A stretch of DNA of 34,100 nucleotides from the NCBI RefSeq assembly GCF_021731985.1, contig NZ_JAKFWH010000083.1, positions 1 to 34,100 on the forward strand, written 5' to 3'. Numbering within the stretch: the first letter of the stretch is position 1; each line of letters opens with the position of its first letter. Below the pieces are notes generated by a model. The model was not told the origin of the DNA, did no database searches, and saw only the letters and a program-made list of their open reading frames with translations. The position numbers and the translations under genes were made by a program. The stretch comes from Nitrosomonas sp. Lineage in GTDB: Bacteria; Pseudomonadota; Gammaproteobacteria; Burkholderiales; Nitrosomonadaceae. Shown here piece by piece: positions 1 to 34,100 of the stretch.

Positions 1-1
1 G

Positions 2-73
2 GATCCGTTCTTCCAGATTGACATAGCTAAAAAGCTGTTGTTGCGAGTGTTCTATTCCGCGCATGATTTATGA
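2..73 (+). CDS. Possible C-terminal tail of a gene entering from the left edge
   Basis: One plus-strand frame is open from the window edge for 23 codons (DPFFQIDI...SAHDL) and ends at TGA 71-73, while the other two plus frames close quickly. A weak stem-loop with a T-tract follows at 98-117. This would fit the 3' end of a gene convergent with the chemoreceptor. The fragment is too short to recognise and may be chance. Confidence 0.2.
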   Translation, partial: DPFFQIDIAKKLLLRVFYSAHDL

Positions 74-97
74 AATGAGTGGGTTCAATCAAATTTT

Positions 98-117
98 ACC
101 CGACTCGGTGGGTTTTT
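98..117 (+). terminator. Weak possible terminator
   Basis: ACCC at 98-101 pairs with GGGT at 110-113 around an 8-nt loop, followed directly by a T-tract (114-117). The stem is only 4 bp, so it is a weak candidate for ending transcription entering from the left edge. It lies between convergent reading frames. Confidence 0.2.
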
Positions 118-1805
118 CAACGGCCTGTTAAATGACTGTTGCTATTGTGAAGGTTGCTTCTTTCCGTTAATCCGGTTCTTTTGTCAGCCAGTTGAACCAC
201 GGCAGCTGGCCGTTTTGCCGTATTGTGTGCCACATTGAATATGGAAATGGCGCCGACTAACTCATGTGCCTGCTGCTCCAACGAGGCGGCGGCAGCGGCT
301 GCCTGTTCTACCAGCGCTGCATTTTGTTGTGTGACTTCATCCATTTGAGTCACCGCTTGATTGACCTGTTCGATACCAGTGCTTTGTTCCTTGGAGGCTG
401 AGGTGATGTCTGACATGATTTCAGTCACATGTTTAATGGATCCAACTATTTCATCCATTGTTTTACCCGCCCGATTAACTAGCGCGGCCCCTTCATCAAC
501 CTTTTGTACAGAATCATCAATCAGTGTTTTAATTTCCTTGGCTGCTGTGGCGCTGCGTTGCGCGAGGTTACGAACTTCGGTTGCTACGACCGCAAATCCC
601 CGGCCTTGCTCACCAGCGCGCGCTGCTTCAACGGCCGCATTGAGTGCTAGGATATTTGTTTGGAAGGCAATGCCATCAATGACATTAATGATGTCTGCGA
701 TCTTTTTTGAGCTTTCACTGATTGCCGACATCGTGGTAACAACTTCTTTCATCATGATTCCGCCTTTGGCGGTAATGTCGCTGGCTGTCAAGGCGAGTTG
801 GCTGGCACTCACGGAGTTATCCGTGTTCTGACGCACGGCTGAGGTTAATTCTTCCATGCTGGAGGCTGTTTCTTCTAGCGAAGAGGCTTGTTCCTCCGTG
901 CGTTGTGATAAATCCAGATTACCGGAAGCAATTTCACCGGTTGCCTGACGAACGGATAGGGCGTTTTTTTGCACATCAAGTACTGTCGCTCTCAGGTTGA
1001 TTCCCGTCTGAATGAGTGCTTTTAATAATTCACCAAATTCATCACTGCGGTTAATGGAAAATTGATGCGTTAAATCTCCGGCGGCCAGTTTGTTTGCAAT
1101 GTCAGTTGCTTGTTCCAGTGGAGACAGTGTATTTCGTATCATACTAAAAGCAAGATAGATCATCACAGCTACGCCGGTTACAGTTATTCCGGCAATCATG
1201 CTGCTCAGTGATGTGGGAATCTGAGTTTGTGTAAGACCCCACCAACCAATACCACCGGCAGACAATAAAAATAAAGCGGGAATGGCCATAAAAAGAGCAA
1301 TTCGTTTGCTCATGGTCATTTTAAAAAGCGCAGAAAATTTCCCAACCAGATCGGTACGCACCACCTGACCTTTCTCGATCTTCAGGTTAGGTGCTTTTCC
1401 ATCCAGGATTTTTCGATAAATCGGCGTAGCCTGCTCAATTGCTGTGCGAGGTGCTTTGGTGCGAACTGATAAATAACCGGTGATTTTCCCATTTTCCAGC
1501 AGGGGGGTTGCATTGGCATTGATCCAGTAGAAATCGCCATTCTTACGGCGATTCTTAACCAATCCTGTCCAGGGTAAGCCCTGTTTCAACGTGTTCCATA
1601 AATCCTCAAATGCTTCAGGGGGCATATCCGGATGACGCACAATATTATGCGCTTTGCCGATTAGTTCTTCTTCGGAGAAGCCGCTGACTTCAATAAAGGT
1701 TGGGTTGATATAAGTGATTCTTCCCTTCGTATCGGTGGTTGATACAATTAAGGTATCGTCGTTAATGGGATATTCTGTATTGGTAATCGGAAGATTTACT
1801 CTCAT
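117..1805 (-). CDS. Methyl-accepting chemotaxis protein with N-terminal PAS domain (Aer-like)
   Basis: A 562-residue receptor that passes a signal to the CheA-CheW array at the cytoplasmic membrane. Residues about 15-120 form a PAS domain ([14 protein letters not shown]..., [17 protein letters not shown]), the type that in Aer receptors binds FAD and senses redox state. Two hydrophobic segments, about 167-191 and 201-222, are separated by only about ten residues, so there is no periplasmic sensor domain and sensing must be cytoplasmic. A HAMP linker follows (about 222-275), then a long MCP signalling helix pair (about 300-530) with the conserved hairpin tip near [20 protein letters not shown]. 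No CheR-binding pentapeptide is visible at the C-terminus. The start has a good AAGGA ribosome site about 6 bases upstream. It is divergent from a two-component cluster whose kinase carries a similar PAS domain. The ligand is inferred, not seen. Confidence 0.93.
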
Positions 1806-2199
1806 CTTCTATCCTTTTATAATTTATCAAAATTGAAGTTGAGTTTTACGGCAGCCGATTAATTATTACTTTGTCGGTAACTTCCTATTTATGAATAGGA
1901 AATAATACATTCAACCATAAGAAATTATGACCATAAATTGTAGGAACTATTTTGTTGTAATTGTTCTGGATAGTTATCTGTGTGAATTTCCAGTCAATCT
2001 CAGCCCGGAATAATCAGCGCTCACAATATCAAATGGAAAAACAATCAGAATATTCCTATGGTTTTTAATATTTCAGATGGATATGATGGGAGTTACAATC
2101 TCTTTTGTCATAATGGACATCAGAACAGAGCTAGGTGATTACCAATGAAGGCATTCATGAGAAACAGGCGTATAACCGTGATTCTCGGTTAAAAGCAAT
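1806..2199. other. Divergent intergenic region between chemoreceptor and kinase genes
   Basis: A 394-bp AT-rich spacer between divergent start codons, so it should hold promoters for both transcripts. I see no reading frame worth reporting. I looked for a sigma-28 chemotaxis promoter (TAAA and GCCGATAA boxes) in front of the receptor and found no convincing match. One perfect stem-loop lies at 1882-1901. Confidence 0.5.
1882..1901. promoter_or_regulatory. Perfect 8-bp inverted repeat (possible operator or leader hairpin)
   Basis: TTCCTATT at 1882-1889 and AATAGGAA at 1894-1901 are exact reverse complements separated by TATG. The repeat sits 77 bp upstream of the chemoreceptor start in an AT-rich divergent spacer. 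It could bind a dimeric regulator or form a leader hairpin. No T-tract follows, so it does not look like a terminator. The role is unproven. Confidence 0.3.
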
Positions 2200-3840
2200 A
2201 TGAGCTTACAAAAAGAAGCCGGCTGGAATAAGAAATTTACCCCCGATAAGTTTTTGGATTCGGTACAAAATCCATTAAGTGATCCTGGCGGAAAGTCGAA
2301 TCCAAGCAACATAGCGCACAAAGCGCAGTTCATTTCCAACCCAGTGCTTGATAGAGGCAATCTTTCAAGTATGAGTGAGAGTGAAGCGCACGAGAAATTG
2401 AATAAATTTGCATGTTTATATGAAATTTCCCGTGACATGCTGACTATTCGTTCTATTGATGATCTGTGTCAAAAAATTATTGAGCAGATGGGATTAGCAT
2501 GGCGCTGCTCGGGTGATGTTTTTCCTCTCATCGAGATAGATAATCAATGCTTTACATCCAATGATTTTGTGCATGCTTTAGAACATCAATTTTCTGCCCC
2601 AATCCTTGTTAAGGAAGAGATTCGCGGACAAGTCTGTATTTTTTATGGAGATAGCAATCGAATACGATGGTCGCCAGATGAAGATGCTGTGTTTTTGCAA
2701 AATATAGCCAATGATCTCGGTTTATGGCTGGAACAAAAGCAGCTTGTTGATGGACAAACAGCTTCGTTGAGTGAAATCAGAATGATTGAAAGGGCGCTTG
2801 ATGAGCATGCCATTCTAGCAATAACTAACAAACAGGGAAAAATAAAGTATGTTAATCAAAAGTTTTGCTCTGTTTCTCAATACTCAAGCGAAGAATTAAT
2901 CGGACAAGATCATCGGATTATTAACTCCGGTTATCATTCTAAAGAATTTATACGTAACTTATGGACTACCCTTGCGAAGGGTGAAACCTGGAAGGGGGAA
3001 ATCAAGAATCGCGCTAAAGATGGAACTGTTTACTGGGTTGATACCACAATTGTTCCATGTCTCGATCATGCCGGTTCTCCGTATCAATTCGTTGCAATAC
3101 GCACCGAGGTGACGGAATACAAGCGATTGGAACAAAAAATGGAGGAGCAAGTCGCTGAATTGGCGCGCTCTAACGATGAGCTTGAGCAATTTGCGTATGT
3201 TGTTACGCACGACTTGCAGGAACCATTGCGTACGATTAGTAGCTTTGTACAGCTACTGAAGAAATACGCTAACAATCAATTGGATGAGCGTGCAAATGAC
3301 TTGATCTCGCACGTGGTGGCCGGTACAAGTCGCATGCAGATACTGATTGATGATCTGTTAACTTATGCACAAGTCAATGCGAGTCAAACCCTGAAAGAAG
3401 TGGATTGTGAATGTTTGCTCAGCAATGTTCTGGCTGATTTGTCGGTCACGAGTAGCGAATGTAACGCGATAATCACCCGTGATAAGCTTCCCGTGGTTAG
3501 CGGTATTCCTTTCCAGCTTACTCAGTTATTTACTAATTTAATCAATAATGCATTTAAATTTCAAAGAGAGCAGCCACCACGAATTCATGTGGGTGTAGAA
3601 GAAAGTTCGGATCAATGGGTTTTTTCGGTGAGTGATAACGGAATTGGTATAGAGGCGCAATATTTAGAGCGGATTTTCCGGGTATTTCAACGGCTGCATA
3701 GTCGTAGAGAATATGCAGGTGCAGGTATCGGTTTGGCAATTTGTAAGAAAGTTGTCGAACATCACGGGGGGAGCATTTGGGTCAAATCAGAGCCCAATGT
3801 AGGTTCCTCATTTTATTTTTCAATTCCAAAAACTAATTAA
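2200..3840 (+). CDS. Cytoplasmic sensor histidine kinase, GAF-PAS-HisKA-HATPase
   Basis: A 546-residue kinase with no membrane segment. Residues about 65-180 resemble a GAF domain. Residues about 195-310 form a PAS domain (ITNKQGKIKYVNQKF, NRAKDGTVYWVDTTIVP). After a short coiled coil comes a HisKA domain with phospho-acceptor His337 in the box THDLQEPLRTISSF, a form common in phytochrome-like kinases. The HATPase domain shows an N box (NLINNAFKF), a G1 box (SDNGIGIEAQYLERIF) and a G2 box (GAGIGLAICKKVVEHHGGS). The start is uncertain: the ATG at 2200 has a poor ribosome site, and an in-frame ATG at 2371 (residue 58) follows AGAGG at a long 13-base spacing; the first 57 residues look unstructured. 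It is the first gene of a four-gene signalling cluster, with the next gene 9 bp downstream, suggesting it phosphorylates that receiver. Confidence 0.9.
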   Translation: MSLQKEAGWNKKFTPDKFLDSVQNPLSDPGGKSNPSNIAHKAQFISNPVLDRGNLSSMSESEAHEKLNKFACLYEISRDMLTIRSIDDLCQKIIEQMGLAWRCSGDVFPLIEIDNQCFTSNDFVHALEHQFSAPILVKEEIRGQVCIFYGDSNRIRWSPDEDAVFLQNIANDLGLWLEQKQLVDGQTASLSEIRMIERALDEHAILAITNKQGKIKYVNQKFCSVSQYSSEELIGQDHRIINSGYHSKEFIRNLWTTLAKGETWKGEIKNRAKDGTVYWVDTTIVPCLDHAGSPYQFVAIRTEVTEYKRLEQKMEEQVAELARSNDELEQFAYVVTHDLQEPLRTISSFVQLLKKYANNQLDERANDLISHVVAGTSRMQILIDDLLTYAQVNASQTLKEVDCECLLSNVLADLSVTSSECNAIITRDKLPVVSGIPFQLTQLFTNLINNAFKFQREQPPRIHVGVEESSDQWVFSVSDNGIGIEAQYLERIFRVFQRLHSRREYAGAGIGLAICKKVVEHHGGSIWVKSEPNVGSSFYFSIPKTN

Positions 3841-3849
3841 GTATTTGCA

Positions 3850-4296
3850 ATGCGCGATAAAAATAATACTCATCCCAGCGTAATTCTGATGATAGATGAC
3901 AATCCTACAGATGTTTTGTTGATTAAAGAGGCTTTTGCATTCTGTGAAGCGAATAGCGAAATCTATGCGGCAGAAGATGGCGTGTATGCATTAGAGTTTC
4001 TAAAGCGACAAGGACAGAATCTTCACGCGCCTCGTCCAGATCTTATCTTGCTGGATTTAAATATGCCGAGAAAAAATGGACTCGAGGTTTTAGCCGAATT
4101 GAAAGCAGACCCCGAATTCACTAGCATTCCTGTCATTGTCTACACCTCTTCTGTGACTAAGGAAGATATCAAAGCTGCTTATCATAGTCATGCGAATGGC
4201 TATATTAGAAAATCGGTGGATTTTGATGAATGTATAAAAACAGCGCAATCAATTAAAGATTTCTGGTTTTCTACTGCCATATTATATGAACCCTAA
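3850..4296 (+). CDS. Stand-alone CheY-like response regulator (Rcp1 type)
   Basis: A 148-residue single receiver domain with no output domain. The acidic pocket is IDDNPTD (Asp16, Asp17) and the phospho-acceptor is Asp69 in ILLDLNMPRKNGLEVL. The conserved Thr/Ser lies in VIVYTSSVTKED and the conserved Lys in NGYIRKSVD. The PRKNG context and about 145-residue length match the Rcp1-like receivers that usually sit directly after HDLQEPLR-type kinases, as here. Its likely partner is the kinase 9 bp upstream. Output must come from protein-protein contact or phosphotransfer, possibly to the hybrid kinase encoded 6 bp downstream. The ribosome site in front of the ATG is weak, so translation may depend on coupling to the kinase gene. 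Confidence 0.92.
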   Translation: MRDKNNTHPSVILMIDDNPTDVLLIKEAFAFCEANSEIYAAEDGVYALEFLKRQGQNLHAPRPDLILLDLNMPRKNGLEVLAELKADPEFTSIPVIVYTSSVTKEDIKAAYHSHANGYIRKSVDFDECIKTAQSIKDFWFSTAILYEP

Positions 4297-4302
4297 TCTG
4301 TC

Positions 4303-5748
4303 ATGAACCCGACTAAGATTCATATTTTATTAATCGAAGATAATGAAACTGATGCAATACTTGTGCAAAGTGACTTACAGCAAGCGATGGGCGAGCAGAT
4401 TTCTGTGGTCCATACGGAGCGATTGGATTCTGCGCTGCAATTAATTCAACAGCAGTCATTTGATCTCATTTTGTCGGATCTTACGCTACCTGATAGCGAT
4501 GGGGTTGCAACGATTAATCGATTGCGTGAAAACGCTGCCAGTATACCTATCGCAGTGTTATCTTTTAGGGATGATGAGAAACTTGCAATCAAAGCGATTA
4601 AAGCCGGTGCGCAGGATTATCTCGTTAAGGGAAGTCTGTCCGAGGGTGTTCTGGCGCGGGTTATTCGCTATTCAATCGAAAGAAAGCGCATCGAAGAAAG
4701 TAACCGGAAAGCACATCAGCAGTTTCAGACTATCTTTGAAAAAGCACCGCTGGGTATTGCGTTGATTAATTTGTCAACGGGAAAATATTACGATGTGAAC
4801 CCGAAGTATGCATCCATTGTCGGAAGGGGTGTGGATGAACTTCTTGTTACCAATCAGTCGGATATTCTTCATCCGGATGATGTATCCTCCTACCGGAAGG
4901 ATATCGAGAAATTTATCATTTATCAGTCGTGTGATTGCAGGCTAGCCAAAAGAATCCTGCGCCCGGATATGTCCATTATTTGGATTGAAATCTCTATCGT
5001 GTCGTTTGAGATCATGGGTAATGGGGAAGTATGCCATTTATGTATGATTGAAGACATTACGGAAAGTAGGCGGATGATCGAGAGTCTCCGCCAATTAACG
5101 ACACATTTGCAGGATGTCAGGGAAGAGGAAAGAACCCGGATTGGCCGAGAAATACATGATGTTCTAGGTGGAACCTTAACTGTTCTGAAAATGGATTTGG
5201 ATTGGCTCTCAAAGAAAATAAGTGCGGATCCAATGCATGAACGGATCAGATCGCTTTATGAACTAACGGGCGAGGCCATCGAAACAGCACGAAGGGTTTC
5301 AATAAATTTGCGTCCCAATGTACTGGACAATTTAGGATTGTATGGTGCCATCGAATGGCAAATACGCGAATTTGAGCAACGCACCAATATTCGATGCGAA
5401 TTAGAATCAACGATCTCAAATTTATCTTTGAGTAATAAGCACTCTGAAACCAGTATTTTTAGAGTGATTCAGGAAGTGTTTATTAACATAGTCCGGCACT
5501 CACAAGCTTCCCGGGTCGATATTGAGCTTTCTGAAGATGAGGATGACATTTTGATTACCATCAAAGATAATGGCGTTGGGATCACCGAATCACAAATGCT
5601 GAATCCTGAGTCTTTCGGAATAATCGGCATGAATGAGCGGACACAGCAAATCGGCGGTAAACTGGAGATATCCGGGTTGCCTTCTCAGGGTAGTGTTGTC
5701 ACACTCAAGATACCGCTTACCATAGCAACAACAAATGTTGGGGATTAA
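4303..5748 (+). CDS. Receiver-PAS-histidine kinase (HisKA_3 / NarX-like)
   Basis: A 481-residue cytoplasmic protein with the receiver at its N-terminus, an inverted order compared with usual hybrid kinases. The receiver (about 5-120) has Asp13 in LLIEDNETDA, Asp59 in LILSDLTLPDSDG and Lys in DYLVKGS. A PAS domain spans about 135-255. The dimerisation/phospho-acceptor domain is HisKA_3, with His285 in EERTRIGREIHDVLGG. The HATPase domain has NIVRHSQAS and IKDNGVGI, then FGIIGMNERTQQIGG. HisKA_3 kinases normally phosphorylate NarL/FixJ regulators, and one is encoded 3 bp downstream. The receiver at the front suggests input from the kinase at 2200-3840, perhaps through the stand-alone receiver. 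The direction of phosphoryl flow is inferred. Confidence 0.92.
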   Translation: MNPTKIHILLIEDNETDAILVQSDLQQAMGEQISVVHTERLDSALQLIQQQSFDLILSDLTLPDSDGVATINRLRENAASIPIAVLSFRDDEKLAIKAIKAGAQDYLVKGSLSEGVLARVIRYSIERKRIEESNRKAHQQFQTIFEKAPLGIALINLSTGKYYDVNPKYASIVGRGVDELLVTNQSDILHPDDVSSYRKDIEKFIIYQSCDCRLAKRILRPDMSIIWIEISIVSFEIMGNGEVCHLCMIEDITESRRMIESLRQLTTHLQDVREEERTRIGREIHDVLGGTLTVLKMDLDWLSKKISADPMHERIRSLYELTGEAIETARRVSINLRPNVLDNLGLYGAIEWQIREFEQRTNIRCELESTISNLSLSNKHSETSIFRVIQEVFINIVRHSQASRVDIELSEDEDDILITIKDNGVGITESQMLNPESFGIIGMNERTQQIGGKLEISGLPSQGSVVTLKIPLTIATTNVGD

Positions 5749-5751
5749 TCA

Positions 5752-6384
5752 ATGATTAAAGTTCTGATTGCAGATGATCATGCTTTATTTCGTGACGGAC
5801 TTAAACGAATTATCAATGAAACAGACGATATCGATGTGGTTGCGGAAGCCATTGATGGGAAGGACATTTTAAAGAAGGCGAAGGAGTGCGATTGGGATAT
5901 TGCGCTGTTGGATATTAATTTGCCCGATATCAATGGGCTGGACATTCTGAAAAGAATGTTATCAGCGAATGCGGCTTCACGTGTTCTGGTTTTAAGCATG
6001 TACCCGGAAGAAGAATATGCGATTCGGGCAATTCGTTCCGGAGCATCTGGGTATTTGACGAAAGACAGCCCGACCGATCAGCTCATTAGTGTGATTCGCC
6101 GGCTTGCCAAGGGCGGAAAGTATGTAAATCCTGAGCTGGCAGAGAAACTTTTGTTTAATCCTGTCTCAGATTCTGAGAATTTGACACACACGACATTCTC
6201 GGACCGGGAATTTCATGTTTTCAAACTCATTGTTGCCGGAGAATCCTTAACAGCCATTGCCAATAAATTGTCACTCAGTGTTAAAACAGTCAGTACGTAT
6301 CGATCGCGTATTCTGGAAAAAATGAACATGAAGAATAATGCGCAATTGGTCAAGTATGCGATTCAACACCGGCTGGTTGAATGA
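5752..6384 (+). CDS. NarL/FixJ-family response regulator
   Basis: A 210-residue DNA-binding regulator. The receiver (about 1-120) has Asp8 and Asp9 (IADDHALFRDGL), phospho-acceptor Asp54 (IALLDINLPDINGLDIL) and a KD pair in GYLTKDSPTDQL. The LuxR-type helix-turn-helix covers about 145-205 (FSDREFHVFKLIVAGESL, then LSVKTVSTYRSRILEKM). The start is supported by GGGGA about 8 bases upstream. It lies 3 bp after the HisKA_3 kinase gene, its probable cognate kinase. It is the last gene of the plus-strand cluster and is convergent with the hydrolase gene, with only 20 bp between the two stop codons. Target genes are unknown; the divergent chemoreceptor is one candidate. Confidence 0.94.
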   Translation: MIKVLIADDHALFRDGLKRIINETDDIDVVAEAIDGKDILKKAKECDWDIALLDINLPDINGLDILKRMLSANAASRVLVLSMYPEEEYAIRAIRSGASGYLTKDSPTDQLISVIRRLAKGGKYVNPELAEKLLFNPVSDSENLTHTTFSDREFHVFKLIVAGESLTAIANKLSLSVKTVSTYRSRILEKMNMKNNAQLVKYAIQHRLVE

Positions 6385-6404
6385 GATTGTATGCAATAGC
6401 TGCA

Positions 6405-7040
6405 TTATATTTGCGGGGAAAAGAATTGTAATATCACCTGTTTGAGTAATGCCAGTTTTCCATGAAAGAAATGTTCCGCGCCGGGTATGAAAATGATGGG
6501 TTGAGATTGGGGAGTTGCCCATGCCAGTAAATCGCCTGGTATTACGATATCATCTTGATCACCCTGAATAATCAAAGCATACTTCGTTGTTTCCGGAACG
6601 GCTGGTGCATTTAAGTTAACAACCGATGGCGCAACCAGAATGAGAAATTCTGGAATCAGTCGCCCAGCAGCATGCAACTGAATTGCGCCGCCAAATGAGA
6701 AGCCTGCCAGGAGTAACGGCAGATCCGCTGAATGCGCATTGAATTGATCGCGGACTGTTTGCGTGACAGCCATTACATCTTCTATCTCACCGATGCCACG
6801 ATCAAAAGCGCCTTCGCTTTTGCCCACGCCACGAAAATTAAATTTGGCTGTGATAAATCCAAGCGCTAACAAGGTGGTAAATAAGGTCTGAACAACCTTG
6901 TTATCCATTGTTCCGCCGTGTAACGGATGCGGATGTGCGATGATGGCAATTCCTTTCGGAACGGATTCCGGTTCCCCCAGAATGACTTCGAGTTTCCCAG
7001 CAGGACCATCAATGAAAAATTTTTGCGTAATAGCGGGCAA
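6405..7040 (-). CDS. Alpha/beta hydrolase (COG2945-like)
   Basis: A 211-residue soluble hydrolase. It has an oxyanion-hole region AHPHPLHGGTMDNKVV near residue 35, nucleophile Ser115 in AGFSFGGAIQL, acid Asp163 or Asp164 in IQGDQDDIVIP, and His190 in PGAEHFFHGKL: a full Ser-Asp-His triad. The HPHPLHGG and NFRGVGKSEG motifs are typical of small esterase-like hydrolases in proteobacteria whose substrate is not known. The start is TTG, supported by AAGG about 7 bases upstream. It lies 36 bp downstream of the ferredoxin gene on the same strand, so the two are probably co-transcribed, though no functional link is obvious. Confidence 0.88.
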   Translation of the reverse strand: MPAITQKFFIDGPAGKLEVILGEPESVPKGIAIIAHPHPLHGGTMDNKVVQTLFTTLLALGFITAKFNFRGVGKSEGAFDRGIGEIEDVMAVTQTVRDQFNAHSADLPLLLAGFSFGGAIQLHAAGRLIPEFLILVAPSVVNLNAPAVPETTKYALIIQGDQDDIVIPGDLLAWATPQSQPIIFIPGAEHFFHGKLALLKQVILQFFSPQI

Positions 7041-7076
7041 GTTTTTACCTTATGAGCGTGTCAAATTCGGTTGCTA

Positions 7077-7385
7077 TTAAATTTTCAGGCGTTCAACGAT
7101 GTTGCCTTTAATCAGGTGCTCATCGATGATTTCATCGATGTCGTCTTTGTCGATATAGGTGTACCAGGTTTCATCGGGATAAATGACGATGACCGGCCCT
7201 TCCTCGCAGCGATCCAAGCAACCGGCAGTATTGATGCGGATTTTTTTCTCACCACTCAACTTTAGCGATTTAATACGTTGCTTGGCGTAGTCGCGCAATT
7301 CCTGTGCGCAGAAATTGTTACAACATTTGGCACCGCCTTCGCGTTGATTGGTGCAGAAAAAGACATGATATTGATAATAGCTCAT
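7077..7385 (-). CDS. Thioredoxin-like [2Fe-2S] ferredoxin
   Basis: A 102-residue protein with the cysteine layout of the thioredoxin-fold [2Fe-2S] ferredoxins (related to NuoE and the Aquifex ferredoxin). Cys11 lies in VFFCTNQ, a cluster of Cys21, Cys22 and Cys26 follows in GAKCCNNFCAQ, and Cys56 and Cys60 lie in NTAGCLDRCEEGP. The acidic C-terminal part (YIDKDDIDEIIDEH) is usual for the family. Its role is electron transfer in the cytoplasm; the partner is unknown. It is upstream of the alpha/beta hydrolase gene. The intergenic DNA beyond its start holds the decayed potD-like gene, so the ancestral order was probably potD-like gene, ferredoxin, hydrolase. Confidence 0.92.
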   Translation of the reverse strand: MSYYQYHVFFCTNQREGGAKCCNNFCAQELRDYAKQRIKSLKLSGEKKIRINTAGCLDRCEEGPVIVIYPDETWYTYIDKDDIDEIIDEHLIKGNIVERLKI

Positions 7386-7418
7386 AGGTGCTCGATAAAA
7401 AATTGATAGATCGTTAGT

Positions 7419-7842
7419 TTAGCGTAATTTGATCTGCGGCTGAGTATCCGGCGTTGTTTATGATTCAGATCCGTAATCATTTCCAGTCGGGAAAACGTAT
7501 CTTCATCTGGAGAGATCACTTTATTTTGCAGTAATTCAGGCCGGATGAATGGTTTGGCATCGATATTGGGGTTGCCTGAGCCGATCAGGTTGGTCAGCTC
7601 AGCTCAGCGGAATTCCTGCCATCCAGCATAAAATTAATAAATTGATGTGCCAGATCCGGGTTTTTTCCACTTTGATGCAGCACCATGCTGTCCAATGACA
7701 TCACCGCGCCCTGCTTGGGAATCGCATAATCAATGGTGAAGTGGCGCCCGGTTTTTTGGGCATCCAGTGCCGCCTGAAATAAATCATTGGAATAACCGTG
7801 CACTACCCATAAATCACCAATGGCAATTTCGCGGATATAACA
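7419..7842 (-). pseudogene. Decayed potD-like periplasmic polyamine-binding protein (C-terminal part)
   Basis: Minus-strand translation from about 7842 gives a PotD-like C-terminal lobe (YIREIAIGDLWVVHGYSNDL, then IPKQGAVMSLDSMVLH and AHQFINFMLDGRN). It breaks at 7594 in SAELS-stop. Shifting frame restores the family sequence (LTNLIGSGNPNIDAKPFIRP, then LEMITDLNHKQRRILSR). The break is explained by a 5-bp tandem duplication, AGCTGAGCTG, near 7597-7606. A second shift near 7433 leads to QIKLR and a natural-looking TAA at 7419-7421. The N-terminal two thirds of the gene is missing upstream of 7842. Intact PotD proteins bind spermidine or putrescine for an ABC importer; no potABC genes are in view. 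The 93-codon open frame at 7594-7875 is part of this remnant, not a gene. Confidence 0.82.
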
Positions 7843-8022
7843 TACGGTTAAACAAATTGAGTTGCCTGAACCCAAGCTGCGCTAACCCATCTGTTTTTAA
7901 CCAGTGATACTTGGTTTTTAAGTAAGCGCCTGTATTTGATAAACATCAAACAGCCATTGGGCGATTTTATATATTATAAAAAGATAATCTTCAATACACG
8001 AAAATTTATTTGAGGAGTTCCA

Positions 8023-9396
8023 GTGTTCAGTTTAAATTTTTTATTTACATTTAGTCGATTTGCTCATGTCCATGCACATCTTCTCAAATTGCTGTGCTTT
8101 ATCGTACTCAGTTCAGTAGCAATGAACGTGCAATCCGGATGTCCGCCGGTCAGTAATTGGTCAAACACCGACGCCACCGCGCTTGGAGGAGATCCATTAG
8201 GATATATGACTGTCGATAACACGCCGCGTTTGCGATTGCTGAATGGGGCCTATACCAGTGTTTCGGTAACCTGGTTCGGCTCACCGGCGATTCATCCCGA
8301 TGGTCATTGGTCAGTACGGGTGAACATCGCGTCTTATCCGAGCAAGGCTGGTGCTGTTGCCGATTTTAACGATCCCGCTCGATTGAATTCCTTTTCAGAG
8401 ACTTCGACTGCGCGTTTTTTGCTTAAAGAAACTGATCGTTGGTTATTTGGCATGTTCAAGACCAGCGCACAAACAGCACTGTACAGTTTTAGAGGCTATG
8501 CGTTGTATGAAGGAAATATCATCGAAATCGACGCTGGAACCGCACCCGGCGATGAAACCGGAAAAGATGCCGCAATCGAAATTTTTCTGAATCTTATCGC
8601 AAAAGCAAAAAACTTGATTAACAGTAAATGCGGTATTGCAGGTGATAATAGTGCACCGGCCATTCGTTTGTTCACTGAAAAAAGCGCGCCCTTTGTTGAT
8701 GGCGCAGTTAATAACCCCGTAGTCACTTGGGGTATCATTTTCGAAGACATCGACAGTATTTCGGATATCGACTTTGCGACATTAAAAATCGAGAAAAAAT
8801 TAATCGAACAAGACTATGAAGATATATCAGGGGTATTCATGGTCAAGTTTCTGGAATTACTGAACAGCGGCAACGTAACCATGGAAAAGACGGATAACCG
8901 TTTAACCGTTACCTTTAACACCAGTTATCAGCAACTACGCGAGCTGATTTTTGAAGCCTTCCCGCCTTATGCTTATGGTTATGCCTACGATATGCGGTTT
9001 ACGGTCAGTGACGCAAAAGGAAGTTCAGGCGTGGCTACGGCACCGTTTTGGCTTGGACGATCTCCCAGCATAATTGTTTTCACAAATGAAGAGCATCAGT
9101 ATATTTTAGAAATTTATGATTGGGACCAAAAAGCCGATCTCCGTTGGGACACGTTCATGATGACCTTGGACGGCATCGACTTTACCGGTCTGTTTTTAGA
9201 TCAGATAACGAAGTACATGGCTAGCTCACTCATTAGGCTGGAACCCACAGGCATTGGTCTTAAAACTATTTTTGATTTTGATTCGAAGGAAAGGCTTTGT
9301 GAATTCTTTTTCGACGCGTCTGGCCAAGTGGGTTTTCATATCACCGATTACCACGGTTACTCCGATAGTTTAGAGTATCCGTTGAATTGTAAATAA
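8023..9396 (+). CDS. Secreted or periplasmic protein of unknown function
   Basis: A 457-residue protein I do not recognise. GTG at 8023 follows GAGGAG by 5 bases, a strong start. The N-terminus has basic and aromatic residues, then a hydrophobic stretch (about 20-34, LLKLLCFIVLSSVAM), consistent with a signal peptide ending near VQSG. A Cys follows at once, but the context is a poor lipobox. The mature part has an alpha-beta first half rich in aromatic residues (about 60-195). Near 207-400 comes a section resembling Ig-like or cadherin-type beta domains (NSAPAIRLFTEKSAPFVDGA, MRFTVSDAKGSSGVATAPF). Few cysteines are present. A lipase gene follows 345 bp downstream on the same strand, but no operon link is evident. 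Upstream lies the potD remnant, so the region may be rearranged. Confidence 0.75.
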   Translation: MFSLNFLFTFSRFAHVHAHLLKLLCFIVLSSVAMNVQSGCPPVSNWSNTDATALGGDPLGYMTVDNTPRLRLLNGAYTSVSVTWFGSPAIHPDGHWSVRVNIASYPSKAGAVADFNDPARLNSFSETSTARFLLKETDRWLFGMFKTSAQTALYSFRGYALYEGNIIEIDAGTAPGDETGKDAAIEIFLNLIAKAKNLINSKCGIAGDNSAPAIRLFTEKSAPFVDGAVNNPVVTWGIIFEDIDSISDIDFATLKIEKKLIEQDYEDISGVFMVKFLELLNSGNVTMEKTDNRLTVTFNTSYQQLRELIFEAFPPYAYGYAYDMRFTVSDAKGSSGVATAPFWLGRSPSIIVFTNEEHQYILEIYDWDQKADLRWDTFMMTLDGIDFTGLFLDQITKYMASSLIRLEPTGIGLKTIFDFDSKERLCEFFFDASGQVGFHITDYHGYSDSLEYPLNCK

Positions 9397-9741
9397 AAGT
9401 GCTGGCAGGTTCCGAATCAAGAATTTTAGATTGATGTCAAGTTTCTATTAGGATGAGGCTTTTGCAGTTGAATTGTATATAAGACTTGGGGGATGATTTA
9501 AATTCAGCCAAGGCAGAGAAAGCGGCCGATTGCATTGCTTTTGTACGAGATTGCAACGCAAGTTAAAGACCGGAAAACGGCGATAGGGGTTCAACGTGGT
9601 TTACAATATCCTGCACAAAATAGGGAATCTGTGCGGCATAACCGGATGATGTGACAAGCAGCGGCATCGCAATTTCTGGTAGCCCCTTAATTATTTGCCC
9701 GGCTTTTGATAATCAATTACCACCTCGATGGAGCATACAAT
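9397..9741. other. Gene-free spacer with a possible gene remnant on the minus strand
   Basis: 345 bp between the secreted protein and the lipase. No intact gene is seen. On the minus strand a 49-codon frame is open between stops (9563-9712) and reads like real protein (KAGQIIKGLPEIAMPLLVTS and onward to VNHVEPLSPFSG), but it has no plausible start and stops abruptly. It may be the tail of a lost gene, as with the nearby potD remnant. I do not recognise the family, and chance is possible. Confidence 0.35.
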
Positions 9742-10596
9742 ATGTTTTCCTTATTAAAGTATTTCAAGGAATGGTTTCCCGTGCATGGCTCGAACGTAAC
9801 GCCGGCTGATTCCTGTAACACCCAATACCCTATCATTCTTCTTCACGGCATCGGTTTTCGCGATGACATGATTATTTCTTCCTGGGGACATATTCCGGAA
9901 TTCCTCAGGAAAGGCGGAGCGAATGTTTATCTGGGAGAACTCGGGGCGTGGAATTCATCTATTGAAAATGCGGAAGTGCTGAAGCAAAGGATAGAAGGGA
10001 TACTGACCTCGACCGGCGCCAAAAAAGTGAATCTCATCGCACATTCCAAGGGGGGACTCGATTCCCGTTATATGATATCCAAACTTGGAATGGGAGAAAA
10101 AGTCGCAAGCTTAACGACTATTTCCACGCCTCACCGGGGCTCCGCCTTTGCCGACGTGGCAACAAGACTTCTTCCAGATGATGACTGGGCCTATAAAGCG
10201 ATCGACACGCTGGGGAAATTCATGGGCGATAAAGACCCGGAAAGCAATATCGCAATAAAAGAATTAACCCGTGAAAGTATGAAGAAATTCAATGCCGACG
10301 TGAAAGATGTCGAAGGCGTTTATTACCAGAGTTACGGCTCCAGAATGTTATCGCCAGCCAACGATCCCATTTTCCTCATCTCCTACGAGGTCATCAAGAA
10401 ATACGAAGGTGAAAACGATGGTATGGTTTCCGTTGACTCGTGCCAATGGGGCAATTTCCGGGGTATCCTTGAAGGGCATGGGAATGGAATTTCCCATCTG
10501 CAAATCACTGGTGCCGTAAGCGACGTTGTTTCAGGAATTAATATTCCGATGTGGTATGCCGGGATAGTTCAGGATTTGAAAGCGCAAGGGTATTAA
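9742..10596 (+). CDS. Triacylglycerol lipase-like alpha/beta hydrolase
   Basis: A 284-residue hydrolase resembling bacterial family I lipases. The oxyanion-hole motif LLHGIGF is near residue 34, the nucleophile is Ser102 in LIAHSKGGLDSRYM, and STPHRGSAFADV follows it as in true lipases. The Asp lies in the later YEGENDGMVSV and the His in EGHGNGISHLQI near the C-terminus, completing a triad. The elbow is A-H-S-K-G rather than G-H-S-Q-G, a modest departure. ATG 9742 is chosen because GGAG ends 8 bases upstream; a TTG at 9706 would add 12 unlikely residues. No clear signal peptide is seen, so secretion is doubtful unless by a non-Sec route. No lipase foldase gene lies next to it. It is convergent with the desaturase gene. 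Confidence 0.88.
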   Translation: MFSLLKYFKEWFPVHGSNVTPADSCNTQYPIILLHGIGFRDDMIISSWGHIPEFLRKGGANVYLGELGAWNSSIENAEVLKQRIEGILTSTGAKKVNLIAHSKGGLDSRYMISKLGMGEKVASLTTISTPHRGSAFADVATRLLPDDDWAYKAIDTLGKFMGDKDPESNIAIKELTRESMKKFNADVKDVEGVYYQSYGSRMLSPANDPIFLISYEVIKKYEGENDGMVSVDSCQWGNFRGILEGHGNGISHLQITGAVSDVVSGINIPMWYAGIVQDLKAQGY

Positions 10597-10606
10597 CAGC
10601 CAACAT

Positions 10607-10631
10607 TTACTACCGTTATCAACGGCAGTAA
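10607..10631 (+). terminator. Possible terminator hairpin after the lipase gene
   Basis: TTACTACCGTT (10607-10617) pairs with AACGGCAGTAA (10621-10631) around a 3-base loop, with 10 of 11 positions matching. It begins 10 bp after the lipase stop. The T-tract is poor (AAATTT follows), so it may attenuate rather than end transcription. Confidence 0.4.
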
Positions 10632-10659
10632 AATTTCCCGGCTATTTAGTGACATTCCA

Positions 10660-10777
10660 TTAAGGAAACTCTGATCAAGTCCTTCGACAGGCTTAGGACG
10701 ACCGGTAATATATTGATTACGTTCGTGGTGAGCTTGTCGAACCATGAATGTAATCAACTTAATCAGAGCTTCCTTAA
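10660..10777. mobile_element. MITE-like palindromic element with TTAA flanks
   Basis: A 110-bp element (10664-10773) bounded by near-perfect 16-bp terminal inverted repeats: GGAAACTCTGATCAAG on the left and the complement of GGAAGCTCTGATTAAG on the right. It is flanked by TTAA on both sides (10660-10663 and 10774-10777), which fits a 4-bp target duplication. The interior holds a second inverted pair (CCTTCGACAGGCTTAGG against GAGCTTGTCGAACC). There is no reading frame, so it would need a transposase elsewhere. The end sequence and TTAA target resemble the IS5 family, which is an inference. It sits between convergent lipase and desaturase genes, where its hairpin could stop transcription from both sides. 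Confidence 0.7.
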
Positions 10778-10800
10778 TTGATCAGGAATGATTAGATCGA

Positions 10801-11805
10801 TTAATTACTTTGGAATGTGTCATTTGAGGCAGACGATGAATCGGGGTCTGCTATCTTAGCGTTCCGTTTTTCATTACGTACTATATTCCGCCTTAGACTT
10901 TCTGGGCCATTGATCATGGCGTCAAAGAAAACAGCACAATAGCTTTTATCGATAATTGCATTCTGACGAGTAATTTCTGGCAGCATTAACACATGGAGTT
11001 TCTGAAGATTATACCAAGGCACTGCAGGGTATACGTGATGCCCGATATGATAGTTAATATTGTTCCAGAACCATGAATTCATTGGATTGCTAATAATGGT
11101 ACGAGTACCGGCAAGCTGGCCAGCATTCCAGGGCGTTCCATAGTGTTCTGCCACAAAACGAACGCTATTGAAAAATCCAAAAAAAATGAGCGGCCAGAAC
11201 CAAAGTGCAAAAACTTCAGATGCAATTCCATGATTATTAGCCCATTCATAAATAATGACGGTAATCACCGCATGCAGCGCTATTTCACTCCAATGAATGA
11301 GTGCTTTCGCGCCGCGTAATTTTTGCAGGGGAAAAATAATAACAAACTGGATGGCTGTCAGAAGTACGCCAATCAAGGCATATGCATAGAAGAGGATATA
11401 ATCACCGATTCCTCGCTTACCCATTGTAAATGCATCCGGATCTTTAGTTGAACGATTAAAACGATGATGCAGGAGATGATCTTCTTTGAAAGCGGTGTAT
11501 GAAATTAACAGCGGTATCATGGCAAAAACACCAAATACCCAATTCTTCCACTTGGCCTTAAATAAAACGCTGTGTGTGCAATCATGCATAAAAGTCACAA
11601 TGCCCATCTGCATGTAACCCATGGCAAGATAGCAGAGCCAAGCGATGGTCCAATGCGGAGCATGCCAGGCCATTATTCCAAGCCCTATCCATATCCCATA
11701 GAATAAAGGAATTTTTAGATTGGGTTGCCAACGATGCTGATAGAGTGCCCTCAGCTCGGCTTTATCAATAGAATTTGCCATAGGGATAAGTAGGGACTTT
11801 AACAT
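10801..11805 (-). CDS. Membrane fatty-acid desaturase
   Basis: A di-iron membrane desaturase of the FA_desaturase superfamily, which introduces double bonds or hydroxyl groups into lipids at the cytoplasmic membrane. The three histidine boxes are present: HDCTH, then DHLLHHRFN about 32 residues later, and YHIGHHVYP near the C-terminus. Hydrophobic segments include GIWIGLGIMAW, WVFGVFAMIPLLISY, LIGVLLTAIQFVIIFPL and LWFWPLIFFGFF. The frame is open back to a TTG at 11910, but the first 35 residues look unlike protein of the family and lack a ribosome site. ATG 11805 (weak GAGTG upstream) is preferred, giving about 334 residues; ATG 11781 is an alternative. It is convergent with the lipase and downstream of ubiB on the same strand, with about 190 bp between. 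The exact substrate cannot be told. Confidence 0.85.
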   Translation of the reverse strand: MLKSLLIPMANSIDKAELRALYQHRWQPNLKIPLFYGIWIGLGIMAWHAPHWTIAWLCYLAMGYMQMGIVTFMHDCTHSVLFKAKWKNWVFGVFAMIPLLISYTAFKEDHLLHHRFNRSTKDPDAFTMGKRGIGDYILFYAYALIGVLLTAIQFVIIFPLQKLRGAKALIHWSEIALHAVITVIIYEWANNHGIASEVFALWFWPLIFFGFFNSVRFVAEHYGTPWNAGQLAGTRTIISNPMNSWFWNNINYHIGHHVYPAVPWYNLQKLHVLMLPEITRQNAIIDKSYCAVFFDAMINGPESLRRNIVRNEKRNAKIADPDSSSASNDTFQSN

Positions 11806-11996
11806 AGTAATGCACTCGGATATCCTGTGTTCTGAAAATAAACCCACCAAGCCGGAATCCGGTATGCAATTTGGAAGCAATGGGGTCAGATTCGATTGAT
11901 ACTTCAGCAAACAGGCATTAAGGTCCAGAAAAAGAATTAAAGACCGCTGTCAGGTATGTGAATTTACCCTCAAATAGGTTGTGCGCAAGTTGTAAA

Positions 11997-13511
11997 TTAC
12001 TGGAATATCTGCCACGCCAGCAATCCAGCCAATAGGATAGCGATGAGTGCCAGCAGGCGGTTTTGGCGTTTTTCTTCGATGACCAGATCAGTCATTTTTC
12101 TTTCCAGCATATCATTGCGATTTTCAGCGAGGGCCTGATGGATCAGGCGGGGAAATTCGGGCAGGATGATTGCCCAATTGGGGGCTTCTTTTTGTATCCG
12201 GCTGGCTAATCCGCGGAAACCGAGTTGTTCGGCCATCCAGTTCTCTAAAAAGGGTTTGGCTGTTTTCCACAGATCCAGATCGGGATCCAGATCACGGCCA
12301 AGTCCCTCGATATTCAGCAGTGTTTTTTGCAGTAAAACCAATTGCGGCTGGATTTCTACATTAAATTGCCGTGACGCCTGGAATAACTGCAGCAGGACTC
12401 GTCCGAACGAAATTTCTTTCAACGGTTTGTCAAAAATCGGTTCACAGACAGCGCGTATGGCGGATTCAAAATCATCCACCCGGGTATCTTTGGGTGCCCA
12501 TCCCGCTTCCACGTGTGCCTGTGCAACACGCCCATAATCACGGCGGAAGAAAGCCAGAAAGTTTTGCGCCAGGTAATTTTTGTCTTCATCGCTGAGTGTT
12601 CCCATAATGCCAAAATCAACTGCAATATACTGGCCAGTTGCGCCAACAAAAATATTTCCCGGATGCATGTCCGCATGGAAGTAGCCATCTCTGAACACTT
12701 GGGTAAAGAATATTTCAACGCCGACACGCGCCAGTTGCGGGATATCAATACCTTGTTCGCGTAACGTATCGACATGGCTGATCGGCGTGCCTTTGACGCG
12801 CTCCATGACCATCACGCTGCTGCGGCAGTAATCCCAATAGACTTCGGGAACAAATAACAGGGGAGAATCCAGAAAATTGCGGCGTAACTGACTGCAATTA
12901 GCCGCTTCACGCATTAGATCCAGTTCATCATCCAAGTGCCGGGCAAACTCCGAGACGACTTGGCGTAATTTCAAACGCTTTCCGTCCGTCCAAAGCGCTT
13001 CAGCTAACCATGCGCCAGTATCCATCAGCGCAACGTCGTGCATAATGATCGGCGCCAGATTAGGACGTAATATTTTTACCGCCGCTTCGGTCCCATCATG
13101 CAGCACGGCAAAATGGACTTGTGCTACCGATGCGCTGGCTTCGGGTATTTCATCAAACTTAAGGAATATTTCACTGATCTTCTTTCCATATACTTTTTCC
13201 AATGATGAGATGACAATTTCCGAAGAAAAAGGCGGTACCTGATCTTGCAGTTTGGCCAACTCATCAGCGATATCCTGGGGTAAAAGATCGCGCCGGGTAG
13301 ACAACATTTGGCCAAATTTAACAAAGATAGGGCCCAACGCTTCCAAAGCCAGCCGTAATCTTTCCCCGCGCAGCTTGTCCAAATTCCGCCAGAAAGTTAA
13401 TGTTCTGACAGTCACTCGTAAGAATTGCAAGCGGCTATGGTTCAAAACAAATTCGTCTAATCCGAATTTGAAGGCAATGTGTAGTATTTTTAAAAGTCGA
13501 AATAGGCGCAT
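11997..13511 (-). CDS. ubiB: Ubiquinone biosynthesis protein UbiB (atypical kinase/ATPase)
   Basis: A 504-residue member of the UbiB/ADCK/Coq8 family, needed for ubiquinone synthesis at the inner membrane, probably by using ATP to extract lipid intermediates. The family signature KxGQ is in [19 protein letters not shown] near residue 65. The alanine-rich loop that replaces the kinase P-loop is [12 protein letters not shown]. The ATP-binding Lys is in AAVKILRP. The catalytic and metal motifs are [13 protein letters not shown] and [18 protein letters not shown]-terminal hydrophobic segment ([18 protein letters not shown]) anchors it in the membrane. Length and architecture match the family. It lies 123 bp downstream of the ubiJ stop on the same strand. 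The usual upstream partner ubiE is not in this window. Confidence 0.97.
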
Positions 13512-13634
13512 AGATTATAAAAATTTGGTGACGAGCAATAGAACCCAGGGGGCTCAGTTAAAACAGCACAAGTTTATTTTTCGACAAGTATTCATTGGTC
13601 TTTCCCTTTGAGAGAAAAGATACGTTGTGTTTAA

Positions 13635-14237
13635 TTACTCGCTCGTTAAGATGCTTCGCTGGGTTAATCGGTTTAAACGTTGCTCCAGTTGCTCGGTATC
13701 ATGCTGCAAATTCTTTACTTCTTCGCTGAACTGATCGACAGTCGCGGGTTTTGTTAAAAAACGATTTTCTTCTGTCCAGTATTCGGCCAATGCCTGAGCA
13801 ATGCGGTGAACATTTTCTACCTGCCAGTGCATCAGATGCACACCGGTTTGTGTGATGCGATGTGCCGGTATATCGCCAATGGCTGTGCTCAGGTCATGCT
13901 CAAAGATCGCGCGCAAATTAAGCTGCTTGACTATCGCGATTAATTCTTCAGCAAACGATTGATCGCCGATGATTGTTATCTGCTCGAACGCGCTGGATTC
14001 CTGCGCAAGTACCCGAGGCAGAATCAACGGGGATAACGTGAGTGTCGTATCTGCATCCATATCACTATTAATAGCTTGCTGTACTTCACCTTCCGCATCA
14101 ATCAGCAGGCTGAAATTAACCAAAGGTGGCATCCGGATACACACTGTCTTACCGGTATAAGATCGCAGCCGTTTGCATGCCCAGCTTTCTCCGCGTAAAA
14201 CATGATTGATGGGTGTAGTTACAACAGATTTCAGCAT
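13635..14237 (-). CDS. ubiJ: Ubiquinone biosynthesis accessory factor UbiJ (SCP2 domain)
   Basis: A protein of about 200 residues with an SCP2-like lipid-binding domain in its N-terminal half (INHVLRGESWACKRLRSY, LVNFSLLIDAEGEV, DTTLTLSPLILPRVL). A C-terminal coiled coil follows (FSEEVKNLQHDTEQLEQRLN). UbiJ organises the soluble Ubi complex and holds the hydrophobic quinone intermediates. Its place directly before ubiB on the same strand is the classical arrangement and supports the call. ATG 14237 (MLKSVVTTPIN) is chosen over the upstream 14333 start, because the extra 32 residues look like untranslated leader, although neither start has a strong ribosome site. In many proteobacteria ubiE comes just before; here hsdR takes that place. 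Confidence 0.85.
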   Translation of the reverse strand: MLKSVVTTPINHVLRGESWACKRLRSYTGKTVCIRMPPLVNFSLLIDAEGEVQQAINSDMDADTTLTLSPLILPRVLAQESSAFEQITIIGDQSFAEELIAIVKQLNLRAIFEHDLSTAIGDIPAHRITQTGVHLMHWQVENVHRIAQALAEYWTEENRFLTKPATVDQFSEEVKNLQHDTEQLEQRLNRLTQRSILTSE

Positions 14238-14438
14238 TATATTTTCGGTTTGAAGATTCTCATAACAGGAATAGAAGAAATAGTTGCGCCTATTTTTGGG
14301 TGTCCGGTATTGCCTCCATGCATTGGAGCTCAACCTTAGCTACCGAATTCCCCCGTTTCTTCCAAGCGTACAATAGGCTTGCGAGTATAACACTATAATT
14401 TGAGCCGGTTATACGACTCTGCATGTCTTCTTGCCGGT

Positions 14439-17400
14439 TCAAGCTGCCAATGCGTCGGCGATCATCTCCGCTTGTTTGAGCACCGTTTCGGTAGCCAGCA
14501 ATTGCATATCGGGCGGATAGCCGAATTGCCGTAATGTCCGCTTCACAATCACTTTGAGTTTGGCTCTGACACTTTCCTTGATGGTCCAGTCTATCGAAGC
14601 GTTTTCGCGTACCCGCTGCGTCAACACGATGGCCAATTGCCGCAATTGATCGTTCTGCATCAATTCTTTCGCATTGTGATTACTGGCTATCGCGGTATAA
14701 AATGCATACTCAAACTCGGTCAGACCCAGTGTTTTCGGCTCAAGATCGGAGGCGGTGATTTCCTTGCTGATTTTAATCAGTTCATCCATGACTTCGGTGG
14801 CCGTCAGGATTTTGTTCTGGTATTTCCTGATGGCATTTTCCAGCATTTCCATCAAGGATTTGCTTTGTACCAGATTCTTTTTAGCGCGGACTGTCAGCTC
14901 GTCATTGAGTAGTTTTTTGAGCACTTCCAGCGCCAGATTCTTATGTTCCATGCCTTTGAGCTCCAGCAGAAACTCTTCGGACAGGATGGAAATATCCGGT
15001 TTCTTGATCCCCGCCGCATCGAAAACATCAATTACCTGTTCGGATACCAGCGCTTTATCGATGACTTGCCGGATGGTCGTCTCAATTTCTTCATTGGTTT
15101 TGCCGGAGCCGGTACGATCAAACTTCGCCAGTCGCGCTTGGACGGCCTGGAAAAAAGCCACTTCATCTTTGGCATCCATGGCTTGTGCGTGCGGAATGGC
15201 AATCGCAAAAGCCTGGGATAATGCGGTGACTGCATTGATATAGCGTTTCTTGCCGTCGTCCAAACCCAGAACATGTTCTTCGGCGGCCAGAATGAGCGAC
15301 AGCTTTTTAGCGGTACCGGCCGCAAAGTAATTCTCGTAAGGAAAGCCGTGATACATCGCCGAGATGTCTATGATTTTCTCCAGCATCAGTGTAACGGCTT
15401 GTTCTTGTGCCAGTGCCGGATCGCCCTTGCCACCGGCATCGGAATAGAACGATAAGGCTTCTTTCAAGTCGGCCGCAATGCCCAGGTAATCCACCACCAG
15501 CCCGCCGGGTTTGTCTAAATAAATACGATTGACCCGTGCAATCGCTTGCATCAAATTGTGCCCTTGCATCGGCTTGTCGATGTACAGCGTGTGCATACCC
15601 GGCGCATCAAAGCCGGTCAGCCACATATCGCGCACAATCACGAGTTTTAATGCATCCGCGATATCTTTCATGCGCTCGGCCAGAACTTTGCGCTGCTGCT
15701 TGGTGGTGTGGTGTTTCGCCATCTTGGCGCCATCCGACGATGCCGCCGTCATGACGACTTTAATCACACCTTTGTTCAAATCTTCTGCGTGCCATTCGGG
15801 TTTGAGTTTGATGATCTCTTCATACAGGTTGGCAGCAATACGGCGGGACATCGCCACGATCATGCCTTTCCCGGAAAAAACTTCTTGCCGCGCTTCGAAA
15901 TGGCTGACGATATCTTGGGCGATATTGCGGATGCGCTGTTCACTGCCGACCAATGCTTCGATTTGCGTCCATTTCGCCTTGGCCTTCCCGGTTTCGCTGA
16001 AGTCTTCCTGATCCAGTTCCTCATCGAGTCCGACAATGAGTTTTTTGCCTTCATCGCTCAGGGCCACTTTGGCCAAGCGGCTTTCATAGTAGATACGCAC
16101 CGTAGCGCCATCTTCTACCGCCTGGGCAATGTCGTAAATGTCGACATAATCCCCGAACACTGCTGGCGTGTTCACATCGGTCTTCTCAATCGGGGTGCCG
16201 GTAAAGCCTAAATACGTCGCGTTGGGCAACGCATCCCGCAGATATTTGGCAAATCCGTAAACTACTTTCTTGCCGATAACTTTGCCCTGGGCATCTTTTT
16301 CGTCGATGGTTTTAGCGCTGAAACCGTATTGGGTGCGGTGTGCTTCATCCACAATCACGACAATGTTGCCGCGGCTGGATAATTCCTCATGCACATTGCC
16401 TTGTTCCGGCTGAAACTTCTGGATCGTCGAGAAAATGACCCCGCCGGATGCGACCTTGAGCAACTCTTTGAGTTGCTGCCGGTCTTCCGCCTGTTTGGGT
16501 TCTTGCCGGAGCAGTTGTGAAGAAGCGGCAAAGGTGTCGAACAACTGATCGTCCAGATCATTGCGGTCGGTAATCACCAGGATAGTTGGATTATTCAGGG
16601 CAAGCACAATTTTTCCGGTGTAAAACACCATCGACAGCGATTTGCCCGAGCCTTGCGTATGCCACACCACACCCGCTTTTTTGTCGCCCTGCGATTGTTG
16701 CGCCACACTGGGCAAGCCGTAGCTGGCCGGATTCTGCCGTATTTGGCGCGCAGGCAATTCACTGCCGCAATCCGCCGCCCGCAATGTCGAAGCGATGGCG
16801 GCATTCACCGCGTAATACTGATGATAAGCCGCCAGTTTCTTAACCGTGCTGATGCTGATCACACCGGTTTTTAAGTCTTCTTTTTTGCTCTTCTCAAATA
16901 CGATGAAATGCCGGATCAAATCCAGCAAGGTGGATTTATTCAACATGCCGTTGATTAAGATTTCCAATTCAGCCCGTAGGGGCGCATTGAATGCGCCCTT
17001 TGGACGGATGCCATCCACCCCTGCAATTCCATCGGCTGATTTCCATGTCATGAAGCGGCTCAGCCCTGCTGACAGCGATTCTGCCTTAGCTTCCAATCCG
17101 TCCGAAATAACGAGAATCGCATTGTAAGTAAACAGACTGGGAATGGTTTGCTGGTACGTGCCGATTTGCCGGTAAGCGGATTGCATCGTGGCGTTTTCAT
17201 CGGCGGCATTTTTAAGCTCGATGACCACCACCGGCAAACCATTGATGAACACAACGAGATCCGGACGTTTCTTCTGATTGTTCTCAATCACCGTAAATTG
17301 ATTGGCCACCACGAATTCGTTATTTTCCGGATGATCAAAATCTATCAACCAGACGATATCGCCGCGTTCATTACCATCTTGCTGATAACTGACCTTCACG

Positions 17401-17687
17401 CCTTCGGTGAGCAGGCGATGGAAAGTTTCGTTGCTGGTGAGTAATTCCGGGGAATGAATGCGCTCGATTTCCTTCAGGGCGGTCTGTAATACCGTGGCCG
17501 TTATGCCGGGGTTGATGCGCTGGAGTGCTTTTTCTAACCGGCCGGTAAGCAATACTTCGTCATAGCGGGCGCGTTCGGGATGGTCGCCATCGGGGGCAAT
17601 GTCGGGTGCGTAGATAGGGCAGTAACCGAGCTGCGTGAATAATTTTATCGCTAGCTCTTCAATCGCCGATTCGGTGAGCCTAGACAT
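14439..17687 (-). CDS. hsdR: Type I restriction enzyme, R (endonuclease/translocase) subunit
   Basis: A 1082-residue HsdR. The PD-(D/E)xK nuclease is at the N-terminus (Asp143 in [10 protein letters not shown], Glu157 and Lys159 in VVIELKN). The superfamily 2 helicase follows: Walker A around 343-350 ([13 protein letters not shown]), DEAH at 447-450 ([14 protein letters not shown]), motif [14 protein letters not shown] and motif [18 protein letters not shown]. It cuts unmethylated DNA after ATP-driven translocation, in complex with HsdM and HsdS. Residues about 222-239 ([18 protein letters not shown]) are encoded by a palindromic repeat inserted in frame between the nuclease and helicase domains. 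The start ATG lies inside the RAYT stop region (ATGTCTAG), so translation is probably coupled. In textbook loci hsdR is adjacent to hsdM or hsdS; here three other genes intervene. Confidence 0.96.
16976..17023. repeat. REPIN-like palindromic element inside hsdR (degenerate)
   Basis: GTAGGGGCGCATT followed after one base by AATGCGCCC forms the first palindrome. A second, worn one follows (GGACGGATGCCATCCACCCC). Both arms match the pattern of the copies in the RAYT gene and hsdM. The insert is read in frame as [18 protein letters not shown] and disturbs no known HsdR motif. Confidence 0.75.
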
Positions 17688-18231
17688 AATAAGTGTCCGT
17701 ATCCCAACATCGGGGATTGGTTTGAATATATTCCGCGATTTTCAGGTAAGCATCCTCATCGCGGATAATGTGCTCGTAATAATTGCGCTGCCAGAAACGT
17801 TGACCGGATGTACCCGATATTGCATTAAGCCGTTTGGTCACCGACGATTTAAACCCCCGCACAACGTCCCCCAACGTAGGGGCGCGTTGCACGCGCCCTG
17901 GTTGTTCATCCGAGTCCGCATATTCATGCGGGTGCGTGCCATTGGGGCGCATGCAATGCGCCCCTACGAGTTGGATGATACCGTGGACGTGATTAGGCAT
18001 GATGACAAATTCGTGCAATACGATATGGGAACGAATATATTCTGTTTTGCGCCATTCTTCATCCACGACGATCCCCAATTCATTGAATTGCATCTCACCA
18101 TCAACAATTTCCCCAAACAACGGCACCCGGTTATGTGTACAAACGGTAATAAAATACAAACCGGCCTGTGAATAATCATACCCTTGCAAACGAATCGATT
18201 TGCGGTGATGGATGGTTGGATTGTAGGTCAT
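17680..18231 (-). CDS. REP-associated tyrosine transposase (RAYT, Y1/TnpA-REP family)
   Basis: A 183-residue HUH-type single-strand transposase. It begins with YNPTIHHRKSIRLQGYDYSQ and GLYFITVCTHNR, typical of this family. The HUH metal motif is HVH at 81-83 in FVIMPNHVHGII. The nucleophilic Tyr is at 151 or 152 in RFWQRNYYEHIIRDEDAY. RAYTs act on palindromic REP sequences. Here such palindromes lie next to the gene, within it (residues about 89-121, [10 protein letters not shown] to QRAPTLG) and in neighbouring genes. Its stop overlaps the hsdR start by 8 bp, so it is part of the restriction-modification transcript. Full family length and motifs suggest it may be active. Confidence 0.93.
   Translation of the reverse strand: MTYNPTIHHRKSIRLQGYDYSQAGLYFITVCTHNRVPLFGEIVDGEMQFNELGIVVDEEWRKTEYIRSHIVLHEFVIMPNHVHGIIQLVGAHCMRPNGTHPHEYADSDEQPGRVQRAPTLGDVVRGFKSSVTKRLNAISGTSGQRFWQRNYYEHIIRDEDAYLKIAEYIQTNPRCWDTDTYYV
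17876..17967. repeat. REPIN-like element inside the transposase gene
   Basis: Two palindromes face each other: GTAGGGGCGCGTTGCACGCG... at 17876-17900 and GGGGCGCATGCAATGCGCCCC ending in TAC at 17944-17967. They are separated by about 43 bp. The outer ends GTAGGGGCG and CGCCCCTAC are inverted repeats, the layout of a REP doublet (REPIN). All 92 bp are read in frame. Confidence 0.82.
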
Positions 18232-18255
18232 GGTGTCCGGGTTATTGTTGGGATT

Positions 18256-18282
18256 GTAGGGGTAATGATTATTTACCCCTAC
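18256..18282. repeat. REP-like palindrome, AT-core subtype
   Basis: GTAGGGGTAA and TTTACCCCTAC form a palindrome with a TGATTA centre. It shares the GTAGGGG...CCCCTAC ends of the coding-region copies but has an AT-rich core. It lies 24 bp before the RAYT start and just after the antitoxin gene stop. Confidence 0.75.
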
Positions 18283-18297
18283 GGCATAACCGTCATT

Positions 18298-18480
18298 TTA
18301 CCGACGTGGAATCGCGTTTAATTGCCGCTCAATGCCACCCAGATTCGCCAATCTTTTGGCGCTTTCACGCTCAATCAGGGCTTTCAAGGCTACTCTGACC
18401 AGTGCAGATTTTTTCTGCACATGAGTCAAGGCTCGCGCTTTTTGCAGTAATTCGTCATCCAGTACGATGGTGGTTCTCAT
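18298..18480 (-). CDS. VapB-like antitoxin, without a visible toxin partner
   Basis: A 60-residue protein matching VapB antitoxins that have an N-terminal ribbon-helix-helix or similar DNA-binding fold: MRTTIVLDDELLQKARALT, then KSALVRVALKALIERESAKR and a short tail (LANLGGIERQLNAIPRR). VapB normally neutralises the VapC PIN-domain RNase encoded directly downstream. Here only a REP-like palindrome (18256-18282) and the RAYT gene follow, so the toxin gene is missing. It could be a relic, an antidote against a toxin elsewhere, or a regulator of this operon. It is bracketed by two REP-like palindromes. Confidence 0.75.
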   Translation of the reverse strand: MRTTIVLDDELLQKARALTHVQKKSALVRVALKALIERESAKRLANLGGIERQLNAIPRR

Positions 18481-18535
18481 AGCTCTTCTCCGAATAGATC
18501 ATCGAATGATGCACGTAATTGTACATGCGATCTTT

Positions 18536-18560
18536 TAGGGCAAATAATCATTTGCCCCTA
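18536..18560. repeat. REP-like palindrome, AT-core subtype
   Basis: TAGGGCAAAT and its partner TTTGCCCCTA form a palindrome around an AATCA centre. The core is close to that of the copy at 18256-18282. It touches the stop codon of the rhuM-fic gene (ends at 18558) and lies 55 bp before the antitoxin start. Confidence 0.7.
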
Positions 18561-19559
18561 TGGATTATTGCCATTGATCAAATTGATGATGACTTTCACC
18601 ATCGTGTCTTTTTCCTCGGGCTTGCTCTCAGCAATCAGCAACGTAAACGCAACCAGGGCATTATCGGCGATGCGCTTTTCTCCGTCTGCATTAAGGAGAT
18701 AATCATGACGCGCCAGAAACCAGACAAACAGCGCGGCGGCAATGCGTTTGTTGCCATCGGAAAAAGAGTGATTCTTGACGATGAAATACAGCAGATTGGC
18801 GGCTTTTTCTTCAATACTGGGATAGAGTTCTTCGCCGCCAAACGTTTGGTAAATGGTTTCCAACGAGCTTTTGAAGGAATCATCTTTTTCGTTGCCGAAC
18901 AATCCGCCCAGTTTCTCCTGTTCACGCCACAGCCGGATTTGCTGGATCGCTTCATCATAGGAAATTCTGCGCTGTCCGGCTTGCTGGATTCCGGTCACCT
19001 GTAAACGCTGATGATCGTAATCGTCCAACACCGTCAACGCGTGGCTGTATTGCTCCAGGATCGACAGAATGCCTTGCGATTCGGAAGCGGTTAAGTCTTT
19101 CTGTTGGAACAAGCGTGAAGATAAGGCAATCGCTTGTTTTAAATCCGCGAGTTTTTGCTGTTGCGTCTGAAGTTTCTGTTCATTCAGCGCATACCCTTGC
19201 ACCAGGTAGCGCTTGAGTATGTTGCTGGCCCAGATACGGAATTGCGTGCCTTTCTTGGAATTGACGCGATAACCGACGGAAATAATGGCGTCGAGGTTAT
19301 AAACCTTGATGTTTCTTTTGACCTGCCGCCTGCCTTCTTGCCGAACTACCGAGGATTTCCCGGTAGTTGCCGACTCGATCAACTCACCGGATTGGTAAAT
19401 GTTCTTCAGGTGCAACCCGATGGTATCGCTATCTTTATCAAACAAGGCCGCCATCTGCGCCTGCGACAGCCAAACCGTTTCGTCCCGCAAGCGCACTTCC
19501 ACCCCCGACAACCCATCGTCCGGCTGGTAAATCACAATATTGTCTACCGGTTCGATCAT
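18558..19559 (-). CDS. RhuM-family protein with C-terminal Fic/Doc domain
   Basis: A 333-residue two-part protein. The N-terminal half (about 7-125) is the RhuM domain (VEVRLRDETVWLSQAQMAAL, HLKNIYQSGEL, KVYNLDAIISVGYRVNS, FRIWASNILKRYLVQGY), a family named from a Salmonella pathogenicity island and often found beside type I restriction genes. The C-terminal half carries a Fic/Doc motif, His264 to Arg272 (HSFSDGNKR), in which Fic enzymes transfer AMP or phosphate to target proteins. Its start codon overlaps the hsdS stop (ATGA), so the two are translated in a coupled way. No separate inhibitory antitoxin is adjacent in the same frame; the VapB-like gene 77 bp downstream is the nearest. A role in regulating or policing the restriction system is inference. 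Confidence 0.9.
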   Translation of the reverse strand: MIEPVDNIVIYQPDDGLSGVEVRLRDETVWLSQAQMAALFDKDSDTIGLHLKNIYQSGELIESATTGKSSVVRQEGRRQVKRNIKVYNLDAIISVGYRVNSKKGTQFRIWASNILKRYLVQGYALNEQKLQTQQQKLADLKQAIALSSRLFQQKDLTASESQGILSILEQYSHALTVLDDYDHQRLQVTGIQQAGQRRISYDEAIQQIRLWREQEKLGGLFGNEKDDSFKSSLETIYQTFGGEELYPSIEEKAANLLYFIVKNHSFSDGNKRIAAALFVWFLARHDYLLNADGEKRIADNALVAFTLLIAESKPEEKDTMVKVIINLINGNNP

Positions 19560-20701
19560 ACGGTTACCCGTACCTCGCCGCTCATCAGTTTGGGAAGCAA
19601 GGTGTCGCGGAGGGTTTCTAGGGTTTGAATTTGAATATGGTTTGCATCTATTTTGTTGTAAAAGAAAATTAAATTTTCTTCTAATACTTCTAATCTTTCT
19701 TTCGGTGGAATTGTGAGTTTAATTTGTTTCAGTCCATTTATAGTCAGGGCTGCTTGCGTGCTGCCAATTGTTATTGAATCCAAATGTTCTTTTCCAATGC
19801 TAGATTTTAACCAACAGTAAATAATAATACTTGGAATTACAGTAAAATCTTTAAACCACGTTAAGTTTCCATCTTTAAAATAAAACTTATCATTCTTTTT
19901 CACTCGATACGGAATTCCTAGAGTACCTACTGAAGTAAGTAAAATATCGCTGTCTATTGGGATACCAAATTTTTCTTGTATCTCATGAAATCTATTCTCA
20001 GTTATACAAAGCTCACTTTTAGTATTACCAGTATTGTGTAGTTCTATAATTTCTTTACTGCGATAAAAAGGAATGCCTGTTGTAACATACTCAGAATAAA
20101 ATATTCTTTTGCTGGATGTGACCGTTAGCAATTCACCAAGTGGCTTTTCTTCCCAATCCCCCGTTGCCTCCACCACAAACCACTGCCTAAAAAGCGTTTC
20201 AGCCATGGCTTCGAGGGTTTTGTTCTGGCGGTGCAACAGGTCGATTTTGTCGTCAAGGCTGCTGAGGACGAAGGCGATGGCTTTTTGTTCTTCAATAGGA
20301 GGTAATAGAATATCTAAATCATATACTTCATCCCTGCTAGTTGATGGTATAGCAGAGCCGCTATCCATTGAGTTTATATCAATGCATTTAAACCAATAAT
20401 ACAAATAGCCTACATCCAAATCTTCGAGCTTGTTTTTTGTGTAAAAAGCAGTGTCTATAACAAAAAAAGGAAACTTTGCTAAGTGAACACCTCTGTAAGC
20501 GCCTTTTCTTCCGATTATTAGCGATGGCTCATCATGAAGGTATATTTCTGTAACACCAATTTTTCCATTTGTACCAAAAACATCAAAATAACTATTTCCA
20601 TTTCGATAGTTCTGAAGTGCCTTGCCATATTCCAGTGTCAAAATATCCCTGATTTTTAAATCGCGCCATTTTGGTGAATATATACTTTGAATCCCGCTCA
20701 C
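19556..20701 (-). CDS. hsdS: Type I restriction-modification specificity subunit
   Basis: A 381-residue HsdS that recognises a bipartite DNA target. There are two target-recognition domains, about 10-150 and 185-345. Each is followed by a conserved helical spacer: [20 protein letters not shown] with [20 protein letters not shown] in the middle, and [20 protein letters not shown] with [19 protein letters not shown] at the end. The start is GTG overlapping the hsdM stop (GTGA). Its stop overlaps the rhuM-fic start. The recognition-domain DNA is clearly more AT-rich than hsdM and hsdR, as expected where these domains are exchanged by recombination. The target sequence cannot be predicted from here. 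Confidence 0.95.
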
Positions 20702-22308
20702 ACCTTCACCCTCGCCAAACTCTCAACAATCGCCTGATTCAACGCCGCCTCTTCCTGCAATTGCACCTCGAATTCCGCCTTCAACGCGGCAAAACGCTCG
20801 GGGAAATTAAAATCATCTTCTTCATCCGGCAGCCCGACATAACGCCCCGGCGTCAGTACATAATCCAGTTCGGCGACACGCGAAATCGACACCGACGCGC
20901 AAAACCCCCGCACATCCCCGTAGGGGCGGATTGCATCCGCCCCTATCGCATCCGCGGCATCATCAGGGCGCATGCAATGCGCCCCTACGGGTGGGGATGG
21001 ATCGGCCGTGCGCCAGGCGTGGTAGGTGCTGGCAATTTGCTGGATGTCTTCGCGGGACAGTTCGAGGGTGCGGCGGTTGATCAGATGGCCGAGGTTGCGC
21101 GCGTCAATAAACAGGATTTGGTCCTTACGGGGATGTTCATTATTACGTGCGTGGTTCATGAACCACAATCCGGCAGGAATTTGCGTGTTCAAAAACAACT
21201 TGCCCGGTAAATTCACGATGCAATCGATCAGATTGCCTTCTGCGATCAGGTTCTTACGGATTTCCCCTTCGCCGGAAGTTTTGGAAGTCAGCGCGCCTTT
21301 GGCCAACACCACCCCGGCAATGCCCACGGGCGATAAGTGATACGCAAAATGCTGCAGCCAGGCAAAATTGGCATTGCCCGCCGGGGGTGTGCCGAATTGC
21401 CAGCGGCCGTCATTGCGTAATAACTCGCCGCTCCAGTCACTGACATTGAACGGCGGATTGGCGATGATGAAATCGGCTTTCAGGTCTTTGTGGGCATCGT
21501 TCAGGAACGAACCTTCGTTATTCCATTTCACTTGCGAGCTGTCGATACCGCGAATGGCGAGGTTCATTTTCGCCAGGCGCCAGGTGGTCTGGTTGCTTTC
21601 CTGGCCGTAAATGGAAATATCGTTGATGCGGCCTTGGTGCTCTTCGACAAACTTTTCCGATTGCACGAACATGCCGCCGGAGCCGCAGCAGGGATCAAAT
21701 ACCCGGCCTTTGTAGGGTTCCAGCATCATCACCAGCAATTCGACGATGCTGCGCGGCGTGTAGAACTGGCCGCCTTGCTTGCCTTCGGCCAGGGCGAATT
21801 CACCGAGGAAATACTCGAACACATGGCCAAGCACATCGGCGCTGCGGGATTTGGCATCACCCAGCGCGATATTGCCCACCAGATCAATAAGTCCGCCCAG
21901 ACTCGCGGGGTCGAGGTTCTGCCGGGCAAAGACTTTGGGCAATACGCCTTTCAGTGACGGATTTTCTTTCTCGATGGCATCCATCGCCGCATCCGCAAAC
22001 TTACCGATATCCGGCTGTTTGGCTTGAGCGACGAGATGCGGCCAGCGTGACTCGGGCGGGACATAAAAGATGTTTTCGGCTTTGTACTCGTCTTTGTCTT
22101 CGGGATCAGATCCGGCATAGTTGCCGAGTCCTGCTTGCAATTTGGCGAAATGTTCTTCGAATGAGTCGGAAATATATTTCAGGAAGATTAAGCCCAGCAC
22201 CACATGTTTGTACTCTGCGGCATCAATGTTCTTGCGCAGTTTGTCAGCGGCTTTCCAGAGCTGTTTTTCCAGCGGTTCTTGTTTGATTTCTTTCGCAGCT
22301 TTCACCAT
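20698..22308 (-). CDS. hsdM: Type I restriction-modification DNA adenine methyltransferase
   Basis: A 536-residue HsdM that methylates adenine N6 using S-adenosylmethionine. The N-terminal helical domain ([35 protein letters not shown]) is followed by the SAM-binding motif at 203-213 ([13 protein letters not shown]) and the catalytic NPPF at 284-287 ([12 protein letters not shown]). The C-terminal part ([20 protein letters not shown]) is typical. Between WRTADPS and YGDVRGFC, residues about 441-463 are an insertion coded by a REPIN-like repeat ([20 protein letters not shown]), not part of the family fold. An ATG with AAGGAA some 12 bases upstream starts the gene. It is first in the island; transcription may begin in the spacer that holds the MITE. 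Confidence 0.96.
20920..20988. repeat. REPIN-like element inside hsdM
   Basis: GTAGGGGCGGATTGCATCCG... (20920-20946) and AGGGCGCATGCAATGCGCCC... ending in CTAC (20965-20988) are two palindromes 18 bp apart. The outer ends are inverted repeats. The length of 69 bp is a multiple of three and the insert is read through in frame with no stop, in a linker near the HsdM C-terminus. Confidence 0.85.
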
Positions 22309-22370
22309 GGCTAAGTTTAATTCCTTGATGACAGAGAGCGTTATAGGACGCCGATACGGCTTGATGTAAT

Positions 22371-22519
22371 TTCAGGGCACTTCTAAAAATCCAAATTTCG
22401 TCACAACACTTTGTTGCTCGAAAAAAATGTTTCCTTACATATCATGCATATGCTGCGTAACCATTTTTTGCTCGTGCCTCGTGTTGTTTAGAACTTTGAA
22501 TTTTTAGAAGTGCCCTTCA
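22371..22519. mobile_element. MITE with terminal inverted repeats and TTCA target duplication
   Basis: A 141-bp element (22375-22515). Its ends are GGGCACTTCTAAAAATCC on the left and the complement of GGGCACTTCTAAAAATTC on the right. The similarity runs for about 38 bp and ends in ACAACAC on both sides. TTCA stands directly outside each end (22371-22374 and 22516-22519), a 4-bp target duplication. The interior has no reading frame, so it is non-autonomous. It fills most of the gap between gatB and hsdM and may separate or supply transcription for the island. Confidence 0.82.
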
Positions 22520-22537
22520 GCGAATCACGCGATGGCT

Positions 22538-23977
22538 TTATCCATCCAGTTTTTTCTTCAGCATGGCGTTGACTTGCGCCGGATTGGCTTTGCCTTGCGT
22601 GGCTTTCATGATCTGGCCGATCAGCGAATTGAAGGCTTTTTCCTTGCCGTTGCGATAATCGGCGACTTGCTGCGCATTGGCGGCCAGCACCTGATCAACC
22701 AGTTTTTCAATGGCGCTGTCGTCGGAAATCTGTTTCAGGCCTTTGGCTTCGATGATGGCGTCGACATTTTTGTCGAGTTCGCCGTTCCACATGCTTTCAA
22801 ACACTGTTTTGGCAGCTTTGCCGGAAATGGTGCCGTCATGGATGCGCGCGAGCAGTTCGGCGAGTTGGGAAGGGGTGATCGGGCAGGCCGTCATTTCAAT
22901 GCCTTCCTTGTTCAATTGCCCGCTGATCTCGCCCATAATCCAGTTGGCGCACAGTTTGGCTTGCGCGGGTAATTGCTTGAGCGTGGCGTCAAAATAATCC
23001 GCCATCTCGCGAGAACTGGTCAGCACGGAAGCGTCATAGGCGGACAATGCAAACGCGGAGATGTAACGATCCCGCCGCGCTTGCGGCAATTCCGGCAAGG
23101 TTTGCTTGATTTGATCAATCCAGCTTTGCGGAATTTCCAGCGGCAATAAATCCGGATCGGGGAAATAACGGTAGTCGTTGGCGTCTTCCTTGGTGCGCAT
23201 GGTGCGTGTTTCGTCTTTGTTGGCATCGTACAGGCGGGTTTCCTGCCGGATCGAACCGCCGTCTTCAAGTATTTCAATTTGCCTTCTGGCTTCATAATCG
23301 ATGGCTTTTTCCAGAAATCGGAAGGAGTTCAGATTCTTGATTTCGCAGCGCGTGCCAAGTTTTTCCGTGCCGCGCGGGCGTACCGAGACGTTCGCATCGC
23401 AGCGGAATGAGCCTTCCTGCATGTTGCCGTCGCAAATACCGATCCAGCGCACCAGCGCATGCAATGTTTTGGCGTATGCCACGGCTTCCGCGCTGCTGCG
23501 CATGTCCGGTTCGGAGACGATTTCCAGCAATGGCGTGCCGGCGCGGTTCAAATCAATGCCGCTCATGCCATGAAAATCTTCGTGCAGCGACTTTCCGGCG
23601 TCTTCTTCCAAATGCGCGCGGGTCAGGCGGACGTTCTTTTCAGCGCCATCCACTTGGATCTGAATGTTACCGCCTTGCACTACCGGCAATTCGTATTGGC
23701 TGATTTGATAGCCTTTGGGCAAATCGGGATAAAAGTAATTCTTACGCGCGAAAATGGAGGGCGAATTGATTTTCGCTCCCACCGACAGCCCCAGTTTAAT
23801 CGCCCGTTCCACCGCGCCTTTATTGAGCACCGGCAAAACGCCCGGCAGCGCCAGATCGATTACGCTTGCCTGGGTATTCGGCGCTGCGCCATAGGCGGTG
23901 GATGAGCCTGAGAAAATTTTGGATTGCGTTGAAAGTTGAGCATGTACTTCAAGGCCGATGACAATTTCCCACTGCAT
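22538..23977 (-). CDS. gatB: Asp-tRNA(Asn)/Glu-tRNA(Gln) amidotransferase subunit B
   Basis: A 479-residue GatB, the tRNA-binding and kinase-like subunit that phosphorylates the misacylated aminoacyl-tRNA before amidation. The N-terminus has [14 protein letters not shown]. The cradle domain shows [49 protein letters not shown], and [18 protein letters not shown]. The C-terminal YqeY-like tail ends in [20 protein letters not shown]. Length is normal. It lies 47 bp downstream of gatA and is the last gene of gatCAB. Confidence 0.98.
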
Positions 23978-24024
23978 GATGTATTTTCCGACTAAATTGA
24001 TATTTTCAGGAATGAACGATTGGT

Positions 24025-25473
24025 TTAAACGGGCGACTGCAAATGCCAGTCGGTTGCCAGTTGATATTGGTGCGCGACATTCAGCATTTGCGCTTCGCTG
24101 AAGTAATTGCCAATGATATGCAAACCGACCGGCCGGTTTTTATCGCCAAAGCCGACCGGGATCGACATGGCCGGCATTCCGGTGAGATTCGCCGCGCTGG
24201 TATAAATGTCCGACAAATACATCTGGATCGGATCGCCGCTTTTTTCTCCAAGATTAAAAGCCACGGTGGGGGTGGTGGGCCCCATGATAATGTCGCATTG
24301 TTTGTAAGCTTCGGCGAAGTCCTGCGCGATCAGGCGGCGTAACTTTTGCGCCTTAATATAATAAGCATCGTAATAACCATGCGATAAAACGTACGTGCCG
24401 ATCAGAATACGCCGTTTCACTTCCGCGCCAAAACCTTCCGCGCGCGATTTGCGGTACATGTCGGCCAGATCGCCGTACGATTTGGCGCGATGGCCATAGC
24501 GCACGCCGTCAAACCGGGATAAATTGCTCGATGCTTCAGCAGGCGCCAGCACATAATAAACGGGGATCGCCAGCGGTGCATTCGGCAACGAGACTTCAAC
24601 CGTTTGCGCACCCAGTTTGCGGTATTCATCCAATGCTTTCTCAATGGCGCTTTCGACATCCTTGCTCATGCCTTCGGCAAAATATTCCTTCGGCAGGCCG
24701 ATGCGCAAGCCAGCTAACGGTTTTTGCAGATCCCGCGCGTAGTCTTCGACGTCCCGTTGCAGGCTGGTTGAGTCACGCGGATCAAACCCGGTCATCACGT
24801 TCAGCAGCAGCGCGAGATCTTCTGCCGATTTGGCCATGGGGCCGCCCTGATCCAAGCTGGAGGCGAAGGCAATCATGCCGTAGCGGGATACCAATCCGTA
24901 AGTCGGTTTGATTCCCGAGATGCCGCACAAGGCCGCTGGCTGGCGAATGGAGCCGCCGGTATCGGTGCCGGTTGCGGCGGGTGCCAGTCTTGCTGCCACT
25001 GCGCAAGCTGCGCCGCCTGAGCTGCCGCCAGGTACTGCAGCATGATCCCAGGGATTTTTCACCGGTCCATAAAATGATGTTTCGTTGCTCGACCCCATGG
25101 CGAATTCATCCATGTTGGTCTTGCCGATATTGATTGCGCCCGCTTGATTGAAACGTTCAATGACTCCGGCATCATACGGTGAAACAAAATTCGACAGCAT
25201 TTTTGACCCGCAGGTGGTCAGCCAGCCTTTGGTGCAAAAAATATCTTTCTGCGCAATGGGGATTCCGGTCAACGGGCCTGCTTGCCCGGCAGCAATCATT
25301 TTGTCTGCGGCCTGCGCTTGCGCAAGGCTGAGTTCTTCATTTACTGTAATAAACGCATTGTATTCAGGATTAAGCGCCTTGATGCGTTTGAGAAATTCTG
25401 TTGTCAGTTCAGTGCTGGAAATCTTTTTTTCGGCAAGCTGAAGGGAGAGCTGTTTAAGACTGGCATTAAACAT
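24025..25473 (-). CDS. gatA: Asp-tRNA(Asn)/Glu-tRNA(Gln) amidotransferase subunit A
   Basis: A 482-residue amidase-signature enzyme that releases ammonia from glutamine for GatB. The catalytic Lys is in [14 protein letters not shown]. The Ser-cisSer-Lys triad continues in [20 protein letters not shown] and the nucleophile region [36 protein letters not shown] and [15 protein letters not shown] are family features. Length is normal. It lies 99 bp downstream of gatC, with no terminator evident between them. Confidence 0.98.
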
Positions 25474-25572
25474 GGCATTTACTGATAGAGAAAAATAAAA
25501 TGTTGCGTATAATTATCGTTTTTAAATTCTAGGATAGTTCTTTCGGTTCACTTTGTTGAAGTAGTATTTAGT

Positions 25573-25860
25573 CTATTCAATAACTTGTGGAACCAGATAG
25601 AGACCCGCTTCGACTTGTGGCGCTATCGATTGATATAATTCGCGCTGGTCGGTTTCAGTAACCGCATCTTCACGTAAACGTTGTACGACACTTTGGGCGT
25701 GAGACATGGGTTCTACTGTAGAGGTATCGACTGCTTGCATGGTTTCAATCAGATTGAAAATACCGGATAACTGAATCAAAGTTTCTTTTGCTTCGTCTTC
25801 ATCAATCTCAATATAAGCAAGATCAGCTACACGTTTTACATCGCTAACAGACAAAGTCAT
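25573..25860 (-). CDS. gatC: Asp-tRNA(Asn)/Glu-tRNA(Gln) amidotransferase subunit C
   Basis: A 95-residue GatC, the small subunit that wraps around and stabilises the GatA-GatB interface. It shows [20 protein letters not shown], then [19 protein letters not shown] and LREDAVTE, all family hallmarks. It is divergent from mreB across a 135-bp spacer that must hold both promoters. The nearest ribosome-site candidate (TAAGG) is unusually far from the ATG, about 14 bases. Confidence 0.96.
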
Positions 25861-25971
25861 TTTATAGGGGTAACCTTATATTCAAATAAGAAATAAGTAT
25901 TAGGGTATCATGCCCCGTTTAACTGGCGTATCATTTTTTGAAGGTTTTAATTATTATTCGCTCTCACCTAA

Positions 25972-27054
<1,083 letters not shown>

Positions 27055-27133
27055 ACACATTGAACCAGTAATCTTTTTTCTTATTTTATAGACTGAATCA
27101 GACACAAAACCAGATTCGTAAATACTGGACGTA

Positions 27134-28024
27134 ATGGAAACAGCTCCTCAGTTTTTCAGACATGGCCCAGGTCCGTTTGCACGGCTGTTTGTTTTCGCTT
27201 TGTTATCCTGTTTGCTCATTATTGGGGATACGCGTTTCAAATATTTTCCGCAATTGCGTCAGGCTATTGGTGTGGTTATTTTCCCATTGCAGAAGATTGC
27301 CTATATCCCAGCCAATATTTATGATCAAGTAGAGGAATTTATTGCCAGTTTCAACTTACTGGAAGAAAACATAAAACTGAGACAGATCTATCTCGAAAAT
27401 CGAGAGCAATTGCTAAAATTAGCTTCACTGGAAGCTGAGAATATTCATTTACGCAATTTGCTCGGAGCGGTGCAGCAAATTGAAACCAAAACCAGAACTA
27501 AGGCAGTTCTGGCTAAAATATTGTATACCCCGCGCGATCCGTTTAATCATAAAATTACCTTGAATAAAGGCAGTCAACATCATATTCAACTCGGCCAAGC
27601 TGTCATTGATGATAAAGGCATCGTTGGACAAATCACACAGTTATATCCTTGGTCATCCGAAGTGACACTGCTTACCGACAGGGATCATTCCGTTCCCGTG
27701 CAAGTCGTCCGTAACAGTTTACGCTCTGTCGTTTCAGGTACAGGTAAAAATAACCAACTGGAATTGCGTTACCTATCGGTAAATACTGACATCCAGCAAG
27801 GTGATCAGTTGGTCACTTCCGGAATCGGCGGGGTCTATCCGCCCGGTATTCCTGTTGCGACAGTATTGCGAATTGAACGAGACCCTACGGGTGATTTTGC
27901 CCAGATTATCAGTACACCGGTTGCCGGCGTGGACCGGAACCGGCAAGTTTTAATCCTGTCCCTGATACAACCGGAATCCCGTGATGCTTTAGAGATGCCT
28001 AAAATTGAATCCGGAAAGAAATAA
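27134..28024 (+). CDS. mreC: Rod shape-determining protein MreC
   Basis: A 296-residue bitopic membrane protein that links MreB filaments to PBP2-RodA. A short cytoplasmic N-terminus (PQFFRHGPGPFARLF) precedes one membrane segment (about 19-33). A periplasmic coiled coil covers about 70-115 (LEENIKLRQIYLENREQLLK). The beta-rich MreC core follows (DPFNHKITLNKGSQHHIQLG, VIDDKGIVGQI, VTLLTDRDHSVPVQV, GDQLVTSGIGGVYPPGIPVA). The 3' end overlaps the probable mreD start by 20 bp. Confidence 0.97.
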   Translation: METAPQFFRHGPGPFARLFVFALLSCLLIIGDTRFKYFPQLRQAIGVVIFPLQKIAYIPANIYDQVEEFIASFNLLEENIKLRQIYLENREQLLKLASLEAENIHLRNLLGAVQQIETKTRTKAVLAKILYTPRDPFNHKITLNKGSQHHIQLGQAVIDDKGIVGQITQLYPWSSEVTLLTDRDHSVPVQVVRNSLRSVVSGTGKNNQLELRYLSVNTDIQQGDQLVTSGIGGVYPPGIPVATVLRIERDPTGDFAQIISTPVAGVDRNRQVLILSLIQPESRDALEMPKIESGKK

Positions 28025-28556
28025 AGACGACAGGTCAAATAAAAATAATTACTTTGGACAGGATGTGTATGTTCCTGCCAGTAATTGGTTTATTGCGGCT
28101 AGTTTAGTTGTGGCTTTGATTCTTAATTTCCTGCCATTGCAAGGGGATATATTGATATTTCGCCCTGATTTCGTAGCGATTGCCATAGCCTATTGGAATA
28201 TTAATCACCCGCACAAAATGGGAATGGGTGTGGCTTTCGGCATGGGATTAATGATGGATGTCGGCAACACCGGTATATTGGGACAGCATGCTTTAGCTTA
28301 TTGTGTCATTGTTTATCTTACATTAATTTTCGGGCGGCGATTACGGTTATTTAATTCGATGCAACAAGCCCCTCAGATTGGTTTGATATTATTGATCATG
28401 CAGATAGTCATTGTTCTGGTTGCAACCTCAGGTGGCTCAGCATTACCCGATGGACAATATTTCCTTGCGGCGCTGTCGGGTACCTTGCTTTGGGCACCCG
28501 GTTCTTACCTATTATCGATGCTCCTGAAACAAAAATCAGATCCTGATGCGTTATGA
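28005..28556 (+). CDS. mreD: Rod shape-determining membrane protein MreD
   Basis: A protein of up to 183 residues with five or so membrane segments (ASNWFIAASLVVALILNFL, FVAIAIAYWNI, ALAYCVIVYLTLIFGRRLRL, QIGLILLIMQIVIVLVATSG, FLAALSGTLLWAPGSYLLSM). RPDFVAIAIAYW and MGLMMDVGNTGILGQHA are characteristic of MreD. The only start giving a full protein is TTG at 28005, inside mreC. A GTG at 28065 with GGA-rich DNA upstream would remove 20 hydrophilic residues and is a real alternative. The stop overlaps the mrdA start (ATGA). Confidence 0.92.
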   Translation: MNPERNKDDRSNKNNYFGQDVYVPASNWFIAASLVVALILNFLPLQGDILIFRPDFVAIAIAYWNINHPHKMGMGVAFGMGLMMDVGNTGILGQHALAYCVIVYLTLIFGRRLRLFNSMQQAPQIGLILLIMQIVIVLVATSGGSALPDGQYFLAALSGTLLWAPGSYLLSMLLKQKSDPDAL

Positions 28557-30466
28557 AACGACATGTAGAACTGCGAAATCATCCTGTCGAATTACATAAA
28601 TTTCGTTTTCGTCTCGCCGTTAGCGCTTGTTTTGTACTTGTTCTTTTCTTGATACTTTATGTACGTTTCTATTATTTGCAGGTTTCTCAACAAGAACACT
28701 ATCACACGCTGGCGGAAGCAAACCGCATTTCCATTTCACCGCTGGTTCCCAATCGCGGCTTGATTTATGATCGCAATGGCAGGGCCCTGGCGCAGAACTA
28801 TTCAGCTTACACGTTAGAAGTTATTCCCAGTAAAATCCAGAATCTTGAATCGACACTGGATGAACTGGCGACAATTATTGAAATAACAGCCACTGACCGT
28901 CAGCGGTTCAAGAAATTGCTGAAGGAAAGTAAGCGATTTAATAGCTTGCCGATTCGCAGCCGTTTGACGGATGTGGAAATCGCAACTTTTGCGGCTAATC
29001 GCTACCGGTTTCCTGGTATTGAAATCAAGGCACGTGTGCTGCGTCAATATCCGGAGAAAGAAGTTGTATCGCATATCATTGGCTACATCAGCCGTATCAA
29101 TGATCAAGATCTTGAGCAACTTGAACGCAATGAAGAGCTCAATAATTATCGAGGTTCTCAGCATATTGGAAAAATTGGCATTGAACAGAGTTATGAGAAG
29201 CAATTGCATGGCGTTACCGGTTTCGAGGAAGTAGAAACCGATGCTGCAGGCCGCTCCATTCGCGTATTGTCACGTACACCATCCATTCCGGGTAATAATT
29301 TGATCCTTTCGATCGATCTCGGGTTGCAGGAAGCTGCAGAAAAAGCTTTTGGTGATCGTCGGGGTGCATTGGTTGCATTGGATCCGAATAACGGCGAGGT
29401 GCTTGCCTTCGTCAGTAAGCCGGGCTATGACAATAATCTTTTTATCGGCGGTATTGATCAGGAAAACTGGAATCTGCTGAACAATTCGATTGATAGGCCA
29501 CTGAACAACCGGGCATTACGGGGTGTTTATCCGCCTGGATCAACCTTTAAGCCATTTATGGCATTGGCGGCGCTTGAGCTCGGGAAACGCACACCGGAAT
29601 ATAGTATGAGCGATCCCGGATACTTTTCATTGCCTGGTGTAGAGCGCCGCTATCGCGATTGGAAACCGGGCGGCCATGGCCGGGTTGATTTGCATAAGTC
29701 ATTAGTCGTTTCATGCGATACCTATTATTACAGTCTTGCCAATGATCTGGGGATAGACAATATACACAGCTTCATCGGTCAATTTGGATTGGGGAAGAAA
29801 ACAGGTATTGATGTCGAAGGTGAAGTTTCCGGACTTCTGCCATCGTCCGCCTGGAAAATGAGTCAATATAAGCAAAAGTGGTATGCCGGAGATACCATTT
29901 CTGTTGCAATCGGTCAGGGCTATAACCTGGCTACACCTTTACAACTCGCTTTTGCCACCATGGTTATCGCGAATAATGGCAAAGCTTATCTTCCCCGTTT
30001 GGTTAAACAAATACAGAACAGTGATACCGGAGATGTCGAGGATATTCCTGAAAAGCTGCTCTACAGCCTGAATCTAAAACCCAGAAATCTTGAAATAGTC
30101 AAGAATGCATTGGTTGATGTCACCCGTCCTGGCGGTACAGCTGCAAAAGCCGCTATCAACGCAAGTTATACCTTTGCAGGTAAAACAGGTACTTCACAAG
30201 TGATCGGTATTAAGCAGGGTGAGCGGTACAATGAGAAGTCTATTAATGAGCGTCACCGTGACCATGCCATGTTTATCGCTTATGCGCCAGCAGATAACCC
30301 TAAAATTGCTTTGGCGGTACTGGTTGAGAATACTGGAACCGGCGGTTCAACCGCAGCGCCTATTGCCAGACAAGTATTTGATTATTACTTATTAGGGAAA
30401 TCGCCTGAAGCGACTGTTGCAAAATTAAATGAGCCTGCCGAAGAACCTGTTCATGATCATCTCTAA
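28553..30466 (+). CDS. mrdA: Penicillin-binding protein 2 (elongasome transpeptidase)
   Basis: A 637-residue class B penicillin-binding protein that cross-links new peptidoglycan during elongation. One N-terminal membrane segment (about 22-42) is followed by the dimerisation domain (ISISPLVPNRGLIYDRNGRA, VSHIIGYISRIN). The transpeptidase domain has the active-site Ser330 and Lys333 in PPGSTFKPFMALAAL, the SxN-type motif SCD in VSCDTYYYSLAN, and KTGTSQ from Lys544. The gene overlaps mreD by 4 bp. The next gene, rodA, encodes its glycosyltransferase partner. Confidence 0.97.
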   Translation: MKRHVELRNHPVELHKFRFRLAVSACFVLVLFLILYVRFYYLQVSQQEHYHTLAEANRISISPLVPNRGLIYDRNGRALAQNYSAYTLEVIPSKIQNLESTLDELATIIEITATDRQRFKKLLKESKRFNSLPIRSRLTDVEIATFAANRYRFPGIEIKARVLRQYPEKEVVSHIIGYISRINDQDLEQLERNEELNNYRGSQHIGKIGIEQSYEKQLHGVTGFEEVETDAAGRSIRVLSRTPSIPGNNLILSIDLGLQEAAEKAFGDRRGALVALDPNNGEVLAFVSKPGYDNNLFIGGIDQENWNLLNNSIDRPLNNRALRGVYPPGSTFKPFMALAALELGKRTPEYSMSDPGYFSLPGVERRYRDWKPGGHGRVDLHKSLVVSCDTYYYSLANDLGIDNIHSFIGQFGLGKKTGIDVEGEVSGLLPSSAWKMSQYKQKWYAGDTISVAIGQGYNLATPLQLAFATMVIANNGKAYLPRLVKQIQNSDTGDVEDIPEKLLYSLNLKPRNLEIVKNALVDVTRPGGTAAKAAINASYTFAGKTGTSQVIGIKQGERYNEKSINERHRDHAMFIAYAPADNPKIALAVLVENTGTGGSTAAPIARQVFDYYLLGKSPEATVAKLNEPAEEPVHDHL

Positions 30467-30527
30467 GAGATTTGGCTGGCAGTTGGTTAAACAATCTATT
30501 CAAGATGACGGCTGACCAAATCAAAGC

Positions 30528-31628
30528 ATGATAGAAATTAGAAAAATCTGGCACTATCTCACACGCTACATGGATAGCTTTTTGTTGATCGGGATACTCA
30601 CATTAATGGCCGTGGGGTTGATTGTGCTCTACAGTGCTACAGGCGCAAATATGAGTAGAGTCAATAATCAGATCATCAACATGCTGGTGGCCTTGGTGAT
30701 CATGTGGCTGGTTGCCAATATTCCTTTGCAACAAATCATGCGACTTGCACTACCCATGTATATATTGGGAATCGTCTTACTGATCGGTGTTGCCTTGTTT
30801 GGAGAAATCAACAATGGCGCGAGGCGCTGGCTCAATATCGGGGTAACAAGAATTCAACCGTCTGAATTGATGAAGATTGCCATACCGCTGATGATGGCCT
30901 GGTATTTCGACAAACACGAAATCACCCTACGACTGAAAGATTATCTTGGCGCAACGGTACTGTTAATGTTGCCGGTATTGTTGATTCTGCGGCAACCGGA
31001 TTTGGGCACTGCTTTATTAATTGCGGCCAGCGGTTTTTATGTATTGTTTCTGGCTGGGTTATCCTGGCGCATCATTGCCGGATTGGCGATAACAGTTGCG
31101 GCTAGCTTGCCGGTATTTTGGTCAATCATGCATGATTACCAGCGCCGGCGTATTATGACCTTGCTTGATCCTTCACAAGATCCACTGGGTGCTGGTTATC
31201 ACACCATACAATCATCCATCGCGATTGGTTCTGGTGGTGTTATTGGTAAAGGCTGGCAGAATGGCACGCAAGCGCAATTGGATTTTTTACCGGAACAGAG
31301 CACTGATTTTATTTTTGCAGTTTTTTCCGAAGAGTTCGGCCTCATTGGTAATACCATACTACTATTTCTGTATTTAGTAGTCATTGCGCGTTGCATGGTG
31401 ATTACGGCCAATGCCTCGACACAGTTTACTCGCTTGATTGCCGGATCAATTACACTGACTTTCTTTACCTACATTTTTGTTAACATGGGAATGGTTAGTG
31501 GTATCCTTCCCATAGTAGGGGTTCCGCTTCCACTCATCAGCTATGGGGGTACATCGATGGTGACAATGTTGCTCGGATTTGGTATTTTGATGAGTATTCA
31601 AACACATCCTAAACTAGTTAAAACATGA
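30528..31628 (+). CDS. rodA: Peptidoglycan glycosyltransferase RodA (SEDS family)
   Basis: A 366-residue polytopic membrane protein of the SEDS family that polymerises lipid II in the elongasome with PBP2. About ten membrane segments are apparent. Family motifs include GARRWLNIGVTRIQPSELMK, LRQPDLGTALLIAASGFYVL, LDPSQDPLGAGYH, LPEQSTDFIFAVFSEEFG and IVGVPLPLISYGGTSMVTML. It follows mrdA by 61 bp, and its stop overlaps the rlpA start (ATGA), indicating coupled translation. Confidence 0.97.
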   Translation: MIEIRKIWHYLTRYMDSFLLIGILTLMAVGLIVLYSATGANMSRVNNQIINMLVALVIMWLVANIPLQQIMRLALPMYILGIVLLIGVALFGEINNGARRWLNIGVTRIQPSELMKIAIPLMMAWYFDKHEITLRLKDYLGATVLLMLPVLLILRQPDLGTALLIAASGFYVLFLAGLSWRIIAGLAITVAASLPVFWSIMHDYQRRRIMTLLDPSQDPLGAGYHTIQSSIAIGSGGVIGKGWQNGTQAQLDFLPEQSTDFIFAVFSEEFGLIGNTILLFLYLVVIARCMVITANASTQFTRLIAGSITLTFFTYIFVNMGMVSGILPIVGVPLPLISYGGTSMVTMLLGFGILMSIQTHPKLVKT

Positions 31629-32590
31629 CGAACACTAATTCCGCGTTTCAGAAAGCTTGTAACTATTTGTCTGTAGTATCGACACCGGTTAATGGTTTGG
31701 CATTGGCGATGGTCTTTTCTTTGTTAGCGGCTTGCAGCAGCACGCCGCAATACACAGGCGCGCTGCCGCAAAAAGACGTATCTTCCGCTTCAATGCCTCA
31801 CCCAGGGCCAAGTCCCGTAGCTAGAAAAGGAGGGGGATATTATCTGGATGATGGTCCAGGCGATAATCCGCCGCCCGATCTGCATTTAGTTCCAGACGCC
31901 ATACCCAGAGCCGAATCGCTGCGGCCGGCCAATATGCAGCCGTATGTCGCGCTAGGGAAAAATTTTAAACCCATGACTGAACTTCGTCCCTATAAAGAAC
32001 GTGGAGCCGCTTCATGGTATGGCCGCCGCTATCATGGAAACAATACGGCATCGGGGGAGGTTTACGACATGTATGCAATGACGGCGGCTCACCCGACATT
32101 GCCGTTACCCAGCTATGTCCGGGTAACCAATCTGGAGAATGGCAAGTCGGTGATTGTGCGTCTGAATGACCGTGGACCATTTCTATCCGATCGCTTAATC
32201 GATCTTTCTTATACGGCGGCGTATAAACTGGGAATACTGGCTGGTGGAAGTGGCCGGGTGGAGGTTGAAAGCATATTGCCTGGTGAGGGGGACACGGTCA
32301 GACTGGCTGTTTCCAAACCATCGGCATCGTTGCCCGTTGCCGATAGTAATACAGAAATGAATATGGTTTATCTGCAACTGGGCGCATTTGGTTCATCGGA
32401 TAATGCACATAATTTTCTGACACAGGTACGGAAGAAACTTCCGTGGCTCAACGATACGATCAATATTACCCAAAATAACGGGTTGTACAAAATTCATGCG
32501 GGTCCCTATCCGGATCAGGTTGTTGCTCAGCTGGCAGCTAATACGATTACGCAACAGCTTGCGATAAAGCCCGTGTTGGTGATCGACTAA
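31625..32590 (+). CDS. rlpA: Septal ring lytic transglycosylase / rare lipoprotein A
   Basis: A 321-residue lipoprotein. The lipobox LLAAC places the lipidated Cys at residue 37 after a long signal peptide, pointing to an outer-membrane anchor. A proline-rich linker follows. The double-psi beta-barrel domain (about 125-215) has RGAASWYGRRYHGNNTASGE, then AHPTLPLPSYVRVTNLENGK and VIVRLNDRGPFLSDRLIDLS, with the conserved Asp of DRGPF. A SPOR domain (about 248-320, YLQLGAFGSSDNAHNFLTQV) binds denuded glycan at the septum. RlpA homologues cleave such glycan in Pseudomonas. The position after rodA is typical of the shape operon. Confidence 0.96.
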   Translation: MTNTNSAFQKACNYLSVVSTPVNGLALAMVFSLLAACSSTPQYTGALPQKDVSSASMPHPGPSPVARKGGGYYLDDGPGDNPPPDLHLVPDAIPRAESLRPANMQPYVALGKNFKPMTELRPYKERGAASWYGRRYHGNNTASGEVYDMYAMTAAHPTLPLPSYVRVTNLENGKSVIVRLNDRGPFLSDRLIDLSYTAAYKLGILAGGSGRVEVESILPGEGDTVRLAVSKPSASLPVADSNTEMNMVYLQLGAFGSSDNAHNFLTQVRKKLPWLNDTINITQNNGLYKIHAGPYPDQVVAQLAANTITQQLAIKPVLVID

Positions 32591-32597
32591 TAGAGGC

Positions 32598-32629
32598 AAA
32601 AAAAATCCCTATTGCAAGCAATAGGGATT
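32598..32629 (-). terminator. Strong intrinsic terminator oriented for the minus strand
   Basis: AATCCCTATTGC (32604-32615) and GCAATAGGGATT (32618-32629) form a perfect 12-bp stem with a tiny loop. The A-tract 32598-32605 lies on its left, so on the minus strand the hairpin is followed by a run of U. In the plus direction only AAAGGG follows, so it is a poorer fit for ending the rlpA transcript, which stops just 8 bp before the A-tract. It could still act on both strands. Confidence 0.65.
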
Positions 32630-33197
32630 AAAGGGCCTCGTCATAAAATCATCGATCGCAATCCGCAGGTCAAATATAAAACATCTTCCTCAGTAAATAT
32701 TCCTACATTTTTTACATTCGACTTCGAGATTCTCGAATCAATTGCGATCACATGATTTCAAGTTTAATACCTACTGAGAATTTTGAAGATGAAAACAGAG
32801 AGGAAATATACCGCTATATCTAAATTATGTCTGTGACTTTTAGCACACGCCTGTAAAAGTTTTGTCTTGCTATGAATTTAATTTCCATCAAATAATTGGA
32901 TACGTTTGTAACTTTTTCCGCAGGGAAAAGAGCCAAAATGGCCAGCAGCGATTATTTCATATTCCATACACTAGCTGCTATCAGTAGATTGCTATGAGCA
33001 CCGAGAGCACCGTATTCAATAGAGAACACGTTCCATAAATAAATGATTTTTTAATAGAAAATTAAGTGATTTGCTTATTGAGTGTGTGATCAATCCGGGC
33101 TACATTGATGAAGCAATCAAATTGGCTTGGGTTTCTTGATTTTTTTGCACTGTGAAACACCTGAACACCACGGAAATAATCACATAGGGCAATAATC
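32630..33197. other. Gene-free region upstream of the PEP-CTERM gene
   Basis: About 570 AT-rich bases with no reading frame worth calling. A short frame from ATG 32789 (MKTERKYTAISKLCL) ends after 15 codons; its continuation past the stop looks slightly like a signal peptide (LLAHACKSFVLL), but I would not call a gene. The region must hold the promoter of the PEP-CTERM gene; no clear sigma-54 boxes were found. A transcript reading leftward from here would end at the stem-loop at 32598-32629. Confidence 0.4.
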
Positions 33198-33833
33198 ATG
33201 AACACTCAACTCGCAAAACTTAAAAGGGTCGCAATCTTTCTCGCAGGATTCTCCACCGCATCAATCCCTGCAATGGCGCATGCCGACTGGTCACTTACGG
33301 AAGTGGGTACCGCTGGCTATATCTTTATTGAGGACATCAACAATTCCGGGCAAGTGGTGGGAGGATCTAGCATTGCTGATAATTCCACCCATGCTTTTAT
33401 TACGGGGCCTAATGGCATTGGCATGACCGACTTGGGTACCCTGGGTGGAAGCCATAGCTTTGCCTTTGACATCAACGATTCCGGAGAGGCTGTGGGAGTA
33501 GCTACAACTGCTAATGGGGAAGGACATTCTTTTATCTTTAGTCACGGCGGAATGACGGATCTTTCGTTACTGGCTCCTGTCGTTGCAGCCGGATTGACTG
33601 GACTTATTGTTTTAAGCATCAACAACTATGGACAGATCCTTGGATATGGGGCTAATAGTGATAATGTTGGCCAACCATTTTTACTGTCGTATACTCCCGA
33701 TACCGTATTTACTCCTAACCCTGTATTTATTCCACCATCACTAATTCCAGAACCAGGAACCTACCTGATGTTGTTGGGTGGGCTAGGTTTAATTGGGTAT
33801 CTGGCGCGGCGTAGAAAAGAAACTGTCATTTAA
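33198..33833 (+). CDS. HAF-repeat PEP-CTERM exported protein
   Basis: A 211-residue surface or secreted protein. A Sec signal peptide (KLKRVAIFLAGFSTASIP, AMAHA then Asp30) begins it. The middle has HAF-type extracellular repeats: EDINNSGQVVGG near 45, TDLGTLGGSHSFAFDINDSG near 77-95, and SINNYGQILGYG later. The C-terminus is a full PEP-CTERM sorting signal from about 183: IPEPGTYLMLLGG, a hydrophobic helix, then RRRKE. Exosortase (EpsH/XrtA type) cuts at such signals in bacteria that make exopolysaccharide. No exosortase gene is in the window. AGGG lies 8 bases before the ATG. It is monocistronic in this view. Confidence 0.92.
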   Translation: MNTQLAKLKRVAIFLAGFSTASIPAMAHADWSLTEVGTAGYIFIEDINNSGQVVGGSSIADNSTHAFITGPNGIGMTDLGTLGGSHSFAFDINDSGEAVGVATTANGEGHSFIFSHGGMTDLSLLAPVVAAGLTGLIVLSINNYGQILGYGANSDNVGQPFLLSYTPDTVFTPNPVFIPPSLIPEPGTYLMLLGGLGLIGYLARRRKETVI

Positions 33834-33855
33834 TTCAGACTTGAATTTATTCCAA

Positions 33856-33878
33856 CGGGGACTTAGGTTCTCGTTTTT
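33856..33878 (+). terminator. Likely terminator of the PEP-CTERM gene
   Basis: CGGGGA (33856-33861) pairs with TTCTCG (33868-33873), including two G-U pairs, around CTTAGG. Five T follow at once. It starts 22 bp after the stop codon. The stem is modest. Confidence 0.45.
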
Positions 33879-34100
33879 GTTTCTTGGGTGGCTAAAGTGT
33901 AGCTATGGATCTGATGTGGCTGCTGAAAACAGGTTGATGGCAGTTTGAATTGTGGTAATCATTCATTCAAACGCAGTAGTGTCCGGAGATTCGAGAATTG
34001 TCGCATGATAACTCGTTGAACGACCATTACTAAATGACATATTTTTCTGTAATCGATTTCAACTTGCGCCAAACTTCTGACTTTTGTCAGGAGATTGCAT
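33879..34100. other. Right-edge region without identified features
   Basis: About 220 bp to the window edge. On the minus strand one frame is open from the edge for about 46 codons (LLTKVRSLAQVEIDYRKI and onward) and stops near 33962. I do not recognise it and cannot tell whether it is the tail of a gene entering from the right. Confidence 0.3.

Follow-up and report, generated by a model that had tools for sequence, protein, structure and literature searches.

A type I restriction–modification operon of Nitrosomonas with a RAYT gene and its own small set of GTAG-tagged palindromes

A type I restriction–modification (R-M) operon of Nitrosomonas carries a gene for a REP-associated tyrosine transposase (RAYT), and palindromic REP elements are embedded in frame in this gene, in hsdM, and in hsdR. 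The explanation that we favor, with a probability of roughly 0.6, combines local spread of REPs by the RAYT, linkers that tolerate them, and recombination between operons.

Results

The Operon and Its Palindromic Elements

The window is a stretch of 34,100 nucleotides from a Nitrosomonas genome coded G000; other G numbers denote genomes of relatives. The clustering of hsdM, hsdS, and hsdR identifies a type I R-M system, and the gene order of the operon is hsdM–hsdS–rhuM/fic–rayt–hsdR. The genes and palindromic elements are as follows.

14439..17687, minus strand: hsdR, type I restriction subunit, 1082 aa (Pfam HSDR_N, SWI2_SNF2, T1RH-like_C; TIGR00348)
17680..18231, minus strand: RAYT gene, 183 aa (NHVH and WQRNYYEH motifs; family alignment; NCBIfam NF047646, 66.5 bits)
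18298..18480, minus strand: 60-aa ORF in the interval between RAYT and RhuM-Fic (sequence reading), which may resemble a ribbon-helix-helix antitoxin
18558..19559, minus strand: RhuM-Fic fusion gene (Pfam Virulence_RhuM and Fic)
19556..20701, minus strand: hsdS, specificity subunit (Pfam Methylase_S)
20698..22308, minus strand: hsdM, methyltransferase subunit, 536 aa (Pfam N6_Mtase, HsdM_N)
16976..17024, no strand: REPIN-like pair at hsdR site A, partly decayed, in the stretch separating the domain matches to HSDR_N and SWI2_SNF2
17876..17967, no strand: REPIN-like pair within the RAYT gene, with the HuH motif on one side and the Tyr motif on the other
18256..18282, no strand: single REP directly upstream of the RAYT start, intergenic (RNA fold z −4.7)
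18535..18561, no strand: single REP that overlaps the TAG stop at the 3′ end of RhuM-Fic (RNA fold z −2.7)
20920..20988, no strand: REPIN-like pair at hsdM site B, approximately residues 441–463, in a predicted loop

A repeat in hsdR, the RAYT gene, and hsdM, each time as a pair of palindromes, was the original observation, and it is found at all three places (16976–17024, 17876–17967, 20920–20988). The pairs are inverted, with the GTAG tags outermost, although one arm of the hsdR pair (17002–17024) has decayed; the RNA fold z of this pair is just −1.7, vs. −7.0 for the hsdM pair and −7.3 for the RAYT pair. The inserts sit in linkers and are read in frame, and the stop-free peptides quoted earlier are present in the translations. 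They are not length-neutral, as had been supposed: hsdR site A comprises 39 residues vs. 29 in G020 (+10), and the linker at HsdM site B has 29 residues vs. 6 in empty orthologs (G053, G029, G084, G019). Of the selection proposed for stop-free, length-neutral copies, the part that holds is that only stop-free, in-frame copies would survive.

REPINs, reportedly described by Bertels and Rainey in 2011, consist of two inverted REPs in a genome with a RAYT; the pairs observed here share both properties, whereas a dispersed high-copy population is absent. The pattern GTAGGGGCN{8,16}GCCC, applied to the whole genome, as had been suggested, yields five matches (one for the reversed control), all five inside the operon; hence, the elements are filed only as REPIN-like, and a genome-wide REP family in G000 is rejected for well-formed copies.

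The RAYT Gene and Its Class

In the family alignment, the RAYT shows the motifs NHVH, WQRNYYEH, and YIQTNP, in agreement with NH[IFV]H and WQ of subclass 2.4 and the class 2 signature Y...NP, as these are defined in the main text of Quentin et al., 2018 (PMC6006769); in the Tyr motif, the first N of the subclass consensus YIxNNP is replaced by T. Another trait of the subclass, an in-frame REP in the part of the gene that separates the HuH and Tyr motifs, is also present. The family models scored, which cover RAYTs or Y1_Tnp generally and not subclass 2.4, give 66.5 bits for NF047646, under the cut-off of 80, and no Pfam match at 0.001; the score is likely below the cut-off because the insert splits the domain. 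The structure model of the RAYT is weak (mean pLDDT 53.8), its N-terminus being no better than the insert.

A GTAG hairpin lies within 73 of 80 homologous RAYT ORFs, which come from several phyla, vs. 18 of 1600 codon-shuffled ORFs; the real hairpins occupy two different reading frames. Judged by eye, RAYT type and REP class match strictly for the in-gene element among the RAYTs compared, but not for the flanking REPs, often of another class than the in-gene REP; therefore, such a match is not taken as proof.

Confinement of REPs and Their Link to RAYT

In 11 Nitrosomonas genomes (G000 and ten relatives), every one of the 50 well-formed GTAGGGGC palindromes falls within a copy of the operon that has the RAYT, and none elsewhere, intergenic space included; these counts cover well-formed copies, and decayed REPs elsewhere would escape, since a single exact pattern was used to search the genomes. 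Two of the 11 assemblies are nearly closed (G060, one contig; G045, two). REPs occupy eight site classes in the operon. In G043 and G040, prophage-like regions contain GTAGGGGC palindromes with no RAYT, which weighs against the explanation that we favor.

The bare 9-mer, allowing one mismatch, has six matches vs. a shuffle mean of 3.7, with at least six in 18 of 100 shuffles; it is not rare, so the evidence rests on the palindromes. To this extent the 9-mer favors chance palindromes or codon convergence, an explanation refuted by the scarcity of the hairpin in codon-shuffled RAYT ORFs as compared to real ones and by the absence of the elements elsewhere in the 11 genomes.

Decoration of hsdM or hsdR is seen in 9 of the 12 operons that have the RAYT vs. 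0 of 6 without, these operons being related and not independent samples. Also supported is the earlier claim that the likely transposase is encoded in the same operon. Any REP is present in 13 of 13 operons with RAYT vs. 0 of 6 without, the former being nearly automatic because the RAYT gene brings its own REP. In these counts, no separate row is given to G031, whose contig stops upstream of hsdR, or to G047a, the second contig of G047; the count of 9 of 12 also sets aside G042, with a truncated RAYT running into an hsdR remnant; and the six operons without RAYT include G094, whose contig has no hsdM. The operon of the nearest relative, G020 (HsdM 94% identical), has neither a RAYT nor GTAG REPs. 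Both the confinement of REPs to the operon and the link of decoration with RAYT in Nitrosomonas appear to be new.

In three RAYT-bearing operons (G008, G016a, G047), neither hsdM nor hsdR carries a GTAG REP, which counts against our preferred explanation as well. Together with the decay of the hsdR pair, this argues against retention of the hairpins for a function in the operon mRNA, e.g., as sites for the RAYT protein or a nuclease tuning expression. Such a role would agree with the folding of the hsdM and RAYT pairs, far better than that of shuffles, and with the in-RAYT hairpin being kept across phyla in two reading frames; judging from sequence, we consider it improbable.

Linker Contents and Origin of the Decorated Alleles

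In the structure model of HsdM, weak overall (mean pLDDT 65.3), the insert is the least confident stretch, with pLDDT of about 31–34 at residues 441–460, the lowest blocks of the chain. Site B, obtained from 38 of 52 sources, contains, depending on the lineage, GTAG REPINs, an ATTCCC palindrome, or a CCCTCTCCC-type repeat; the Caldimonas site holds a further GTAG REP. A weak inverted-repeat test gives 0.000, 0.005, 0.03, 0.16, and 0.36 for five REPIN sites and 0.005 to 0.11 for nine ATTCCC sites, and is not passed by the repeats of L159, L179, and L034, whose names, assigned by eye, are presumptive. The ATTCCC elements are few (0–8 exact matches per genome). The occurrence of different palindromic repeats in one HsdM linker across lineages appears to be new. 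This variety would be expected if the two HsdM linkers were simply very tolerant loops collecting any palindromic repeat of the genome, with the RAYT adding nothing; we regard this as unlikely, as it leaves unexplained why well-formed GTAG REPs are missing elsewhere in the 11 genomes, even from intergenic space.

The hsdM flanks in G000 form a short G030/G013-like recombination tract, while the rest of the gene follows G020 and G008, and the REPIN alleles of hsdM site B have a derived 3′ flank in common. We reject the idea that the hsdM pair inserted afresh in G000, since the flanks point to an imported tract; the allele looks to have come from decorated relatives. Empty sites, which had been proposed as a check, do exist in related strains: among 19 HsdR, site A is empty in 10 (including G020) and filled in 9 (including G000). 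The hsdR patch in G000 is a replacement of approximately 75 bp, from which native codons are missing too, and may have been imported by recombination as well. A common codon change is seen beside the element in 9 of 10 decorated hsdR alleles. By class, hsdR-A elements are T1 in five and T2 in five.

Clustering of the RAYT label on the HsdR tree is no stronger than in shuffles (91 of 500 as low), the second pieces of split hsdR (G020, G030) being omitted and 2 of the 19 rows (G031, G068) ungrouped; a single clean clade of RAYT-bearing operons is thus rejected. This scatter, the common 3′ flank and apparently imported tract of hsdM, and the codon change of hsdR would all fit an operon that was decorated in a REP-rich donor and then spread across the genus via horizontal transfer and recombination, with the RAYT as a bystander and no local transposition. 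Such a history is, in our estimation, somewhat unlikely: none of the 71 genus genomes has more than nine pattern matches; sites and classes, including the even split of T1 and T2, vary by genome; and the RAYT closest to that of G000, G016 C6 (97% over residues 1–120), resides in an operon whose hsdR site is empty and whose hsdM has no GTAG REP.

RAYT Loci Beyond Nitrosomonas

Related RAYTs are found beside type I R-M genes in 22 of 80 loci from several phyla, always co-oriented, and lie between hsdM and hsdR in all 10 loci having both; the neighbor scans and the first part of one control omitted the three Nitrosomonas loci among the 80, and another control drew on 45 of the 80. Elements lie in 15 ORFs, of which 10 were scanned. 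This adjacency across several phyla appears to be new. Outside Nitrosomonas, 36 of 80 pattern matches fall in the RAYT locus vs. 0.38 expected (15 genomes, 1–10 matches each), and 10 of 54 with the RAYT ORF removed. Many genomes with a RAYT of the subclass 2.4 type have dispersed REPs (Nostoc calcicola, 643 pattern matches; Okeania, 316; one of the two counts behind this took 40 of the 80 loci), hence, locality is not general to the subclass.

A bolder and distinctly unlikely possibility is that, across phyla, subclass 2.4 RAYTs serve type I R-M operons as genuine accessory genes. REPs in the RAYT and neighboring hsd genes would then mark the operon as a working site, and the enzyme would act on it as single strands, during replication or after uptake, aiding hsd allele exchange by short tracts or tuning its own mRNA.

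Discussion

Intragenic GTAG REPs (Di Nocera et al., 2013; PMC3733652) and REPs within RAYT genes of subclass 2.4, equivalent to Bertels group 4 (PMC6006769), are already published, hence, a REP inside a RAYT is not new: the main text of the latter describes REPs inside tnpAREP. The RAYT considered here is similar to that subclass in its HuH and Tyr motifs, in the GTAG REPs flanking and within the gene, and in the in-frame insert between the motifs, but differs in lying within a type I R-M operon, where other genes are decorated as well; no word starting with "restriction" occurs in the main text of PMC6006769. Di Nocera et al. (2013) report GTAG and CGTC REPs that, as here, are in frame in many genes, are commonly paired, and supply TAG stops by their ends; different REPs at about one site, as reported there for recB of two Xanthomonas species, also have a counterpart here. 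Unlike our elements, most families in that study are genome-wide, the exception being T. roseum GTAG-23, clustered at few loci; "restriction" is absent from its main text. The earlier comparison with Rickettsia palindromic elements is apt as to kind, palindromes translated in frame in functional genes, but the Rickettsia REP-type elements listed in PMC3733652 are CGTC-tagged, while the present ones are GTAG-tagged, and these two papers offer nearer precedents. Overall, the original observation is confirmed, and its interpretation is supported in part.

In our preferred reading, the operon carries a subclass 2.4-type RAYT together with a small private REP population. The RAYT, an HuH single-strand transposase, most likely cuts these REPs and moves the hairpins mainly near its own gene, so that copies would gather in the operon rather than elsewhere in the genome. 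Stop-free, in-frame copies in disordered linkers would be retained as short peptides in hybrid proteins that presumably work. Decorated alleles could then travel between related R-M operons via short-tract recombination, which would have brought the element of hsdM, and perhaps that of hsdR, into G000.

Why RAYTs persist as single bacterial genes is, in our view of the field, an open question, and the repeated presence of RAYT within type I R-M operons, together with operon-confined REPs, links it to DNA defense. The operon of this ammonia oxidizer is a natural system for how such repeats spread: with related strains both having and lacking the RAYT, spread, cis-preference, and effects on R-M become testable. 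The HsdM linker, with its lineage-specific repeats, would be a useful case of protein growth by palindrome capture.

Structure of the R-M cluster

The type I restriction–modification (R-M) genes of the window would, judged by layout alone, form an operon:

20698-22308, minus strand, hsdM
19556-20701, minus strand, hsdS
18558-19559, minus strand, RhuM-Fic gene
18298-18480, minus strand, 60-aa ORF adjoining the RhuM-Fic gene
17680-18231, minus strand, gene of a REP-associated tyrosine transposase (RAYT)
14439-17687, minus strand, hsdR

We take the product of the 60-aa ORF to be ribbon-helix-helix antitoxin-like; DNA resembling this region is present elsewhere in the stretch from G020, the nearest relative of the window genome (G000). 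In-frame REPIN-like pairs, i.e., two inverted GTAG-tagged palindromes (REPs), occur three times, one each in hsdM, the RAYT gene, and hsdR; single REPs lie before the RAYT gene and across the RhuM-Fic stop codon. The REP pattern is real, and both the elements and the RAYT belong to kinds already described; in-frame GTAG REPs within genes are already published (PMC3733652).

Decoration of hsdM and hsdR

Comparison of the window with 20 stretches out of 18 relatives shows the RAYT gene in 13 operons (12 genomes). REPs are present in all 13, which is nearly automatic, because RAYT genes of this family contain a REP themselves. The telling count for the RAYT link is, rather, the decoration of hsdM or hsdR by GTAG REPs, seen in 9 of 12 operons with RAYT (G042, retaining only a remnant, is set aside) vs. 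none of the six without it (G020, G053, G029, G084, G019, and G094), a difference that carries no probability, as the operons compared are related. The hsdR of G031 is decorated, and its contig ends upstream. Mapped onto the HsdR tree, the RAYT label requires four changes, at least two of them forced by well-supported branches, and its clustering is no stronger than in shuffles. G016 has two R-M operon copies (L104 and L105), decorated differently; in L104 an in-frame stop interrupts the RAYT gene.

Confinement of REPs to the operon

The complete listing of matches to GTAGGGGCN{8,16}GCCC in 71 genomes of the genus comprises 117 sites, of which 81, representing 68 distinct elements, are palindromic (at most one mismatch over 8 stem pairs). 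Fifty of the 68 are inside RAYT-bearing operon copies of 11 genomes, where the same search reveals no palindromic element outside the operon; the 36 non-palindromic matches all fall outside the operons. The remaining 18 elements come from nine other genomes. Those of G043 and G040 lie in prophage-like regions (terminase, capsid, and Mu gpT matches):

G043:C1:1297000-1316500 (L237), GTAGGGGC palindromes, prophage-like region
G040:C10:50000-62000 (L239), GTAGGGGC palindromes, prophage-like region

No RAYT of the window type was found within these two stretches. One of the 18 elements, in G017, sits in a related hsdR, and six from G107, on five contigs, are a separate GTAG family, GTAGGGGCAGATTCCATATCTGCCC.

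Insertion sites

HsdM site B, the linker between YHAWR and GFC, is readable in 38 homologues out of 52 sources. It is short (5–8 residues) in 17; holds GTAG REPINs in 5, all from Nitrosomonas; an ATTCCC-type palindrome in 9 (eight Nitrosomonas, which may represent one event, and G089, with a different peptide); a different GTAG REP in 1, from Caldimonas (L246); and other longer stretches in 6. Among the latter, the inverted-repeat test gives a pass for L032 (0.005), a marginal result for L248 (0.04), and no pass for L159, L179, L034, and L024; by eye, we presume the stretches of L159, L179, and L034 to resemble known repeats. ATTCCC palindromes are also seen in rows, about 250–650 bp apart, at G020:C1:3670483-3671947 and G106:C1:2121522-2122311, which might be a cassette array.

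At HsdM site A the second REP class is present (G007, G045, G054, G060, G013, and G030), and either class is found at HsdR site A. In the AlphaFold model of HsdM, weak overall, the site B insert falls within a low-confidence run (437–461) that includes the lowest blocks of the chain; the insert of the RAYT model (90–115), likewise weak overall, is also poor.

History of the decorated alleles

G020, with 94% HsdM identity to G000 and the sister position on the HsdR tree, has neither RAYT nor GTAG REPs in its operon when compared with the window; its hsdR (L102) is broken into two reading frames. The hsdM of G000 tracks G020 before the linker, shares the left linker flank with G030 and the right one with G030, G013, G005, and G016b (one of the two G016 copies), then tracks G020 again and, near the 3' end, G008. 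From these sequence affinities the linker region appears to be an imported tract. In hsdR both flanks are close to G020, and about 75 bp between them differ, consisting of the element and a short 3' stretch common to other decorated alleles, which together replace native codons. Either import or insertion with loss of native sequence may have produced this patch.

RAYT linkage to R-M genes

The RAYT family was sampled as the best 80 of at least 573 confirmed relatives in named genomes; three of the four best are from Nitrosomonas, which is most likely also the genus of the window. A GTAG hairpin is present inside the ORF in 73 of the 80 vs. 18 of 1600 codon-shuffled ORFs, near the middle (5–95% of positions, 0.47–0.64), using two of three frames and, in these ORFs, never the one that makes TAG a stop. 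This is the published feature of subclass 2.4, whose RAYT genes contain REPs (PMC6006769).

An HsdM or HsdR homologue flanks RAYT, always co-oriented, in 22 of the 80 loci, a sample picked by likeness to the window RAYT that could favour R-M-linked relatives; 12 linked loci are in the first 40 and 10 in the second. All 10 loci with both hsdM and hsdR have the RAYT between the two. Nitrosomonas contributes three of the linked loci; among the sources of the rest are Methylocaldum, Nitrotoga, Nitrospira, two Thermus, Chitinophagales, Anaerolineae, Desulfuromonadales, and a spirochaete. HsdM is in the RAYT flank 9 times vs. 0.51 expected from HsdM counts per genome (45 loci, 44 genomes). Among 143 immediate neighbours of 77 other RAYTs, the top Pfam families are Methylase_S (8), HSDR_N (7), and N6_Mtase (6); none of these is among the matches listed for 97 ORFs farther away (25 of 136 families, with 1–2 members each), where each R-M family could have at most one unlisted member.

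Elements beyond Nitrosomonas and their locality

Outside the RAYT ORF, 77 loci contain 102 elements, 19 of them within ORFs of at least 150 aa (coding fraction 0.80). Ten of the 15 such ORFs were scanned for families: two are hsdR (L168 and L176), one is an Eco57I-type methylase (L199), two have weak matches below the cut-off (L217, HSDR_N, 19.7 bits; L166, Y1_Tnp), and the others are a glycosyltransferase, a hexapeptide transferase, an oxidoreductase, and two ORFs without a family. Decoration of R-M genes therefore extends beyond Nitrosomonas, though among the loci studied it is frequent only there.

The pattern count varies from 0 to 643 per genome (40 genomes of the 80 loci), in some not exceeding the reversed control. 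In 15 genomes with 1–10 matches, 36 of 80 matches are in the RAYT locus vs. 0.38 expected if even; 26 of the 36 are in RAYT itself, and 10 of the other 54 are in the flank. Locality is thus a mark of low-copy RAYT/REP members, clearest in Nitrosomonas, since high-copy genomes keep only a small part of the copies near RAYT.

The literature searched, which included PMC4847372 and extended to few subscription papers and no bioRxiv preprints, yielded no report of an R-M operon that harbours a RAYT; no paper combining hsd genes with 'transposase IS200' is among the matches listed, and for REPs in Nitrosomonas no account was found, the matches appearing unrelated. Within this literature, and as far as these searches go, the confinement of a REP population to the operon, the repeated RAYT–R-M linkage, and the shared landing site in HsdM are each a new variant, and all three are worth testing.
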